From positions 81,824 through 145,823 of the forward strand of contig PGYV01000005.1 of the NCBI GenBank assembly GCA_002839855.1: DNA of 64,000 nucleotides, given 5' to 3'. The notes below the pieces were generated by a model. That model had not been told where the DNA came from and did no database searches. It saw nothing but the letters and a program-made list of their open reading frames with translations. The first letter of the stretch is position 1; every line of letters begins with the position of its first letter. The position numbers and the translations under genes are program-made. Source of the DNA: Candidatus Goldiibacteriota bacterium HGW-Goldbacteria-1 (GTDB taxonomy: Bacteria; Oederibacteriota; PGYV01). Of this stretch, positions 1-64,000 are shown piece after piece.

Positions 1-554
1 ATAACAAAAGCCGGAATAAGGACGCTTGTGGGGACATCATCAGGATTTTTTGGCCTTGGGCTCTTTGAAAGGTATATAAAAAGGGCAAGATCTTTTTCCC
101 TTGTCTGTTTAAACATAAATTGCCTTACAGGTTTTACCGCTTCATCAACCGCTTTATCAAGAGTTATCTTATTTTCGGAATAGGGTTTCCATGCTTTATC
201 ATAAATTTCCGTGCCAACCGGGCGCATAAGAAAAAACGTCATAAAAAGCGCAAGTCCTATTAAAATCTGATTTGGCGGTATCTGCTGGCTTCCAAGCGCC
301 TGCCTTAAAAAAGAAAGTACAATTATTATCCTTGTAAAAGATGTCATAAGCATAAGTATTGCCGGCGCCAGCGTAAGGACAGTTAAAAGCAGTATTATCT
401 GAATGGTGGCGGCCACATCTTTCGGATTTTCTGACGGATTAACGCTAAGAGCAATATTAGGTATTGTGACATTCGCGGCGTTTAATATTCCACCCGCTGA
501 TATCAGCAGTATAATAACAAAAAGTAACCTTTTTAATACCGAACCCTTCTTCAT
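1..554 (-). CDS. fliP: Flagellar export apparatus protein FliP (3' end cut by window)
   Basis: Encodes the first about 184 residues of FliP, a core membrane subunit of the flagellar type III export gate. The start ATG at 554 overlaps the fliO stop as ATGA. The N-terminus is a signal peptide (MKKGSVLKR, then a hydrophobic stretch, then NAANVTIP), as usual for FliP. It is followed by the hydrophobic segment containing LMTSFTRIIIVLSFLRQALG and by IPPNQILIGLALFLTFF, both characteristic of the family. The usual length is about 250 residues, so some 60-70 C-terminal residues lie beyond the left edge. Gene order fliO-fliP matches other flagellar loci, where fliQ, fliR and flhB usually follow. Confidence 0.96.
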   Translation of the reverse strand, partial: MKKGSVLKRLLFVIILLISAGGILNAANVTIPNIALSVNPSENPKDVAATIQIILLLTVLTLAPAILMLMTSFTRIIIVLSFLRQALGSQQIPPNQILIGLALFMTFFLMRPVGTEIYDKAWKPYSENKITLDKAVDEAVKPVRQFMFKQTREKDLALFIYLSKSPRPKNPDDVPTSVLIPAFV

Positions 555-1177
555 TTCTTTCCGCCTTTAAGCTTTTCAATAAGGATTTTTACGGTTTGAT
601 TTCCTGAATCAACTATTTTTTTGCCCTGCCTTGCATATGTTGCTTTCATTTCGTCGGCAAATTTATTTTCGCCTTTTTTTCTGTACTTTGATACGTATTC
701 GTCTGCTGACGCTTTAATTTTTTCAATTGTTTCAGCGTCTTTGATTTCGGTTACAGGAACAAGGCTGTTTTCGCCAGCGCTTGCCAGCACAAGCACCCTG
801 TCCGCGAATTCAAGTACATAAACAGCTTTATTCTTATCAAGCTGTTCTTTTGCAAGTATTTTAATTACCCCTTCGGATTTTAGCGGGATGGAGGCTTTAA
901 CATAAAAATATTTCAGGCCTGCCATAAGAAGGTATGAAAGGCCAATTACAAACAACAGGGCAAGTATAAGATTTATGGTTGTGCCCACTATCCCCGGGCC
1001 TTTTATTTCTGCGGGTTTTTCAAGGTTTGCAATTTCATCCGCAAGATACCCTTTTTCCGCCTGCTTGGTTACAGAAGCAGCGGCATCCTGCGTTTTAGCA
1101 CAGTATGCCGCTGTCGGTATTAAAACCGCCGCTAAAAAAAAAAGAACTATAACGGCTGTTATGGTTTTCAATTTCAT
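551..1177 (-). CDS. fliO: Flagellar biosynthesis protein FliO
   Basis: A 208-residue FliO-like protein, which helps assemble the FliP ring of the export gate. It begins with a cleavable-looking signal sequence ending in TAAYCA, then has a single membrane segment (about residues 66-92) followed by a short cytoplasmic SH3-like fold region (SIPLKSEGVIKILAKEQL, then KAVYVLEFADRVLVLASA). The C-terminal third is Lys-rich and charged. FliO is poorly conserved, so the call rests on topology and on position between fliY and fliP. The stop overlaps the fliP start by 4 bp. The ribosome-binding site is weak, consistent with translation coupled to fliY five bases upstream. Confidence 0.88.
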   Translation of the reverse strand: MKLKTITAVIVLFFLAAVLIPTAAYCAKTQDAAASVTKQAEKGYLADEIANLEKPAEIKGPGIVGTTINLILALLFVIGLSYLLMAGLKYFYVKASIPLKSEGVIKILAKEQLDKNKAVYVLEFADRVLVLASAGENSLVPVTEIKDAETIEKIKASADEYVSKYRKKGENKFADEMKATYARQGKKIVDSGNQTVKILIEKLKGGKK

Positions 1178-1181
1178 TTTT

Positions 1182-2126
1182 TTATATTCTCGGTATTCTG
1201 TCAGCCGGCCTTACAATATCAGTTATCCTGATACCAAAGTTTTCGTCAATAACAACAACTTCACCTTTGGCTATGTATTTGCCGTTTACAAGAATATCAA
1301 CCGGTTCTCCGGCAAGTTTGTCAAGTTCAATAACCGAACCGGGTGAAAGGTCAAGCACTTCCCTAACAAGTTTGTTTGTCCTTCCAAGTTCAACAGTAAC
1401 AGATAAAGGAACATCCATAACAATATCCATTGCCTGGTCGTATACTTTTCCCGATCTTTCTTCCCTTAATTCAGACGGCGCTATGTTCTGTGCCGATGCT
1501 TTTGCTCCTGATGATGCTGCTCCACTGGTTACTCCGCCCACAAACCCTCCTGATGACGCGGCAGCTTTCGCTCCGGTTTTAATCATATCTGCCACTTCGC
1601 CGGCAAATGCTATTCCAAGTTTCCCGCTTCCAAGGGAACCTATATTAATATCAGCTTCCATAAGCACTACATCCCCGTCAAGCGACGGGATTATTCCCGC
1701 GTCAAGGTCTGCCATTGAAACTTCCCCGGGTGATGTCATAAGAGATGATGACAGCTGCGATGCCACGTTGCTGATTACGGCATCCATAAACTGTCCTGTA
1801 AGCTCTGTAACAGCGCTTAAATGAAGGTCTTCAAGAACAGCAGGAGGATTTGATCCGTCCTGTCCTATCATAAGATCCGCCATTATGGCAGCCTGTCCCT
1901 GCGATACTATAAGAACCGCAGTTCCGGATGCTCCAAGTTCCATTGGGGCCACAAGATTGCTTCCGGAAAATGAAGAACCAATAGAGCCGGCATCTACCAT
2001 ATTAATACCGGTAATATCTATTGTTGTAGGCTGTCCAAGCAGTTCGGATAACATGCTTGCTCCGTTTGGTACTGCCTGATTCAGTATTTCTGTTATATTG
2101 TTTTTTTCATTTCCCGTCAATGCCAC
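1182..2126 (-). CDS. fliY: Flagellar motor switch protein FliY/FliN with CheC-like N-terminal domain
   Basis: A 314-residue switch protein. Residues 1-190 resemble the CheC/FliY phosphatase fold. Residues about 230-314 are a FliN/SpoA domain (VPLSVTVELGR, then SPGSVIELDKLAGEPVDILV, then IDENFGIRITDIV) that builds the C-ring with FliM and FliG. A Gly/Ala/Ser-rich linker at about 190-215 joins them. The start is GTG, supported by AGGAGG seven bases upstream. In the CheC-type motif (S/D-x3-E-x2-N), S104 and E108 are present but the Asn position is Gly111, so CheY-P phosphatase activity may be lost. The gene lies between fliM and fliO. Confidence 0.93.
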   Translation of the reverse strand: MALTGNEKNNITEILNQAVPNGASMLSELLGQPTTIDITGINMVDAGSIGSSFSGSNLVAPMELGASGTAVLIVSQGQAAIMADLMIGQDGSNPPAVLEDLHLSAVTELTGQFMDAVISNVASQLSSSLMTSPGEVSMADLDAGIIPSLDGDVVLMEADINIGSLGSGKLGIAFAGEVADMIKTGAKAAASSGGFVGGVTSGAASSGAKASAQNIAPSELREERSGKVYDQAMDIVMDVPLSVTVELGRTNKLVREVLDLSPGSVIELDKLAGEPVDILVNGKYIAKGEVVVIDENFGIRITDIVRPADRIPRI

Positions 2127-2144
2127 TTTGGCACCTCCTGTAAT

Positions 2145-3197
2145 TTACTTAACCGAGAATTTTTTCTCGTAGGATTCATCAGCCTTATTAATAAGGCCGG
2201 TTACTTTAACAGCTTTTTTCTTGCCTTTGGCTCCGACTTTTGCGTAGAACATCGGTTTTGTTTCAACAAGAACAAGAATGTCATCATTCACATTTGTTTC
2301 AAGTTTTACAATGTCACCCTGCCTAAGGTTAATAACTTCCTGCATAGACAGGGTGGAAGTTCCAATATTAACCGAAAGCGGAACCCAAGTATTTTTTACC
2401 TTGTTATCAAGAATATCTTTTGTCTCTTCAGAAAGTTCTTCTTTTGTAAGAGTAAACCACTGTTTTGCGCTTAATTTATAAAGAACAGGCTCAATTACCA
2501 GATAAGGTATGCAGATGGACATTGAACCAACATGTTCCTTAATCTTAATTTCAAAGTTAAGGTTAAGGCACATTTCGTTAGGCGCCACTATCTGCACAAA
2601 CTGCGGGTTTGTTTCCCTTGCCTTAATTTCAGGGTCAAAATCCACAATCCTATGCCATGAATCCTTAAGATTAAGGAAAGCTTTTTCTATAAGTTTGCTG
2701 ACTATAGCCTGTTCTAAGTCGGTTAATTCCCTGGGCTTGCTCATCGCTTCGCCTGCTCCGCCAAGAACCCTGTCTATAATCGGAAATATTATGCTTGGGT
2801 TAATTTCATATATTGCAGCGCCTTTTAAAGGTTCCATAGCAAATACAGCAATACTTGTAGGATTGGAAATCCTTTCAATATATTCACTGTAAGTCATCTG
2901 CTTTACAGATGTAACTGTAACTTCTGCAATAGCTCTTATATATCCCGAAAGGTCAGCTCCAAAATGCCTGGCGAACCCTTCGTGCATCATTTCTATTGTT
3001 CTTACCTGGTCTTTGGAAAATTTATCCGGCCTGCGGAAATCGTATACTTTTATCTTGCCCTTTTTCTTTACGGGCGCTTTAGAGCCTTGTTCCGGCGCAT
3101 CATCATCACTGTCTGCATCGGACGATTTAGAAGGCCCTGTTTTCATGTCAGATAAAAGGGCGTCTAATTCTCCATCGCTTAAAATATCATCAGCCAT
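2145..3197 (-). CDS. fliM: Flagellar motor switch protein FliM
   Basis: A 350-residue FliM. The N-terminal ILSDGELDALL matches the conserved CheY-P-binding peptide. An acidic linker follows, then KVYDFRRPDKFSKDQ and the CheC-like middle domain that contacts FliG. The C-terminal SpoA domain (about 265-335) includes VPLSVNIGTSTLSMQEVINL and GDIVKLETNVNDDILVLVE. The presence of a CheY-binding peptide means switching is expected to respond to a chemotaxis signal, although no cheA or cheY lies in this window. A GGGGTG ribosome-binding site precedes ATG. It is followed by fliY and preceded by fliL with short gaps, so it is part of the flbD-motAB-fliL operon. Confidence 0.97.
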   Translation of the reverse strand: MADDILSDGELDALLSDMKTGPSKSSDADSDDDAPEQGSKAPVKKKGKIKVYDFRRPDKFSKDQVRTIEMMHEGFARHFGADLSGYIRAIAEVTVTSVKQMTYSEYIERISNPTSIAVFAMEPLKGAAIYEINPSIIFPIIDRVLGGAGEAMSKPRELTDLEQAIVSKLIEKAFLNLKDSWHRIVDFDPEIKARETNPQFVQIVAPNEMCLNLNFEIKIKEHVGSMSICIPYLVIEPVLYKLSAKQWFTLTKEELSEETKDILDNKVKNTWVPLSVNIGTSTLSMQEVINLRQGDIVKLETNVNDDILVLVETKPMFYAKVGAKGKKKAVKVTGLINKADESYEKKFSVK

Positions 3198-3215
3198 TAA
3201 TCACACCCCGTATTT

Positions 3216-3680
3216 TTATTGTATCGCGAACGAAGTAAAGAATATTTTTGCTATCTGTCCCCTGTTAAGTATTGCATTTATCTTGTCTTTAATTTCTTTT
3301 TTCATTGAATCCCTGTTTTCCGGGTCAGCAAGCTGAACAGATGTCTTTGCTCCAAGCGAACTGATAACAATGTCTTTTATCTGGGGCATCCTGTGGTCTA
3401 TTTCTTCCGTAAGTTTTGCGCTTGAACCATAATCAAGCTCCATAACAACATCAGCCCTTAAATAGTGCGATTCCGTAGGGTCGGCAAGATTTACCGTAAA
3501 TTCACCAAGGTTCTGGATCTCGCCAAGTTCGGGTTTTTCCACTATAACCTTCTTGGTTGCAGGTGTGTTTTTTGACATAAGTACAAAAAATGCCGCTCCT
3601 GCTGAAATCAGGCTTATTACCAGAACTGCGCTGGTTAACATCACCAGCAACTGCAATGTTTTCTTATCTTCTCCCGCCAT
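3216..3680 (-). CDS. fliL: Flagellar basal body-associated protein FliL
   Basis: A 154-residue, single-pass inner-membrane protein that surrounds and stabilises the stator units. After a short cytoplasmic tail comes one membrane helix (about residues 12-33), a linker, and a periplasmic domain with the family hallmark GEFTVNLADPTESHYLRADV and a C-terminal REIKDKINAIL-like stretch ending in FTSFAIQ. A strong AGGAGG precedes the ATG. Position directly after motB and before fliM is the common arrangement in non-proteobacterial flagellar operons. Confidence 0.94.
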   Translation of the reverse strand: MAGEDKKTLQLLVMLTSAVLVISLISAGAAFFVLMSKNTPATKKVIVEKPELGEIQNLGEFTVNLADPTESHYLRADVVMELDYGSSAKLTEEIDHRMPQIKDIVISSLGAKTSVQLADPENRDSMKKEIKDKINAILNRGQIAKIFFTSFAIQ

Positions 3681-3706
3681 ACAAAAACCTCCTGATGCTT
3701 TTTATT

Positions 3707-4534
3707 TTAGTATGTTATGCTTTCAATATTTTCTTTTTCTATCTGCCTTCTGATTTTTAAATCTGACGGCAGCGGCATTTCCATTGACGCTTTTTCAGCA
3801 TCGTTAATAAGGTCGGCCTTTAACAGTACAATATCAATCCTTCTGTTCTTTGCACGTGTCATGTCATCAATATTAGGAACAAGCGGCTTGTACTGCCCAT
3901 ATCCCGCGGCTGACATTCTGTCCGGCGACACCCCTTTTACAATAAGGTGCTGAAGTACATTCACAGCGCGCATTGTGGACAGTTCCCAGTTATCATTGTA
4001 CTTTGTTACCTTTGTTATGGGATTATCATCCGTATGCCCTTCTATAACTACAGGATTTGTTGTTGTCTTAATCAGTTCTCCCAAATCTGAAAGTATAACT
4101 TTTGTCTTGGGAAGCAGTGTCGCGCTTCCCGGGTTAAAGAGCAGTTTGTCTGTCATAAGGCTTATTACTATTCCGCGCTCGTTAAATCTTACTTTAACAT
4201 CACGCTCTAATTTTTTCTGAAGAATCCATGTCTGAACCCTTTCTCTTGTTGTGGTCAGCTGAACCTGTGACTTGGGCATCATAATCGGCTTTGTGTCCGT
4301 TGTTCCGCCTGTATTCATAACCGAAACCTGGCCTTTAATGCCAAACGCATTGCCTAAAGCCATAGCCAGCGCCCTTACTTTCTGCTGGTCAACCTGCGCC
4401 ATGGAGAAAAGAATAACGAACAGCGCGAAAAGCAAAGTTAACATGTCCGCGTATGTAAGAAGCCATCTCATCATACCGGCGGATTCCATTTCCTGGCTCT
4501 CGCCTCCGCCTTTCTTTTTTCCTTTTCTTGACAT
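3707..4534 (-). CDS. motB: Flagellar motor stator protein MotB
   Basis: A 275-residue stator subunit. The single N-terminal membrane helix contains YADMLTLLFALFVILFS with the proton-coupling Asp in YAD. A plug/linker region follows, and a C-terminal OmpA-like peptidoglycan-binding domain (about 135-250) includes VIEGHTDDNPI, NWELSTMRAVNVLQHL and AKNRRIDIVLL. It anchors the MotA/MotB channel to the cell wall. Its start shares one base with the motA stop (TAATG), implying tight translational coupling and stoichiometry. Residues in the pore look proton-type, but I cannot exclude sodium coupling from sequence alone. Confidence 0.97.
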   Translation of the reverse strand: MSRKGKKKGGGESQEMESAGMMRWLLTYADMLTLLFALFVILFSMAQVDQQKVRALAMALGNAFGIKGQVSVMNTGGTTDTKPIMMPKSQVQLTTTRERVQTWILQKKLERDVKVRFNERGIVISLMTDKLLFNPGSATLLPKTKVILSDLGELIKTTTNPVVIEGHTDDNPITKVTKYNDNWELSTMRAVNVLQHLIVKGVSPDRMSAAGYGQYKPLVPNIDDMTRAKNRRIDIVLLKADLINDAEKASMEMPLPSDLKIRRQIEKENIESITY

Positions 4535-5346
4535 TATTCAGCTCCTTTGTCTTCGCCTTCAGAAGCTTTGCTTGCTTCCTGTTCTTTAGGCGAAAGGAAC
4601 GCTTTAAGTTTTTCTTCAACGATACGCGGGTTATCACCGGCGGATATTGACAGAATGCCTTCAATCATAACTTCTCTTATAAGTACTTCTTCAGCCGACT
4701 TGGCTTTAAGTTTAAATGAAATAGGAAGGAATATCAAATTAGCAAAACCGATTCCGTAGAAAGTAGCGATAAAGGCAACGGCGATAGCGCCGGCAACCTT
4801 TGAAGCGTTTTCCAGCTGCGAAAGGGCGTTAACAAGGCCCATAACCGTTCCGATAATACCGATAGTGGGTGCGTACCCGCCCATGGTGCCCCAGAAGCCT
4901 TCTCCAAGTTTATGCCTGGTTTCAAGGAAGGCAAGGTCGGTTTCAAGGATGCTTCTTACAAGTTCAATATCAGTTCCGTCAACAACAAGCTGAATACCTT
5001 TTTTAAGGAAACTGTCATTTACATTTGCGATTTCATCTTCAAGTCCTAAAAGCCCTTCTCTTCTTGCCTTTGTGGCAAAACCTACAAGTGTGGCAATAAC
5101 ACTTGCGGGATTCATGTCTTTCTGTATGAATGCCTGCTTAAAAATCGAAAACGCACTTTTTGTAACACCCGGCGGATAGCTTATAACTGTAGCGCCGACT
5201 GTTCCCCCTACAACAATGAAAAACGCGGATATCTGAAAGAATATAAGGATATGCATTAAGTTTCCGCCGCTTTCAATTACAAGACCGGCAAAAATGAACC
5301 CCCATCCAATAACAAGCCCAATAATAGTAGACAAATCTAGACGCAC
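4534..5346 (-). CDS. motA: Flagellar motor stator protein MotA
   Basis: A 270-residue MotA/PomA-type protein with four membrane segments (about 7-24, 31-50, 150-172, 183-204). The cytoplasmic loop carries the charged residues that engage FliG. The MotA signature region MGGYAPTIGIIGTVMGLVNAL is clear, split here as MGGYAPTIGI and IGTVMGLVNAL. The start is GTG with GGAGG seven bases upstream. The C-terminus is a charged tail ending in GEDKGAE. It lies between flbD and motB, the standard order in spirochaete and Firmicutes-like loci. Confidence 0.97.
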   Translation of the reverse strand: MRLDLSTIIGLVIGWGFIFAGLVIESGGNLMHILIFFQISAFFIVVGGTVGATVISYPPGVTKSAFSIFKQAFIQKDMNPASVIATLVGFATKARREGLLGLEDEIANVNDSFLKKGIQLVVDGTDIELVRSILETDLAFLETRHKLGEGFWGTMGGYAPTIGIIGTVMGLVNALSQLENASKVAGAIAVAFIATFYGIGFANLIFLPISFKLKAKSAEEVLIREVMIEGILSISAGDNPRIVEEKLKAFLSPKEQEASKASEGEDKGAE

Positions 5347-5366
5347 AGATACACCTCCAAGTTATA

Positions 5367-5576
5367 CTAATTTTCGTTTTTATTATTTATTATCGGTAAA
5401 TTAATCTCTTTTTTATAGTCTTTAACCATGGCAACAATTTCATTTACCGTATCTTTCACGGTAATTTTTTTGCCGGTTGTCATTGTAATAATAGTGTCCG
5501 GTGTGGTCTCTATCATTTCAATAAGTTCGCCGTTTACAACAATCTTTTTTCCGTCAAAACGCTGTACAAATATCAA
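5367..5576 (-). CDS. flbD: FlbD family flagellar protein
   Basis: A 69-residue FlbD-like protein (PF06289 family), a small cytoplasmic protein of unclear biochemical role that is regularly encoded immediately upstream of motA. Sequence features include the N-terminal MIFVQRFDGKKIVVNGELIE and TTPDTIITMTTGKKI, which match the family well; the C-terminus is Asn/Lys-rich. The start is TTG: a GGAGAG ribosome-binding site lies seven bases before it and no ATG is suitably placed. This is the first gene of the flbD-motA-motB-fliL-fliM-fliY-fliO-fliP unit, with a strong promoter 36 bases upstream. It is unrelated to the Caulobacter NtrC-type regulator also called FlbD. Confidence 0.9.
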   Translation of the reverse strand: MIFVQRFDGKKIVVNGELIEMIETTPDTIITMTTGKKITVKDTVNEIVAMVKDYKKEINLPIINNKNEN

Positions 5577-5611
5577 TTTTAAACTCTCCTGGCCTTATCA
5601 AATGTAAAATA

Positions 5612-5640
5612 ATATTACAACTTTTACTTTTTTTTGTCAA
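5612..5640 (-). promoter_or_regulatory. Promoter of the flbD-motAB-fliL operon
   Basis: On the minus strand TTGACA (5640-5635), an exact 17-base spacer starting with seven A residues, and TAATAT (5617-5612). Transcription should start near 5605, about 30 bases before the flbD TTG codon. It is a near-consensus housekeeping-type promoter, not a sigma-28 or sigma-54 one, and closely resembles the flgB promoter. Confidence 0.75.
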
Positions 5641-6025
5641 TAAAAAAAAGCGTTTATGTGTTGTTTCATAATTTAGATACTTGTTTTATTTTTCCGAAAC
5701 ACCATATTTATATGCCATTTATATGATATTTTTCATGTGTTTTAAGTATTACAAAACTTCAACCGATCATTTACCCCTAATTATAGGGCTTTTTTAGCGT
5801 TTTTATCTGACATATAATAATTACAATATTATTACGAAAATTCATATATCACACGAAAATAATATTTTTTGTCTTGTTGATTTAACCCCGGCAGCCGCAG
5901 CAAAAAACTGCTACAGAGGAGACGGCAAAGCGCGTGTTCTATTCCTGATTGGTTATTTCTCATTTGTTTTCTCGTCATGGCAGACACAGGTCTTTGCCCC
6001 GCCCATTTTTATTATGTTTTAAATT
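5641..6025. other. Intergenic stretch without a recognised gene
   Basis: About 385 bases between the flbD promoter and a palindromic repeat. The part nearest flbD (5641-5880) is very AT-rich; the part at 5885-5945 is more GC-rich, with a short GCAG/CTGC hairpin. Open frames here are short, lack ribosome-binding sites and look like no known protein. Nothing further can be supported. Confidence 0.5.
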
Positions 6026-6060
6026 CTACTGCCGCGCCTTAAAAGGCGCGCCTACCAGTA
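6026..6060. repeat. Palindromic intergenic repeat, CGCGCC/GGCGCG stem version
   Basis: A short palindrome, CGCGCC-TTAAAA-type loop-GGCGCG, flanked by CTACTGC on the left and CTACCA on the right. The same design occurs at 60376-60410, and with a different but still self-complementary stem at 21195-21226 and 60316-60350. Confidence 0.75.
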
Positions 6061-6133
6061 CTTTAACAATTTTTAAACTTTCCCCGCTTCTTGCAATTGC
6101 GCACTCGCTCCAACCAGAACAAGAACTTCAACA

Positions 6134-6171
6134 TAAAAAAAAAGGCGGGGCTTTTCGGCCCCGCCTTTTTT
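6134..6171. terminator. Bidirectional rho-independent terminator after flgE
   Basis: A 10-bp GC-rich stem (AAGGCGGGGC / GCCCCGCCTT) with a TTTTCG-type loop, an A-tract on one side and a T-tract on the other, so it can act on both strands. It lies 36 bases after the flgE stop and closes the flgB-to-flgE unit. Confidence 0.92.
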
Positions 6172-6207
6172 GTATTTCAGCGGTTACTTATCCGCTTTTA
6201 TTTCCTA

Positions 6208-7698
6208 CTACCTTCCAAGCTGTACCAGTGTGTCAAGCATGTCAGAGGATGTTGTTACTATCCTTGCGTTTGATTCAAAGCCCCTCTGCGCGATGATCAT
6301 GTTTGTCAGTTCAACTGACAGGTCAACGTTGGAAGCTTCCAGCGCGTTTCCTGTTGTTGTTCCAAGCCCTGCATTACCTGCTGTTGAAACCTGTGCAAGT
6401 CCGCTGTTAGCTGACTGCATAAACATTGTTCCTGCAGACTTTTCAAGACCGGCAGGGTTTGCGAAGTTAGCAACCGCAAGCTGTGCCATTGTGATGATCT
6501 GGTTGTTAGAGAAACTGCAGTTGATGCCGCCTGTCTGGTCTATTGAAACACCTGTAAGTGTTCCTTCGCTGTAACCGTCAACATACGATGTGTAGATTGT
6601 CTGCTTCGGAATGTAAAGGCCGGTTGTGGCATCATATCTGCCCGAACCATAGTCGCCGGTGATTCCGTCGCGTAATCCAACTAAGTTTGCGTCCATAGCA
6701 GCGTCAGTTCCGATATTAACTGAAATTATCTGCGGTGTTGTTGCACCATTTGTAAGGTTAAGCGTAATTTCAGCATTCAGCGCGCCGGCCGGTCCGCCAT
6801 TTTCCTGAAGCGATCCATCAGCATTAAATAAGATGTTTGCTGCCGATCCAACGTTAGGTGCAAGTCCGTTTGCAATTGTCATTGTAGGATCTGTTGTGTC
6901 GTATGCAGACCATGCCCAGTTTGCGGGCCCTACTGTGATGTCTGCTGTCTGTGTCCAATAGAAAGTTATCTGCCTTGCAGTACCAAGAGAGTCATAAACT
7001 GTTGCAGTTGAAACCGCATCAGGTGTATAGCCGGCTGCAGGATATGCGCCGCCGGGTGCGCCTGTTACGTTCTGTGGTGTATTGCAGTCAAGATTACCTT
7101 TAAGGATAATACCCATATCCTTCCTTAACGGATCTGTGTTGTTGCTATTGTCTGTTGCTTTCGGCCCTAATACCATATTCTGCGGTATCTTGATGCTTGT
7201 GTAAGGCTGGTTTGTGTCAAGTGTGGAAGTGTAAGCAGGTGCCGGTGCTACAGCTGCCGGGTCAAATATGAACTCCCTCTGCCATCCCTGAACAAGTCCG
7301 CCGTTTGATGTTGTAAGGTTTCCTTCATTGTCAAAATTGAAGTTTCCGGCGCGTGTATAGAATGTTGCGTCGCCTGATTCAACAACAAAGAAGCCTGCTC
7401 CGTCTATTGCAACGTCTGTCGCGTTTCCTGTTGTCTGGATAGCACCCTGTGTCATGATTGTATCAATTGAACCAAGTGTGGATCCAAGACCCTGCTGTTT
7501 AGGATTGATACCGCCAAGGTTTGCGCTGTTGTTAGAACCTGACGCGGAACCAAGGGACTGTGAAATTGCTTCTTTGAAAGTTACCCTTCCCATCTTAAAG
7601 CCTACGGTGTTAACGTTAGAGATGTTGTTTCCAATTACGTTCATCCAGGATGTGTGGTTCTTAAGGCCTGAGATTGAAGAAAAAAGTGATCCCATCAT
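6208..7698 (-). CDS. flgE: Flagellar hook protein FlgE
   Basis: A 496-residue hook subunit. The N-terminal rod/hook domain has SSISGLKNHTSWMNVIGNNI and NVNTVGFKMGRVTFKEA. The middle (about 150-420) is the variable outer domain. The C-terminus has LEASNVDLSVELTNMIIAQR and GFESNARIVTTSSDMLDTL, the conserved D0 helix. FlgE polymerises into the hook outside the cell after export by the flagellar apparatus. It is the last gene of the flgB unit, just before a strong terminator, and it follows a 100-base structured leader whose folding overlaps the ribosome-binding site CGGAGG (7712-7707). Two adjacent ATG codons start the gene; either is compatible. Confidence 0.97.
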   Translation of the reverse strand: MMGSLFSSISGLKNHTSWMNVIGNNISNVNTVGFKMGRVTFKEAISQSLGSASGSNNSANLGGINPKQQGLGSTLGSIDTIMTQGAIQTTGNATDVAIDGAGFFVVESGDATFYTRAGNFNFDNEGNLTTSNGGLVQGWQREFIFDPAAVAPAPAYTSTLDTNQPYTSIKIPQNMVLGPKATDNSNNTDPLRKDMGIILKGNLDCNTPQNVTGAPGGAYPAAGYTPDAVSTATVYDSLGTARQITFYWTQTADITVGPANWAWSAYDTTDPTMTIANGLAPNVGSAANILFNADGSLQENGGPAGALNAEITLNLTNGATTPQIISVNIGTDAAMDANLVGLRDGITGDYGSGRYDATTGLYIPKQTIYTSYVDGYSEGTLTGVSIDQTGGINCSFSNNQIITMAQLAVANFANPAGLEKSAGTMFMQSANSGLAQVSTAGNAGLGTTTGNALEASNVDLSVELTNMIIAQRGFESNARIVTTSSDMLDTLVQLGR

Positions 7699-7706
7699 GA
7701 TAGTTC

Positions 7707-7790
7707 GCCTCCGAAAATTTTTTTCCGGCGCATTCGGCGCCGATTTTCGGCCCCCGCTTCACCTAAGTGAAGAAGTCCGGCCGTCTTTCT
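7707..7790 (-). promoter_or_regulatory. Structured leader of flgE with competing helices
   Basis: Read on the minus strand, helix A pairs CGGCC (7782-7778) with GGCCG (7751-7747) around an inner CTTCAC/GTGAAG hairpin (7771-7756). Helix B pairs CCGAAAAT (7749-7742) with ATTTTCGG (7717-7710) around CGGCGC/GCGCCG (7741-7725). Bases 7747-7749 belong to both helices, so they exclude one another. Helix B uses the first three bases of the CGGAGG ribosome-binding site. This layout suggests translational control of hook production. It matches no riboswitch class that I recognise. Confidence 0.55.
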
Positions 7791-7799
7791 GTTGCGTTT

Positions 7800-8192
7800 T
7801 TAAGCAATTACCGCGCTGTCTATATTGGTAAACACATTTTCCTGCATGCTTGCCCTGTCAACAGCGGTTATTACAGTGTTGTTCTTAACGCTTACTATCA
7901 GGGAGAAGTTCTCAAATACCATAAGCGTTTCGTTCGCTCCCTTTTCTTTTGCCTTTCCAATAGCGTTTTTCAGCCTCTGCATCGTTTCAGGCGTAAGTTC
8001 TATGTTGCGTGACTGTAACCTTTTTTCCGCGTGTGAGGAGAATTTAACTTCTTCCTGCTCCGCGACTTTTGTTTCAAGAACCTGCTTAAAACTCTGTGAA
8101 GGCTGTACCGGCGCTTTGGAAATACCCTGCTGAAGCTTTTGGGCTTCCTGCAGCTGTGAAAGTTTTTGTAACTGTGTGTTAATATTCACCAT
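7800..8192 (-). CDS. Flagellar operon protein, TIGR02530 family
   Basis: A 130-residue protein of the family often listed as 'flagellar operon protein', found between flgD and flgE in many non-enteric bacteria; its precise function is not established. Residues 50-128 hold the conserved part: FSSHAEKRLQSRNIELTPE, then MQRLKNAIGKAKEKGANETL, then VSVKNNTVITAVDR. The N-terminal 45 residues are Gln-rich and probably flexible. A strong GGAGG precedes ATG by eight bases. Spacing to flgD is 14 bases. The 101-base gap after it holds the structured flgE leader. Confidence 0.88.
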   Translation of the reverse strand: MVNINTQLQKLSQLQEAQKLQQGISKAPVQPSQSFKQVLETKVAEQEEVKFSSHAEKRLQSRNIELTPETMQRLKNAIGKAKEKGANETLMVFENFSLIVSVKNNTVITAVDRASMQENVFTNIDSAVIA

Positions 8193-8206
8193 GGTACTTA
8201 CCTCCT

Positions 8207-8647
8207 TTACGCCGTTATTTCTGATACATCTGATAACTGGTACTGTACTCCGTTGACAACAAGCATGGGCTGTCCGTCAACAAACTTAATTGAACTTACA
8301 TTGCCCGAAATCTGGCCTGCTTCTGTGTTTACAACAACGTTCTTACCGATTAAAGATGCTGCCTGTGACGTGTTCTGCATCAGCATAAGAGAAATGATAT
8401 TTGTGTTTAAAGAACTTATCGATTTCTCAAAAGTGCTGTTCAGATTTGTCATCTGTTCCAGTGACGAGAACTGAGCCATATCCGCGACAAAAGATTCATC
8501 TTTCACGGGATTGGTCGGATCCTGGTACTTTAACTTTGTGATAAGCATGTTAAGAAAGTCCAGTTTTCCCATTTCCGCGTTCGGATTGTTAAGCTGATCC
8601 GTGAACACATTTGTCGTGTTTGTATTCGTTACACCGGTAACTGCCAT
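8207..8647 (-). CDS. flgD: Hook assembly scaffold protein FlgD (short form)
   Basis: A 146-residue FlgD, the cap that guides FlgE polymerisation. The conserved N-terminal core is present: MGKLDFLNMLITKLKYQDP, then NPVKDESFVADMAQFSSLEQ, then MTNLNSTFE. The C-terminal part is a short beta region (GKNVVVNTEAGQISGNVSSI). The protein lacks the larger Ig/tudor domain pair seen in the roughly 230-residue enteric version, but short forms occur in other phyla. Ribosome-binding site GGAGG, nine bases before ATG. It follows fliK closely, as usual for hook operons. Confidence 0.94.
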   Translation of the reverse strand: MAVTGVTNTNTTNVFTDQLNNPNAEMGKLDFLNMLITKLKYQDPTNPVKDESFVADMAQFSSLEQMTNLNSTFEKSISSLNTNIISLMLMQNTSQAASLIGKNVVVNTEAGQISGNVSSIKFVDGQPMLVVNGVQYQLSDVSEITA

Positions 8648-8665
8648 TTGTATGCGCCTCCTTTC

Positions 8666-10783
8666 TTATGCTAAAATATTTAAAACACCGGTTCCGTCAT
8701 CAGAGGATACCGGCTTATTATTTTCCGCTTCCGCGGTATTTTTTAACACATTACCTTCCGGCTTAACATACGCCGGAGCCTGCCTGAAATTACCATTTCC
8801 ATACGCGCTTTCACTGTTATTCATAACCGTGATATTCATATTGGCAACTTCAATACCTTTATTTTCAAGTGAAGTCCTAAGTTCCGCAAGTCCGGCTTTA
8901 AGTGTTTCTTTTACTTCCGCGTTTGCCACCTGAATCATTGCCTTAACAGTCCTGCCTTCGCTTTCAAGCCTTATTGTGACATTTCCAAGATTTTCCGGTT
9001 TTAAATCAATTTTAATTATTGTCTTCTCTGAAACCGAAGGCATCTTGTCAATATTTTCTGTTAACTGTTTAATAACCAGGGTTTCTTTTGTTTTGTTTGA
9101 TACATCCGCCATATTTTCAAACATTAAGTTTTTTGCAACTTTAACGGTTTCAATTTCATTTTTTACTTTAATCATGGAATTGTCCACAAGCCACTTAACA
9201 TCTTCTTTTACCTTTGCTTCCACTTCCTGCTTTGTCACGCCCGGCATTAATTTTATTTCAGGTTTTGCCTTTGTGTCTGCTGCCGGCGCCGGCTGCACGG
9301 TAACTGCCGGTGCTGATTTCTGTTCAACATTAACCTGCTGTGCCGCCACTGCTACTGCCGGTTTTTCAGATTTAACATTCATCGGAACTTCCGGTGTTAA
9401 TACCTGCTGACTTGCAGGAGCGGGTGTATTCTTTACAGCTGCCGCAGCCTGTTTAATAACCTGCAGTTCGCCGTTCATTTCATTAATAAGGTTTATTATT
9501 TTGCTTACAGCTTCTTTTACCTGCGCTGTGGCTTCTTTTACCGCTGTCAGCTGTTCATTAGTACCTTCAAAAGGCACTGCAATTGTTACGGTTCTTACTT
9601 TTGAATCCTGCGCCGTATATAAGATATTCTGATTTACCGGATTCTGTGTAACTGCCGGTTTTACTTCTTTATTTATATCTGCCTGAACCATAACCGGTGT
9701 TACCGGTATTTTTGTGTCTGCCTGCGGTTTAACATCTGATTTCTGCTGAACTAAAGCAGACGCAGCCTGTACTACCGGAACTGCAGCAGCATCAGCCGCC
9801 ATTACTATTACATTTACCGCCTGAGTCATCTGTTTGGACGAATAATCGGCAAGCCTGCCCGGTGTCATTGGAAGCTGAACTGTCTTAGATTCTGATGCTG
9901 CCGCGTTTACAACAGGCTGAACTGTCATTGAAGAAATCTTTGCTATTTCAACCATTCCCGCCTGAAACAAAACAAGGCTGTTTATATCCGGCGTTATGTT
10001 TGAAGGCGCCTGAATTTCATTTTTTAAACCTTCAAACTTTTCTGTTATAAAAGAACCCAGAACAGCCCTTAAATCATCAACTGCCTGCTTTATATTTAAA
10101 GTTGTTTCCTTAAGTTTTGGCGTAAGCGGGATTTCTACTGTAGGCGCCATCTTAACAGGCGGTATATTATTTTTGGGTGTCTTTACATTACTTAAAGCTG
10201 CCGTATCAGAAGAAGCTTCAAGTTTGTTTAATGGCTGTACTGCAGCCGGGTTAAATTCACCGGTTGATTTAATGGCGGTTTCATTCACGGCAGGATTTGG
10301 CTGTTTTGCACCATTGTTTGCCACAGGAATTTCAGTGTTAATAGCGGATGAAATTTGTTTTGCGGCAACTTCTATTACAGCAACTTTCACGGCATTTATG
10401 AATAATTCTTTCTGCTCCGCATTTAAAGATAATTTTTCAGCAACTGCAAGTACAACCGGATTTGAAGCTATTACTGTTTTTGGCTGTGCCGCAAGTTTAA
10501 CTAAATCACCTGACATATCAAGCGCTGTAACCGCAGTATAGACTGCTGTTTTAAGGTTGTTATTGGTTTCAAGAAGTGAAGCAACAGTATTCTTCTGTGC
10601 TTCAAAAGATTCTGTGTTGGTATTTGAAATAAGGCCGGTAACAAAAAGCCTGAACGAAGCTGCCTGTTCCTGCGTGGCGATGTTATTATTGGCTGTCGGT
10701 GTCCCGTTAGGAGAAATACCCTGTGCCTGCAAGGGCATACCTGTCATGTTTAAAGAAAGCATTGACAAATTTAGATTGACCAC
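8666..10783 (-). CDS. fliK: Flagellar hook-length control protein FliK
   Basis: About 705 residues. Residues 1-560 are a low-complexity, Ala/Pro/Gln/Val-rich ruler region with repeated charged helices; the last about 110 residues are the Flg_hook substrate-switching domain (IKIDLKPENLGNVTIRLESE, then GRTVKAMIQVANAEVKETLK, then LAELRTSLENKGIEV). I place the start at GTG 10783, five bases after AGGAGG, instead of the longer frame beginning at 10897, whose extra residues come from a structured leader and look non-coding. FliK is larger than the roughly 400-residue enteric form, which in the ruler model would predict a longer hook. It is followed by flgD. Confidence 0.9.
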   Translation of the reverse strand: MVNLNLSMLSLNMTGMPLQAQGISPNGTPTANNNIATQEQAASFRLFVTGLISNTNTESFEAQKNTVASLLETNNNLKTAVYTAVTALDMSGDLVKLAAQPKTVIASNPVVLAVAEKLSLNAEQKELFINAVKVAVIEVAAKQISSAINTEIPVANNGAKQPNPAVNETAIKSTGEFNPAAVQPLNKLEASSDTAALSNVKTPKNNIPPVKMAPTVEIPLTPKLKETTLNIKQAVDDLRAVLGSFITEKFEGLKNEIQAPSNITPDINSLVLFQAGMVEIAKISSMTVQPVVNAAASESKTVQLPMTPGRLADYSSKQMTQAVNVIVMAADAAAVPVVQAASALVQQKSDVKPQADTKIPVTPVMVQADINKEVKPAVTQNPVNQNILYTAQDSKVRTVTIAVPFEGTNEQLTAVKEATAQVKEAVSKIINLINEMNGELQVIKQAAAAVKNTPAPASQQVLTPEVPMNVKSEKPAVAVAAQQVNVEQKSAPAVTVQPAPAADTKAKPEIKLMPGVTKQEVEAKVKEDVKWLVDNSMIKVKNEIETVKVAKNLMFENMADVSNKTKETLVIKQLTENIDKMPSVSEKTIIKIDLKPENLGNVTIRLESEGRTVKAMIQVANAEVKETLKAGLAELRTSLENKGIEVANMNITVMNNSESAYGNGNFRQAPAYVKPEGNVLKNTAEAENNKPVSSDDGTGVLNILA

Positions 10784-10790
10784 AATTTCC

Positions 10791-10865
10791 TCCTGGTTGC
10801 GTTTAGCTAACCGGCGGCCCCCCTTGCGGTCCGGGCCATTTTGCCGGTGGAATATTCTATTCCAC
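10791..10865 (-). promoter_or_regulatory. Structured leader of fliK
   Basis: On the minus strand an 8-bp hairpin GTGGAATA-GAA-TATTCCAC (10865-10847) abuts a second stem CCGGC/GCCGG enclosing GGCCC-GGA-CC-GCAA-GG and GGGCC (10837-10816). The AGGAGG ribosome-binding site follows 16-20 bases later. The inner element shares the pattern GGCC(C)GGAC - hairpin - GGGGGCC with the flgE leader. Its length and GC content are unlike the surrounding AT-rich gap. Confidence 0.5.
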
Positions 10866-10941
10866 GCTAAAAACAAAAACCTAAAACCTTGTTTCAAACT
10901 AATTCTACACTTTTAAACGTATTTTGTCAAATTCTTTTTTA

Positions 10942-11397
10942 CTAAACCGTGTGCTGTTCTTTCCTGTTAAACTTGGTAATTGCTATTTCATCCAGGTCTT
11001 TCTGTTCGTTGTAAAGAACAGCCTGTTTAAAGAGCTTAAAGTCGCGTTCTTTTAACTTTTCAAAGGTCTTTCTTTCCCTGCTTGCTTCTACCACTTCCTT
11101 ACGTTTTATATCGGCCTGTTTTTCCAAATCTTTAATTTTATTTTCTGTCATATCTATCTTAAGCAAAAGCATATTTAAATGCTGTTCAAAGTATATAAGC
11201 CTTGCCACATTCAAAGAACCCTGATTTTCAAGGTTTTTTTCCTTTATCTTCTGCGCCCTTTTATTTTTTGTTTCCTGAAGAATCTTTTCCTGCTCTATTT
11301 TAAGGCCGGTAATGTGCATAAGCTGGCGCTTTAATTCTTCTTCTTTTCTTTCTTTTACCTTTAAAACAGTTTCAAGCCTGAAGCTGAATTTTTTCAT
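10942..11397 (-). CDS. fliJ: Flagellar export chaperone-like protein FliJ
   Basis: A 151-residue, highly charged, almost entirely coiled-coil protein beginning MKKFSFRLETVLKVKERKEE, the standard FliJ opening. FliJ sits in the centre of the FliI hexamer and couples export to the gate. It lies 12 bases after fliI, in the invariant fliH-fliI-fliJ order. The C-terminus (LDEIAITKFNRKEQ) also resembles family members. No strong ribosome-binding site is visible, so translation is likely coupled to fliI. Confidence 0.93.
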   Translation of the reverse strand: MKKFSFRLETVLKVKERKEEELKRQLMHITGLKIEQEKILQETKNKRAQKIKEKNLENQGSLNVARLIYFEQHLNMLLLKIDMTENKIKDLEKQADIKRKEVVEASRERKTFEKLKERDFKLFKQAVLYNEQKDLDEIAITKFNRKEQHTV

Positions 11398-11409
11398 AGT
11401 TCAGCCGCG

Positions 11410-12723
11410 CTAAACAAAAAGTTCCATAAGCCGGCTTACAGTCTGATTATAATCTGTTTTTTCTTCTATCCCCTGTATAAGAAACTGCCTTACGTTTGCT
11501 ATTTTTTTAAGGGCGTAATCAATCTGCGGATTGCTTCCTTCAACGTACGCGCCGATATTTATAAGGTCTTCTGCATTTTTATAAATAGAGAGAACTTCTT
11601 TTAATTTTGAAGCCGCTTTACGGTGTTTGTCATCTGTAATATCTATCATACAGCGGCTGACGGATTCTAAAAGGTCAACAGGCGGATAATGGCTTTGCGC
11701 TGCAAGCGCCCTTGATAAAACTATATGCCCGTCAAGAATAGCCCTGACGTGGTCTGATATTGGTTCATTCATGTCATCCGCTTCAACCAGCACGGTATAT
11801 AATCCTGTGATGGAGCCTTTATGGGCTGTGGTGCCCGCCCTTTCAAGCAGTTTTGGAAGAAGCGCAAAAACCGACGGCGTGTAACCTTTTGTTGTGGGCG
11901 GCTCGCCTATGGCAAGCCCAATTTCACGCTGTGCCATTGCAAACCTTGTCACGGAATCCATCATCAGCATTACATTATAGCCTTTGTCCCTGAAATATTC
12001 CGCAATTGAAGTGGCGACAAACGCACCCATTCTTCTTATTAAAGCCGGCTGGTCTGACGTGGCGGCGATGACAACAGACCTTTTCAAACCTTCAATACCC
12101 AGGTCTTTTTCTATGAAGTCCCTGACTTCCCTGCCTCTTTCACCTATAAGCGCTATTACATTTATATCAGCGTTTGTGTTTCTTGCAATCATTCCAAGCG
12201 CCGTACTTTTACCGACACCGGAACCCGCAAAGATACCCATCCTTTGCCCTTTGCCTACGGTTAAAGCCGCGTCAATTGAACGTATGCCCATTGCCACGGG
12301 TTCATCAATTTTTTTTCTGTTTAAAGGGTCCGAAGGTGTGTTATAAGCGGAGTAAAATTCTTTTGTTTTAACCGGCCCTTTATCATCAAGCGGCCTGCCA
12401 AGACCGTCTAAAACCCTTCCAAGCAGGCAGTCGCCCACGGCCACTTTAAATTCTTCTTCGGATGAAATTACCATGGCGCCCGGCCCTATTCCGTGGAGGT
12501 CGCCAAGGGGCATTAATAAAGCTTTATCTTCCCTAAAGCCGACAATTTCCGCAATGACTTCGGTTTCTTCGTTACGTGAGATTATTCTGCAAAGTTCCCC
12601 GATAGAACCGCGAAGGCCGGAAACTTCCACAACAAGGCCGACTATCTGCGTGACTTTACCGCAGGTTTTTAGGGTTTCAATTTTACGGAGTTTGTCCTGA
12701 TATTTTTTTAGGTCGATTCCCAT
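11410..12723 (-). CDS. fliI: Flagellar export ATPase FliI
   Basis: A 437-residue F1-beta-like ATPase that powers unfolding and delivery of export substrates. Walker A is GSGVGKST at about 167-174, the Walker B region is YNVMLMMDSVTRFAMAQREI, and the family stretch GEPPTTKGYTPSVFALLPKL follows. The N-terminal beta-barrel (about 20-95) and C-terminal helical part are complete. The ribosome-binding site GGGGGA overlaps the end of fliH. Length and domain order match the family exactly. Confidence 0.98.
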   Translation of the reverse strand: MGIDLKKYQDKLRKIETLKTCGKVTQIVGLVVEVSGLRGSIGELCRIISRNEETEVIAEIVGFREDKALLMPLGDLHGIGPGAMVISSEEEFKVAVGDCLLGRVLDGLGRPLDDKGPVKTKEFYSAYNTPSDPLNRKKIDEPVAMGIRSIDAALTVGKGQRMGIFAGSGVGKSTALGMIARNTNADINVIALIGERGREVRDFIEKDLGIEGLKRSVVIAATSDQPALIRRMGAFVATSIAEYFRDKGYNVMLMMDSVTRFAMAQREIGLAIGEPPTTKGYTPSVFALLPKLLERAGTTAHKGSITGLYTVLVEADDMNEPISDHVRAILDGHIVLSRALAAQSHYPPVDLLESVSRCMIDITDDKHRKAASKLKEVLSIYKNAEDLINIGAYVEGSNPQIDYALKKIANVRQFLIQGIEEKTDYNQTVSRLMELFV

Positions 12724-12726
12724 GGG

Positions 12727-13542
12727 TCATTCCCCCAGGGAAAGTTTCTTTTTAATTTCCCCAAACTGATAATTGATATCAGTGTCTATTATTTCATTTT
12801 TTGATTCCAGCCTGCATTCGCCCTGTTCAAGCATTTCATCAGGCACTATCCTAAGCGTTCCTACAATGTCACCCAGTTCCGTAAATTCCGCCCTGTGTGA
12901 CTTTATTACTTCAATATCTTCCGGGTGGCAATATACTATGACTTTTTCTTTATCTTCAAGTTTTAAAAGCGCCTCTTTGACAAAACCCTTTACAATTTCT
13001 TTATTTGTTTTAAGTTCCCCGTTAACCACTTTTTTTGCTATATCCACAGATAAAGCTACAATGTCATCTTCCGAGTTTTTTATGATTTTTACTTTTTCAG
13101 ACAGCGCCTGTGCCGTGATATTTTCCATGGTTTCAATAAGGGAAGCGTATTTCTTTGATGTTTCTTCTTTTCCTTTTTCTATTCCTTCAAAATAACCTTT
13201 GTCAAAACCTTCGTCGTGGCCTTGTTTTGACTTTAGTTCTTTTAATTCTTCGCCTTCTTTCATTGCATTTTCAATTATTCTGCGCGCCTGAATTTCAGCC
13301 TGCCCTGCGGCATTTTCAATCTGTTTGTTTATTTCCGCCAGTTGGCTTTCTTTTTCGCCGATTACCTGCAATAAAAGCCTTAACTGCTCTTCCTGTCTTT
13401 CTGTTTTTTCAAGCGATGATTCTTCTTTAACCATAGGCGCGGCAGAATTCAGTTTATCCTTTTTGGATAAAAAAGTACCGCGCAGTTTATATGGGTTGCC
13501 CTTAATAGTGTAATCTTCGGGCTTATAAATATTCTTAAACAA
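12727..13542 (-). CDS. fliH: Flagellar export ATPase regulator FliH
   Basis: A 271-residue FliH-like protein, the peripheral stalk that holds FliI and links it to the C-ring. The N-terminus (MFKNIYKPEDYTIKGNPYKL) precedes a long Glu/Gln-rich coiled coil (about 40-110), a segment with DEGFDKGYFEGIEKGKEE (Gly-x3-Gly spacing typical of FliH), and a C-terminal V/A-ATPase subunit-E-like domain (KVIVYCHPEDIEVIKSHR, then LGDIVGTLRIVPDEMLEQGE). The start overlaps the end of fliG by 8 bases. Strong context support from fliG upstream and fliI downstream. Confidence 0.93.
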   Translation of the reverse strand: MFKNIYKPEDYTIKGNPYKLRGTFLSKKDKLNSAAPMVKEESSLEKTERQEEQLRLLLQVIGEKESQLAEINKQIENAAGQAEIQARRIIENAMKEGEELKELKSKQGHDEGFDKGYFEGIEKGKEETSKKYASLIETMENITAQALSEKVKIIKNSEDDIVALSVDIAKKVVNGELKTNKEIVKGFVKEALLKLEDKEKVIVYCHPEDIEVIKSHRAEFTELGDIVGTLRIVPDEMLEQGECRLESKNEIIDTDINYQFGEIKKKLSLGE

Positions 13543-14533
13543 AGATTTCTTCCTCTCCGCCTCTTGCTACCACAATCTCGCCCATTTCTTCAAGCTGCCT
13601 GATGACGTTTACAATCTTCTGCTGGGCTTCTTCCGTGGTCTTTATACGTACAGGGCCCATAACTTCCATATCTTCAAGTATCATCTGGCGGGCGCGGCTT
13701 GACATGTTCTTAAGTATCTTATTTTTGCACTCTTCAGATGCGCCTTTTAACGCAAGCACAAGGTCCTTAGAGTCAATTTCCCTTAATATCTGCTGGATAG
13801 TCCTGTCATCCAGAAGCAGAACGTCGTCAAACACGAACATAAGCCTTTTAATTTCATCCGCAAGATCCGGATTTGTTTCTTCAAGTTTTTCCATAATCGC
13901 TTTTTCTGTGCTTCTGTCAACCCTGTTAAGCATTTCAGCAACCGACCTTACGCCGCCGGCTGAAGCAAATTCCTGTGTAAAGACAGACGCAATTCTTCTT
14001 TCAAGGACCTTTTCAACTTCCATTATAACTTCAGGGGTTGCCCTTTCCATTGTGGCTATCCTTGTGGCAACGTCAACCTGAATATCCGTCGGCAACGAAG
14101 ACAGGATATTGGATGACTGTTCAGGCTGAAGATGCGCAAGTACAAGCGCAATAGTCTGCGGATGTTCATTCTGAATAAAGTTAAGTATCTGCTGCGGGTC
14201 TGTCTTTTTAATAAAATCAAAAGGCGTCATCTGAAGCGCGCCCTGCAGCCTGTTTAGTATCTCAACAGCTTTCTGTTCTCCAAGGGCTTTTTCAAGAAGC
14301 TCCCTTGCGTAATCGATTCCGCCCTGGGATATGTATTCTTCTGCGAGGGCAAGCTGGTAGCTTTCCTCCATAACAGCGTCCCTGTCCTGCGGGGTAATCT
14401 TCTTTGTGTTAGCTATCTGTAACGTAAGCTGCTCTACCAACTCGTCGGATAAATTCCTGAAAACTTCCGCCGAAAGATCCGGCCCTAGAGTGATTAGAAG
14501 TGTCGCGGCTTTCTGTTCACCGTTCATTGGCAT
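13535..14533 (-). CDS. fliG: Flagellar motor switch protein FliG
   Basis: A 332-residue C-ring protein that generates torque with MotA. All three domains are present: N-terminal FliF-binding (about 5-105), middle domain with the EHPQ motif in NEHPQTIALVLAHLQPEQ, and the C-terminal domain carrying the charged helix (DVLLLDDRTIQQILREIDSK, then DLVLALKGASEECKNKIL). The C-terminus also has SSRARQMILEDMEVMGPVR. ATG follows GAGGTGATCGATT, with the ribosome-binding site overlapping the end of fliF's downstream gap. Confidence 0.98.
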   Translation of the reverse strand: MPMNGEQKAATLLITLGPDLSAEVFRNLSDELVEQLTLQIANTKKITPQDRDAVMEESYQLALAEEYISQGGIDYARELLEKALGEQKAVEILNRLQGALQMTPFDFIKKTDPQQILNFIQNEHPQTIALVLAHLQPEQSSNILSSLPTDIQVDVATRIATMERATPEVIMEVEKVLERRIASVFTQEFASAGGVRSVAEMLNRVDRSTEKAIMEKLEETNPDLADEIKRLMFVFDDVLLLDDRTIQQILREIDSKDLVLALKGASEECKNKILKNMSSRARQMILEDMEVMGPVRIKTTEEAQQKIVNVIRQLEEMGEIVVARGGEEEIFV

Positions 14534-14539
14534 AATCGA

Positions 14540-16150
14540 TCACCTCTTCTCTTCATTCAACCAGCGTTTAATAAGCTGGACGATAATTTTGGGATTTTCC
14601 CTTGCAATCTTTGTAATCTGCCTTTTCATCTCTGCGCGTTTCTGGGCTTCAGCAAGTTCTGCAGCAGAAGGAACCGCTTCCAGCGGAACTTCCACTTCGT
14701 CTTCCGCACGGACATCTTTTGCCGCCATCTCTATCTGCCTGCGCAGCTTTTCTCTTATTGCTTTCGGTTTCAGTGTTGAGCGAAGGAATAAAAGCGCGAA
14801 GAGCAGGATGCCAAGGACAATGCCAAGGCTGGTGAGTGTGGTCATGTATTTTTCCCTTGCACTCATGTCCGCTTTAGCCATTTCCGCTTTTTCTACTGAT
14901 CTGTCGAAGCTTATATTTTCAACGGCAACCTGGTCGCCTCTTGTAAGGTCAAGCCCCGCCGCCGCAATAACAGCGTTTCTTACGGAATTTACCTGCTGCG
15001 GCTGAAGGTTATCCACGATAACGGCCACAGAGAGCCTTTTTACCGCGCCTACAGTTTCCACAACATGTTTTTCTCTTTTTGAAATTTCATAATTTTCAGT
15101 GACTTCTGATTTGGTAAACTGCGAATTACCGCTTACCGCGGATTTATAACCCGGAACGTTTGAATCAGTTCCCGGAACTCCACCCGGATAAGTGCCCACT
15201 CCGGTGTAATTTTCAAGGTTTCTTTTGGAACTTCTTATAATACCCTTGCCGCCTACAATAGGCTCATATATTTCGTCTTTTTTCTCTACCTGGTCAAAGT
15301 TCAGTTCTGCATTAACCCTTACAGTTGCCCTTTTGTCGCCAAGTACGTTTGACAGCATGGAATCAACCCTGCGCTGTATGTCCTTTTCAAATTCTTTCTG
15401 CATGGTTATCTGCTGGTTTGTAAGTTTAAGCTGCTTGCTGTATGAATAGGAAGCAGAACCTTCTTCCATAAGCTCATCTTTTATTATGTCGCTTAAAACA
15501 ATTCCGTTTGAATCTATAATTGTTACATTTACCGGCTTCATTCCTTCAACACTGCCGGCAACAAGGAAAATTATTGATTTTACATTGTCATAACTTAACT
15601 TTAAACCCGACTTCATCTTTATTAATACGGAAGCCGTAGGTTCTTTTTCTTTCTCTTCATATAATTCTTTTTTAGGAAGTACAAGGTGTACCCTTGCATC
15701 TTCTATAATATCAATATTTCCGATTGTCCTTCCAAGTTCCCCTTCAAGCGCCCTTACAAAATTCACCCTCTGCGTAAAATCTGTTATTCCAAGGTTGGTT
15801 TTATCAAATATCTCAAAACCCACGCCTCCGCCTTTTATCATGCCTTTTGAAGCCATTTCAAGCCTTAAATCATAAACATTTTTAAACGGCACGGATATTG
15901 TCTTGCCGTTGTTTCCTATTTTATAAGGAATTTTTCTATCTTTTAATTCCGAAATAATATTGCCCGCGTCTTCGGAAGTAAGATTGGAAAACAGCGGCGA
16001 ATAATTAGGCGCGGTTGTCCAGAATGCAATTGCAATAAGACCTATTAAAATAAGCGACGGAACGGTAATCCATAAAATTCTTCTGGACTTGTCCTGACCC
16101 TGCCAGAAAGATTTTAAACGCTCCCATGTCTTTAACAGAAAGTCGTTCAC
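14540..16150 (-). CDS. fliF: Flagellar MS-ring protein FliF
   Basis: A 536-residue MS-ring subunit. There is one membrane helix near the N-terminus (about 26-46) and one near 438-458. Between them are the ring-building domains, with the YscJ/FliF-type stretch NYSPLFSNLTSEDAGNIISE, VPFKNVYDLRLEMASKGMIK, and RVHLVLPKKELYEEKEKEPT. The cytoplasmic C-terminus ends in ENPKIIVQLIKRWLNEEKR, the conserved FliG-binding peptide. Length is typical of the family. The gene follows fliE and precedes fliG. Confidence 0.98.
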   Translation of the reverse strand: MNDFLLKTWERLKSFWQGQDKSRRILWITVPSLILIGLIAIAFWTTAPNYSPLFSNLTSEDAGNIISELKDRKIPYKIGNNGKTISVPFKNVYDLRLEMASKGMIKGGGVGFEIFDKTNLGITDFTQRVNFVRALEGELGRTIGNIDIIEDARVHLVLPKKELYEEKEKEPTASVLIKMKSGLKLSYDNVKSIIFLVAGSVEGMKPVNVTIIDSNGIVLSDIIKDELMEEGSASYSYSKQLKLTNQQITMQKEFEKDIQRRVDSMLSNVLGDKRATVRVNAELNFDQVEKKDEIYEPIVGGKGIIRSSKRNLENYTGVGTYPGGVPGTDSNVPGYKSAVSGNSQFTKSEVTENYEISKREKHVVETVGAVKRLSVAVIVDNLQPQQVNSVRNAVIAAAGLDLTRGDQVAVENISFDRSVEKAEMAKADMSAREKYMTTLTSLGIVLGILLFALLFLRSTLKPKAIREKLRRQIEMAAKDVRAEDEVEVPLEAVPSAAELAEAQKRAEMKRQITKIARENPKIIVQLIKRWLNEEKR

Positions 16151-16170
16151 TATTTCACCTCACCCGTAAA

Positions 16171-16503
16171 TTAGATTTGCATTCTCATTATTTCCTGGTA
16201 AGCTTCGGTTATTTTGTTTTTAACCTGAAGCGCCAGCTGTAACGTCATACCTGCCTGTTCAACAGCAAGCATTACATTATGAAGTTCTATATCCTGACCC
16301 GCGGCAAGCTGCGAAATAGCATTGTCCGCGTTTATCTGCGTTTCATTAATTGACTTTATTGCCGTCTGAAGAACGTCGCCAAAATCAGCTGCGCCGGTTT
16401 TTATTTCCGGCTGTACAGGCTGTACAGTATTTAATACCGTTTCCGGTATGTTAACCTTTCCAAGAACACCCTCTAAACCTGATATTGACATTGGCGCTGA
16501 CAT
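16171..16503 (-). CDS. fliE: Flagellar hook-basal body complex protein FliE
   Basis: A 110-residue FliE, the adaptor between MS ring and rod. Conserved segments are DFGDVLQTAIKSINETQINA and the C-terminal ELHNVMLAVEQAGMTLQLAL followed by KNKITEAYQEIMRMQI. A GGAGGG ribosome-binding site precedes ATG. It stands in the flgB-flgC-fliE-fliF order common across phyla. Confidence 0.96.
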   Translation of the reverse strand: MSAPMSISGLEGVLGKVNIPETVLNTVQPVQPEIKTGAADFGDVLQTAIKSINETQINADNAISQLAAGQDIELHNVMLAVEQAGMTLQLALQVKNKITEAYQEIMRMQI

Positions 16504-16533
16504 ATACAGCCCTCCGGATAAAAACTTTTTTTA

Positions 16534-16983
16534 TTAAGCCTTACCAATTTCAAGTGCTTTTGCCGCCATGGATTTCGCGGAATTCAAAGCCGTAACATTT
16601 GCTTCATAAGCCCTTGTCGCGGATATCATATCAACCATTTCTTTAACTATATTTACATTTGGCATTGCCACATAACCTTCTTTATTTGCGTCCGGATGCC
16701 CCGGGTCAAAGGTAAGTTTAGGCGGGTTAACATCATTAATTACACCCGTCACTTTTACCCCTTTAAAACCGGCAGTCATCTTCGACTTATCAAACATTGA
16801 CGGAAAAAGAGAATTTACTTTTTCTCCCCTTGGTTCAAAAACAACACGCTGGCGCTGATACGGCCCGCCATCTATTGTTTTGGTGGTATTAACATTTGCT
16901 ATATTATTTGAAATTACATCCATTCTAAGGCGCTCTGCCGTAAGGCCGGACGCGCTTATGACAAAAGCATCAAATGCACTCAT
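16534..16983 (-). CDS. flgC: Flagellar basal-body rod protein FlgC
   Basis: A 149-residue proximal-rod protein. The N-terminal rod motif reads ISNNIANVNTTKTIDGGPYQ; the C-terminal helix reads YVAMPNVNIVKEMVDMISAT followed by RAYEANVTALNSAKSMAAKA. Both ends are diagnostic of FlgC. It lies seven bases after flgB, with a modest AGGTAA ribosome-binding site. Confidence 0.97.
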   Translation of the reverse strand: MSAFDAFVISASGLTAERLRMDVISNNIANVNTTKTIDGGPYQRQRVVFEPRGEKVNSLFPSMFDKSKMTAGFKGVKVTGVINDVNPPKLTFDPGHPDANKEGYVAMPNVNIVKEMVDMISATRAYEANVTALNSAKSMAAKALEIGKA

Positions 16984-16989
16984 TAATTA

Positions 16990-17418
16990 TTACCTCCCGC
17001 CTTCAGAAATAGCTGTTTTAAGCCCGCTTATCTTCATTGACATCAGCTGTGCAACCGTGGAATATGTTGTTGTATTTTCAGCCATTTTAGCCATTTCAAA
17101 ATCTATGTCCACATTATTATCATCTGTCCTTAATGACGTTTCTGCGTTTGTCACAACTTCCGGCTGAAGCTGCGCAAGCGTAAAATCGGTGCCGGATGGA
17201 ATGTGTTTTAAATTGGTGACAGCAAGCGGCAAAAATTCCTTGTCTTTTTTATCAAGTACTTCGGAAAGTTTGCTTTGAAATACAACTTCAGAACGCTTAA
17301 ATCCGGGCGTATTTACATTGGCAATATTATTACTTATAAGTTTATGCTGAAGAGATGACGCATTAAGCGATTTCTCTAAAACCTGGTATACTTCACTGGA
17401 GAAAATACCTTCAAGCAT
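16990..17418 (-). CDS. flgB: Flagellar basal-body rod protein FlgB
   Basis: A 142-residue proximal-rod protein, the first gene of the large flgB-to-flgE unit. It carries SLNASSLQHKLISNNIANVN and NTPGFKRSEVVFQSKL near the N-terminus, and VDIDFEMAKMAENTTTYSTV in the C-terminal half, matching the family along its length. A near-consensus promoter lies about 70 bases upstream. The leader before ATG contains AGAGGA as a plausible ribosome-binding site. Confidence 0.97.
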   Translation of the reverse strand: MLEGIFSSEVYQVLEKSLNASSLQHKLISNNIANVNTPGFKRSEVVFQSKLSEVLDKKDKEFLPLAVTNLKHIPSGTDFTLAQLQPEVVTNAETSLRTDDNNVDIDFEMAKMAENTTTYSTVAQLMSMKISGLKTAISEGGR

Positions 17419-17485
17419 AAAGATTTATCCTCTCTTTTTTTGAGAAATAGTATAAAAACATGTTATTTGTGCATCAAGTGTTTCT

Positions 17486-17514
17486 ATATTACTTAAAACT
17501 ATTTTTTTTGTCAA
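17486..17514 (-). promoter_or_regulatory. Promoter of the flgB-to-flgE operon
   Basis: On the minus strand TTGACA (17514-17509), a 17-base spacer beginning with seven A residues, and TAATAT (17491-17486). The hexamers, spacing and A-tract are the same as in the flbD promoter at 5612-5640. A sigma-70-type promoter rather than a flagellar-specific one. Confidence 0.78.
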
Positions 17515-17566
17515 GTTTTTTTTTGTTTCTTATTGCTGAAACACCGTTTTACAATCTATAAAAGAC

Positions 17567-17926
17567 TTATAAACCCTTTAATTTACTGTATGCTTTTACG
17601 TGTTTCCCGCTGTTTAAAGCAATTGTTTCAGAGACTAAAAAATCATTCTTTTTTTCAATATCAAGCAGTTTTTCAAACGACCCATTTACTGTTTTCACTT
17701 TATTTTTTATGCTTTCGGGCGGTTTTCCCGCTTTTAAAAGCCCCTTTATTTTCGAATTCAATACATCCATTTTTTCAACCAGAATTCTCTTTTTTTCATC
17801 CAGAAAAATAACCTTTTCGATATCGCCCTGAATTAACCCTTCGTTCTGCTTTACAGCCAGAGCATACAACATTTCAATTACGCTGTGTTTTTCATCAAGG
17901 CAAAATTCCATTTCTGCTGCATTCAT
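17567..17926 (-). CDS. FlgN-like flagellar chaperone (probable)
   Basis: A 119-residue, helical, charged protein (MNAAEMEFCLDEKHSVIEML, then AVKQNEGLIQGDIEKVIFLD, then EKKRILVEKMDVLNSKIKGL). The pattern of a long antiparallel helical pair, with the motif 'L...D...I..L...K..L...M..L', is what FlgN/FliT-type export chaperones show, and these are usually encoded close to rod and hook genes. There is no diagnostic residue, so the call relies on size, composition and position just upstream of flgB. It overlaps the preceding gene by 4 bp. Confidence 0.5.
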   Translation of the reverse strand: MNAAEMEFCLDEKHSVIEMLYALAVKQNEGLIQGDIEKVIFLDEKKRILVEKMDVLNSKIKGLLKAGKPPESIKNKVKTVNGSFEKLLDIEKKNDFLVSETIALNSGKHVKAYSKLKGL

Positions 17927-18366
17927 TTGAATTTAAACCCTTTCATTATCTCTTCTATGGTTTCCTTGGAGCCAAGGTCTCCAAAATCAGGGTGCGCTTC
18001 AAGAAAATTCTTCAGCAGCATATTAACAAGCTTATCTTTTGTAATTTTCGAACCCGGCCTTTTTTTGTTTATTTCATTGACCATTCTGTGAAGACCGTCA
18101 AAGTTATATTTTTCCACCCTTATGGTCCTTATAAACCTGGCAGAGCTTGCCTTTACATGTTTTTCCGCGTGCGGCAAAACCACCGGCGATACAGGCGTTT
18201 CATCCGGTTTTATTCCTGCAGTTTTTTCTTCATTATCAGATTCCTTATCAAAACTGTACTCTTGTCGTTTTGCTTTATGTGCCTTACTGTCTTTGTCCAC
18301 TTTCAGCCTCTTAAGCCTTTCAATCTGAAGCTGCGCTTCCGTGATATTTTTACCGTCGCCTGTCAT
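17923..18366 (-). CDS. Unknown protein with a basic helical C-terminal domain
   Basis: A 147-residue protein I do not recognise. Residues 1-75 are charged and probably unstructured, with an Asp/Glu-rich patch near 40-55. Residues about 80-145 look folded: ARFIRTIRVEKYNFDGLHRM is followed by NKKRPGSKITKDKLVNMLLK and an acidic end. The second half could be a small DNA-binding or protein-docking domain, a guess only. The gene starts right after the chemoreceptor-like gene and overlaps the FlgN-like gene, so it is co-transcribed with both. Confidence 0.6.
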   Translation of the reverse strand: MTGDGKNITEAQLQIERLKRLKVDKDSKAHKAKRQEYSFDKESDNEEKTAGIKPDETPVSPVVLPHAEKHVKASSARFIRTIRVEKYNFDGLHRMVNEINKKRPGSKITKDKLVNMLLKNFLEAHPDFGDLGSKETIEEIMKGFKFK

Positions 18367-19599
18367 TTATTCACCTTTTTCATTGTAACGCTTTATTATT
18401 TCACTGAAATAATTTCTCATTTCCTGCAGATTTACAGACGTATCTTTTGCTTCGTTCATTGAATTATCCGCTTCCGCTTTTATTTCTTCAATATACTTTT
18501 TATATTCCGGCACCTTACCTTTATTGTCTGTGATTATTTTGCATAAAAGTTCACTGTCCGTAAAGTGTTCGTCAGTGTAATTGGTAATGTTGCCTATTAT
18601 TTTTTCTATATGGGTAACCGCCCTTACTATTTCTATAAAAAGGTCGCCGGTGCTGTAGAATGTCTTTATATTGTCTTCAAATTTTTCCGTAAGTTTTATT
18701 ATTTCAATTACCTCTTTTGTCTTCATCTGAATGTTCAGCAGTATTGCCGCTATTTCTTCCGCCGATTGATTGGAACTTGCGGAAAGTTTTTTAATCTCAT
18801 TGGCTACCACAGAAAAACTTTTTCCGGCCTCGCCCGCGCGCGCCGCTTCTATACCGGCATTTAACGCAAGCATGTTGGTTTTCTTCCCCATATCCGCGAT
18901 TTTAATGACAAAAAGCTTTATTTTCTCTGACATGTCCACAAGCTCTTCTATTATCTGTGTGGATGACATGATAGAGTGCTTTAATTCGGTGATTCCCTGT
19001 ATCTCCCTGCCTATTGCTTTTACCCCTCTGGACGCCACTTCTGACTGGCGCTTGGCATCTGCCAGGACGTTCTGTGTTGATTCATCAATATTCTTGGACG
19101 CTGTTTTTATTTCCAGGCCTATTGTATTTACTTTTAAAAACATTTTTTCTGTGGCTTCAAAATACCTGACAATGCTGCTTATGTTCATCCGTATTTTTTC
19201 AAACTTGTCGGAATCTTCTTCTATTTTCGCCGCCGCGGTTTTCAGCATGGCGGAATATTCAACAAATTTCTCTTTTGGAATCTTAACCCTGTCTTCATCA
19301 ATTTTTCTATGATGACGTACAGCCTGCGCCCCTGAAAAAAACGCCGCGTTTTTATCCAGCTCCCTGTCATAATCAACTTCTTTGTCCACCAGTTTCGCAA
19401 TAGTTTTAATAGCGTAATCATTGACATATTTGCTTAATAACCCCGTGACCAGAAAAATAACAAAAGAATCCGCCATTACAAAAGCAAAAACCCACATCGG
19501 GTCAACAGATGGGTAAATAAAAGCAATTACGCCCGCAATTATAAGCGATACTGTAAAGATAGCGCAGCCGCAGATAACGTAGATTATCTGTGATCTCAT
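18367..19599 (-). CDS. Methyl-accepting chemotaxis-type membrane protein without a sensor domain
   Basis: A 410-residue protein with two closely spaced membrane helices (about 7-29 and 35-56) and almost no periplasmic loop, so it has no classic ligand-binding domain. The cytoplasmic part is a long helical hairpin whose tip reads [20 protein letters not shown] and then [20 protein letters not shown], the MCP signalling core that binds CheA/CheW. It should sense a cytoplasmic, membrane or energy-related input, or work with another protein. Start overlaps murA by 4 bp (ATGA), an unusual partner. It lies upstream of the rod genes. Confidence 0.87.
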
Positions 19600-20873
19600 A
19601 CCGCGTTCTCTCTTTCAATGCGGACCGCGCCGCCAAGGTTTTTAAGTTTAAGGTCAAGATTTTCATATCCGCGTTCAAGGTGGTAAATTCGCCTTACCAC
19701 TGTCTTGCCCTGCGCCGCCAGCCCTGCCAGAATAAGCGCAGCTGAAGCGCGCAGGTCAGATGCCATTACATCCGCGCCGCTTAATTCTTTTACGCCCGTC
19801 ACAATTGACGTATTTCCGTTTATCCTTACAGAAGCGCCCATCCTTACAAGTTCCTGCACGTGCATAAACCTGTTTTCCCAAATAGTTTCTTTTATAATGG
19901 AATCGCCCTGGGCAAAACACATAAGCGCCATCCACTGCGCCTGCACATCGGTTGGAAAGCCGGGATATGGTTCTGTGACAATATCAACGGCTTTCAACCT
20001 GCCTTTATACGGAAATATATCCACTTTGTTTTTTCCCTGTGTTATTTTTACCCCTGTTTCTTTAAGCTTATCTATAAATATGGAAAGGTGTTCGGGATTA
20101 AGCCCTGTTACAGTCACCCTTCCTTTTGTAATAACAGCCGCGGTAATAAATGTGGCGGCTTCTATCCTGTCAGGTATTACATTATACCCTTTAACCGCGG
20201 ATAGTTTTTTGACCCCGTGAATTTTAAGCGTATTGGTGCCTGTGCCTTCTATCTTTGCCCCCATTGCCTGCAGGAAGTTAATGCAGTCAATTACTTCGGG
20301 TTCCTTGGACGCGTTTTCAATAACCGTTGTGCCTTCGGCAAGCGATGACGCAAGCAGTATGTTCACAGTTGCGCCAAGGCTGACTTTATCAAATGAAATT
20401 TTTGTCCCTTTTAACTTTGCCGCGGACGCGCTTACATAACCGTGTTTAAGGACAATTTTCGCCCCAAGTTTCTGAATGCCCTTTATGTGTAAATCAATAG
20501 GCCTTGCACCTATGGCACAGCCGCCCGGAAGTGAGACTTTTGCTTTTTTATATTTTGCCACCAGCGGCCCTAAAACATAAATTGACGCGCGCATGGTTTT
20601 AACCAGTTCATAAGGCGCGGTAAATTTATTTATTCCCGAAGGGTCAATGGTAAGAGTATGGTCTTTAAATTCAACTGTTGCGCCTAAGATTTTTAATAGT
20701 TTTGACATAGTGCGGATATCGGTCAGGTCAGGAACATTGTGTATTACCGAAGGCCCGTCGCCAAGAATTGCCGCCGCCATTATTGGAAGCGCCGCGTTTT
20801 TAGACCCCGACACGGGAATCTTTCCCTTCAGCTTTTTTCCGCCTTCAATTGCCATCATTTTCATCGTTATCAT
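19596..20873 (-). CDS. murA: UDP-N-acetylglucosamine 1-carboxyvinyltransferase MurA
   Basis: A 425-residue EPSP-synthase-type enzyme that makes the first committed step of peptidoglycan synthesis, adding enolpyruvate from PEP to UDP-GlcNAc. The two-domain repeat is complete; the N-terminal signature is [20 protein letters not shown], and the catalytic Cys sits in [16 protein letters not shown] at about residue 119, so it should be sensitive to fosfomycin (some phyla carry Asp there). A ribosome-binding site AGGAG lies 12 bases before the chosen ATG; an internal ATG at codon 4 or 6 is possible. A promoter lies about 35 bases upstream. Confidence 0.97.
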
Positions 20874-20906
20874 ATTGGCAGAAATCTCCTGTTAGTATTT
20901 TATATG

Positions 20907-20935
20907 ATTATAATACTTTTAAGGGATTAAGTAAA
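20907..20935 (-). promoter_or_regulatory. Promoter of the murA operon
   Basis: On the minus strand TTTACT (20935-20930), a 17-base spacer and a perfect TATAAT (20912-20907), 34 bases before the murA ATG. The -35 is 4/6, the -10 is exact. Confidence 0.65.
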
Positions 20936-20943
20936 TACGGATA

Positions 20944-20981
20944 GTTAGATGCTTGGAGGTTTAGATGCTTAGAGGCTTAGT
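20944..20981. repeat. 16-bp tandem repeat, two units
   Basis: Two head-to-tail units, AGATGCTTGGAGGTTT and AGATGCTTAGAGGCTT, followed by AG. Each 16-mer is itself two near-identical 8-mers. The same 16-mer recurs at 31182-31216 and, inverted, at 31334-31373. It lies just upstream of the murA promoter. Confidence 0.75.
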
Positions 20982-21148
20982 AAAGCAAATACAGATGTCC
21001 CGCCGCTTTAGCTCGCAAGCTCGCTCCAACCGCGGGTTGACGTGAATTATCAAATGAGGGTTATGTGTGTTTTTTCAGAAGCACTATGTATGAAACCAGA
21101 AGGTCGGATGCACAGAGGGACAAGAAGAAAGATCAAACATCCAGACAA
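20982..21148. other. Repeat-rich intergenic stretch upstream of murA
   Basis: No coding signal. It contains the module GCTCGCTCCAACC (about 21019-21031, also at 6103-6115), a TGTGTTTTTTCAG module (also near 60066-60078) and GGATGCACAGAGGGACAA (related to a copy at 59991-60008). Short pieces shared with other gaps suggest mosaic decay of an intergenic element. Confidence 0.5.
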
Positions 21149-21179
21149 TACCGCGCGGACTAAAGACCCTCGTCTACCA
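21149..21179. repeat. Degenerate copy of the palindromic repeat
   Basis: TACCGCGCGGACTAAAGACC followed by CTCGTCTACCA. Relative to the intact copy that follows, the stem has lost pairing at two positions. The copies are arranged head to tail about 48 bases apart. Confidence 0.55.
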
Positions 21180-21194
21180 AGACAGAAATACTGC

Positions 21195-21226
21195 AACTAC
21201 CGCGGGCTAAAGACCCGCGTCTGCCG
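21195..21226. repeat. Palindromic repeat, CGCGGG/CCCGCG stem version
   Basis: Palindrome CGCGGG-CTAAAGA-type loop-CCCGCG within CTAC...GTCTGCC flanks. Same design as 60316-60350. Confidence 0.75.
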
Positions 21227-21289
21227 GGCCATTAAATACAAATTATTAAATATAAAACATTAATTCAAACCCATTACCATCGCCTGTAT

Positions 21290-23239
21290 TTATTTATATA
21301 TCGTGGATTTGATTGTGACTTCTACGCGGCGGTTCTTGGTACGGCCTTCTTCTGTTGAATTATCCGCCAGCGGGAACATATCCCCGTTGCCTTCTGTCCT
21401 TATGCGCGATTCTTCTATACCAAGAAGATTAACCATGAAAAACTTGACCGCATTGGCCCTTTTAAGCGACATTTCAAGGCTTTCTGAACCGGTACCGTCG
21501 GTAAACCCGGATACAAGTATCTCTGATTCTTCGTATTTTTCCAAAACTTTTTTCATATCTTTCAGCGCGCTGTACGCGGAAATCTTTACGTCAGCTTTTC
21601 CCCTGTCAAAAAGAGCATCAGAAGAATATGTAAGTTTTATCTCTTTTAATAAAACCACCTGTGACTGCGGCTCTGTCTGGGCTTTATTCCCAAGTTTGTC
21701 CCACGCCGTCATTGCGTAATAATAAATCTGTCCGGTTACAACATATTCGCCGCCAGTTCCCTTGCCGTCCCATCTGTACTTCTCCGGCGGAGCGCCCCTG
21801 CCTGATATTGAGTAGAACACTTTTTTGTCTATATCCCATACACTAAGCTGCCATTTATCAATACCGTTTTTGTCTTCCGCGGACATCGATATAATAGAAG
21901 GTATTATAAGGGCGTCCTGCTGGCCCGGCTTTATCAGTTTGGGTTCCGCCGTCATGAAGACCACAGGCGGCGTATTATCCACTTCAAAAGTTTCAGTATT
22001 TGAAATTGACTTTCCCTGCCTGTATACAGCATTCGCTTTGGCAGTGTAAATACCGTCAGGAATTATTAATTCTCCTGTGCCGTACCAGCTTGCGCTGTTT
22101 TTAACGCTGTCTATCTGCGCTGTGGCAAGCGGGATTTCTGTATCGTAACCGAATATCTCCACATCTGAAGAAAGAACTTTTTCTTTTGACTGATATATGG
22201 CTTCAAATTCCACAAAATCTTTATACCCGTCGCCGTTTGGCGAGAATACTTTTTGTTTTACCTTAAGTTTAAGCGGCGGAGTCCCCCAGACATACGACAT
22301 TGAAAAACGGTGGGTTACACCAAGTTCATCATAACCTTCAAACGCGTAATCAAGGCCAAAACCGCCTAACTTTATTCCGCAGCCTGCCGTTGGCTGGTTA
22401 AAGCCTCCGAATTTGTACCCGCCCCTTAAATAAAGCATATCAAAGACCATATATTCCACGCCGAACATATACTGAAAATCATAATCCACGTGAAGGTTAA
22501 ACTGGGCGCCAGCTGTCAGCACACCGCCCGGAACATCAAGTTTATCCGATACCCCAAGGTGCAGAATCTTGGGCGGTTCGGCGCCCGCGTTTTCCATTTT
22601 TAATTCAGAGCCAAGGTTATTAATTGTCACGCCAAAGCCAAGCAGATTTTTATTAATCTCCATCTTATAAAGCATTCCAATGTCAGCCGTAAGGTTAGAA
22701 CCCGAAAAGTCGCTTATATTCTGCGAGTTGAATCTTATTCTTACACCCGCAGAAAGGTACTCTTTTACGCTCATCGCGTACGCAAGGGCAAAAGAGTAAT
22801 CAAAAGGGTTGAAACTTTTTACCGTAAATGAATCCCAGTTAAGCCCTGAATTAAGATACCCATAGCTTGATTCCGGCAGCGCTGTTGTCTGCTGCATCCT
22901 GCCGCCGGACAAATATGAGAATGAAGCGCCAAGCTTCGCGCTTTCCATAAGCGGGAACGGGAAAACAAGGGCGATATATTCATAATTTATATTCTGGAAC
23001 CAGCTGACGTGGGTTAAATGCAGGTCATACGCCAGCACGTGGGAAATTCCGGCAGGATTGTAAAACATGCCGTATGTCCCTTCGGAAATACCTTCATACG
23101 CCCCTGCCATGGCTGCCGCCCGCGCAAACGGGCTTATCTTTAAAAAATTCACGCTGGTTGTACCGGTAATTTCCGACCCGGCAAAACTGTTTATGGCAAC
23201 AGCGGCTGATATTAAAAAAAATAAAAAAAACTTTTTCAT
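21290..23239 (-). CDS. PorV/PorQ-like barrel protein fused to a C-terminal OmpA domain
   Basis: A 649-residue exported protein. A signal peptide (to about residue 20) precedes a PorV/PorQ-type beta-barrel (about 25-325): FARAAAMAGAYEGISEGTYG, then MFYNPAGISHV, then repeated amphipathic strands. A linker with KVFSPNGDGYKDFVEFEA (the 'SPNGDG' signature of secreted Ig-like modules) leads to two Ig/FlgD-like domains (about 340-545). The last about 105 residues are OmpA-like (ILVSGFTDGTGSESLEMSLK, then RANAVKFFMVNLLGIEESRI), so the protein may anchor to peptidoglycan. The start overlaps dusB by 4 bp. Best read as an outer-membrane protein tied to the cell wall; the substrate is unknown. Confidence 0.85.
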   Translation of the reverse strand: MKKFFLFFLISAAVAINSFAGSEITGTTSVNFLKISPFARAAAMAGAYEGISEGTYGMFYNPAGISHVLAYDLHLTHVSWFQNINYEYIALVFPFPLMESAKLGASFSYLSGGRMQQTTALPESSYGYLNSGLNWDSFTVKSFNPFDYSFALAYAMSVKEYLSAGVRIRFNSQNISDFSGSNLTADIGMLYKMEINKNLLGFGVTINNLGSELKMENAGAEPPKILHLGVSDKLDVPGGVLTAGAQFNLHVDYDFQYMFGVEYMVFDMLYLRGGYKFGGFNQPTAGCGIKLGGFGLDYAFEGYDELGVTHRFSMSYVWGTPPLKLKVKQKVFSPNGDGYKDFVEFEAIYQSKEKVLSSDVEIFGYDTEIPLATAQIDSVKNSASWYGTGELIIPDGIYTAKANAVYRQGKSISNTETFEVDNTPPVVFMTAEPKLIKPGQQDALIIPSIISMSAEDKNGIDKWQLSVWDIDKKVFYSISGRGAPPEKYRWDGKGTGGEYVVTGQIYYYAMTAWDKLGNKAQTEPQSQVVLLKEIKLTYSSDALFDRGKADVKISAYSALKDMKKVLEKYEESEILVSGFTDGTGSESLEMSLKRANAVKFFMVNLLGIEESRIRTEGNGDMFPLADNSTEEGRTKNRRVEVTIKSTIYK

Positions 23240-24198
23240 TTTACCATTTCCCCTTTTTCTTCCAGCTCCGGCAGCTGTTTTAAAAATTCCCTTATCTGCT
23301 GCTCGTCATCCATTTTAAAAAGCGCCACCCTTGCGGCTACCGCGTTATTAAACCCTTTAAGATACCGCCCGAAGTATTTACGCATTTCAAAAACCGCCCT
23401 GTGACCCCTGTATTTTAACATTTCTTCATAGTGAAAAGAAGCAAGTTCTATGCGTTCCCTGAAAGAAGGCTGGTAGCCGGGCTCTTTTATCTCTTTAAAA
23501 ATAAACGGGCTGTTCATCGCGCCGCGCGCAACCATTACAGCGTCCACTTCTGTTTCTTTTTTCATGCGCAGCGCGTCTGCCGCTGTCATTATATCGCCGC
23601 TTCCCGTTACAAATAGGCGTGATTCCTGTTTTAACCTTTTTAATTCATCCCAGTTTGAATGCTCCCGGAACATCTGCGCCCTTGTGCGGGGATGAAGGCA
23701 GATAAAAGACACACCGTTATCTTCCGCCATTTTATTAAAATCCATAAAATTTCTGTGGCTGTCATCCCAGCCGCTTCTTATTTTTATTCCCACCGGAATT
23801 TTTACAGCGCCAACAACCGCCTTTACAATTGCTTCCGCTTTGTTTATGTCTTTCATCATGGCGGAACCTGACCCGCCGTTTGTGACAGCCCTTGCGGGGC
23901 AGCCGAAATTTATATCCACAGCATCAAACCCAAGCGCCTGTGCCCTTGCAGCGGCCTCGCCGAATAATGCCGGTTCTTTGCCAAAAAGCTGCATGCCTAT
24001 AGGGTGCTCTTCTTCATCATACCTGTACAGCGGCTCTATCCTGTCGTGAAACCTTGCCATTGTGTGTTCATTTATCATTTCAGTCCAGACAAAAGACGCG
24101 CCGAATTTTTTTGCTATTTTTCTGAAAGGCGAATCTGTATATCCGGCCAGCGGCGCAAGCACATATGGAAACTGCCTGATGCTTTCAAAGATGTCCAT
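23236..24198 (-). CDS. dusB: tRNA-dihydrouridine synthase (Dus family)
   Basis: A 320-residue flavoenzyme that reduces uridine in tRNA D-loops using FMN and NAD(P)H. A TIM barrel opens with LAPLAGYTDSPFRKIAKKFG; the catalytic acid Cys is Cys100 in DINFGCPARAVTNGGSGSAM; the FMN site includes ICLHPRTRAQMF and VMVARGAMNSPFIF. Length and motif order fit DusB-type enzymes, though the exact paralogue cannot be proved. The gene sits between an mgtC-like gene and the OmpA-fused barrel and overlaps the latter. Confidence 0.94.
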   Translation of the reverse strand: MDIFESIRQFPYVLAPLAGYTDSPFRKIAKKFGASFVWTEMINEHTMARFHDRIEPLYRYDEEEHPIGMQLFGKEPALFGEAAARAQALGFDAVDINFGCPARAVTNGGSGSAMMKDINKAEAIVKAVVGAVKIPVGIKIRSGWDDSHRNFMDFNKMAEDNGVSFICLHPRTRAQMFREHSNWDELKRLKQESRLFVTGSGDIMTAADALRMKKETEVDAVMVARGAMNSPFIFKEIKEPGYQPSFRERIELASFHYEEMLKYRGHRAVFEMRKYFGRYLKGFNNAVAARVALFKMDDEQQIREFLKQLPELEEKGEMVK

Positions 24199-24200
24199 AT

Positions 24201-24704
24201 TTATCCGCGTTTCTTCCCTGTTTTTTTAACTTTATTTTCAAGTTTCTTTATTTTTTCTTCAACCTCATCTATCCCGATGCCCAGCATATCCGCTATCCTG
24301 TTTGTAATAATAAAGATAAATACAATCGCAATTGTGGATACCCCTGCCACCAGATACATCCCCATACCTGTGGCAAGGCCAATTCCCGCCACCGCCCAAA
24401 GGCTTGCGGCCGTGGAAAGCCCCGTAACCGTACCGCGGGATTGTATAATTGTGCCCGCGCCAAGAAAACCTATTCCGGTAACTATCTGCGCGGCTATCCT
24501 GCCCGGGTCTATCTGCGCTTCATCTTTAAACATATAAAACATGCTTAAAGAGACAAGCGTGAATATGGTTGAACCCAATCCTACAAGCATGTGTGTTTTT
24601 ATTCCTGCCGGTTTATGTTTTAACTCTCTGTCTATTCCCACTACGGCGCTTAACAATAATATAACGCCGATTCTTATAAGCATTTCTTTTTCAGACATAT
24701 CCAC
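24201..24704 (-). CDS. MgtC/SapB family membrane protein
   Basis: A 167-residue protein with four predicted membrane helices (about 10-27, 35-58, 71-92, 99-125). Conserved family stretches are GIDRELKHKPAGIKTHMLVG and GIGFLGAGTIIQSRGTVTGL followed by TAASLWAVAGIG. MgtC-type proteins influence magnesium homeostasis and intracellular survival in pathogens and bind ATP synthase in Salmonella; here the role is not known. The C-terminus is Lys-rich rather than the usual cytoplasmic ACT-like domain, so it is the short form. Confidence 0.9.
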   Translation of the reverse strand: MDMSEKEMLIRIGVILLLSAVVGIDRELKHKPAGIKTHMLVGLGSTIFTLVSLSMFYMFKDEAQIDPGRIAAQIVTGIGFLGAGTIIQSRGTVTGLSTAASLWAVAGIGLATGMGMYLVAGVSTIAIVFIFIITNRIADMLGIGIDEVEEKIKKLENKVKKTGKKRG

Positions 24705-24750
24705 CCTCCAATATTATTCATAACATATTTTAACACAAAACTATTACCGC

Positions 24751-25776
24751 TTAACCTGCCGCATTTTTTATTTCCACTTTAAGGTCAGGCTGCGCTTCAA
24801 TATCCATACCGGATACAAGCCCCCGCTTTATCCTTTCATAACCCACATACGCTATCATAGCGCCATTGTCAGTGCACAGCAGATTTGAAGGCGCAAAAAA
24901 GTTTATCTTTCTGTCATCCGAAAACTTCTTTAATTCCTCTTTAAGGCTTATGTTCGCGGCAACACCGCCCGCTATCGCAAGCGACTTTATCTTTCTATTT
25001 TTAAGAATCTTTGCAGTCTTATTTAGTATGGTGCGGATTATGGTCTTTTGAAAAGCCGCCGCAATGTCTTCTATTGTCACTTCACCGCTTTTTATCTTAT
25101 CCTGGTTTCTCTGTATATAATATAACACGGAAGTTTTAAGTCCGCTGAATGAAAAATCCATGCTGTTGTCCTTCATCTGCGCCTGTGGAAAAATAATTTT
25201 TTTATGATCGCCTTTCATGGCTGCCTTTGATACTTCCGGGCCTCCCGGATACGGCAGCCCCAGCATTTTTGCAGCTTTGTCAAAAGCTTCGCCCGCCGCG
25301 TCATCCCTGGTGGAAGCCATAAGTTCATAATCGCCAAAATCATTCGCGATATATATATTTGTGTGGCCGCCGGAAACCACTATGCCCGCGTAAGGGAAAG
25401 TAAAATCTTTGTTTTCCAGAAATGGGCTTAACAGGTGCGCTTCTATGTGATTCACGCCCGTAAACTTTTTACCTGCAGCATACGCAAGCCCCTTGGCGTA
25501 TGACACCCCGACAATTAGCGGCCCGGCAAGCCCCGGCCCGTATGTGACGGCAATGCCGTCTATCTGCTTTAAAGTAAGCGCGGCTTTACACAGCGCTTCA
25601 TCCACGACCGCAGGCAGCCTGTTTAAATGCTCCCTTGCCGCTATTTCCGGTACCACACCGCCGTATATCCTGTGAGTATCCACCTGCGAAAATATAACAT
25701 TGGAAAGAATCTTCTTGCCGTCATAAACCGCGGCTGATGTTTCATCGCACGATGTTTCAATACCCAGTATTTTCAA
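24751..25776 (-). CDS. tsaD: tRNA N6-threonylcarbamoyladenosine synthase catalytic subunit TsaD
   Basis: A 341-residue ASKHA-fold enzyme that transfers the threonylcarbamoyl group to A37 of ANN-decoding tRNAs. It opens ILGIETSCDETSAAVYDG and has the metal-binding His pair HIEAH (His110, His114). ATP-binding stretches include VVSGGHTNIYI, AGEAFDKAAKMLGLPYPGGP and ALIAGGVAANISLKEEL-like sequence (SLAIAGGVAANISL). Typical length. It follows the deacetylase gene by 32 bases. Confidence 0.97.
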   Translation of the reverse strand: MKILGIETSCDETSAAVYDGKKILSNVIFSQVDTHRIYGGVVPEIAAREHLNRLPAVVDEALCKAALTLKQIDGIAVTYGPGLAGPLIVGVSYAKGLAYAAGKKFTGVNHIEAHLLSPFLENKDFTFPYAGIVVSGGHTNIYIANDFGDYELMASTRDDAAGEAFDKAAKMLGLPYPGGPEVSKAAMKGDHKKIIFPQAQMKDNSMDFSFSGLKTSVLYYIQRNQDKIKSGEVTIEDIAAAFQKTIIRTILNKTAKILKNRKIKSLAIAGGVAANISLKEELKKFSDDRKINFFAPSNLLCTDNGAMIAYVGYERIKRGLVSGMDIEAQPDLKVEIKNAAG

Positions 25777-25808
25777 AATACACCCCTTAACTTTTTATAA
25801 TAAACTTA

Positions 25809-26864
25809 CTAATTTACAACTTCCGCCGTATAAACAAATTCATAACCTTCGGCTTCAAACTTTGGCATAAGTTCCTGCAGCACTTCAAGCGTTGAAGGAT
25901 AATCATGCCCTATCCCCACCGCATAGCCCTTCTTTTTTGCCTCTTTTTTTAAAAGCTGCATCTGTCCCGCTATATAAGTTTTCTCTTTAGAGTTGTCAAG
26001 AAATACGTCCCTGCCCGCAAACAGCACGCCTGCTTTTCGGGCTTCTTTTTCAGCCACGGAATCAGAAGCGGTCCTGCTGTCAATAAAAAATAAATTTTTG
26101 GAAGCAAAATACTCCATGACATACGACATCACTTTGGAATCAGAAGTAACCAGCGACCCTTCGTGATTATTAGCGCCAAAAGGGTTCCCCACAGCTTCAA
26201 AATTCTTTTTAATAATGGACGTTACGGCGTTACGGTTCATTCCGGACAATATTGTAGTTTTTTCCATAGGCATTATCCCCTTGGGCTGCATTGGAAGGTG
26301 CAGAATAACGCCTTTCTTTGACGCGCGCGCAAGTTCAAAGGCCTGCTGTGAATACCTTAAACCCGGAAGTACCGCGCAGTTATACACCTGTTTTATAGAG
26401 CTTAAAAATTTAAAGTCCCTTTTATTGTATCCCCAGTCATCAAGTATTACCACAATCTTGGGGCCGGGATTTTTAATCAGCTCCGCTTTAAGCAATTCCG
26501 TATTGTTCATGACAACAGACAAAACTGTTTTAACAGAGCCGTCCGCGCGCTTTTCATCCGCTTTTATTTCCGCGGCGGGATATGCAGACATCTCTTTTTT
26601 AAAAAGGTTTAACAGAGAACCGGCATCGTGGCGAAGCGGCATTTTCGCCCTGACAAATCCGCTTTTATCATAAATTATAAGCGCGGGATCCAGCAAGACT
26701 TTTTTGATAAGGACACTACGCGCTGCAGAAGCGGCATCACGCATTTCTTTTTCACGGTTTATTTTCTGCTGAGGCGCAAGGTAAAAAAAATACAGCGCCG
26801 CCGCTGCCATTACAAGCAGCATTAAAGCCGGAAATATGGAATTCTTGTTTCTTCTGCGCCCCAT
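25809..26864 (-). CDS. Divergent polysaccharide deacetylase family protein
   Basis: A 351-residue protein with one N-terminal membrane anchor (about 11-28) and a periplasmic domain of the YibQ/DUF610 type (divergent polysaccharide deacetylase). Landmarks: KIVVILDDWGYNKRDFKFLS (the family's 'DD.G'), VILHLPMQPKGIMPMEKTTI, NNHEGSLVTSDSKVMSYVME and YAVGIGHDYPSTLEVLQELM. The family keeps the NodB-like fold with altered metal motifs; catalysis has not been established for most members. Gene neighbours suggest an envelope role; E. coli yibQ likewise sits beside an S41-related or murein hydrolase gene. Confidence 0.88.
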   Translation of the reverse strand: MGRRRNKNSIFPALMLLVMAAAALYFFYLAPQQKINREKEMRDAASAARSVLIKKVLLDPALIIYDKSGFVRAKMPLRHDAGSLLNLFKKEMSAYPAAEIKADEKRADGSVKTVLSVVMNNTELLKAELIKNPGPKIVVILDDWGYNKRDFKFLSSIKQVYNCAVLPGLRYSQQAFELARASKKGVILHLPMQPKGIMPMEKTTILSGMNRNAVTSIIKKNFEAVGNPFGANNHEGSLVTSDSKVMSYVMEYFASKNLFFIDSRTASDSVAEKEARKAGVLFAGRDVFLDNSKEKTYIAGQMQLLKKEAKKKGYAVGIGHDYPSTLEVLQELMPKFEAEGYEFVYTAEVVN

Positions 26865-26872
26865 TATTTTAT

Positions 26873-28333
26873 TTAATTGCGGGAAAGCCTTGCGACAGTG
26901 TCCAGAATATCCATCGCGCGCTTTATCTGTGTGTCATTTTCAACGGCAACAGCCCTGCTTGCGCTTCTGCCTTTCTGTTTTAACGCCATTTCAGTCTTAA
27001 TCCACTTGGCAAGAATTTCACTGTCAGACACAAATTCCTGCGCCTGCACTTCTTCGCCTTTCTGCTTTAACCACTTGCCAAAATCTTCCATTAATTTTTC
27101 ATCAAAACTTTTCTTAAAAAATACTTTTATATTTGATTCCGACACATTAGCGCCGTTTTTTTCTTTCTTGGAATTATCAAGGCCTTCCGGATTCTTTTTA
27201 AGATACTCGGTTACAAATTCAGTGATATACCCTTTTTCCATAAGTTCCACGGAAAAAGTGGAAGCCACAGGGTCTTTTATTTCTATGTCCGGCTTTACGC
27301 CCACGCCGTGTATCTTAGTGCCGTTAGGCGAAAAATACTGCTGCGTGGTAAGCCTTATCGCGGAATTATCAGACAGCGGGATTATGGTCTGCACGGAACC
27401 TTTACCGAATGTATTGGTGCCGATGATTACGGCTTTTTCATTATCTTTCAATGCCGCCGCAAGAATTTCAGATGCGGAAGCGCTGCCTTCGTTTACGATT
27501 ATTACAATGTCTCCCTTAAACTCTATATTATCCGACGACTTAAACTTCTGAATTTTATCCTTGTTCCTGCCCGCGGTTGACACAATGACCCTGTCATTGG
27601 GAAGGAATATATCCGACACTTTTATCGCCTGGTCAAGAAGGCCGCCGGGATTATTTCTAAGGTCAATGATAACTTTCTTTACCTTTTTCTCCCTGAATTC
27701 ACCTATGGCGTTTAACACCACGTCTGAAGCCTTGCCCATAAATTCATTTATTCTTATATAACCGTATTTCCCGTTTATAACCGAATATCTTGCTGTCTCT
27801 ATTTTTATTATAGCCCTTGTAATTACATAATCCTTGGGCTGTTCCTGCCCTCTTTGAACTGTTATGGTGACTTTTGTGCCGGGCGTGCCGCGCAGTTTAT
27901 GAACGGCGTCCATTACTTCCAGTCCGTCTGTGGTTTCCCCGTCAATAAATACTATCTTATCCCCCGCCTGAATCCCCGCGTTGGAAGCGGGCGTGTCTTC
28001 TATCGGAGCCACAACTGTAAGCTGCCCGTCTTTAATTGAAATTTCTATTCCAAGCCCGCCGAATTCGGCTTTTGTGTCTTCGTTCATGTCTTTAAAACTC
28101 TGCTGGTCAAGATACTGCGAGAACGGATCAAGCGTCTGAACCATTCCTTTTATGGCGCCTGCAACCAGGTCATCCGGATTCGTTTTTTCCTCATCCACGT
28201 ATGTGTCCTGAACTATCGCATAAACTTCCATAAGCGGTTTTAACGCCTCGTAGGCGTCCTTATCTTTCTTGGCATAAAGCGGCATCGCCGCCGCCACGAT
28301 TAACAGAATAACCATAAAAATATTTTTTTTCAT
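26873..28333 (-). CDS. ctpA: C-terminal processing peptidase, S41 family (CtpA/Prc-like)
   Basis: A 486-residue periplasmic Ser protease. Signal peptide (to about residue 20), N-terminal helix domain, PDZ domain (about 80-165; GGLGIEISIKDGQLTVVAPI), then the S41 core (GKYGYIRINEFMGKASDVVL; VKKVIIDLRNNPGGLLDQAI). The catalytic Ser lies in VNEGSASASEILAAALKDN and the Lys about 25 residues later in IGTNTFGKGSVQTIIPLSD. I place the start at 28333, seven bases after GGAGG. It likely trims envelope proteins. A terminator-like hairpin lies in its own leader. Confidence 0.95.
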   Translation of the reverse strand: MKKNIFMVILLIVAAAMPLYAKKDKDAYEALKPLMEVYAIVQDTYVDEEKTNPDDLVAGAIKGMVQTLDPFSQYLDQQSFKDMNEDTKAEFGGLGIEISIKDGQLTVVAPIEDTPASNAGIQAGDKIVFIDGETTDGLEVMDAVHKLRGTPGTKVTITVQRGQEQPKDYVITRAIIKIETARYSVINGKYGYIRINEFMGKASDVVLNAIGEFREKKVKKVIIDLRNNPGGLLDQAIKVSDIFLPNDRVIVSTAGRNKDKIQKFKSSDNIEFKGDIVIIVNEGSASASEILAAALKDNEKAVIIGTNTFGKGSVQTIIPLSDNSAIRLTTQQYFSPNGTKIHGVGVKPDIEIKDPVASTFSVELMEKGYITEFVTEYLKKNPEGLDNSKKEKNGANVSESNIKVFFKKSFDEKLMEDFGKWLKQKGEEVQAQEFVSDSEILAKWIKTEMALKQKGRSASRAVAVENDTQIKRAMDILDTVARLSRN

Positions 28334-28360
28334 ATTATTACCTCCAAATAAGCGCATATT

Positions 28361-28389
28361 AAAAAAAATCCACGGGTATTAAACCGTGG
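28361..28389 (-). terminator. Rho-independent terminator between the serpin gene and ctpA
   Basis: CCACGG-TTTAATAC-type loop-CCGTGG followed on the minus strand by eight T (28368-28361). It may end the serpin transcript or attenuate readthrough into ctpA, whose ribosome-binding site lies about 20 bases further on. Confidence 0.75.
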
Positions 28390-28550
28390 TTAAATTATAA
28401 TAACAGAAGGCAGAATAAATTGCAAATTATTAAGGGGAAAACGGGGGATCTGTTTAGTCAGACTGATATTTTATTGCCTGACACAAGAAAAAAACTTCAT
28501 TTATCACCTTTGTTTCTGAAATATTTTAGAAATCTGTCCTTCCGTATCAT

Positions 28551-29798
28551 TTATAAAGTAGGGTCGTTGACTTTGCCCATAAAAAGAATTGTATTTGTTG
28601 AATTTTCAACTATTGCAAATATAAAAGGATGATCAATACTAAACGGTTCTGTTATAACCCAGCTTGTACCTCTAATAATTGTACCTGTTGCCGCGGCTGC
28701 TTCTGTGCCTATTTCGCCCACTTCAATAAACGCTTTATGAACAACATCTGAAATCATCAGCCCTCCGCTCCCGTTAATCCCTGATAAATCAGCAAGCGGC
28801 GAAAAAGCCGTCGGCATCCCCATTTGTTTTAACTCTTCCGTAAGGCTTATATCAAAAGAATAACTGAACTTTGGCAGTGTCAAACGCACAAGTGTGTCTC
28901 CAACCGTGTATTTTATTCTTGAAGAGAGCCAGTTTGCAACATTATCACCTGTCATGCGACTCTCCAAAACGGCCATCTGTCCGTTTGAAGGCAGAAATAT
29001 AAACATAGAGACCTCGTTATCCACATAAGGCAATTCAAGCACCGATGCCGCTCCGTAATAATCCTCTATGTTTCTGTACAAGTCTTTATGCATCATATCC
29101 ACGGTAACTGTAACGCCCGACTGAGTATAAAAATCCTCCATTCCAGTGTCATTTGGATCGAACTGATTAAGCCAATCCGCCTTGAAATATATTGCATTAG
29201 TTAGCACAAGTTTTGTGTCCGATCCAACACTCCCGTCAGGAATCAAATTTTTAATTATTCCTGCTGTCTGATTTTCAACCGCAGTATTAATATACAGCCT
29301 GGATGCTTCAGGAGAATTTAAAAAATCCATATTTTGTGAATCCGCGTGATAATAGGTTGTTAAAACATCTGAATACAATGTAAGCAAAGGCATTGTCTGT
29401 TCCACCCATATATTATTGGATGTACTAAGCTGATACTGTTTACCGGGCGCATTAATAGTACTTATCATGCCATCAAATGATTCATGGCGCACCGCTTCGT
29501 CAATCTGATAATGAAAAACATTTTGAATTTCCGAAGCCGTAGCGCCTTTCGCCCCTTCATACGCCATGCCCATACAGGTATAAATACTGAAAGGTGAAAA
29601 TAAGACGTTACCTGCCGCGTCTTTTTGTCCGCCATAAAGATCCATACAGAATTTATTTACTCCTGTCTCGGGTTCATAACTTAAAATCGATGAAACACCG
29701 CCTTCAATTTCCGTTACCGCCGCGGGTGATCTATGAGCCGAGCACGATAAAAAGAACAATATAGAAATCCCCGACAAAACCAATAAAATCTTTTTCAT
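28551..29798 (-). CDS. Serpin (serine protease inhibitor), probably a lipoprotein
   Basis: A 415-residue serpin. The N-terminus is a signal sequence with a lipobox-like ILFFLSC (Cys19). The fold is complete, with ISNNIWVEQ-type strand (STSNNIWVEQTMPLLTLY), LVLTNAIYFKADWLNQFDP (helix F/strand 3A hallmark), and C-terminal SIDHPFIFAIVENSTNTILF. The reactive-centre hinge GTEAAAATGTIIRGTS is of the inhibitory type (small residues at P12-P9). By alignment to antitrypsin spacing the P1-P1' bond is near Thr-Ser just after Arg-Gly, so the target protease is uncertain. I chose ATG 29798, eight bases after GGGAGG. Confidence 0.93.
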   Translation of the reverse strand: MKKILLVLSGISILFFLSCSAHRSPAAVTEIEGGVSSILSYEPETGVNKFCMDLYGGQKDAAGNVLFSPFSIYTCMGMAYEGAKGATASEIQNVFHYQIDEAVRHESFDGMISTINAPGKQYQLSTSNNIWVEQTMPLLTLYSDVLTTYYHADSQNMDFLNSPEASRLYINTAVENQTAGIIKNLIPDGSVGSDTKLVLTNAIYFKADWLNQFDPNDTGMEDFYTQSGVTVTVDMMHKDLYRNIEDYYGAASVLELPYVDNEVSMFIFLPSNGQMAVLESRMTGDNVANWLSSRIKYTVGDTLVRLTLPKFSYSFDISLTEELKQMGMPTAFSPLADLSGINGSGGLMISDVVHKAFIEVGEIGTEAAAATGTIIRGTSWVITEPFSIDHPFIFAIVENSTNTILFMGKVNDPTL

Positions 29799-29975
29799 AT
29801 AATACCTCCCGATAATATTCAATCCATGAATATAAGACAGAAAATATCTAAAAAAGTTCCTGAATTATTATCAAGATAATTGCACCGGACAATCAAAGTA
29901 TAAAGCATAAACACATTTAACTTTCACATACATCTTAAACACTTGCGTTTTCTTGTTCCTGTTCCAGGCAAACAG

Positions 29976-31118
29976 TCAAACTATCTTTTTCCCGCCGATT
30001 ATAACACCATAAAGTTTCAGTTCCCCGTCAGTTATGATAAAATCGCCAAAATTACCGGCTTTGATAAAGCCAACTTTTTCTTTTATCACAGATGCGGGAT
30101 TGAAAGTTGCCATCTGCAGCACATCTTCAAGCGGCAGGTTAAGCCATTTTTTCACGTTTCTGCACATCTGTATAAGGGATGTATTGCTGCCTATCAGCCT
30201 GCCTGTCTTGTCATAAGCCGAGCCGTCCTTAATGATGAAATGGCCAAGCGCGGCGGTGTAGTATTTTCCGTCTTTCATTGCGTCCATACCCGTGGAATCT
30301 GTTATAAGGACAAGCCTTTCTTTTCCAAACAAACGGTATGCAATTTCAACCGCCGCGGGATGAACGTGGTTGCCGTCAGCAATAAGTTCTATTGAAACAT
30401 CTTTGCTGTGAAGCAGGGCGCCTAACGGGCCGGTCTCCCTGTGGTGAAGCCCTTCCATGGCGTTAAACAGGTGAGTCACGTGCGTGTAACCGCCTTTAAA
30501 AGCTGCCAAAGATTTTTTATAACCCGCATTGGAATGTCCAAACGCTATTACCGTGCCGTTTTTAACAAAATTACCCGCAGCGCGCGCCGCACACTTATTC
30601 TCCGGCGCTATCGTCATAATCTTTAGCCGCGCTGAATATTTTTTTATACGCTTTAAAACATTTTCGCAATCGCTTTCAGTTATATATTCATTCCCTATCA
30701 TTCCCTTTTTTTTCGCGTTTACAAACGGCCCTTCAAGATACAGCCCGTGTACCCTTGCCCCGTTTAAATTCTTTGAAAAATTTGCTATGACATCAAGGTG
30801 TTCGTTATCACCTTTTAAAGAATAAAATCCTGTTATCAGTGCGGAAGTGGTGCCGTTTTTGGCAAGCGCCGCGCTTATTTTTTCCAGTTCCGCCTTTCCG
30901 GATAACTCCGTAGAATTAATTCCCGCGCCGCCGTGAGTGTGAATATCCACAAACCCCGGCGCAAGTATTTTCCCGTTAAGGTTAATTGAATTATCCGAAC
31001 CAGAAGAAGTATTTCGGGTATAAGACAACGATGATATTATTCCATCATCCCCCACTTCAACTGTGTTCTCCCTGATAAACTCTTTCCCGTTAAATATCCT
31101 GGCATTTCTAATTATCAC
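29976..31118 (-). CDS. nagA: N-acetylglucosamine-6-phosphate deacetylase
   Basis: A 380-residue amidohydrolase that deacetylates GlcNAc-6-P for amino-sugar recycling. Metal and substrate motifs: GFVDIHTHGGAGINSTE, VHGLYLEGPFVNAKKKGMIG, YTHVTHLFNAMEGLHHRE, ELIADGNHVHPAAVEIAY, LVLITDSTGMDAM. The start is GTG 31118, placed by GGAGGG about seven bases upstream, giving the normal family length; the longer open frame upstream is repeat sequence. No nagB is next to it. A promoter lies 25 bases upstream of the start. Confidence 0.96.
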   Translation of the reverse strand: MIIRNARIFNGKEFIRENTVEVGDDGIISSLSYTRNTSSGSDNSINLNGKILAPGFVDIHTHGGAGINSTELSGKAELEKISAALAKNGTTSALITGFYSLKGDNEHLDVIANFSKNLNGARVHGLYLEGPFVNAKKKGMIGNEYITESDCENVLKRIKKYSARLKIMTIAPENKCAARAAGNFVKNGTVIAFGHSNAGYKKSLAAFKGGYTHVTHLFNAMEGLHHRETGPLGALLHSKDVSIELIADGNHVHPAAVEIAYRLFGKERLVLITDSTGMDAMKDGKYYTAALGHFIIKDGSAYDKTGRLIGSNTSLIQMCRNVKKWLNLPLEDVLQMATFNPASVIKEKVGFIKAGNFGDFIITDGELKLYGVIIGGKKIV

Positions 31119-31142
31119 ATTCACCCTCCGGTAATAATTACA

Positions 31143-31170
31143 ATTATATTTTATTGGGGGCAAAATGCAA
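31143..31170 (-). promoter_or_regulatory. Promoter of nagA
   Basis: TTGCAT (31170-31165), 16-base spacer, perfect TATAAT (31148-31143) on the minus strand, 25 bases before the GTG start. Confidence 0.65.
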
Positions 31171-31181
31171 GAGATAATAAT

Positions 31182-31216
31182 AGAGGCTTGGATGGTTGGA
31201 TGCTTAGAGGCTTGGT
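31182..31216. repeat. 16-bp tandem repeat, left arm
   Basis: Contains GGATGCTTAGAGGCTT preceded by GAGGCTTGGATGGTT, the same unit as at 20944-20981. It forms an inverted pair with 31334-31373, about 118 bases apart. Confidence 0.7.
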
Positions 31217-31333
31217 TTAGAACCGGCAAGTGCTGGCTGCTGCTAACCATTGAATAAAGATTAAGTGTTTTTCAGTGATTACCTCGTAAGCATGGCGTGT
31301 ATGCGGCAGGGACGGCTTTGTGTTTGTATTTCC
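31217..31333. other. Core between inverted repeat arms
   Basis: 117 bases with no open frame of note, enclosed by inverted copies of the 16-bp repeat. It holds GTGTTTTTCAG, reminiscent of the TGTGTTTTTTCAG module of other gaps. No transposase is nearby. Confidence 0.4.
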
Positions 31334-31373
31334 GTCCAAGCCTCTAAGCATCCAAGCCTCTAAGCATCCAAAT
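31334..31373. repeat. 16-bp tandem repeat, inverted right arm
   Basis: On the minus strand two perfect units of GGATGCTTAGAGGCTT. Inverted relative to the arm at 31182-31216. Confidence 0.75.
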
Positions 31374-31387
31374 CCCCCAATTTCCCA

Positions 31388-31415
31388 TTGACTTTACACG
31401 CCTTTGCTGTAAAAT
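31388..31415 (+). promoter_or_regulatory. Promoter of the stalk protein/PorV-like pair
   Basis: TTGACT (31388-31393), 16-base spacer, TAAAAT (31410-31415). Start codon at 31450, with AAAGGAGG at 31436-31442. Confidence 0.68.
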
Positions 31416-31449
31416 CTTAACTAGTTTTAACATCAAAGGAGGAAATATA

Positions 31450-31959
31450 ATGAAAATTAAAACCCTATTTATGGTAATTATGCTGTCTCTGGCTTTTGTT
31501 GCAGCATACGCAACAGAAACAGTAACCGAAACCGTCACAGAAACCGTTACCGCAACAACAACAGAGACAACAACCGAAACAGTAACGGAAACAAACACTC
31601 CTGACTGGACAGCTACGGGAACCCCCACTATCACTGCCACTTTCACAATAACTATGACCGCCACAAACACGCCTACACCGCAGGCAAAAGTTTTTGCTTA
31701 TCCCAACCCGGCTTATGCAGGGTTTGTAACAATTGCCTACCCTATTGACCCGGCAAAGACAGCAAAACAGGTTGAAATAATTCTTTATTCCACAGACGGT
31801 GAAGAAACCGGAAAAATCACGGATGACGCGCCTAACGGCTATTCCCGCTTTGATATTTCAAAACTGTCCCGCGGAGTATATTTTTATAAAACCATAATAC
31901 GCTATACAGACGGCAGTCAGACAGTTAAAAAGCACGAAAAATTCGCCGTGGTAAGATAA
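31450..31959 (+). CDS. Secreted Thr-rich stalk protein with YPNP-type C-terminal domain
   Basis: A 169-residue exported protein: signal peptide (1-20), Thr/Glu-rich repeat (about 21-75; units of TETV followed by TATGTPTIT-like runs), then a C-terminal Ig-like domain (about 78-169) opening AKVFAYPNPAYAGFVTIAYP, with FDISKLSRGVYFYKTIIRYT and a KKHEKFAVVR end. This domain has the layout of FlgD-Ig/type IX-like C-terminal sorting modules (YPNP start, 'GVYFYK' near the end). The stalk would hold it off the surface. A strong AAAGGAGG and a promoter precede it, and a PorV/PorQ-like gene follows 12 bases later. No protein partner is known. Confidence 0.78.
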   Translation: MKIKTLFMVIMLSLAFVAAYATETVTETVTETVTATTTETTTETVTETNTPDWTATGTPTITATFTITMTATNTPTPQAKVFAYPNPAYAGFVTIAYPIDPAKTAKQVEIILYSTDGEETGKITDDAPNGYSRFDISKLSRGVYFYKTIIRYTDGSQTVKKHEKFAVVR

Positions 31960-31971
31960 GGAGAAGCGCAG

Positions 31972-32910
31972 ATGAAAAAAATAATAATAACAGCAGCAGT
32001 TCTTTTACTTGTATCATCTATTGGATTTTCAGCGGATGCTGATATGAAGAACACATCGGCAACCGCCGGAAGATATCTTGACCTGTACGCGGGAGCCGCA
32101 GGTTCCGCGATGGGCGGGGCTTACATAGGTTCATGCGACGATGCCTCTTCTGTTTTCTGGAATCCGGCAGGGCTTGCTTCAATGAAAAACACCGAAAAAA
32201 AGTGGAGCATGTTCTTTTCACATAACGTCTGGCTTATGGACATGATGATGGACCACCTGTCAGCTGCAGGTAACTTTGGTAAATTTGGCGCGGCCGCGGT
32301 TGGAATAGGTTATTTTAACGCCGGAGAGATGAAAAAATACGACATAGACGCGGAAAATAATTACATTGAAGCGGGTTCCTTTTCCCCTTATGCCATAACC
32401 GCTTCCCTTTCATATTCAAACACACTTGAAAAAAACATAGATTTCGGCGTCACATTAAAATACATCCTGGACACAATAGACGGCAGCACAATAAGCACAG
32501 GCGCTTTTGACTTGGGCCTGCGTTATAAATCACCCCTTGAAGGGCTTTTCTTTAACGTGCTGGCAAAAAACTTTGCGGGTACGCTTGGCGGAAGCATTCT
32601 GCCAAAAGGAATAACCTTTGGCGCATTCTATACAATTGACATTTACGACTATAACTTAAGCGCTGAATATAACCTTGTGGGCAAAGCAAACAATAACGGC
32701 GTACACAGGGCCGGAATAAGCTTAAAAACACCTTTTCTTTTTACCGCGCGCGCGGGATATCAGACAGACAATACCGGCGTAACAACCGGCTTAAAGGGCT
32801 TAACCTGCGGCGTAGGGCTTAACATTGAAGAAAAATTTGTGGACTTCTCTTATGAACCATACGGCGAACTTGGAAATTCTTTCAAAGTATCCCTTGGCGG
32901 GGCTTTTTAA
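31972..32910 (+). CDS. PorV/PorQ family outer-membrane barrel protein
   Basis: A 312-residue protein: signal peptide (to about 20), then a beta-barrel of the PorV/PorQ family starting ATAGRYLDLYAGAAGSAMGG and AYIGSCDDASSVFWNPAGLA, the standard opening, followed by alternating amphipathic strands and a terminal aromatic strand ending SFKVSLGGAF. In type IX secretion PorV shuttles proteins with C-terminal signals. Here it is co-transcribed with a YPNP-domain protein, so the pair may work together. No other type IX component (SprA, PorU, PorK-N) lies in the window. Confidence 0.85.
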   Translation: MKKIIITAAVLLLVSSIGFSADADMKNTSATAGRYLDLYAGAAGSAMGGAYIGSCDDASSVFWNPAGLASMKNTEKKWSMFFSHNVWLMDMMMDHLSAAGNFGKFGAAAVGIGYFNAGEMKKYDIDAENNYIEAGSFSPYAITASLSYSNTLEKNIDFGVTLKYILDTIDGSTISTGAFDLGLRYKSPLEGLFFNVLAKNFAGTLGGSILPKGITFGAFYTIDIYDYNLSAEYNLVGKANNNGVHRAGISLKTPFLFTARAGYQTDNTGVTTGLKGLTCGVGLNIEEKFVDFSYEPYGELGNSFKVSLGGAF

Positions 32911-32940
32911 CACATTCAACTAATCATACATAACTGTAAT

Positions 32941-32977
32941 AAAAAAGAGGCGCTGTAAAAAGCGCCTCTTTTTTTAT
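32941..32977. terminator. Bidirectional terminator
   Basis: AGAGGCGCT/AGCGCCTCT stem with A- and T-tracts on both sides. It ends the plus-strand pair and the converging minus-strand response-regulator gene. Confidence 0.9.
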
Positions 32978-32998
32978 TTTAACCTGCCTGTTTTATTC

Positions 32999-34372
32999 TT
33001 ATAACTCCCCGGGTTTGCCTATCCCGTACTCTTTCATCTTGCGCCATAATGTTGACCGCGATATGCCAAGTGCCTTTGCCGCTTTAGTGTGGTTATTGTC
33101 ATATTTATCAAGCGCCCTGTTTATATATGACCTTTCCGCGTCTGCAAGGTTCAGTTCCGGATCAGAACCGTCGCTTCTTAATTCTTCTTTTACCGGCGCC
33201 GAAAGCTTTCTAAAAGGCGATATTCCCTGCAGGGTTACAGGAAGATCCGCAATAGTTATGATATCCGATGACGCCATTGCAAAAGCGTGCTGTACTATAT
33301 TATCAAGCTCCCTGACATTGCCCGGGTATTCATAATTCATTATCGCCGCGCGCGCCCGTGGATCAATACCCACAATATTGCGCCGCTCTAACTTATTATA
33401 CTTTTCAATAAAAAATCTTAGAAGATACGGAATATCTTCAAGCCTTTCCCTTAAAGGCGGAATATGAATATGAATTACATTAAGCCTGAAAAATAAATCT
33501 TCCCTGAAAGTTTTTTCCTGAATGGATTTCATAAGGTCCTGATTTGTCGCAGCAATGACCCTGATGTTCACATTCTTTGACGTTTCATCCCCAAGCCTTC
33601 TTAAATCACCGTTTTCAAGTACCCTTAATAATTTTGCCTGCAGCCCAAGGCTTAAGTCGCCGATTTCATCAAGAAAAAGCGTACCGCTGTCGGCAAGTTC
33701 TATAAGGCCTTTTTTGTCAGCCGTCGCGCCTGTAAAAGCGCCCCTTTTATACCCGAACAGTTCGGACTCTAAAAGGTTTTCCGGTATTGCCGCGGAATTC
33801 ACCGCTATAAAAGGTTTTGATGCCCTCCTGCTAAGTTCATATACCGCCCTGGCTATAAGTTCCTTGCCGGTGCCGGTCTCGCCGGTTATCAGAATATTGC
33901 TCTCATTTTTTGCCACTTTTTTTACAACAGCCATTACTTTTTTTATCTTATCGCTCTTGCCCACAAACCTGCCTTCAAAATAATCCGGTTCACTTTCCTG
34001 CACCGCGTCCACAACAGCGGCGGCAGCTGACCTTTCAAGAATATATTTCAGTTCATTTAAATTTACAGGTTTTACTATATAGTCAAAATTTTCAACCGAT
34101 GCGGCCTTAATTACCCTATCCAGTTTTTCACGCGGGCACACCATAATTACACGCATTTCAGGAAACCGCTCGCCTATGAATTTAATGATGTTAAGTTCAA
34201 GTTCATCGGCAATATCGCTGTCAATAATAAGCATGTCAAAACCGGCTTTTAATTTGCCTATTAATGCCGCGGAGTCTGTGACGATATAAGGGGAGTATGA
34301 ATTATCTTCAAGGTAGTTATTTATCCTTATCGCGTCTTCCCTGTCGGCCAGAGCGAGAAGTATTTTATTCAT
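32999..34372 (-). CDS. Sigma-54-dependent response regulator (NtrC family)
   Basis: A 457-residue regulator: receiver domain (about 1-118), AAA+ domain (about 138-370) and a Fis-type helix-turn-helix (about 415-455; NHTKAAKALGISRSTLWRKM). The AAA+ part has GETGTGKELIARAVYELSRR (Walker A), ESELFGYKRGAFTGATADKK with the sigma-54-contacting GAFTGA, and GTLFLDEIGDLS (Walker B). In the receiver, Asp51 and Asp53 (LIIDSDIADE) are candidates for phosphorylation. The N-terminal acidic pair is weaker than usual (ALADREDA). No partner kinase is adjacent. It overlaps the DUF2723 gene by 4 bp. Confidence 0.95.
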   Translation of the reverse strand: MNKILLALADREDAIRINNYLEDNSYSPYIVTDSAALIGKLKAGFDMLIIDSDIADELELNIIKFIGERFPEMRVIMVCPREKLDRVIKAASVENFDYIVKPVNLNELKYILERSAAAAVVDAVQESEPDYFEGRFVGKSDKIKKVMAVVKKVAKNESNILITGETGTGKELIARAVYELSRRASKPFIAVNSAAIPENLLESELFGYKRGAFTGATADKKGLIELADSGTLFLDEIGDLSLGLQAKLLRVLENGDLRRLGDETSKNVNIRVIAATNQDLMKSIQEKTFREDLFFRLNVIHIHIPPLRERLEDIPYLLRFFIEKYNKLERRNIVGIDPRARAAIMNYEYPGNVRELDNIVQHAFAMASSDIITIADLPVTLQGISPFRKLSAPVKEELRSDGSDPELNLADAERSYINRALDKYDNNHTKAAKALGISRSTLWRKMKEYGIGKPGEL

Positions 34373-36723
34373 TGCTGTGCACTTTCTCCTTTAAGTTTTG
34401 TATATAAACCCCACAGCTCTTTATCCTGTGGAAACATCTTTATTCCCGTTTCAAGCTCTTTTACGGCATCTGCCGGCTTTCCGTTCTCTTTTAACGCAAG
34501 AACCAAATATGATATCGCTTTAGCGCTTGGCGTCTCATTATTAGACTGCCTAAATTTTTCAGCTGCCTTTTCATAATCTTTCGTTCCATAATGAAACACT
34601 CCAAGATTCAAATATATTATATCCCTTTTAAATTTGTTTTCAAGTAATAATTTATATAACTCTTCCGCCTTTTTAAAATCCTTTGTTAATAGGTATTGGT
34701 TTGCTTTATTCAGCATCGCCTCGTTCATCTGATATTCAGTAAGGGGCGATAAAGAATCAATTCCCTTTTGCAACAATGGCGTATTGCCGCCGCGTTCTTT
34801 CGCTTCAATAAAAGCCTTCTTTGCGTCTTTATAAAAACCCCTGTCATAAAGAAGCGCCCCAAGCCGTTCATATGCCGAAGAGAAACTTGTGCCGCGCAGC
34901 GCGGCAAGCCGCAGATACTTAAGCTCATTATCCGAATCAGACATTTGCGCGTAAGCAAGGGATGCATTATAGTAAATATTTCCTTCCGGCTTATCAATCG
35001 GAAAATCCAGCGCCTTGATATAAAGTTCTGCCGCCTGCTTTGGGTAACCGCCTGACAAAAGCGCGTTTGCCTGATTTACCATTGAAACAGGATACCAGCC
35101 TATAAGGTCATAATCGTTTTTGCTTTCTTTCGCGAATTTTTCAAAAATACTTCTGTAGGAATACAGCTGATACAGCGCGGGCGAATATATTCTTTTCTGC
35201 GGATTAAGCTTTACCAGAAGGCCTTTGGGAACGGCTGTATATCCGTTCATAAAAGGGTCAAGTTTTGGCATAAACGCGCTTCTGTAAACATTGGTTTTTA
35301 ATTTGTAATTTTCAATAATGTTTAATATGTTGCGTTCTGTGTCAAACGGCTTCATTGGAACATTTTCATATTTTTTTATAAAATCATTTATACCCCAGTC
35401 AAATATCATAAAAGAAGCGGTGGCAAAAATTACATCAGTTCTTCTTTTTTCTATCTCCTGTATATAGTACACCGGCATAAGGTTATAATCGCCGTCTGCC
35501 ACGTACAAAGACCCGTCTTCCATTGTCTTTAGAAGGTTATTGCCGTAATCATATGACAGGTAATCGTCATTATGGTTATTTTTAGAGTAATTAACGCATA
35601 TCATAACCGCCGCCGCTGCTGCCGCAGCGCACAAAATTAAATTTCGATATAACTTTTTATCCTTAAAGGCAGACAGCACATACACAATACCGGCGGAGAT
35701 AAACAGCCCTATTATATACTCCGCAGGCATGATGAAAATCTGAATCAGCCATTTAACATCCTCCTGAGTCCTGTTATAAAAAACAACAATAACTATTATA
35801 AGCAGGGCAAATGACAGAAGTACCGCGTTTAGTTTTTTTGAATACTTATTTACGGCTAATACTCCCGGTATTACAAAAATCCATAACCACCCAAAGTTTC
35901 CAGTAAACAGTTTTATAAACTCCATAATCTGATATCTAAAAACCGCCCACGATGCATCAACCGGCCCAAGATACGCTTTTCTTGAAACCACCCATATGAA
36001 ATTTTCTAAATTTGAAGGATTGCCCCAGTTAAGCGCGGCAGGCACACCCGCGCGTATAAACAAATATATGTATGGCGTAAGGCCTGTAGTAAAAAAAAGA
36101 ACCATCAGCAGGTTATGCTTAAGATTTATCTTTTTTATATTAATCAGGTAAACAAAAAATAACACCGGCGCAAGTATAATCATGCTTGGCCAATGGTTGG
36201 CAAGTGAAAGCCCGTAGATAAAAGAGATAAAATACACTTCTTTTATTTCAAACCTTTCCAGTATAATAACCGTACGCCATATTATCAGCGAGAGAAATAA
36301 CAGATTAAGCATGTATATTCCGCCCTTTGCTTCTGTCCCCTGATTCCATAACATATATGAAAGCATAATCATCCCGGAAAAAAGCGCCGCGCTTACAGAT
36401 TCATCCGCTTTTGTTACCCTGTTTAATACTTTTTTTAAAATCATGAAAGTTATTAAAAATATACACAGCGACAGAAAAACCGAATACATATTTAACCTGA
36501 AAGCCGGATTAGCCAGCGGGATTAAAGAAAAAAGTTTTCCGGATATCGCGTGAAGCGGATATCCCGGCGGATGGCCGATGCCTAAGGTAAATGCCGCAGC
36601 GGCGGTTTCAGGAGAATCGTTATTTTTAAATACCGGATTTGCGGTATAAAAATACAGAGATGCCGTTGCAAAGAAAACAAAGGTAATAATTATATAATTT
36701 TTTATTTTTTTAATATCAGCCAT
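34369..36723 (-). CDS. DUF2723 membrane protein with C-terminal TPR repeats
   Basis: A 784-residue protein with about ten membrane helices in residues 10-410, opening with NDSPETAAAAFTLGIGHPPG and YPLHAISGKLFSLIPLANPA, the signature of DUF2723, a family related in topology to protein-O-mannosyltransferases. Residues about 540-780 hold tetratricopeptide-like repeats. Known relatives suggest glycan transfer across the membrane. It lies between an O-antigen-ligase-like gene and a response-regulator gene, so the group may assemble and control a surface glycan. The enzymatic reaction is not demonstrated. Confidence 0.87.
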   Translation of the reverse strand: MADIKKIKNYIIITFVFFATASLYFYTANPVFKNNDSPETAAAAFTLGIGHPPGYPLHAISGKLFSLIPLANPAFRLNMYSVFLSLCIFLITFMILKKVLNRVTKADESVSAALFSGMIMLSYMLWNQGTEAKGGIYMLNLLFLSLIIWRTVIILERFEIKEVYFISFIYGLSLANHWPSMIILAPVLFFVYLINIKKINLKHNLLMVLFFTTGLTPYIYLFIRAGVPAALNWGNPSNLENFIWVVSRKAYLGPVDASWAVFRYQIMEFIKLFTGNFGWLWIFVIPGVLAVNKYSKKLNAVLLSFALLIIVIVVFYNRTQEDVKWLIQIFIMPAEYIIGLFISAGIVYVLSAFKDKKLYRNLILCAAAAAAAVMICVNYSKNNHNDDYLSYDYGNNLLKTMEDGSLYVADGDYNLMPVYYIQEIEKRRTDVIFATASFMIFDWGINDFIKKYENVPMKPFDTERNILNIIENYKLKTNVYRSAFMPKLDPFMNGYTAVPKGLLVKLNPQKRIYSPALYQLYSYRSIFEKFAKESKNDYDLIGWYPVSMVNQANALLSGGYPKQAAELYIKALDFPIDKPEGNIYYNASLAYAQMSDSDNELKYLRLAALRGTSFSSAYERLGALLYDRGFYKDAKKAFIEAKERGGNTPLLQKGIDSLSPLTEYQMNEAMLNKANQYLLTKDFKKAEELYKLLLENKFKRDIIYLNLGVFHYGTKDYEKAAEKFRQSNNETPSAKAISYLVLALKENGKPADAVKELETGIKMFPQDKELWGLYTKLKGESAQQ

Positions 36724-36727
36724 TCCC

Positions 36728-38521
36728 CTAATTACCGGCTGCCTTTATCAGAATCTCTATGCGTTCATTTGTACCGTTTTTTTCCACGAACTGCTTAAGT
36801 ATTGCTTTCGCGCTCTCTTTATCCCCTTTTACCATATACGCGGTTGCAAGGTTGGTGTAAGCGGTTTCATAGTGCGGCGCCGTAAATACCGCGGTTTTAA
36901 GATGGGCAATTGAAAGGTCAATATTGCCCAGCTGCCCGGCTAAGGCGCCGTACATATTATTTACTTCAGGGCAATAAGGGTTTAATTTAAGGTCTTTGCC
37001 ATATAACTCATAGGCTTTCTGCAGCATGCCCGCTTCCCTGTACGCTTCTGCGGCGTAATAAAACTGCGCCACATCTGTCTGCGGGCACAGCTCCACAGGG
37101 GCAAGCTGCATTATGCGTTCATACATGGGTATGGCTTTATCCAATATTTTCTGACGCGTAAGGCTGTTGGCCTTTTTAAGATAAACCGAAGATACAATAG
37201 TTGTTCCGTCGCCGGCTGCCGAATATACAAACAGTACCAGCCCCGCAATACATATAATTTTTATTCCGGGATTCTTTAGAATTAATACCCTTTCTTTACC
37301 GTTTATCCCCGCGGCTGCAATTAGAAACAGAAAAAAGAAAAGCATTGTAGACGGCACATTATAAAAAGTGTTAAAAAAAGAGGCCCACAGCAATGCAATA
37401 AGGGCGGATGCAATTGAGGCATTATACGGATTAATTTCACTTTTTAAACTTTTTGTAAGAAAATAAAAACCGGCAAAAACCGCAGCCAAAAACAGCACAA
37501 TTCCCGCTATGCCCGTCTCTGCCATTATTAACAGGTAATTCTGATGCGGCATCCACGTCACCACATAATCAAATTTATTATTCTTCGGGTCATTTAAAAG
37601 CTCGCCCTGATACTTGGGATAATATAATCTGTAATTCCCGAACCCCTTGCCTATGACAGGCGAATCTTTAAACATAAGTATGCTGGCTTCCCACATTAGC
37701 ATCCTGTCGCGCAGCGAATGTTTTTTTTCTTCAATGAACTTTCCGCTTTTACTGTAAATAAATGGCATCAAAATAATCCCCGCAATAATAAGCGCCAGAG
37801 CCCACAGCGCCGTTTTCTTTCCCGAAGGTTTAAATTTTAACAGCGCAATAATTACAAGCACAGCCGCGCCGGCGGCAAAACCAATATATGTCCCTGCCAC
37901 TTTGGCGTAAATAAAACACACCATCTGAATAATTGTCGATATCGCAAGCAGCACCCTGTACTTTTTGCCGAATATAAGGTATGAGAGCGTCAGAAAAATT
38001 GATATTAAAAGTTCCCCTGCAAAAAAATCCGGGTTCCCTATGGTACCCATAGGCCTGCCCGTAAAATTGGTATTCCATTTAAAGATATCCGCGTCAAAGT
38101 GCTGCATAATACCGTATCCCGCAATTATAGTGTGAAAAACTATAATTACCGCGAACACTTTACCCATACCTTTTCTGCCGCCCGCAGAATAAATCAGCCA
38201 GCCGCCGGCTATGGAAAGAGTAAGTTCATAAATATATTTAAAACTTATCTGTCTGTTAATTGAATAAAAAAGCGAAACGCAGCATACCAGAATATATAAT
38301 AGAAGTATAATAACTACAGGATTAATTTTGATTTCAATTAAAGGGGCTTTAATAAAAGATAAAAAATAGAAAAAAAATGCCAAAGGGACAAACACCCTTA
38401 ACACCATAAGCTGCGCCGGGCCAAACGGGTCAAAAAATGGCTGCCAGAACACCACAGGTATTAAAGCCGTAATAAAAACTATAAGATTATCGTAAAAAAG
38501 CTTATACGTCTTTGAATTCAC
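36728..38521 (-). CDS. O-antigen ligase/polymerase-like protein with TPR repeats
   Basis: A 597-residue protein with about ten to twelve membrane helices (about 10-425) and a periplasmic loop containing MLMWEASILMFKDSPVIGKG and FGNYRLYYPKYQGELL, typical of the WaaL/Wzy (PF04932) family. The last about 150 residues contain TPR-like repeats (AYREAGMLQKAYELYGKDLK, then HYETAYTNLATAYMVKGDKE). Such ligases join O-chains to lipid A core or polymerise them. The TPR tail resembles that of the neighbouring DUF2723 protein. The start is ATG after a modest AGGAGG at the same gap as the ROK gene end. Confidence 0.85.
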   Translation of the reverse strand: MNSKTYKLFYDNLIVFITALIPVVFWQPFFDPFGPAQLMVLRVFVPLAFFFYFLSFIKAPLIEIKINPVVIILLLYILVCCVSLFYSINRQISFKYIYELTLSIAGGWLIYSAGGRKGMGKVFAVIIVFHTIIAGYGIMQHFDADIFKWNTNFTGRPMGTIGNPDFFAGELLISIFLTLSYLIFGKKYRVLLAISTIIQMVCFIYAKVAGTYIGFAAGAAVLVIIALLKFKPSGKKTALWALALIIAGIILMPFIYSKSGKFIEEKKHSLRDRMLMWEASILMFKDSPVIGKGFGNYRLYYPKYQGELLNDPKNNKFDYVVTWMPHQNYLLIMAETGIAGIVLFLAAVFAGFYFLTKSLKSEINPYNASIASALIALLWASFFNTFYNVPSTMLFFFLFLIAAAGINGKERVLILKNPGIKIICIAGLVLFVYSAAGDGTTIVSSVYLKKANSLTRQKILDKAIPMYERIMQLAPVELCPQTDVAQFYYAAEAYREAGMLQKAYELYGKDLKLNPYCPEVNNMYGALAGQLGNIDLSIAHLKTAVFTAPHYETAYTNLATAYMVKGDKESAKAILKQFVEKNGTNERIEILIKAAGN

Positions 38522-38578
38522 CTGTCCTCCTAAATCCCCTTTATATATTACGCACTAAATTTATTGCGCGCTGAAAAG

Positions 38579-39589
38579 TTATTTAATGCCGTAATACAAG
38601 CTTTCATTTAACACAACGCCGGCAGCGCCTAAAGCGCCGGCAAATTCACCAAGTTTTGCCGGGACTATTTTAGCAGCGTTAAAAGGAGCCGCAAAAGACC
38701 TTTTTGCCGTTTCTTTTCTTAACGGAACAAAAAGCCTGTCACCGGCATTAATCACTCCGCCTGCTATAACCACAACCTGCGGATTCAATGAATTTAACGC
38801 GGCGGCTATTCCCGTTGCAAGTGATTCCGTAAAATACTGCCATACTTCCTGCGCTGTTTTATCATTGTTAAGAAGCGCTTCATAAACAGTTTTTGAAGTT
38901 ATCTTATTTAAATCCCCTTTTACCAGCTCTGTAATTGCCGATTTGGCGCCTGCTTTTATTTTTTCTTTTGCAAAAGCCGCAATTGCACTTGCGGACGCGT
39001 AAGCTTCAAGGCACCCTTTGTTGCCGCAGCCGCACTGCCTGCCGTTGATTTCAATTATTGTATGCCCAAGTTCCGCCGCTGTATTGGTGACTCCGCGCAA
39101 TAGACTGCCGTTCAATATTATTCCGCCGCCGACGCCCGTTCCAAGGGTAAAGCCCACAACGTTATCCGCGTTTTTTCCGGCTCCCATCCATTTTTCGGCA
39201 TAGACCGCGCAGTTAGCGTCATTTTCCACTCCTGTTTTTATGCCTGTCTTTTTTTCCAGAAGCGCCTTTAATTTTATATTTTTCCATCCCGGCATGTTGG
39301 GCGCCACAATTACAATACCCTTTTTGCTGTCAAGCGGCCCCGGCGCGCCTATTCCCATGCATCTTACCTGCGCGGCTTTAAGCCCCGCCTCTTTTATCAT
39401 TTCAAGGGCATTTTTTGCCATATTTGAAATTACAAATTCCGGGCCTTTATCAGCCTGTGTGGCAAACCTTCTGTCCGCCTTTATCTTCCCGTCCTGTGAC
39501 ACAAGCACCATGACCACATTTGTCCCGCCAAGGTCTATTCCCACGGCGTATTTTGTCTTTTCTGTTTTCGCGGTTTTCTTCACAGCCAT
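38579..39589 (-). CDS. ROK family sugar kinase (glucokinase-like)
   Basis: A 336-residue ROK protein. Phosphate-1 motif YAVGIDLGGTNVVMVLV, the sugar-binding ENDANCAVYAEKWMGAG, and the ROK zinc motif INGRQCGCGNKGCLEAYASA are all present. No N-terminal helix-turn-helix, so it is a kinase rather than a repressor; glucose, mannose or an N-acetyl sugar are all possible. Its location beside a glycan cluster fits sugar activation. Promoter about 40 bases upstream. Confidence 0.93.
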   Translation of the reverse strand: MAVKKTAKTEKTKYAVGIDLGGTNVVMVLVSQDGKIKADRRFATQADKGPEFVISNMAKNALEMIKEAGLKAAQVRCMGIGAPGPLDSKKGIVIVAPNMPGWKNIKLKALLEKKTGIKTGVENDANCAVYAEKWMGAGKNADNVVGFTLGTGVGGGIILNGSLLRGVTNTAAELGHTIIEINGRQCGCGNKGCLEAYASASAIAAFAKEKIKAGAKSAITELVKGDLNKITSKTVYEALLNNDKTAQEVWQYFTESLATGIAAALNSLNPQVVVIAGGVINAGDRLFVPLRKETAKRSFAAPFNAAKIVPAKLGEFAGALGAAGVVLNESLYYGIK

Positions 39590-39630
39590 TTAAACACCTC
39601 TTAAGTTTTTTATGATTGCATAATGGATAT

Positions 39631-39659
39631 ATGATAATACAAACACTAATCTGTTGCAA
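39631..39659 (-). promoter_or_regulatory. Promoter of the ROK kinase gene
   Basis: TTGCAA (39659-39654), 17-base spacer, TATCAT (39636-39631) on the minus strand, 42 bases before the ATG. Confidence 0.55.
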
Positions 39660-39667
39660 GATATAAC

Positions 39668-39774
39668 AAGGTACAGGTAACAAGTAACAAGTTACAGGTA
39701 CGACAAATGGTTAGTTGTCAGCTGTTACTTGTTACTTGTTACTTGTTACTTGTTACTTGTCACTTGTCAGTTGT
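39668..39774. repeat. 7-bp tandem array with inverted arms
   Basis: A run of GTTACTT units (about 39724-39764; five clean, then two changed to GTCACTT and similar) facing reverse-complement units (AAGTAAC-type) at 39677-39693. The two sides can pair into a long hairpin. It sits between the ROK promoter and the tRNA terminator. Confidence 0.75.
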
Positions 39775-39791
39775 TAATTCCCCTTTATAAT

Positions 39792-39824
39792 AAAAAAGGG
39801 CCCAATTTCTTGGGCCCTTTTTTT
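39792..39824 (-). terminator. Terminator of the tRNA-Leu gene
   Basis: Perfect GGGCCCAA/TTGGGCCC-type stem (AAGGGCCCAA ... TTGGGCCCTT) with A- and T-runs on both sides, two bases after the tRNA CCA end. It can work in both directions. Confidence 0.92.
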
Positions 39825-39825
39825 A

Positions 39826-39909
39826 TGGTGCGAGGAGGGGGACTTGAACCCCCACGGAGTTATCCACAGGCACCTCAAGCCTGCGTGTCTACCATTTCAC
39901 CATCCTCGC
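39826..39909 (-). tRNA. tRNA-Leu (anticodon GAG), CCA encoded
   Basis: An 84-base type-II tRNA on the minus strand. Acceptor GCGAGGA pairs TCCTCGC; D-loop AATGGTAGACACGC; anticodon stem CAGGC/GCCTG with loop TTGAGGT, so the anticodon is GAG, reading CUC and CUU; a long variable arm GTGGATAACTCC; T-arm GGGGGTTCAAGTCCCCC; and encoded CCA. Identity as tRNA-Leu is supported by the long variable arm and the anticodon. Promoter and terminator both closely flank it, so it is a stand-alone unit. Confidence 0.97.
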
Positions 39910-39943
39910 AATCTTTAACATTTGCGTTAATCAACAGATTAAA

Positions 39944-39972
39944 CTTATACCAAAAAAGTAAATTCCCGTCAA
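39944..39972 (-). promoter_or_regulatory. Promoter of tRNA-Leu
   Basis: TTGACG (39972-39967), 17-base spacer, TATAAG (39949-39944), 35 bases before the mature 5' end. Confidence 0.68.
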
Positions 39973-39989
39973 GGCAGATATTACTTTAA

Positions 39990-40421
39990 TTAATCCCTGT
40001 CAATTACTTTATACTTAATATGAGCGGAGCCATTCGCGTTATCAGGTATGAAAAGTCCGAAAATAAAACTTAAAATACTGAATGCCAGCGCCCCTATTAT
40101 GGCGCCAATAACGCTTGTGACTTCAAAACCCTTAACCAGATACCCGGCAAGGCCGAACATTAAAGCGTTTACAAGAAGCGTAAAAAGCCCCAGGGTTAAA
40201 ATAGTCAGGGGCAGCGTTAAGATTAAAATAACCGGCTTGATAAATGTATTTACAAGCCCGATTACAAGCGCAGCCACAGCAAGCGTTTTAAAACCCTCAA
40301 TTCCCTGCTGCGTTATATCAATACCCTTAACCGTGTTTACAACAACAAAAAGGGCTATGGCGTTTACCATCCACCTTATAAAAAGATATTTAATCCCAAA
40401 TTTAGATTGCGCCAATTCCAA
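39990..40421 (-). CDS. Phage holin family IV-like membrane protein (PF04020)
   Basis: A 143-residue membrane protein with four predicted helices (about 14-34, 44-67, 70-93, 103-128), matching the widespread PF04020 family: IRWMVNAIALFVVVNTVKGI, NTFIKPVILILTLPLTILTL and GLFTLLVNALMFGLAGYLVK. The 'holin' name is historical; no phage context exists here and the function is unknown. The annotated start is TTG; a TTG three codons later is better spaced (eight bases) from AGGAAGG. It overlaps the preceding gene by 20 bases. Confidence 0.88.
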   Translation of the reverse strand: MELAQSKFGIKYLFIRWMVNAIALFVVVNTVKGIDITQQGIEGFKTLAVAALVIGLVNTFIKPVILILTLPLTILTLGLFTLLVNALMFGLAGYLVKGFEVTSVIGAIIGALAFSILSFIFGLFIPDNANGSAHIKYKVIDRD

Positions 40422-40866
40422 AACCTTCCTTTACAAGCCTTTTGTCAGCATCCCTTAACCTTTGTACAAGGACCTTTATGAAAATTTCATTGAGTTTAAC
40501 AACTATTGAAGGATGGTCTTTTTTAAACGAATTATAATCCCTGTCGGAAAAACGGATCATTTTTGACGGCTTTATTGTCACGGCTGAAGCGGACCTGGGC
40601 GCCGGATAAAGCATTGACATTTCCCCAAAGAATTCGCCTTCTTTTATATTGGCAATCACCTTTTCTGAGCCCTTCTGTTTTTTTGTTATCTTTATAGCCC
40701 CTTCAATTATAATAAACATGGAATCATCACCTATTTGATTTTCATGAAACACATCAAACCCTGATTCAAACTCTTCAATAATTAGCCTTTCAGAAAACAC
40801 CTTAATTTCCTGTTCTGTAAAAGGTTTAAAAAAAGCCATTTTCTTTAACTCTTCGGTTTTAACCAT
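40402..40866 (-). CDS. Cyclic nucleotide-binding domain protein
   Basis: A 154-residue stand-alone CAP_ED domain. Strand/loop pattern with FIIIEGAIKITKKQKGSEKV, then the phosphate-binding cassette GEFFGEMSMLYPAPRSASAV, close to the consensus GE.FGE..L...R.A..., where the Arg (R after PAP) contacts the cyclic phosphate. No DNA-binding domain follows, so it is not a classic CRP. It may regulate a partner protein. The stop of rsmD touches its start. Confidence 0.9.
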   Translation of the reverse strand: MVKTEELKKMAFFKPFTEQEIKVFSERLIIEEFESGFDVFHENQIGDDSMFIIIEGAIKITKKQKGSEKVIANIKEGEFFGEMSMLYPAPRSASAVTIKPSKMIRFSDRDYNSFKKDHPSIVVKLNEIFIKVLVQRLRDADKRLVKEGFGIGAI

Positions 40867-41432
40867 TACTTAACCTCCGTAATTAATTTTAAAAAAAGCA
40901 TTCTGGTTTCACCGTATTCCTTTTCTTTGAATACCTGCCATTCTTCAAGCGTACCGGCTATTTCTTTATATTCATCCCTGTGAATTTCCAGAACCGTTAT
41001 AGATTCGGCTTTTAATATACCGCTTATCTTAAGTATTTTCAAGAACATTTCAGCAATGCCCCTGTTATATGGCGGGTCAGAAAAAACAATATCAGCTTTA
41101 ACCCCTTTTTTCGCAAGCAGGTTAAACGCGGGCCTGAAATCACTGCTTATCATTTCATATTTTAACGGTTCAAGTTTCAGTTTATCCGCGTTCTCTTTTA
41201 TGATTTTCGCGGTATCCACATCAATAAAATAAGCTTTTTTTGCCCCATTACTTATCGCTTCAAACCCCATGGCACCTGTCCCCGCGTAACAATCAACGCA
41301 CACCGCTTCGGGCAAAGCTGTCCTTATGATATTAAAAACAGATTCCCTGGTTTTTGCGGAAGTGGGCCTTGTGTTTTTTCCTTTAGGCGCTTTAAGCGGT
41401 ATCCCTGAATACTTTCCGCTTATAATTTTCAT
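40866..41432 (-). CDS. rsmD: 16S rRNA (guanine(966)-N(2))-methyltransferase RsmD
   Basis: A 188-residue class-I methyltransferase. KIISGKYSGIPLKAPKGKNT then RPTSAKTRESVFNIIRTALP, SAM-binding VCVDCYAGTGAMGFEAISNG, and the catalytic DPPYN in DIVFSDPPYNRGIAEMFLKI. These are diagnostic of RsmD, which methylates a guanine in the 30S decoding region. Start overlaps corA by 4 bp. Confidence 0.96.
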   Translation of the reverse strand: MKIISGKYSGIPLKAPKGKNTRPTSAKTRESVFNIIRTALPEAVCVDCYAGTGAMGFEAISNGAKKAYFIDVDTAKIIKENADKLKLEPLKYEMISSDFRPAFNLLAKKGVKADIVFSDPPYNRGIAEMFLKILKISGILKAESITVLEIHRDEYKEIAGTLEEWQVFKEKEYGETRMLFLKLITEVK

Positions 41433-42385
41433 TTTAGTTTTCTTAGGAAAAGATAAGTGATTATTCCCGACAATATCAGCACGCCGTTGACAAAAAGCCA
41501 GCCCAATATTCCTTTATCCGCAAACGGAAGGTATATATTCATTCCGTAATAACTGGTAAGCACGGTCAGCGGTATAGCAATTGTAGCGGCTACAGTTAAC
41601 CCGTGAATGGCATCGTTGGTTTTTTTATTCATTAAACTGTTATACGCGTCCATCAAAGACGGTATCAAATCCCTTAAGTTTTCAAGCGTCGCATTCATTT
41701 CTGACAGATGGTCAAAGATATCCCTGAAATACACCTGCGTGGATTCACGGATGTATCTTATTTCCCCTTTTAGAAGCCTTGTAAAAATACCCCTTTCAGC
41801 GGTTATTAATTTTCTTAATGTAAGAATGTTTCTTTTCTGTGTTATTATTTCATCTATAATTTCAAGTTTTCTTTCTTCCAGAACGACATCTTCAAATTCA
41901 TCAAGCCTGTCTTCTATTTTTTCTATTATGGGAAAGTATTCATCTATCGTATTATCCGCCAGCGCGTGAAAAATTAAATCAACTCCCTGATGAAAGCCGT
42001 TTTTAGCCCTGCTTCTTGCCCTGGCGATAACCCTTTCTACCGCCCTTATTTTTTCTTCATGAATGGTTACAATGTAGTTTTTACCCATAAAGATATTAAG
42101 CTGATCTTCCTTGATTTCACCGTCAGATAATCTTGCGGCATAGAAAATAGCAAAAGCATAATCGTCAAATTCTTCAAGTTTTGGATGGTCTTTCTGAATC
42201 ATCGCGTCTTCAATGGAAAGCGGATGAAAATCAAATTCCTGAATTAAAAAATCTATTTCCTGTTCGGTGGGATCTTCAAGGTCAATCCAGGTCCTGGCCC
42301 TTGAATTCTTAATGTCTTTTACAACTTCAGTAGGGTCGTTTTTCTCTATTACACTATCCGCTGTAAATACAAACCCTCTGAACAA
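41429..42385 (-). CDS. corA: CorA-type magnesium/cobalt transporter
   Basis: A 318-residue CorA family protein. A large N-terminal cytoplasmic domain (about 1-255) with long helices, then two membrane segments (about 261-282 and 294-314). The signature GMN lies in LTVLTSYYGMNIYLPFADKG, at the end of the first helix. It forms a pentameric divalent-cation channel. It lies between the DksA-like gene and rsmD. Confidence 0.95.
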   Translation of the reverse strand: MFRGFVFTADSVIEKNDPTEVVKDIKNSRARTWIDLEDPTEQEIDFLIQEFDFHPLSIEDAMIQKDHPKLEEFDDYAFAIFYAARLSDGEIKEDQLNIFMGKNYIVTIHEEKIRAVERVIARARSRAKNGFHQGVDLIFHALADNTIDEYFPIIEKIEDRLDEFEDVVLEERKLEIIDEIITQKRNILTLRKLITAERGIFTRLLKGEIRYIRESTQVYFRDIFDHLSEMNATLENLRDLIPSLMDAYNSLMNKKTNDAIHGLTVAATIAIPLTVLTSYYGMNIYLPFADKGILGWLFVNGVLILSGIITYLFLRKLK

Positions 42386-42415
42386 TTTAAAACCCCCGCT
42401 TTTTTTATCCCGTCT

Positions 42416-42778
42416 TTATTTCCTGCCTTTTCCTTTTTTCCCGTTCAGGCACTTCATACAGGTCTTTGCAAAAGGAAGCGCTTTTAACCTTTCAAATGAA
42501 ATTTCCGTGCCGCAGCTGTCGCACGCGCCATAATTGCCTTTATCAATTCTTTCCAGCGCTTCTTCTATATCCATAAGCTGTTTTTTATTTTTTTCCGTAA
42601 GGTCATAGTGAAGTTCCTTATCATAGATATTAGTAGCTGTGTCCGCAAAATCCTGAGCATCGTCCTTGAAATTTTCAACGCTTGCAAGATCGTCATTATT
42701 CTGCTTGATTTCAGCGAGCTTCTGTTCTTTCATTTTCTGCAGTATGACCTTTATTTCTTTCTTCTTTTTTGCGTCCAC
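42416..42778 (-). CDS. DksA/TraR family zinc-finger protein
   Basis: A 120-residue protein. Coiled-coil helices (about 1-80), then a C4 zinc finger GNYGACDSCGTEISFERLKA with a second pair FAKTCMKCLNGK. DksA-type proteins bind RNA polymerase's secondary channel, often with ppGpp. The DxxDxA-like tip motif is replaced by DDLASVENFKDDAQDFADTA, so acidic tip residues are present. It is in one unit with speD and corA. Confidence 0.9.
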   Translation of the reverse strand: MDAKKKKEIKVILQKMKEQKLAEIKQNNDDLASVENFKDDAQDFADTATNIYDKELHYDLTEKNKKQLMDIEEALERIDKGNYGACDSCGTEISFERLKALPFAKTCMKCLNGKKGKGRK

Positions 42779-42799
42779 GATAATTCTCCTGTGTTTTTT

Positions 42800-43201
42800 T
42801 CAGGAACTGAAGGCTTTTTCTTCATTGTCAGCCTTGTGCCTTAAGTTTGGTATGTCAAGAAGCCCTCTTTTAAGCTCCATAGTGGTGTTCGATTCAGCTT
42901 CCAACTCCCTGCTTAAATAGAAGAATGCGTCCCATGGATCAACGCTTTCCCCGCAGGTAAAAAGGTCTACTGCGGCATAACCGTATTCCGGCCAGGTATG
43001 AATGGCCAGATGCGATTCCGAAATTACCACAACACCGCTAATACCGTGCGGGGCAAATTTATGGAACACATAGTCAACAACTGTTGCCTTGGCATATTCC
43101 GCGGCGCCAATCATCTTTTCCTCTACAAACTTAAGGTCATTTAACTTTTCCCTGCTACAACCGTAAAACTCTACAAGAATGTGCCTGCCAAGACTTTTCA
43201 A
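42800..43201 (-). CDS. speD: S-adenosylmethionine decarboxylase proenzyme (SpeD/SpeH type)
   Basis: A 133-residue (from TTG 43201) pyruvoyl enzyme that makes decarboxylated SAM for spermidine. The self-cleavage site is the Glu-Ser pair in [31 protein letters not shown] and [10 protein letters not shown] complete the family pattern. The beginning [15 protein letters not shown] matches homologues well. A GTG at 43216 would add five residues, but the ribosome-binding site (GGTGGTG) is better placed for the TTG. Promoter at about 43320-43346 with a structured leader of about 105 bases. Confidence 0.93.
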
Positions 43202-43244
43202 TTTAGTTCCCACCACCTTCGTATAATCTGTATTAATTATAAGA

Positions 43245-43309
43245 AGAGATGGGGCAAGTGTTACGCTGCCCTTTTCTCTGCCGTCTTTTCGGGTTTTTTC
43301 CCTGAAAAG
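43245..43309 (-). promoter_or_regulatory. Structured leader of speD
   Basis: Two hairpins on the minus strand: CTTTTC/GAAAAG with inner GGG/CCC (43309-43285), at the expected transcript 5' end, and AGAGA/TCTCT with inner GGGCA/TGCCC (43279-43245). Neither has a T-tract. Possibly 5'-end stabilisation or a ligand sensor; it matches no riboswitch class that I recognise. Confidence 0.45.
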
Positions 43310-43317
43310 TAATCTTA

Positions 43318-43346
43318 TTTATATATTTATTACAGGTATTTGTCAA
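43318..43346 (-). promoter_or_regulatory. Promoter of the speD operon
   Basis: TTGACA (43346-43341), 17-base spacer, TATAAA (43323-43318) on the minus strand. Confidence 0.75.
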
Positions 43347-43435
43347 GAATTATTTAATTTGTTTTATACCGAAACAGCCAAAGAAAAAGCTTTAAAAATA
43401 TAAGATAAAACAGAAACGTTTTTTTTGTTGTAAAA

Positions 43436-43444
43436 TGATATAAT
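43436..43444 (+). promoter_or_regulatory. Extended -10 promoter of nth
   Basis: TGATATAAT (TG-n-TATAAT) 42 bases before the nth ATG. No good -35 is seen, which fits the extended -10 type. Confidence 0.5.
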
Positions 43445-43486
43445 TAAACACAAATAAGCCATAAATTCGCTTATATTGGAGCTTAA

Positions 43487-44146
43487 ATGGTAAATAACAG
43501 CAACATAGAACGTGTGATAGGACTTGTAAAAGAGAGTGTAAAAAAATACAAAGCGCCTGTGCTGGAAAGATTTAACGACGAAATAAAAGACCCCTTTTGG
43601 GTTCTTATCCCCTGCATATTAAGCCTGCGTTCCAAAGATGAAACCACGGCAGTTGTGGCAAGGCGGCTTTATAATTTCGCGCCCAGGCCTGAAGATATTT
43701 TAAAAATCCCGCAGGCACAACTTGAAAAAATGTTATACAGCACCGGATTCTACCGCCAAAAAGCAAAAAGCGTTTCGCAGATTACAAAACTTATTATTGA
43801 AAAATATAAGGGCCAAGTTCCGGATACAATTGAAGAACTTCTTACCCTGCCCGGGGTGGGGCGCAAAACAGCCAATTTGGTTGTAACCGTCGCCTTTAAG
43901 AAACCCGGCATCTGTGTTGACACGCATGTTCATAAAATATGCAACAGATGGGGTTATGTTAAAACAAAAAACGCGGATGAAACAGAGATGAAATTAAGGA
44001 AAATTCTTCCCAAAAAATACTGGATAAAAATAAATTACTGGCTTGTATTATACGGGCAGAATATATGTTTATCCGTCTCTCCCAAATGCTCCGGATGCCT
44101 TTTATTCTCTTATTGTCCGCGCATAGGTGTTAAAAAAAGCAGATAA
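43487..44146 (+). CDS. nth: Endonuclease III (DNA glycosylase/AP lyase)
   Basis: A 219-residue HhH-GPD base-excision repair enzyme for oxidised pyrimidines. The helix-hairpin-helix is LLTLPGVGRKTANLVVTVAF with the catalytic Asp in CVDTHVHKICNRWGY. The [4Fe-4S] cluster Cys spacing is C-x6-C-x2-C-x5-C in CLSVSPKCSGCLLFSYC. The Lys of the HhH motif expected at the active site is within the family pattern. A single-gene plus-strand transcript, with a weak terminator after it. Confidence 0.96.
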   Translation: MVNNSNIERVIGLVKESVKKYKAPVLERFNDEIKDPFWVLIPCILSLRSKDETTAVVARRLYNFAPRPEDILKIPQAQLEKMLYSTGFYRQKAKSVSQITKLIIEKYKGQVPDTIEELLTLPGVGRKTANLVVTVAFKKPGICVDTHVHKICNRWGYVKTKNADETEMKLRKILPKKYWIKINYWLVLYGQNICLSVSPKCSGCLLFSYCPRIGVKKSR

Positions 44147-44147
44147 A

Positions 44148-44180
44148 CCGGCTTATTTGGCTGCATTAAAGCCGGATTTC
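44148..44180 (+). terminator. Probable terminator of nth
   Basis: CCGGCTT/AAGCCGG stem with a 14-base loop and an imperfect T-rich tail. Modest strength. Confidence 0.4.
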
Positions 44181-44219
44181 TTATTGTTTGCGCCAAAAAA
44201 CGTATCGTTTTTACCGCTA

Positions 44220-44525
44220 TTAATCCGCGTCTTTTACCATGCGGACAGAACGGGTCTTGTTCTGGTTATCAAAATGAAAACACGGATAATATTCCGTGTT
44301 TGTTTTTCGGTCAAGCCCTTTATTGTCCAGTTCATAGACGTCAAAACTGCCGTCTGTTGAATCAAATACAATAACCTGCCTGTTAGTGCCGCTTTGATTC
44401 TGTGTAACAAAACAGGAATACCTTCCCTGCTGACCTTCCTGAGGATATTCCGGTATTGCCGTTTTTGCGCCAAGCAGAATTGAAGCCGAAAATAAAAACA
44501 TCACAGCCAGATAAACCTTTTTCAT
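44220..44525 (-). CDS. Small secreted protein of unknown function
   Basis: A 101-residue protein with a clear signal peptide (MKKVYLAVMFLFSASILLGA) and a mature part of about 80 residues with two Cys (CFVTQNQSG and YYPCFHFDN), possibly a disulphide. I do not recognise it. Pattern QVIVFDSTDGSFDVYELDN looks like a small beta-sheet domain. It is the last gene after recJ, 41 bases downstream. A second, overlapping frame at 44234-44473 is likely a shadow. Confidence 0.6.
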   Translation of the reverse strand: MKKVYLAVMFLFSASILLGAKTAIPEYPQEGQQGRYSCFVTQNQSGTNRQVIVFDSTDGSFDVYELDNKGLDRKTNTEYYPCFHFDNQNKTRSVRMVKDAD

Positions 44526-44566
44526 TTTATTCCTCCCATAAAATTATTAATTGTGCGCGGATTTTT

Positions 44567-46282
44567 TTACAGCGCCGCGCTTGAAAGTTTTACATCTTTC
44601 ACTTCAAGCGATACTGACTCTTCATCATTCCAGGTATTAATAGACGGATAAAAAGCCACATCTAAAATTTCGCCTTTCTTTATATCCTTAGCATGGCTTT
44701 CTGTATGGCCAAACAGTATAAAATTGTAAACTTTGCCCATGTGTTTGCCGTAAAATTTCATCGTGTTGTTTTTAAGCATCTTGACGTCCGCCACCATTAC
44801 ATCCCTTGCAACCAGGACAGGCCTTGGATTGCCTTCGCCCCATGGTTCCAGTTTGTCCATAATTTTAATGTCCTGAATATTAATTATCTCTTTTACCACG
44901 GCGTCGACATTCAAAACAGGAACAAAGTCAGCACCTGAATAATTTGACTTTATATAAGTATTTAAGGCCTCCCTGAAATCATCTATCTTCTCTTTTTTAA
45001 GGGATACGCCGGCTGCCAGCCTGTGACCGCCATAGCGCACCAGATGACTTTCCACATTTTTCAGAGCCGCATAAATATCAACCGCGGGAACGCTTCTGGC
45101 GCTTCCGTGTGCCAGGCCGTCGGAATCATCAGTAAGTATAAAAGCCGGCCTGTTAAACTTTGCCACAATTTTTGAAGCTGCCAGCCCTACAATACCGGTA
45201 TTCCAGCTGCCGTCATATAATACAATTACAAAGTGTTTATCCGGGTCAAACGAATCTTTGATTTTAGACACCGCTTCTTCTTCCATTTTTTTCATAAGCT
45301 TTTTTCTTTCTTCATTAGTGGCATTCAGTTCCATGGCAATATCTTCTATGGCAGCCAGGTCGCCGGATACAAACAGTTCAACAGCTTTATTGGCGTGCTC
45401 TATCCTTCCTGCCGCGTTTATCCTTGGGCCTATGACAAAACCAACGTGATAAGCGGTTACAGGAGCGCCATTTTTAAGCCCTGCAGCCTCTTTTAAGGCC
45501 CTTAAACCCTCATTTGTGGTGTTCTCTATCTTCTTTAAACCCCTTCTGACTATTATCCTGTTTTCCCTGCTCATGGGCACTATATCCGCAATTGTGCCAA
45601 GCGCCACAAAGTCAAGAAAATCATCCTTGATTGGAATTTTCAACTCTTCGGCAACAGCGCACAAAAGTTTATACGCGGTGCCTACGCCGCTTAAGTCTTT
45701 ATCCGGATAAGTATCAGAGTATTTGGAGTTTATTATAGCTGCCGCAGAGGATGGCACATTTGCCGCATCCGGATTGTGATGATCCGTGACTATAACTTTT
45801 ACCCCTTTTGACACGCAGAAATCCACATCGTCTTTTGAAGTGATGCCGCAGTCCACGGTAATAATAAGTTTGGTGCCGCCCGCAATAATTGAATTTAAAG
45901 CTTCCCTGTTAAGCCCGTAACCTTCTTCGTGCCTGTTAGGGACATAGTAAGATACATTTTCATATTTCATATAGTCCCTGAAAAAAGTGTAAAGTACGGT
46001 TATGGAAGTAACCCCGTCCACGTCGTAATCGCCGTATATTGTTATGCGTTCTTTTTTAGCCATGGAATTCTTTATCGTTTCAACAGCTTTTTTCATATCT
46101 TCAAAAAGATACGGCGAATTTAGTTTTATATTGTCAATTCCAAAGACTTCACTTGCTTTCTCAAATGTATCAAGGCCCCTGTTTATGAAAATCTTTACAA
46201 GATAATCCGGCAGGTTAAGCTTTTGTTTAAGATTTTCAGCCGCTTTGTTTTTGTCATCAACATCCCGTATATTCCATTTCAT
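44567..46282 (-). CDS. recJ: Single-stranded-DNA-specific exonuclease RecJ
   Basis: A 571-residue RecJ. DHH domain motifs: ITIYGDYDVDGVTSITVLYT, then ITVDCGITSKDDVDFCVSKG, VIVTDHHNPDAANVPSSAAA; DHHA1 region: GSARSVPAVDIYAALKNVES with RYGGHRLAAGVSL. It degrades 5' single-stranded DNA in recombination and mismatch repair. Follows ftsY by 14 bases. Confidence 0.96.
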   Translation of the reverse strand: MKWNIRDVDDKNKAAENLKQKLNLPDYLVKIFINRGLDTFEKASEVFGIDNIKLNSPYLFEDMKKAVETIKNSMAKKERITIYGDYDVDGVTSITVLYTFFRDYMKYENVSYYVPNRHEEGYGLNREALNSIIAGGTKLIITVDCGITSKDDVDFCVSKGVKVIVTDHHNPDAANVPSSAAAIINSKYSDTYPDKDLSGVGTAYKLLCAVAEELKIPIKDDFLDFVALGTIADIVPMSRENRIIVRRGLKKIENTTNEGLRALKEAAGLKNGAPVTAYHVGFVIGPRINAAGRIEHANKAVELFVSGDLAAIEDIAMELNATNEERKKLMKKMEEEAVSKIKDSFDPDKHFVIVLYDGSWNTGIVGLAASKIVAKFNRPAFILTDDSDGLAHGSARSVPAVDIYAALKNVESHLVRYGGHRLAAGVSLKKEKIDDFREALNTYIKSNYSGADFVPVLNVDAVVKEIINIQDIKIMDKLEPWGEGNPRPVLVARDVMVADVKMLKNNTMKFYGKHMGKVYNFILFGHTESHAKDIKKGEILDVAFYPSINTWNDEESVSLEVKDVKLSSAAL

Positions 46283-46296
46283 TTTATCGCCTCTTC

Positions 46297-47163
46297 TCAG
46301 TCAAACATTTCATTTACAAAACGCTGCGCGCTGAACTCTTCTATATCTTCAATCTGTTCGCCAAAAGTCAGGAATTTGACGGGGATTCCAAGGCCGGCTT
46401 TTATGTGTATTATGCTTCCGCCTTTTGCGGAACTGTCAAATTTGGTCAGTATCACACCGGTAAGATTAAGCGCTTCATTAAACTCCCTGGCCTGAATATA
46501 GGCGTTCTTTCCTATATTGGCATCAACTATTATAAATATATCCAGCGCGTTTTCAGGAATTTCTTTCAGGATAACTTTTTTTATTTTTGTGATTTCCTGC
46601 ATAAGATTTGTCTTTGTATGAAGCCTGCCCGCCGTATCAACCAGAAGGACATCAACACCCGTCTTTTTTGCTTCAGCGATACCGTCATATACCACAGCTG
46701 CGGGATCGCTGTTTTCATCGCCTTTGATAACCGGCACACCAAGCCTTTTCCCCCACATTTCAAGCTGTTCAATGGCGGCAGCCCTGAATGTATCCGCGGC
46801 AACCATCATAACTTTTTTCCCTTTATCTCCGTAATAACGCGCCAGTTTGGAAGCGGCTGTTGTCTTTCCCCCGCCGTTAATCCCCACCAGAACTATTACA
46901 TGCAAGCCTGTTTTTTCATGATGCCCGCCGGGATCTGCCAGTTTCTGGGCAAATTCCTTCTTAAGAAAAAGCCTGGCTTCTTCAAAAGACTTTATTCTGT
47001 TCTTCTTTATCATTTCAACAGTCTGCTCCACAATGGCAAGGTCTATATCAGCTTCTATAAGGCACTGCTCTATATCCTCAATGCATTCCGATACGTCATT
47101 ACCGGTAAAGAAGTTCTTTATCTTATCAAGAAATGAACGCGGCTTGGAAAACTTCAGGTTCAT
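46297..47163 (-). CDS. ftsY: Signal recognition particle receptor FtsY (NG domain only)
   Basis: A 288-residue SRP-GTPase. The G1 loop is VLVGINGGGKTTAASKLARY, then MMVAADTFRAAAIEQLEMWG, DVLLVDTAGRLHTKTNLMQE, GVILTKFDSSAKGG. The N domain is short (about residues 1-75). The acidic A domain of E. coli FtsY is missing, so membrane binding must rely on the amphipathic N-terminal helix (MNLKFSKPRSFLDKIKNFFT). The start overlaps smc by 4 bp, and the Smc C-terminus just before it is strongly acidic (see findings). Confidence 0.96.
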   Translation of the reverse strand: MNLKFSKPRSFLDKIKNFFTGNDVSECIEDIEQCLIEADIDLAIVEQTVEMIKKNRIKSFEEARLFLKKEFAQKLADPGGHHEKTGLHVIVLVGINGGGKTTAASKLARYYGDKGKKVMMVAADTFRAAAIEQLEMWGKRLGVPVIKGDENSDPAAVVYDGIAEAKKTGVDVLLVDTAGRLHTKTNLMQEITKIKKVILKEIPENALDIFIIVDANIGKNAYIQAREFNEALNLTGVILTKFDSSAKGGSIIHIKAGLGIPVKFLTFGEQIEDIEEFSAQRFVNEMFD

Positions 47164-50100
47164 TTATTGTCTTCCGTTTCGCCGGAATTTTCAGGTTTTT
47201 CAGAATGCTCATCCTGTACAGAAGTTTCAACCTGTTCAGGCTGCTCTTTAATTTCTTCCTGATCCTCTATAATTACCTCTTCTTCATTTATTACCTGTTC
47301 ATCGATAACTTCCTGTTCGCTTATCACTTCATCCTCTTTAGCTGTTTCCTGTCCGCTGATTTCTTCAGGCTGCGTTTCATTTTCTTCCGCTCTTTCAGTT
47401 AAAGTTTCAGAATCAAGTTTTTCAACATCTATAAAACCCTGCATTCTTTCTTTTCTATATTTGGCCCTTGTCCTAACTTTGCCTTTTTCTTTTTCCCTTA
47501 ATTCCGCCCCTGCTTTCGCGTCAATTCCGCCTTCTTTGCCTTCAAGTTTAACGGAGATTATTTTTGACACACCGGCGCTTTCCATAGAAACGCCGTATAT
47601 GGTCCTGGCTATTTCCATGGTTATCTTGTTGTGGGATATAATAAGGAACTGCGTTATATCAGAGAAGCTTCTGATAAGGTTTGTGAACCTTGCGATATTC
47701 ATATCATCAAGGGCCGCGTCAACTTCATCCATAATACAGAACGGGCTTGTCCTTGTAAGAAAGAGCGCGAACAGCAGCGAAACCGCCGTAATGGCCTTCT
47801 CTCCGCCGGATAAGAGAGTTATGTTCTGCGACTTTTTCCCCGGTGGTTTTGCAATAATATCAACACCCGATTCAAGTATGTTTTCCTGATCCACAAGGAC
47901 AAGGTCTGCCTCGCCGCCGTTCATCATTCTTGTAAAGACTTCCGCGAATTTAACCCTGACTTCGCTGAACGCCTTTGTAAACAGCTGCTTGGATTCATCA
48001 TTGGTCTTTTTAATTACCTTTTTAAGGTTTTCCCTGCCGCTGGCAAGGTCATCGTACTGAACCTGTAAAAACTGCTGCCTGCTTGTAAGTTCATTGTACT
48101 CTTCAATTGCCACAAGGTTAATTACGCCCATCTTATCCATTTTATCCTTTAATTCTTCCACCCTTAACTTAATTGCTTCGTGCTCTTCGTCCGGTATTTC
48201 AACAGCCATAATCGTCTGCTCGTCCGGCTGCACTTTAAACTCTTCCGCAAGTTTATTCTGAAGATTCCCAAGATTTAAACTTATTTCATTCATCTTTATT
48301 TTAAGGTCATACTGACGCTGCCTTAAAGAATCCCTGTCTTTTCCCATCTCTTTTATATAACTTTCAAGGCCTGACATTTCGCCCCTGTACCGGTCATAAG
48401 ACACTTTTCTTTCGGTATATTCCGATTCATCAGAACCAAGCGCCTTTTTATCCGCCTCTATCTTTAATTCGCTTTCCGTCCTGTCGCTTTCAGCTTTCTG
48501 CGCTTTCGCGTTCATTTCTTCTATTTCATGGGCAGTATTTTCATAATATTTCTGAATTTCTTCAAGCCTGCCTGAAAGCATTTCCTTGCTGTTCTGTTCA
48601 ACTTCAAAATCATTCTTTATCTTCATTATTTCCATGCGTTTTTCTTCCAGGTTGTGCTTGCTGGCATTAAGTTCTTCTTCTTTTGCCGCGATATCCGAAA
48701 TGGAATTATCCACGGCCTGCCTTAACGACGTTATTCCCGATTCCACTGTCTCTTTTGCCGACTTAATGGCAGACGTGGAATCAAGCAGCAGTTTCTTTTC
48801 AGTTTCGCTTAATACTTTCTGTTCGTCCACTTTAGTCAGCGATACCGCTACAATTTCCTTATCCTCTTCCTTCTGCCTTATTCTTTCATCATCCTTTACC
48901 ACTTCCACGTATCTGTTATGATATGTGGATGATAAGTCTTCAATTTCCGCCTGTATGTCCGCAAGTTTGGCTGCCTGTATCTGCCTTTCTTCATCCACGG
49001 ACGCGTATTTTTCCCTTGCCATAAGAATTTCGTTGTTTATTTCATTTATTTCCCTTTCGCGGCTTAAGAACCCTCCGCCTGTCTCCGCGGTTGATTCTCC
49101 CCTTTTATAAACACTGAAATTGGATATAAGTTCTCCGTTTAAGGTCAGCAGAAAATACTCTTCAGGAACCGGAAAAGCCGCAAATACTTCATCGGCCTTT
49201 TCAATGCTCTCAACAGTATAAATATTGCTGAACAGCAGTTTTACAGCTTCATTTTTAGGTTCAACCGTGATGACATCCGGCAGATATGCCAGGACATCCT
49301 GATGCCTTACCAGCCCCTTAAACCGCTCCAGAACCGCGGCTGTATCCACCTTAAGGCCGCCGCCGTTAACAAGGCTTATTTCGCCCTTGGATTCCCTGTA
49401 TTTGTTAAATACATCCGTAATTACACTTTCATTTCTTACAAGCACGGTCTGAAGAATTCCTGTCAGTGTTTTTTCAACCGCCGCTTCATAAGGTTTTTCA
49501 ACCGCTATCAGGTTGGCAACAACATCAACAATATCTTCTTTTTTATCTTCAGATAAGGTATCCTTATATTCAGTCAGAACCTTTCTTACCGTTTCTCCAA
49601 AACCTTCCATTCTTTCATGCAGCTGCCTTAAGAAACTGTGCCTTGATTCCATTCTGCTTATGCCCAGGTTTAATTCTTTCAGAATGTTATCAACGATATC
49701 AAGCGATTCCGATTTTAATATTTTTTCTTTTATCAGAACTTCTTCCCTGTCTTTAATCTTCTTAATTTCCCCTTCTTTAAAACCCCTGTTCTCTGACAGC
49801 CTTGACAATTCGGCATTCACGGCGCGCGCCCTGTCTTCAAGAGCTTTTTTCTCATCTTCGTGGCGTTTTATGGTCTCGTCAATATTTCTAAGGGAAGATT
49901 CCGCTTCAACAATTTTATTTACCATTGTGTTTAATTCTAAAGTCTTCTGCTGTACAAGCTGCGCGTTGCGTTCCTTTAACCTGCGGGCTTCTTCAAAGGA
50001 CAATACAAGCCCGTCATATTCCGCAGTCAGCACATTTAACGCTTCCTGCCTGAAATTTATTTTATCCGTAATTTCAGACAGTACGCGTGTTTTATCATTA

Positions 50101-51116
50101 ATTTCAACTTTAATACCTTCTATTTTGCCCACATTTTCCACATTCTGGGCCCTTAACTCTTCTATCCTCTGTGAAAGTTCCACGTGGCGCTGGGAAAGAA
50201 ATTTTAAATTATCTTCCAGCCTTTTTATTTCCTGCTGCCTTATAAGCCACTTTTCTTTTTTTTCGTTTATTTCCCGCTCTCTCTCTATTGAGAGAAGCTT
50301 CATCTCTTCAAATTTCATTTCATGCGTGGAAAGTTTTGTGTTTTCTTCTTCTATGCGCCTTTCAACTTCCCCGTTTTCACTTTCAAGTTCCCTGTTTTTC
50401 AAAGTCCTGTCTTTTAATTCTTTGGTAAGAAGCCTTACCGCTATGGAACTCCACTCTTCTTTTATTTCTTTGTATTTCTCCGCTTTTTTAGCCTGCCGTT
50501 CAAGGGAAGCCGTCTGCCTTTTTACCTCTACAAGAATGTCATTTATGCGGAGCATGTTCTGCTCTGTGGCTTCAAGTTTTCTTAAGGCCTCATCCCTTTT
50601 TTTAATATATTTTGTAATACCCGCGGCCTCTTCAAAAATTTCCCTTCTTTCAACAGGTTTTGCATTTATAATCCTGTCCACTTCTCCCTGGCTTATAATG
50701 GAATATGAATCAATACCCACGCCTGTATCCATGAAAAGTTCAAGGATGTCCTTTAACCTTACGGGGTTGTCATTAATGAAGTATTCGCTTTCCCCCGAAC
50801 GGTACAGCCTGCGAGTGACTTTTACCTCTTCATAATCTATATTTAAAGACCGGTCATTATTTAAAAATGTAAGCGAAACTTCCGCCATTCCAAGGGTTTT
50901 TCTGTCATCAGAACCAATGAATATAACATCTTCCATCTTACTGCCGCGCAGGCTCTTAGCGCTCTGCGACCCAAGCACCCATCTTATGGAATCGAATATG
51001 TTAGATTTACCGGAACCGTTGGGCCCCACTACAACTGTTATTCCTTCGTCAAACCTGATATAGGTGCGGTCAGCGAATGATTTAAAACCGAATATTTCAA
51101 GCTCTTTTAGTTTCAC
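47160..51116 (-). CDS. smc: Chromosome segregation protein SMC
   Basis: A 1318-residue SMC ATPase. N-terminal Walker A GPNGSGKSN (about 33-41) in IRWVLGSQSAKSLRGSKMED context; two coiled-coil arms of about 300-350 residues around a hinge (about 500-680, with gGxGG-type turns, e.g. SLVNGGGLKVDTAAV); C-terminal ABC signature LLSGGEKAITAVSLLFALFL and Walker B FCIMDEVDAALDD. The last about 95 residues form a Glu/Asp/Gln-rich tail that is absent from typical SMC proteins of about 1180 residues. It should act with ScpA and ScpB, which are not in this window. Confidence 0.97.
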   Translation of the reverse strand: MKLKELEIFGFKSFADRTYIRFDEGITVVVGPNGSGKSNIFDSIRWVLGSQSAKSLRGSKMEDVIFIGSDDRKTLGMAEVSLTFLNNDRSLNIDYEEVKVTRRLYRSGESEYFINDNPVRLKDILELFMDTGVGIDSYSIISQGEVDRIINAKPVERREIFEEAAGITKYIKKRDEALRKLEATEQNMLRINDILVEVKRQTASLERQAKKAEKYKEIKEEWSSIAVRLLTKELKDRTLKNRELESENGEVERRIEEENTKLSTHEMKFEEMKLLSIEREREINEKKEKWLIRQQEIKRLEDNLKFLSQRHVELSQRIEELRAQNVENVGKIEGIKVEINDKTRVLSEITDKINFRQEALNVLTAEYDGLVLSFEEARRLKERNAQLVQQKTLELNTMVNKIVEAESSLRNIDETIKRHEDEKKALEDRARAVNAELSRLSENRGFKEGEIKKIKDREEVLIKEKILKSESLDIVDNILKELNLGISRMESRHSFLRQLHERMEGFGETVRKVLTEYKDTLSEDKKEDIVDVVANLIAVEKPYEAAVEKTLTGILQTVLVRNESVITDVFNKYRESKGEISLVNGGGLKVDTAAVLERFKGLVRHQDVLAYLPDVITVEPKNEAVKLLFSNIYTVESIEKADEVFAAFPVPEEYFLLTLNGELISNFSVYKRGESTAETGGGFLSREREINEINNEILMAREKYASVDEERQIQAAKLADIQAEIEDLSSTYHNRYVEVVKDDERIRQKEEDKEIVAVSLTKVDEQKVLSETEKKLLLDSTSAIKSAKETVESGITSLRQAVDNSISDIAAKEEELNASKHNLEEKRMEIMKIKNDFEVEQNSKEMLSGRLEEIQKYYENTAHEIEEMNAKAQKAESDRTESELKIEADKKALGSDESEYTERKVSYDRYRGEMSGLESYIKEMGKDRDSLRQRQYDLKIKMNEISLNLGNLQNKLAEEFKVQPDEQTIMAVEIPDEEHEAIKLRVEELKDKMDKMGVINLVAIEEYNELTSRQQFLQVQYDDLASGRENLKKVIKKTNDESKQLFTKAFSEVRVKFAEVFTRMMNGGEADLVLVDQENILESGVDIIAKPPGKKSQNITLLSGGEKAITAVSLLFALFLTRTSPFCIMDEVDAALDDMNIARFTNLIRSFSDITQFLIISHNKITMEIARTIYGVSMESAGVSKIISVKLEGKEGGIDAKAGAELREKEKGKVRTRAKYRKERMQGFIDVEKLDSETLTERAEENETQPEEISGQETAKEDEVISEQEVIDEQVINEEEVIIEDQEEIKEQPEQVETSVQDEHSEKPENSGETEDNK

Positions 51117-51118
51117 CT

Positions 51119-52222
51119 TTACGCTCCGTTAAATGTTTTAAAAGCTGTTTCAATTTCATAAAAATCCGCGTCTGTCAAAAGCGGATGCACCGGAAGGCTT
51201 ATGACCTCTGATGCAAGTTTTTCCGTAACCGGAAATGACTGTTTGTTTTTGATAAGTTTCAGGTAAACCGGCTGCTTGTGCAGCGGAATGGGGTAAAAAA
51301 TCTTGGCACCCACGCCTTTCGCGTTTAGGTGTTCCAGAAATTTGTCCCTTAATCCGCCGGAAACCCGGATTGTGTACTGATGATAAATGTGGTCTCTGCC
51401 GGGCATCTGCTGCGGGCATTTAATAAACGGATATAAGGCAAGAAGCTTGTTCATTTTGTGGGCGTTTTCTTTTCTTTTCGCGTTGAATCCGTCAAGTTTT
51501 TTTAACTGCTCAATACCTATCGCGGCTTCTATGTCGGTTGTCCTGTAATTGTAGCCCACTTCTGTATGATAGTAGACTTTAGGCATCCCATGGTTAATAA
51601 ATATTCTTATTTTTTCCGCAATTTCATCATTATTTGTTGTTACCATTCCGCCTTCACCTGTTGCCATATTCTTTGTGGCATACATGCTGAAAGTTGCGGC
51701 ATCGCCGAACACGCCGGCCTTTTTGCCGTTAAACTTTGCGCCATGAGCCTGCGCTGCGTCTTCAATAACTTTAATTCCGTATTTCTGCGCTATGGCTGAT
51801 ATTTTATCCATCTGGCATACCTGCCCGTAAAGATGCACGGGAATTACGGCTTTTATCTTTTTAAAGATGTCTTTCTTTAACGCCTGCTCAAGTTTGTCAG
51901 GGCTGATATTAAAACTTTCCTCTTCCACATCGGCAAAAACAGGCTGTGCGCCCGCGTGTATAATTGAATTAGATGTGGCTATAAATGTGAAAGGCGTGGT
52001 AATGACCTTATCGCCTTTTTTTATGCCGCATCCGTGCAGCGCGGCGTGTATGGCGCAGGTGCCGTTTGATACCGCAACCGCGTGCTTAACGCCGCAGTAT
52101 TCGGCAAAGTTTTTTTCAAATTCTTTTACTTTTGGCCCCGATGCTATTATTCCGGAATCCAGCACTTTCATTACCGCGTCTTTTTCTTCTTTTCCGATAT
52201 TAGGCCTTGATATTGGTATCAT
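51119..52222 (-). CDS. DegT/DnrJ/EryC1 family sugar-nucleotide aminotransferase
   Basis: A 367-residue PLP-dependent aminotransferase (start at ATG 52222, nine bases after GGAG). Opening PISRPNIGKEEKDAVMKVLD, then HAVAVSNGTCAIHAALHGCG, and the Lys-PLP site in SMYATKNMATGEGGMVTTNN. Family members transfer amino groups onto keto-sugars of nucleotide sugars. It starts inside the end of lpxI, so it is part of the lipid A unit; the obvious idea is an amino-sugar step in LPS (as GnnB in 2,3-diamino-glucose lipid A) but no GnnA-like dehydrogenase is visible. Confidence 0.9.
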   Translation of the reverse strand: MIPISRPNIGKEEKDAVMKVLDSGIIASGPKVKEFEKNFAEYCGVKHAVAVSNGTCAIHAALHGCGIKKGDKVITTPFTFIATSNSIIHAGAQPVFADVEEESFNISPDKLEQALKKDIFKKIKAVIPVHLYGQVCQMDKISAIAQKYGIKVIEDAAQAHGAKFNGKKAGVFGDAATFSMYATKNMATGEGGMVTTNNDEIAEKIRIFINHGMPKVYYHTEVGYNYRTTDIEAAIGIEQLKKLDGFNAKRKENAHKMNKLLALYPFIKCPQQMPGRDHIYHQYTIRVSGGLRDKFLEHLNAKGVGAKIFYPIPLHKQPVYLKLIKNKQSFPVTEKLASEVISLPVHPLLTDADFYEIETAFKTFNGA

Positions 52223-52226
52223 CTTT

Positions 52227-53027
52227 TCACGCTCCGTATATGAATAAACCATTATTTTTTGCGTACAGTTTAACTTTTTCCGGTTCAAGTATAAATGTCT
52301 TTCCGGCTTCCACTGCAATTCCCGCGCCGTTTAGCGCTTTGATTGCTTTAAGCGTCTTTAATCCCATTACAGGGACGTCGTATCTCATGTCCTGATTGGG
52401 CCTGGCGGTTTTCACCACAACAAACCCGGGCCCGGCTATCCCGCCGCCCCTTTTAATGCAGTTATCAGTACCTTCCTGTGCTTCAAGCGCTATGATTCCG
52501 CCTTTTTTTATAACCACTGTCTGCCCCGCGTCCATTGCGGCTATTGTTCTGGCAGTTTTGTAACCAAACTGTATGTCAGCCATCTGTTTTTTATCAGGTT
52601 TTTTCAATGAAATATTGCCCTTGCCTGCAAGCGAATTTTCCATCAGATGCGTTGAAGGCAGCACTTTTATGCCGTCTTTTTCAAACTGTTTAATTATTCC
52701 GCCCATTATCTGTACGGCTGTAAAACCCTTAAGCCCGGCGATTATAGAAAGCGATTTTAAATCAAATTTAATGTTTTTAAAAAGATTTGTGTGCCTTACA
52801 TATCCAAGAAACAGCACCTGCTTTACCCCTCTGGCTTTACACTCTTTAATTATGGAAGAAAGGGCGGTAAGGTTAACTTCCACGTATTCTTCTGCCGTTT
52901 TTTTAATTGTATTTCCTGTTTCTCCGGCAATACCAAAAGTTATAACTTTCTCTTTTTTCTCTGCGGCGCCTTTTAAAAATTGCAGCGGAAGGCTGCCTCC
53001 GCCCGCTATTAATCCGGTTGCGCTCAC
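52227..53027 (-). CDS. lpxI: UDP-2,3-diacylglucosamine pyrophosphatase LpxI
   Basis: A 266-residue LpxI-type hydrolase, the non-homologous alternative to LpxH that makes lipid X. GLIAGGGSLPLQFLKGAAEK at the start, and the core VLFLGYVRHTNLFKNIKFDL then GFTAVQIMGGIIKQFEKDGI, and MDAGQTVVIKKGGIIALEAQ with EGTDNCIKRGG. The family occurs where LpxH is absent, as in alphaproteobacteria and many other phyla. It overlaps lpxA by 4 bp and the aminotransferase by a few bases. Confidence 0.93.
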   Translation of the reverse strand: MSATGLIAGGGSLPLQFLKGAAEKKEKVITFGIAGETGNTIKKTAEEYVEVNLTALSSIIKECKARGVKQVLFLGYVRHTNLFKNIKFDLKSLSIIAGLKGFTAVQIMGGIIKQFEKDGIKVLPSTHLMENSLAGKGNISLKKPDKKQMADIQFGYKTARTIAAMDAGQTVVIKKGGIIALEAQEGTDNCIKRGGGIAGPGFVVVKTARPNQDMRYDVPVMGLKTLKAIKALNGAGIAVEAGKTFILEPEKVKLYAKNNGLFIYGA

Positions 53028-53791
53028 CTTGTCAGGCCTCTTTTTGAATTGCGCGCGAATTCAACAAACAGCTTCACTTCAGCCGTCATCGGGACTTCAC
53101 TTTCAATCTTTTTTAAAGCTTCGGCAAGCATCATTTTTTCCCTGAATAAAATGTGATACGCGCTTTCAAGAGCTTCCAGCTGCTGTTTTGTAAAACCGCG
53201 CCTTTTTAACCCCACTTTATTTAAACCAAAAACCTGCAGGGGGCTCTCTGAAACCATAACAAAAGGCATAACGTCCTTTGTCACCCTTACTCCGCCGCCT
53301 ACCATTGAATGCGCGCCTATCCTTACGTTCTGATGCACGGCTGTCAAGCCGCTGACAAATGCAAAATCCCCCACTTCCACGTGCCCTGTAAGCCCGGCAT
53401 AATTGACAATTATTACATTATTTCCTATTTTACAATCGTGGGCTACATGCGCCATAGACATAATAAAACAGTCATTTCCAATCCGTGTCTCTTTGCCTTC
53501 GGCTGTCGCTTTATGAACGGTAACGTATTCCCTTATGACATTGTTATTTCCGATAACCGTCAGGCTTTTTTCGCCTTTATACTTTAAATCCTGAGGATTA
53601 TCGCTGATGATGGTTCCTTCGCCGATAAAATTATTATTTCCAAGCCTTGCCCCGTTTACAATGTGTGCTTTGGGCCCAATTTCACACGAATCACCTATTT
53701 CCACATCATCATCAATAATGGCAAACGGCCCAATCTTTACATTTGCCCCTATCCTGGCCTTGTTAGAAACTATAGCGCTTGTATGTATCAT
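53024..53791 (-). CDS. lpxA: UDP-N-acetylglucosamine acyltransferase LpxA
   Basis: A 255-residue left-handed beta-helix acyltransferase for the first step of lipid A. Hexapeptide repeats begin at residue 2 (IHTSAIVSNKARIGANVKIG, then PFAIIDDDVEIGDSCEIGPK). The catalytic His lies in IMSMAHVAHDCKIGNNVIIV, and the C-terminal helical part includes GLNKVGLKRRGFTKQQLEAL. The chain length preference and acceptor cannot be read from the sequence. A 79-base gap separates it from fabZ. Confidence 0.96.
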   Translation of the reverse strand: MIHTSAIVSNKARIGANVKIGPFAIIDDDVEIGDSCEIGPKAHIVNGARLGNNNFIGEGTIISDNPQDLKYKGEKSLTVIGNNNVIREYVTVHKATAEGKETRIGNDCFIMSMAHVAHDCKIGNNVIIVNYAGLTGHVEVGDFAFVSGLTAVHQNVRIGAHSMVGGGVRVTKDVMPFVMVSESPLQVFGLNKVGLKRRGFTKQQLEALESAYHILFREKMMLAEALKKIESEVPMTAEVKLFVEFARNSKRGLTR

Positions 53792-53870
53792 TTTTCAGCT
53801 TCCTTCCCGACAGTATAAATTTAAAAAATATTTTCTTATAATGCTCCGCTTATTTATAAATATACCTGCG

Positions 53871-54299
53871 TTAACCCGCAATCATCGCCATCATATCAGC
53901 TTCCGCCGCTAGCTTGCCGTCAACAAAAGCCTCTCCGTGAATTTTTCCTATTTTGCCTTTGAACTGAACTATCTTAACTTCAAATTTAAGGGTATCCCCC
54001 GGAACTACTGTCTTTCTGAATTTCACGTTATCTATTGTCATAAAATATATTGATTTCCCCTGCTGGCCTTCAAGCATTTTCATCATGAGCACTCCGCCTG
54101 TCTGAGCCATGGCTTCCACAATAAGCACGCCCGGCATAATTGGTTCGCCGGGATAATGGCCCTGAAAAAACCACTCGTTCATTGTTACGTTTTTGATTCC
54201 GGTTATTGATTCGCCCGGCACCATGTCAATAATTCTGTCCACAAGCAGCATAGGAAACCTGTGAGGTATTAATTTCTGAATTTCTTTTATGTCCATCAT
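53871..54299 (-). CDS. fabZ: 3-hydroxyacyl-[ACP] dehydratase FabZ
   Basis: A 142-residue hotdog-fold dehydratase of fatty acid synthesis. The active-site His and Glu are in WFFQGHYPGEPIMPGVLIVE followed by AMAQTGGVLMMKMLE. ATG after a GGAGG-type site in the gap after lpxC. FabZ next to lpxA and lpxC balances 3-hydroxyacyl-ACP between fatty acids and lipid A. Confidence 0.97.
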   Translation of the reverse strand: MMDIKEIQKLIPHRFPMLLVDRIIDMVPGESITGIKNVTMNEWFFQGHYPGEPIMPGVLIVEAMAQTGGVLMMKMLEGQQGKSIYFMTIDNVKFRKTVVPGDTLKFEVKIVQFKGKIGKIHGEAFVDGKLAAEADMMAMIAG

Positions 54300-54318
54300 A
54301 ATCTTTTGCCTCCTGTTT

Positions 54319-55140
54319 TTAGTTAGAGTATATTTTAGCTATTCTTTTAACCATTTCTGTATTATGCCTGTGGCCTGTTTTTACGGCTATTACAAGCATG
54401 TTAAGCCCGCCTTCCAGCAGTCCAAAATCACCCACTACATCAAGCAGTTTGTGGCGCGGCACTTCGTCTTTAAACCGTAACTTTGTATTTACCGGTTTGG
54501 CGCCGTCAAACAGTATTGCGCTGTTTAAATCCGCGCCTTTTATCAGGCCCGCTTTAATAAGGTGATCAATTTCTTTTTTAAATCCAAAAGTCCTTGCAGG
54601 CGCTATTTCTTTATTAAAAACTTCCGTCTTTATAACCGCGGAATATTCCATCGCCGGAATACCTTTGCCTGAAAAATCAGAAAAATAATATACTTTAAAC
54701 CCCTGATACGGCAGAACCGTCAGATAGCTGCCGTCCTGTACCAGTGTCAGAGGATTTTTAACCGTCACCATTTTTCTTTCATCTTTCAAAATCTTAACAC
54801 CGGCTTTTTTTATCGCGCTGACAAACTCTGCCGCGCTGCCGTCAAAAATAGGAGGCTCGTTGCCTGATAAAAATTCAATTCTAACGTTATCAATACCCTG
54901 CCCTTTAAAAGCAGCCGTCATGTGTTCCACAGTATGTATCTTTATACCTTTATACTTTACAGTTGTTCCGCGTTTTGTATCGCATACCTGATTCGGTGAA
55001 AGTTTAAATTCTTTGCCGCCGCATTTTACCGTGATGCCGCTTCCTGCCGATGCAGGATGAAAGACCAGCCTTGAAAGGCTTCCTTTGTGAAGCCCCCTTC
55101 CGGCAAGTTCAAACGGCGCTTTTAAAGTTAACTGCTTCAT
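54319..55140 (-). CDS. lpxC: UDP-3-O-acyl-N-acetylglucosamine deacetylase LpxC
   Basis: A 273-residue Zn-dependent deacetylase, the committed step of lipid A. Zn ligand His in [40 protein letters not shown] and [15 protein letters not shown]; Zn ligands His and Asp in [19 protein letters not shown], and catalytic His in [12 protein letters not shown]. Complete length. Start overlaps lpxD by 4 bp. Confidence 0.97.
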
Positions 55141-56150
55141 TCTTTTGTACTTTTATCTTCCAGCAATTTCACCCTGTCAAATAATTCCTTTAATTTGCCT
55201 ATATATGCCTGCTGTTTCTTTTCTTCCATAAAAGGTTTGGCGGGCGTGCCTGTTATTACGGCTTTATCCTCTATATCTTTTGATACCCCCGCCTGCGAGC
55301 CCACCTGAACAAAATTCCCCACTTCTATATGGTCCGTGACGCCCACCTGCCCGCCTATTATGCAGCCGGAACCAATTTTTGTACTGCCCGCGACACCTGT
55401 CTGCGCCGCAATTATTGTGCAGTCACAAATTTTTACATTATGCGCGATATGAACAAGATTATCCAGCTTAACCATATTGCCGATTTTGGTGGGGCCAAAA
55501 GCGCCCCTGTCAATGCAGCAGTTATTTCCAATCTCTGCAAAACTGCCTATTTCTACAAAACCCACCTGCGGCACTTTTATAATTCCGTCTTTGCCGGGTA
55601 TAAGGCCAAAACCGTCTCCGCCTATTGTAGTGCCGGCGTGTATTATTGTACTGTCGCCGATTATGGTATTATCATAGACCGATACGTTCGGTTCAATGAC
55701 AGTATTATTTCCTATTTTTACGTTTTTACCCAGCACCACACAGGAACCGATAATTACATTATTTCCTATATGATTATCTTCGCCAATTACCGCGAAATCA
55801 TGAATGGCCGTATTATTGCCAATAACTGCAGACTTTGAAACAGAAACAAAGGTGCCCCTGAACTCTTTTCTTTCAGGTTCAGGATAAAAAATATTCAGGA
55901 CAGCAACATATGCCACCTTCGCGTTTTCCACTTTAATTACGGCTTTTCCCGGCAACGAATCAACGCTGTCAGATAAAATAACTATCGCGGAAGAGGTTTT
56001 AGCCTCTTCCGCGTATTTTTTACCCAGTATAAAACTTACATCTTTGGGACCTGCTCCCTTTAATTCATTGATGCCGGAAACTTTTATTCCGGAATCACCA
56101 TTTAAGGAACCGCCCAGCTTTTGCGCAAGTTCTGCGGCTGTGATTTCCAT
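55137..56150 (-). CDS. lpxD: UDP-3-O-(3-hydroxyacyl)glucosamine N-acyltransferase LpxD
   Basis: A 337-residue trimeric beta-helix acyltransferase for the third lipid A step. The N-terminal uridine-binding domain (about 1-95; [20 protein letters not shown]) precedes hexapeptide repeats ([20 protein letters not shown] onward), with the catalytic His in [21 protein letters not shown]-terminal helix [20 protein letters not shown]. Directly after ompH-like gene and before lpxC. Confidence 0.96.
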
Positions 56151-56168
56151 AATACTCCTTAATAAATC

Positions 56169-56663
56169 TTATTGTTCGTTCATCTTCTTTACAACAAAGG
56201 CCGTGATATCATCGCCGCCATAAAGCAGCAGGTTCTTTTCAAATACCATATCATACTTTTTTTCTTCGGCAATTTTCTTTACAATAGCCCTTATTTCTTC
56301 AATTATGTTTGCTGTCATTTCTTTTTCCTGGCCAAGAAGTTTCTGCTGAATTTCCATTGCGTCTGACTGCAATTTTTCAAGTTTAGTCTGAAGTTCCATT
56401 TTTTTCGCGTCAACTTTTGATTTTTCAAGAACGGAAGCCTTTTTTTCAAGGTCATCTTTAAGCTTTAAAATCTCTGTTTTCTTTTCCTCTATTTTTTTCT
56501 GTTCTTTTTCAAGTTCGCCCTGAAGTTTTTCTTTAGCTTTCTTTGTCCCCGAATACTGATTAAACACCTTTTCTATATCCACATAACCCACATTCATAGC
56601 AAACGCCCCTGCCGTCACGGAAAGAAAAATCGCAGTCATTACCAATACCATAATCTTTTTCAT
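56169..56663 (-). CDS. OmpH/Skp-family periplasmic chaperone
   Basis: A 164-residue exported protein. Signal peptide to about residue 22, GYVDIEKVFNQYSGTKKAKE (the family opening), long coiled coil (about 40-120, Lys/Glu-rich), then VKKIAEEKKYDMVFEKNLLL and YGGDDITAFVVKKMNE, the family end. Skp-type chaperones hold outer-membrane proteins in transit to BamA. It lies between bamA and lpxD, a highly conserved order. Confidence 0.95.
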   Translation of the reverse strand: MKKIMVLVMTAIFLSVTAGAFAMNVGYVDIEKVFNQYSGTKKAKEKLQGELEKEQKKIEEKKTEILKLKDDLEKKASVLEKSKVDAKKMELQTKLEKLQSDAMEIQQKLLGQEKEMTANIIEEIRAIVKKIAEEKKYDMVFEKNLLLYGGDDITAFVVKKMNEQ

Positions 56664-56732
56664 AACCTTCCTCCTATTTGAAAAATTTTTTTATTCCTTT
56701 ATCACATACAGTTTCATACCTGTAAGTTTTAT

Positions 56733-59120
56733 TTAAAATATATTGCCTATATTAAAGTGTATTTTTCCGCCGTTCACGTGGTAATTAGGGTCAAGCGCGT
56801 AGCCCCAGTCAAGCCTTATAAGCATAACAGTGCCCGGCACCGTGAACCTTATCCCAAAACCAAAACCCGGATAAAGATAAGGATTTGACCAGTCTACATC
56901 CCTGGCATTTTCCCAGCAGTTGCCGCTGTCATAAAAAGATACCAAAGTAAGCATCCTGTCTATAAGTTTAAGTTTAAGCTCCACATTTGTTACCGCAAGA
57001 AAGTTACCGCCGGCAATCGGCCCAAGCGCCCTTTCGTCATATCCGCGAACTGTATCTGTGCCGCCCGCGTAGAATTTTTCAGTAGGGGGCATTGCCGCGT
57101 CACCATAACTGGAGCCATAACCCCATCCGTTGCCTATGCGCGCGTGCACACCAAGTACAAACTTCCAGTAAACAGGAACAAAATACCTGAAATCCCATAA
57201 ACCTTTAATGTAATTATAATCGCCGCCCAAAAGGCCGCCGCCAAACTGAAGCGACATAGTGTTATATATGCCCCTGTTAGGGTCAAAAATATCATCCCTG
57301 TCATCAAATACATACATCGGGGTTAAACTGGAAACCTGGCTTCCGCCTTCTTTTACATATGGTTTCAACGCATCATCTATCGCGGAATATGTATCCTGCT
57401 GATATCTATAAGTAAGAAAAACTTTATTATTATTGTTAAGCCTTCTTCCAAAACTTAAATCCAGGCCGTACGTATCAAGGTCATAACCCTGGTTGTTATA
57501 AAGTTTATTTTTAAAGATATTCCACACATCCACACCAAACGAAGTCGGGGTGTCAAAGAACCACGGGTCTTTATAGCCAAGCTGCCAGCTTTTCTTCTTA
57601 TTACCAAACTGAACATCAGCGCTGAAACTTTTTGCTTCGCCGAAAAGATTCGCGTTGGTAAGCTGAAGGTAACCCACAAGCCCTTCCACCGTGCTGTACC
57701 CGGCGCCAAGCCCTATTGTATTTGTCTTTCTTTCCACAACTTCAAATATAAGGTTCAGTTTATCCATGCTTACCTGTTCGGTATCAATTACAACATTATC
57801 AAAGAAACCAAGGTTATAAACAGCTTCCTGTGACTTTTTTATTTTGGTGCTGTCAAACGGCTCATTTTCCTCTACAAAAAGTTCTCTGGTTATTACTTTA
57901 TCTTTTGTCACATAATTACCGCGCACTTTAATCTGGTTTATGTAAGCAACAGGCCCTTCTTCAGCGGAAAGTTTTATTGCAACTTCCCCTGTGTCATCAT
58001 CATATATATAAGCGTCTTTAAACTGGGCAAAGATATGCCCCTTTTCGGAATACATACTGCGGATAAGCATAAGGTCAGATTCAAACTTAATTCTGTCAAA
58101 AGACCTTCCCTGCTTGCTTTCAAGTTTATCCATTATCTCTTCAGTGGTAAATAATTCATTACCTTCTATTTCAATTGCTTTAATTTTATACTGCATGTTT
58201 TCTGTTATTGGAATCTCTATATTTATGGCATTATTCTGCACGTCAAACACGACGTAATTCTTAACAATATCCGCTTTATTACCTTCCAGTTCCCCAAGCG
58301 TATATCCGTTTATCTTTGCCTTAACATAACCTTCCTGATAATACGCGCGGATTATGCTTTTAAGATCCTCTATAAACTGATCATCGTCAAATACACCGCT
58401 TACAAACCAGCCTTCTTCTTTTGTCTTCATTAAGCCTTTTATCTTATCCACGCTGAAAACATTATTACCCGCGGCTTTTATACTTTTTACTTTTACCTTA
58501 TCGCCTTCATTTACTTTAATGGTGATCTGTACAAACTTTCCATTTTTCTCATTAACCGCGGCAGGTTCAGATACTTCATACGATACTGTCGCGTAATAGA
58601 AATTCTTTTCTTTGTACATTTTCTCTATCTGAACAATTACTTTTTTTAATATGAATTCGTCAAAAAATTCATTTTCTTTTATCTTTGGTTTTTCCGTTTT
58701 TGTGTCTTCATCTTTAACAGAGGTCGGTACCGCGGGCTTATCTTCATCAGATATCTCGAATTTGCCCTTTATATCGCCTTCACCAACGCCTTTATTGCCG
58801 GAAATCACTATTTTTTCAATTTTTGGCTTCTCTGTAAGTTCATAAACCAGTATTGTTTTATCATCTTCCGTCAGGGTAAAAACAGAAACATTATCAAACC
58901 TTCCTGTTTTATAAAGATTTCTGATATCTTCCCTTGTTTTATATGTGGAAAATACCATTCCCGGACCATAAGAAATCTTTCCAAGCATATCTTTTTCTTC
59001 AGATTTTTCAATACCCAGGATTCTTACATCGTCAATTATTTCATCTTCCGCGTAAACGCACAATGAAGCAAAAACGATTAAAAACAGGGCTAAAAACGCC
59101 TTTTTTGTCTTGTTTAACAT
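56733..59120 (-). CDS. bamA: Outer membrane protein assembly factor BamA
   Basis: A 795-residue Omp85 protein: signal peptide (MLNKTKKAFLALFLIVFASL), five POTRA domains (about 25-430; FDNVSVFTLTEDDKTILVYE, then PKIEKIVISGNKGVGEGDIK, and further repeats) and a C-terminal 16-strand barrel, including the loop-6 motif GGTDTVRGYDERALGPIAGG and a final strand HFNIGNIF with terminal Phe. POTRA 2-3 carries an insertion of charged residues (about 130-160: KPAVPTSVKDEDTKTEKPKI). The start is ATG 59120, four bases after GGAGG; an upstream extension is not supported. Heads the lpx-smc-ftsY-recJ unit. Confidence 0.97.
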   Translation of the reverse strand: MLNKTKKAFLALFLIVFASLCVYAEDEIIDDVRILGIEKSEEKDMLGKISYGPGMVFSTYKTREDIRNLYKTGRFDNVSVFTLTEDDKTILVYELTEKPKIEKIVISGNKGVGEGDIKGKFEISDEDKPAVPTSVKDEDTKTEKPKIKENEFFDEFILKKVIVQIEKMYKEKNFYYATVSYEVSEPAAVNEKNGKFVQITIKVNEGDKVKVKSIKAAGNNVFSVDKIKGLMKTKEEGWFVSGVFDDDQFIEDLKSIIRAYYQEGYVKAKINGYTLGELEGNKADIVKNYVVFDVQNNAINIEIPITENMQYKIKAIEIEGNELFTTEEIMDKLESKQGRSFDRIKFESDLMLIRSMYSEKGHIFAQFKDAYIYDDDTGEVAIKLSAEEGPVAYINQIKVRGNYVTKDKVITRELFVEENEPFDSTKIKKSQEAVYNLGFFDNVVIDTEQVSMDKLNLIFEVVERKTNTIGLGAGYSTVEGLVGYLQLTNANLFGEAKSFSADVQFGNKKKSWQLGYKDPWFFDTPTSFGVDVWNIFKNKLYNNQGYDLDTYGLDLSFGRRLNNNNKVFLTYRYQQDTYSAIDDALKPYVKEGGSQVSSLTPMYVFDDRDDIFDPNRGIYNTMSLQFGGGLLGGDYNYIKGLWDFRYFVPVYWKFVLGVHARIGNGWGYGSSYGDAAMPPTEKFYAGGTDTVRGYDERALGPIAGGNFLAVTNVELKLKLIDRMLTLVSFYDSGNCWENARDVDWSNPYLYPGFGFGIRFTVPGTVMLIRLDWGYALDPNYHVNGGKIHFNIGNIF

Positions 59121-59153
59121 AATTCCTCCGCTATTTTTATATAAAACAGAGCC

Positions 59154-59181
59154 ATTATAACACAAGGCTATATTTTTGCAA
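59154..59181 (-). promoter_or_regulatory. Promoter of the bamA-to-recJ operon
   Basis: TTGCAA (59181-59176), 16-base spacer and a perfect TATAAT (59159-59154), 34 bases before the bamA ATG. Confidence 0.7.
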
Positions 59182-59350
59182 CTCCATAAAGTTGTTAATT
59201 TAATGTTAGTTTGACGCATGCCGCGGTAAAATAGTTGTCTGATAATTGAATAAATAATCCGGCATAAAACCGTTTAAGTATAAGTAATAACGAAAATAAA
59301 AATACCTTTTCGCTGCTGACTTTCTATCTGTGTAAACCTCTCTATTTTTC

Positions 59351-59379
59351 TTGATTCGCGCTCTTTTTTGCAGTAAAAT
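59351..59379 (+). promoter_or_regulatory. Promoter of the HNH gene
   Basis: TTGATT (59351-59356), 17-base spacer, TAAAAT (59374-59379), 47 bases before the ATG. Confidence 0.55.
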
Positions 59380-59425
59380 AATTTCAAGCCAGGTTAATAA
59401 CACCTGCCGATAAGAGGTAAATGCT

Positions 59426-59974
59426 ATGGAACCCGAACACAGGGTACTACTGTTAAACGCCACTTATGAACCGCTTGCGGTCCTGTCAGGACGCAGGGCT
59501 TTAAAACTATTGTTCAACAACAAAGCCCATGTAGTGGAGCAGAGCAATAAGGTCTTTTCCACCGTCAGGGCCCGCCTTAAACTGCCCTCGGTAATCCAGA
59601 CAGAATATTTCGTAAGAAGGCCTTATAAAAAACCAAAATTCTCCAAGAAAGCCGTCTTTATCAGGGATAACTTCACCTGCCAATACTGCGGCAAAACTAT
59701 TAATAAACCCACCCTTGACCATATTCTTCCACGGTGCCGCGGCGGGGTAAACAGCTGGACAAACGTAATAACCGCATGCCACACCTGCAACAATAAAAAA
59801 AGCAATAAGATACCCAAAGAGGCAGGAATGAAACTGCTTTCATCCCCCTGTGAGCCGCGTTATCTTATTTACACCGAACTATCCACGCCGGGAAATCTTG
59901 AAAAATGGCGCAAATATTTTGACGCTTACTCCGGCGCGCAGCCACAGGAAGAATTCGCAGCCGCGCAGGCGTGA
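59426..59974 (+). CDS. HNH endonuclease family protein
   Basis: A 182-residue protein of the widespread stand-alone HNH group. N-terminal domain VLLLNATYEPLAVLSGRRAL and KLLFNNKAHVVEQSNKVFS; then the HNH part FTCQYCGKTINKPTLDHILP, with RCRGGVNSWTNVITACHTCN holding the His, Asn and two Cys pairs of the zinc-bound motif. Such proteins are chromosomal, are not in a homing intron here, and have unknown in vivo role; a restriction-like or repair role is possible. ATG preceded by AAGAGGTAA. Confidence 0.92.
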   Translation: MEPEHRVLLLNATYEPLAVLSGRRALKLLFNNKAHVVEQSNKVFSTVRARLKLPSVIQTEYFVRRPYKKPKFSKKAVFIRDNFTCQYCGKTINKPTLDHILPRCRGGVNSWTNVITACHTCNNKKSNKIPKEAGMKLLSSPCEPRYLIYTELSTPGNLEKWRKYFDAYSGAQPQEEFAAAQA

Positions 59975-60315
59975 GGAAAGCGCGAGGGACGGATGCACGC
60001 AGGGACAAAGGGACAGAAGGTTATCGAGATTCGAAAATTAGATTAACGCCTTACAGGGATTGGGTGTGTTTTTTCAGGGTGTGCCGCGTTAACATACTGT
60101 GTCCGCGGCGGGGGCTGTTTAATGCCGCGGCGGCATATTTGGATGTGACGCGAGTTCCCGATTGCCAATGAATTAACTGCCTGTTGATTTCAAGTTTCTT
60201 TGCCTTCAAGAATACCAATTTGCGGCGCGCCCTGAAAAAATATACCCGAGCCCTGTAAAACAGAGAATTGGAGGGTCAGAGGGTCAAAAGGTCGGCAGTA
60301 AAGAAAAATCTAAAT
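59975..60315. other. Repeat-rich gap after the HNH gene
   Basis: No coding region. It contains GGATGCACGCAGGGACAA and TGTGTTTTTTCAG modules also seen upstream of murA, GC-rich CCGCGGCGG pieces, and GAGGGTCAGAGGGTC tandem units at about 60271-60285. Confidence 0.5.
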
Positions 60316-60350
60316 CAACTGCCGCGGGCTGAAGACCCGCGTCTACCATT
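60316..60350. repeat. Palindromic repeat, CGCGGG/CCCGCG stem version
   Basis: CCGCGGGC-TGAAGA-type loop-CCCGCG with CAACTG before and GTCTACCATT after. Followed 60 bases later by the other stem version. Confidence 0.78.
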
Positions 60351-60375
60351 GCAAATACAAACATAAACCAACATC

Positions 60376-60410
60376 AACTACCGCGCCTTAAAAGGCGCGC
60401 CTACCACTGC
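60376..60410. repeat. Palindromic repeat, CGCGCC/GGCGCG stem version
   Basis: CCGCGCC-TTAAAA-GGCGCGCCTACCA with CAACTA before. Same as the copy at 6026-6060. Confidence 0.78.
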
Positions 60411-60439
60411 ATAGAATAAAACACGCGGGCTTTAGAAAT

Positions 60440-60480
60440 AAAAAAAAGCCGCGGCACGCAATAACGCGGCCGCGGCTTTA
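60440..60480 (-). terminator. Terminator of the cyclophilin gene
   Basis: AAAGCCGCGGC/GCCGCGGCTTT stem of 11 bp with a 13-base loop, followed on the minus strand by eight T. It lies 13 bases after the cyclophilin stop. Confidence 0.9.
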
Positions 60481-60492
60481 AAGATTACAACC

Positions 60493-61044
60493 TTATTTTT
60501 CTATTGAAACCTTTGTCATCTTATCCCCTGCCCTTAACTTAAGAACAGTTTCCATTCCTTCTGTCACCTGTCCAAAAACCGTATAGTTGTTGTCAAGAAA
60601 AGGCGCAGGCGCAAGGCAGATATAAAACTGGCTTCCCGCGCTGTCGGGATTAGCGGAACGCGCCATGGCCACAGTTCCGGCAATGTGCGGATTCTTATTG
60701 AATTCAGCTTTAATGTTGTATCCGGGGCCGCCGGTACCATTACCTTTTGGATCCCCGCCCTGTATAACAAACCCGGGTTCATACCTGTGAAAAACAAGCC
60801 CATTATAAAAGCCTGATTCTGTAAGTTTAACAAAATTTGCCACCGTGCCCGGCGCATCTTCACTGAAAAATTTAAACTTAATTGTACCTTTTTCCGTTTC
60901 TATTACCGCTATCTGACTTCCCGCTGATGCCGCTTCCACTTTTACCTCCGCGCTTTGCACTTCCGCTTTTTTTGTTTCCTTGCCGCATGACACGGCAAAT
61001 ACCGCCATTACAAATACCATTGATACAGCCAACATCTTACGCAT
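60493..61044 (-). CDS. Cyclophilin-type peptidyl-prolyl isomerase, probable lipoprotein
   Basis: A 183-residue protein. Signal with lipobox-like VFAVSC (Cys19), a short linker rich in Ala/Lys/Glu, then a compact bacterial cyclophilin (about 40-183): [80 protein letters not shown]. The catalytic Arg is in FHRYEPGF. The start is ATG 61044 (nine bases after AGGAGG) rather than the ATG three bases after it. Likely a periplasmic or inner-membrane-attached folding aid. Confidence 0.94.
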
Positions 61045-62089
61045 TTGCATCTTCCTCCTTAGCTTTTGATATTTTTTTAAGGTCAAGCCCTTCTGTCATC
61101 ATAAATATTAACCCCAGCAGAATAATAGGCAGTAAAATCATCGCGTGTATTATTACTATATATGCCGTGGCCTCTTCTTTTGGGTAAGAGAACAAAAGCA
61201 TTATTCCGACTCCAAAAAATTCAAAAGGCCCAACCCCGCCGGATGTGGACGGCGCCATAATGGCAAAATTCGCCACCGCCATTATAAGGCAGACAAGCAG
61301 AAAGTTTATGTGTATTCCCATCGCGTATGCCAGCGCGTAATATGTTCCGGCTTCAATTGTCCAGGCAATCGCCGAATAAAAGAACACCATAAAAACAGAA
61401 CTCTTTGAACGCAGAACGCCAAGCCCTTCTATGAAAGTATCAATAAGGTTATTAAAAGTGGCGCCTATTTTCCCCGGAAACTTTGAAAATATTTTATGTA
61501 ATATATTTACAGTGGGCTCTTTTTTCCAGATAAGGAGGACGCTTACCGTAAAAATCCCTATAAAAAGCGCACCTCCAATTACCGCAAAAATAGTTACGGC
61601 ATCTTTTGTTCCAAACACCCTTCCGAACAGTTCCACAGAAATAGGGTCTGTTACAGTCCTTTCAACAAAATGAAAAGCGCCATACCCTATTATAAAAAAC
61701 GCTATCATGACAAGCCCGTCAAACACGCGTTCAATCATAATTGACGCAAACGCCGACGATTTGGAAATTCCTTTTTTTGCCCCCACAAGATATGCCCTGA
61801 TAAATTCCCCTGCCCTTGCGGGAAGAATATTATTTGCCATGAACCCCATTACAAGGTAAGGAAACAATTCCGCCGGCCTGAAATTCTTTATATGCTTTAA
61901 CAGATGGTGCCACCTGATTGCCCTTAAATAATACCCAAACAGGTACACGGCAACAGTTGCCAGCAGCATCCAAATATTAATTTTTTTCAGGATCTCGTAT
62001 ATCTTTGCGATGTCCAGCCCGCGAAAAACAAAATACAAACATACAAGCGTGACAATTATGCCAATCCAAAACCTTTTCTTTTTAACCAT
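61037..62089 (-). CDS. Lysylphosphatidylglycerol synthase-type transmembrane protein (AglD2/UPF0104)
   Basis: A 350-residue membrane protein with about eight helices, of the UPF0104/LPG_synthase_TM family: [80 protein letters not shown]. Family members include flippase-like proteins; without the MprF catalytic half it is not a lysine transferase. Start chosen at ATG 62089 since 22 extra upstream residues lie in the GT2 gene. It is linked to two glycosyltransferase genes, which points to lipid-linked sugar handling. Confidence 0.85.
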
Positions 62090-62924
62090 TTTTTTTGCCT
62101 TTTTTTCTTTGTGCTTTCTGTATCTCTTTAACATAAAACGGCGATATGACATCAAAAAGTTTCTTATTAAACTTGGGATACTTCTTTATCCCCCATTTAT
62201 TGAAGAGAAACTGAAACATTATGGAAAGAGTCTGCAGCCCGTATACCGTGCTTCTTGCAAGATTAATGGAAGACGCTTCTTTAAAATACCTTGTGGGCAC
62301 CGGTATTTCCGTCGTGGGAAACTTTCTGGTTTCAATCTGCGCCAGCACTTCGGTATCAAAAACAAAATCGTCGGAATTTAAAGTAAACGGTATTTCCAGA
62401 AGCGCCCTTCTGCTGTAAGCCCTGAAACCCGTGTGCAGTTCCGAATAATGTTTGCCAAAGCATAAGTTTTCAAAAAAGGTCAGAAGCTTATTGGCAATGT
62501 ATTTATACAAAGGCATTCCGCCCTTTAACGCGCCTTCGCCAAGCATTCTGGAACCAAGGACAAAATCAGCGTGCCCGTTAATAATGGGCGCAATCATTTC
62601 GGGTACAAGCCGCGCGTCATACTGATAATCGGGGTGCAGCATAACAATTACATCCGCGCCGTCTTTTAACGCCTCTATGTAACAGGTCTTCTGGTTTCCG
62701 CCGTATCCCCTGTTCTGTATGTGCACAAGCACCTTAATGCCAAGCTTTTTTGCCACTTCAACAGTTTCATCCTTGCTGACGTCATCAACAAGTATCACTT
62801 CATCAACATAATCCTTTGGAAGGTCTTTATATGTTTTTTCAAGGGTCTTTGCCGCGTTGTACGCCGGCATTATGACCATTACTTTTTCTTTTATCTTTTT
62901 CTTAGTCCGGGATAAGGACTTCAC
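62082..62924 (-). CDS. Family 2 glycosyltransferase
   Basis: A 280-residue GT-A enzyme similar to dolichol-phosphate mannosyltransferase-like GT2: VMVIMPAYNAAKTLEKTYKD, EVILVDDVSKDETVEVAKKL, and the DxD-like HPDYQYDARLVPEMIAPIIN. It has a C-terminal extension without clear membrane helices (to NKWGIKKYPKFNKKLFDV). It probably puts a sugar onto a lipid carrier for the neighbouring GT39-type protein. Overlaps the PMT-like gene by 23 bases. Confidence 0.9.
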   Translation of the reverse strand: MKSLSRTKKKIKEKVMVIMPAYNAAKTLEKTYKDLPKDYVDEVILVDDVSKDETVEVAKKLGIKVLVHIQNRGYGGNQKTCYIEALKDGADVIVMLHPDYQYDARLVPEMIAPIINGHADFVLGSRMLGEGALKGGMPLYKYIANKLLTFFENLCFGKHYSELHTGFRAYSRRALLEIPFTLNSDDFVFDTEVLAQIETRKFPTTEIPVPTRYFKEASSINLARSTVYGLQTLSIMFQFLFNKWGIKKYPKFNKKLFDVISPFYVKEIQKAQRKKGKKNG

Positions 62925-64000
62925 TTGGCACCACCTCCATGGATTCTTCGCCCGGCTGCCGCCAGAAGAACTGCATTTTGGAGTAATTCACGCTTTCATA
63001 ATAACGCACCATTATGCTGTGCCTTCCCGCGGATAAATTTACCGTGCCGGATGCGCCTGTAATTCCCCCGCCGCCGCCTGGATTTTCCACAATCTTCTTC
63101 CCGTCAATATAAACATCAGAGTAATCATTTGATACAGTCTGAAATTCATATTTGCCGGCTTTTTTTATGTTTATAGCGCCTGTCCACTTAACCGAAAACG
63201 GACCCATGATTGGGTCAACTGTCCAGTTAAACAGAATGAACGGGTCAAGCCTTGAAAATACAGGCTGCCCTTTCCAGTGATTTTCCATTAATTTCAGATT
63301 TTTCTTGTGATCATCCCTGTAATAACGGCCGGTAAGCCCGCTTTTTACAGCCCTGTCCTGATATTTTTTAACCTCTGCATACGGGACTTCGTAGGTAAAG
63401 TAAAGAATCCTGTTGCCGTACTTGTGCCTGAAGTCCGTGTACTTTCCGCCGGGATACATGCCTTCAAAAACAGATTTAAGCGGAAGGTACGAAACATCAA
63501 GTATATAGACGTAATTTTTCTGTATTTTGGATTTAATTGGTATCCATTCCGCAGGGTCAAACTTTTCAAAGTTCTGATTGGGATAAGTTGCAAAATTGAA
63601 AGTATAACTGTCGTACCACGACGGCAGCACCAGCCCCACCCAGTCCGGCCCAAGTTCTTTTAAATATTTGCCCATGTTATATTCATCCGTGGAAAATTCC
63701 GCCCACGCGCCGGAATCCTTTGCCCAGCCATTAAAGTAATTGTCATAATTCTTAACCCCGATAAATGCCAGAAGAATAACAAGCGCTATAGTAAATATTT
63801 TACTGTTTTGTTTTCCGTACTGTTCCATCCACATTGAACGCAGCCTTGCAAAAACTATAGCCACTGCAATTACCACAAGCGGGATTACCCCTATCGTTCT
63901 GTAAGCCTGGGGAGATTCAATTGACAGAAGGCCCGCCTGCAGCAGGACAAAGAACATGGTAATATATAAGAAGTAATACGGGTTAAAAAACCGCGTCAAT
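62902..64000 (-). CDS. GT39/PMT-like membrane protein with PA14 domain (5' end outside window)
   Basis: Only the C-terminal 365 residues are in the window. The visible start has two or three membrane helices (PYYFLYITMFFVLLQAGLLS; IPLVVIAVAIVFARL; KIFTIALVILLAFIGV), then a soluble region (about 80-225), then a PA14-like beta-barrel (about 228-360; DPFILFNWTVDPIMGPFSVK, WTGAINIKKAGKYEFQTVSN, DYSDVYIDGKKIVENPGGG). PA14 is a carbohydrate-binding module. The combination is seen in membrane glycosyltransferases acting on the periplasmic side. The N-terminus and catalytic Asp cannot be examined. Confidence 0.75.
   Translation of the reverse strand, partial: LTRFFNPYYFLYITMFFVLLQAGLLSIESPQAYRTIGVIPLVVIAVAIVFARLRSMWMEQYGKQNSKIFTIALVILLAFIGVKNYDNYFNGWAKDSGAWAEFSTDEYNMGKYLKELGPDWVGLVLPSWYDSYTFNFATYPNQNFEKFDPAEWIPIKSKIQKNYVYILDVSYLPLKSVFEGMYPGGKYTDFRHKYGNRILYFTYEVPYAEVKKYQDRAVKSGLTGRYYRDDHKKNLKLMENHWKGQPVFSRLDPFILFNWTVDPIMGPFSVKWTGAINIKKAGKYEFQTVSNDYSDVYIDGKKIVENPGGGGGITGASGTVNLSAGRHSIMVRYYESVNYSKMQFFWRQPGEESMEVVPSEVLIPD

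Follow-up and report, generated by a model that had tools for sequence, protein, structure and literature searches.

What is known of when hook and rod proteins are made comes largely from a handful of model organisms. Several described RNA systems touch on flagellar genes or on comparable leader logic. The Termite-flg RNA (RF01729) is a cis-regulatory structured RNA reported from the termite hindgut only (PMC2864571), and the flg-Rhizobiales RNA (RF01736) was reported from Rhizobiales (PMC2864571). In Campylobacter jejuni, the sRNA CJnc230 (FlmE) is processed from the 3' side of the flgE mRNA and acts in trans on flgM (PMC11187230). Flagellin leaders under CsrA/FliW control combine GGA bases with post-transcriptional regulation of an abundant exported flagellar subunit. 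Protein-responsive autogenous leaders, for example those of ribosomal-protein operons, place a conserved leader structure in the same operon as its own RNA-binding protein, and that structure is mutually exclusive with an occluded ribosome-binding site.

The flgE leader described here has points in common with each of these systems. Like the Termite-flg RNA, it is a structured, putatively cis-regulatory RNA with a flagellar association, whereas the GGCY-GGA core and the GANNGANNGA loop of the motif described below are both missing from the Termite-flg consensus. The RF01729 covariance model (106 positions) matched no motif site in 30 genomes; its best match, at an unrelated site, reached 19.5 bits, short of the gathering score of 40, and there was none in the window (the whole 64,000-nucleotide stretch of DNA that was analysed). 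The flg-Rhizobiales RNA, also named for flagellar genes, gave no match in the Rfam scans. A cmscan of the leader against Rfam 15, which includes the c-di-GMP-I and -II riboswitches, returned no match, with only a 13-bit chance match outside the leader, and eight diverse motif loci had none up to E = 1. A single tRNA gene at 39829-39909 (- strand) is the sole Rfam match within the window. With CJnc230 the leader shares post-transcriptional RNA control (here proposed) centred on the flgE mRNA, the difference being that CJnc230 involves no leader element. GGA bases and an exported flagellar subunit recall the CsrA/FliW flagellin leaders, from which the structure differs. Like the autogenous leaders, it shares an operon with what is probably its own RNA-binding protein, with the differences that the proposed protein is a flagellar operon protein with a predicted RelE-like fold and that the element also precedes unlinked genes. 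The main texts searched of large RNA-discovery papers contain no flgE or hook leader motif beyond Termite-flg and flg-Rhizobiales; within those main texts and Rfam 15 the leader class looks undescribed.

The leader fills the gap between flgE and the gene directly upstream, which scores 113.5 bits against TIGR02530 (curated cut-off 83.2) and thus belongs to the flg_new family. All features lie on the - strand and are numbered from the first base of the window:

6208-7698, - strand: flgE, the hook protein gene and proposed controlled gene
7800-8192, - strand: flg_new (TIGR02530, PF12611), directly upstream of flgE, proposed to encode the RNA-binding partner
between the two, - strand: the leader, a gap of 101 nt
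7779-7783, - strand: 5' strand of P1 (helix A, CGGCC), covarying
7776-7778, - strand: conserved GGA of the P1/P2 internal loop
7754-7775, - strand: hairpin P2, loop TTAG, pairs 7772-7767/7762-7757 extended by 7775-7774/7755-7754, covarying
7748-7752, - strand: 3' strand of P1 (helix A, GGCCG), of which 7748-7750 is common to helix B
7743-7750, - strand: 5' strand of helix B, CCGAAAAT, the alternative on the anti-SD side
7726-7742, - strand: hairpin P3, CGGCGC-CGAAT-GCGCCG, pairs 7742-7737/7731-7726
7711-7718, - strand: 3' strand of helix B, ATTTTCGG
7708-7713, - strand: flgE ribosome-binding site (SD), CGGAGG

The first-pass annotation had proposed two mutually exclusive helices in this leader, and both are present with the sequences it spelled out, although its coordinates were all one base too low. 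Helix A pairs CGGCC (7783-7779) with GGCCG (7752-7748), and helix B pairs CCGAAAAT (7750-7743) with ATTTTCGG (7718-7711). The overlap that makes them exclusive is real and falls at 7748-7750 rather than 7747-7749, and the CGG of the CGGAGG site (7713-7708) does lie inside helix B, so that one of the two helices closes the SD, as expected of a translational switch. P2 and P3 are two further hairpins, absent from that annotation, that are compatible with helix A. Neither an intrinsic terminator nor an internal sigma-70 promoter was found in the leader. Just below 6208 (- strand), 3' of flgE, lies a strong GC-rich hairpin, GGCGGGGCTTTTCGGCCCCGCC, with A and T runs on either side, which was seen in the flank of locus L002 and looks like a terminator separating flgE from flbD-motA-motB.

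Folding supports the earlier claim that the leader is structured (z = -2.59 against dinucleotide shuffles, with 4 of 200 shuffles folding as well), and only 3 of 500 shuffled leaders contain an 8-bp Watson-Crick helix spanning 30-60 nt. In the bare 101-nt leader, the fold with helix A is favoured over that with helix B (-34.3 vs -30.1 kcal/mol). With 20 nt of flgE appended the two are nearly equal (-34.9 vs -34.5 kcal/mol), and with 40 nt both are minority folds in the prediction, so thermodynamics alone cannot decide between them. Holding P1 open lowers predicted SD accessibility in this leader from 0.54 to 0.40, a small effect attributable to competing local folds.

The leader is closely conserved in near relatives. 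In a genome of the same genus, whose flgE protein is 87% identical, all 101 leader positions are unchanged, while flgE fourfold-degenerate sites are 79% identical; in a second genome 98 of 101 positions are retained, with the three changes all downstream of the ribosome-binding site, against 73% identity at fourfold sites. One of the relatives carries the label Candidatus Goldiibacteriota. At the level of the order, sequences differ and the architecture is kept: RGGCY, GGA, a hairpin, one or two purines, RGCCY, a second hairpin and the ribosome-binding site. Helix A corresponds to P1, the basal stem of an RNA motif of the form RGGCY-GGA-[hairpin P2]-R-RGCCY, usually followed by P3 with loop GANNGANNGA, and this motif is ancient. 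Within the P1/P2 internal loop the GG is invariant and the third base is mostly A, with some GGC or GGU. The P3 loop is shorter and of CGAAT type in the window's order; most of the distant relatives have GANNGANNGA. Compact leaders that lack P3 also occur (L067, L072, L073, L115, L126, L140).

Covariance models of the core (R1, R2) and of the core plus second hairpin (R3) were used to locate further copies. In its own genome the window leader is the only match. Among 45 genomes of the same phylum 21 match, of which two low-scoring cases (L052, L054) were judged chance, and beyond the phylum matches extend across many families. In regions downstream of flg_new taken from further genomes that a family search had identified, the motif was present in nearly all, even where the first model had missed it; five flg_new/flgE junctions show no recognisable motif (L091, L098, L121, L149, L150). 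The compilation comprises 87 leaders, 14 of them placed by hand, from about 50 families by family label. Low-scoring R1, R2 or R3 matches inside coding sequence or an open frame (L052, L074, L078-L081, L216-L218) were set aside as chance, and L054 and L060 were discarded likewise for lack of flagellar context.

The covariation check that had been suggested over relatives came out strongly in favour of helix A. In 63 members aligned with R3, 92.9% of cells are standard pairs, with 31 further pair types, and changes on both sides of a pair number 135 against 33.0 in shuffled alignments; sliding the partners by one to three columns reduces pairing to 45-56%. The first 27 members gave similar values (94.2% paired; 59 both-side changes vs 21). 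Since the structure itself guides the R3 alignment, P3 was examined separately with its stem left out, anchored on the loop alone. The GANNGANNGA loop occurs in 50 of the 87 leaders vs 2.1 expected from shuffling, and of the bases that flank it, positions 2-6 pair in 96-100% of cases with several pair types. RNAalifold on a MAFFT alignment did not recover P1, because several rows of that alignment have the P1 3' strand displaced by one column; the R3 covariance-model alignment recovers it.

Nearly all copies sit between flg_new and flgE. Others precede flgG (L057, L077, L082-L084, L201, L202, L205, L208, L211), a second flgE-like gene after flgD (L207, L209) or flagellin (L206, genome G376), which shows that the element is not tied to a single intergenic gap. 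Exported axial subunits (FlgE, FlgG, flagellin) make up most of the targets identified. In the same family as the flagellin copy, L203 (G512) precedes a gene of no assigned family that may be flagellar, and L200 and L204 are single copies each ahead of a gene without identification. One 51-bit copy (L210, G502, about 797-853) precedes a sigma-70-family gene, with no obvious flagellar structural gene.

Every verified intergenic copy lies in a genome that carries flg_new. Of the same 384 genomes, 84 have flg_new and 173 have FlgE/F/G proteins. About 90 flagellated genomes that lack flg_new yielded no intergenic copy, and in genomes without the gene the inspected matches all fall inside coding sequence. 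A search of 14 control genomes found flg_new in none of them. Part of this co-occurrence reflects linked inheritance, as flg_new adjoins the flgE copy; the flgG, flagellin and second-flgE copies are unlinked to flg_new and lie elsewhere in their genomes.

The flg_new core has invariant polar residues (His, Arg, Lys, Asn and Thr) in the motifs SxHAxxR, KG and NxT. DUF4258 is weakly matched by 12 of 40 flg_new members (best E 0.0025), and profile comparison with hhalign gave probabilities of 67-78 over only 17 columns, spanning the HAxxRLxxRxI / HAxxRMxxRxI motif. A model of the trimmed core reached pLDDT 89; its best PDB match in Foldseek was YafQ (prob 0.57, E = 0.29, not significant), and the top 50 matches also included RelE1, ParE, HP0894 and further YafQ entries, at E values of 0.29 and above. 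The full-length model gave nothing useful in Foldseek, probably owing to a floppy N-terminus, and a PDB sequence search with the flg_new profile returned spurious matches only. DUF4258 is classed among the BECR-fold toxin families (PMC11980606). These comparisons and the predicted model suggest that the core likely has a RelE/DUF4258-like fold and that flg_new may be a domesticated RNase fold. The flg_new protein probably binds the leader RNA.

Pairing between the P1 3' strand, together with the bases that follow it, and the ribosome-binding site is possible in the window leader and in relatives, often with very different sequences: CCGAAAAT/ATTTTCGG in the window, CCTTCTG/CAGGAGG in L007, CTCCTTA/TAAGGAG in L010 and GCCTCC/GGAGGC in L014. 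Complementarity of cognate P1 3' strands and SDs modestly exceeds that of permuted pairs (p = 0.006 for 86 leaders, uncorrected for relatedness; p = 0.05 within the window's order). With P1 held open in ensemble folding, 13 of 87 leaders lose more than 0.3 in predicted SD accessibility, and in one leader it rises. The P3-to-SD distance varies widely, and numerous lineages have an SD placed far downstream that does not pair with the P1 3' strand. Of the switch-like design put forward in the first-pass annotation, one element is retained: helix A competes with an SD-pairing alternative for a common 3' strand. Helix B is the less conserved of the two helices. On these sequence comparisons helix B is not part of the conserved core of the element, and an SD switch is plausible and recurrent.

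We consider it on balance probable that the leader belongs to a widespread, undescribed class of cis-regulatory RNA, recognised most likely by flg_new, in which P1, in this leader and a fair share of the others, competes with an SD-closing alternative. The element is made up of stem P1 with its asymmetric internal loop bearing GGA, of hairpin P2 and, in most cases, of P3, and it precedes flagellar axial protein genes, flgE foremost among them. Its structure, covariation, gene context and co-occurrence with flg_new are established at the level of compared genomes. We infer that flg_new, with its predicted RelE/DUF4258-like core, would bind, or cleave, the leader RNA and that translation would be the regulated step. 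Binding to the P1/P2 loop and P3 would keep P1 closed and leave the ribosome-binding site free; with no flg_new bound, the P1 3' strand could close the site. This direction of effect is suggested by the geometry of the leader.

Other readings account for parts of the same evidence. That these are ordinary intergenic hairpins without regulatory role, the switching being chance complementarity of GC-rich stems, fits the observation that helix B pairing exceeds permuted pairing only modestly, and this may hold for helix B in some lineages. Covariation, loop conservation, restriction to a single locus, spread over about 50 families and a leader identical at 101/101 positions where fourfold sites stand at 79% argue against it, and for P1, P2 and P3 it is refuted; as a general account it is highly improbable. 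Control by CsrA, as in the Bacillus subtilis flagellin leader, would draw on the conserved GGA, the second GGA within the SD and the flagellar target. In the leader, however, the GGA follows C or T and belongs to the P1/P2 internal loop, not to a hairpin loop of ANGGA form, and GGC or GGT variants of it occur. For the window genome (G000) this candidate was rejected, as csrA is absent there and in all same-phylum motif genomes searched; it is missing from 16 of 45 motif genomes overall, and a CsrA-binding leader is barely credible.

A riboswitch, with the P1/P2 internal loop and the loop of P3 as an aptamer whose ligand, a small molecule or ion (e.g., a motility second messenger), stabilises P1 and frees the SD, would suit the compact two-hairpin form, the conserved unpaired bases, the one SD-closing alternative pairing, the several flagellar target genes and the tandem copies at L095 and L119. 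We judge it unlikely: no Rfam riboswitch family matches, the gene range is almost entirely flagellar, and strict co-occurrence with flg_new, with absence from about 90 flagellated genomes that lack it, would be unexpected for a metabolite sensor. Alternatively, the RNA could be a handling element for another factor, such as a site between flg_new and flgE where an RNase processes the transcript or its stability is set, or a signal linking the export machinery to translation of the subunits it exports. Most identified targets are exported axial subunits, the variable P3-SD distance makes direct SD control not obvious everywhere, and a partner with a RelE-like fold could act as a nuclease; the conservation of unpaired loop bases and flg_new co-occurrence nevertheless point to one dedicated partner, and L210 stands ahead of a sigma-factor gene. 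This alternative is rather unlikely, although a nuclease role of flg_new or export coupling would leave the same sequence pattern. Recognition by flg_new is most likely, ahead of another factor or a small ligand.

Should the flg_new-recognised element act as proposed, an undescribed post-transcriptional control would operate in a sizeable fraction of flagellated bacteria (84 genomes with flg_new vs 173 with FlgE/F/G, of 384). For flg_new, a conserved flagellar gene that so far has no more than a family number, this would also provide a function open to testing; with an RNA of small size and its proposed partner encoded next door, binding is directly testable. More tentatively, and as a possibility only, early domestication of a RelE/DUF4258-type toxin fold could have made flg_new a dedicated regulator of flagellum assembly, one that reads (or cuts) a two-hairpin tag on mRNAs for exported axial proteins (hook, distal rod, sometimes flagellin) and so sets when they are translated according to the state of the export apparatus in many lineages.

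Some loci depart from the common arrangement. At L095 (G422) and L119 (G555), two tandem P1-P2-P3 copies lie ahead of one flgE, between it and flg_new. At L147 (G521), a P1-P2 element lies within a C-terminal extension of the flg_new frame, the stop of which overlaps the flgE start (TGATG). At L123 (G488), the motif and the flgE ribosome-binding site are set apart by near-identical hairpin repeats of ACAGCCTGATGGCTGA type arranged in an array.
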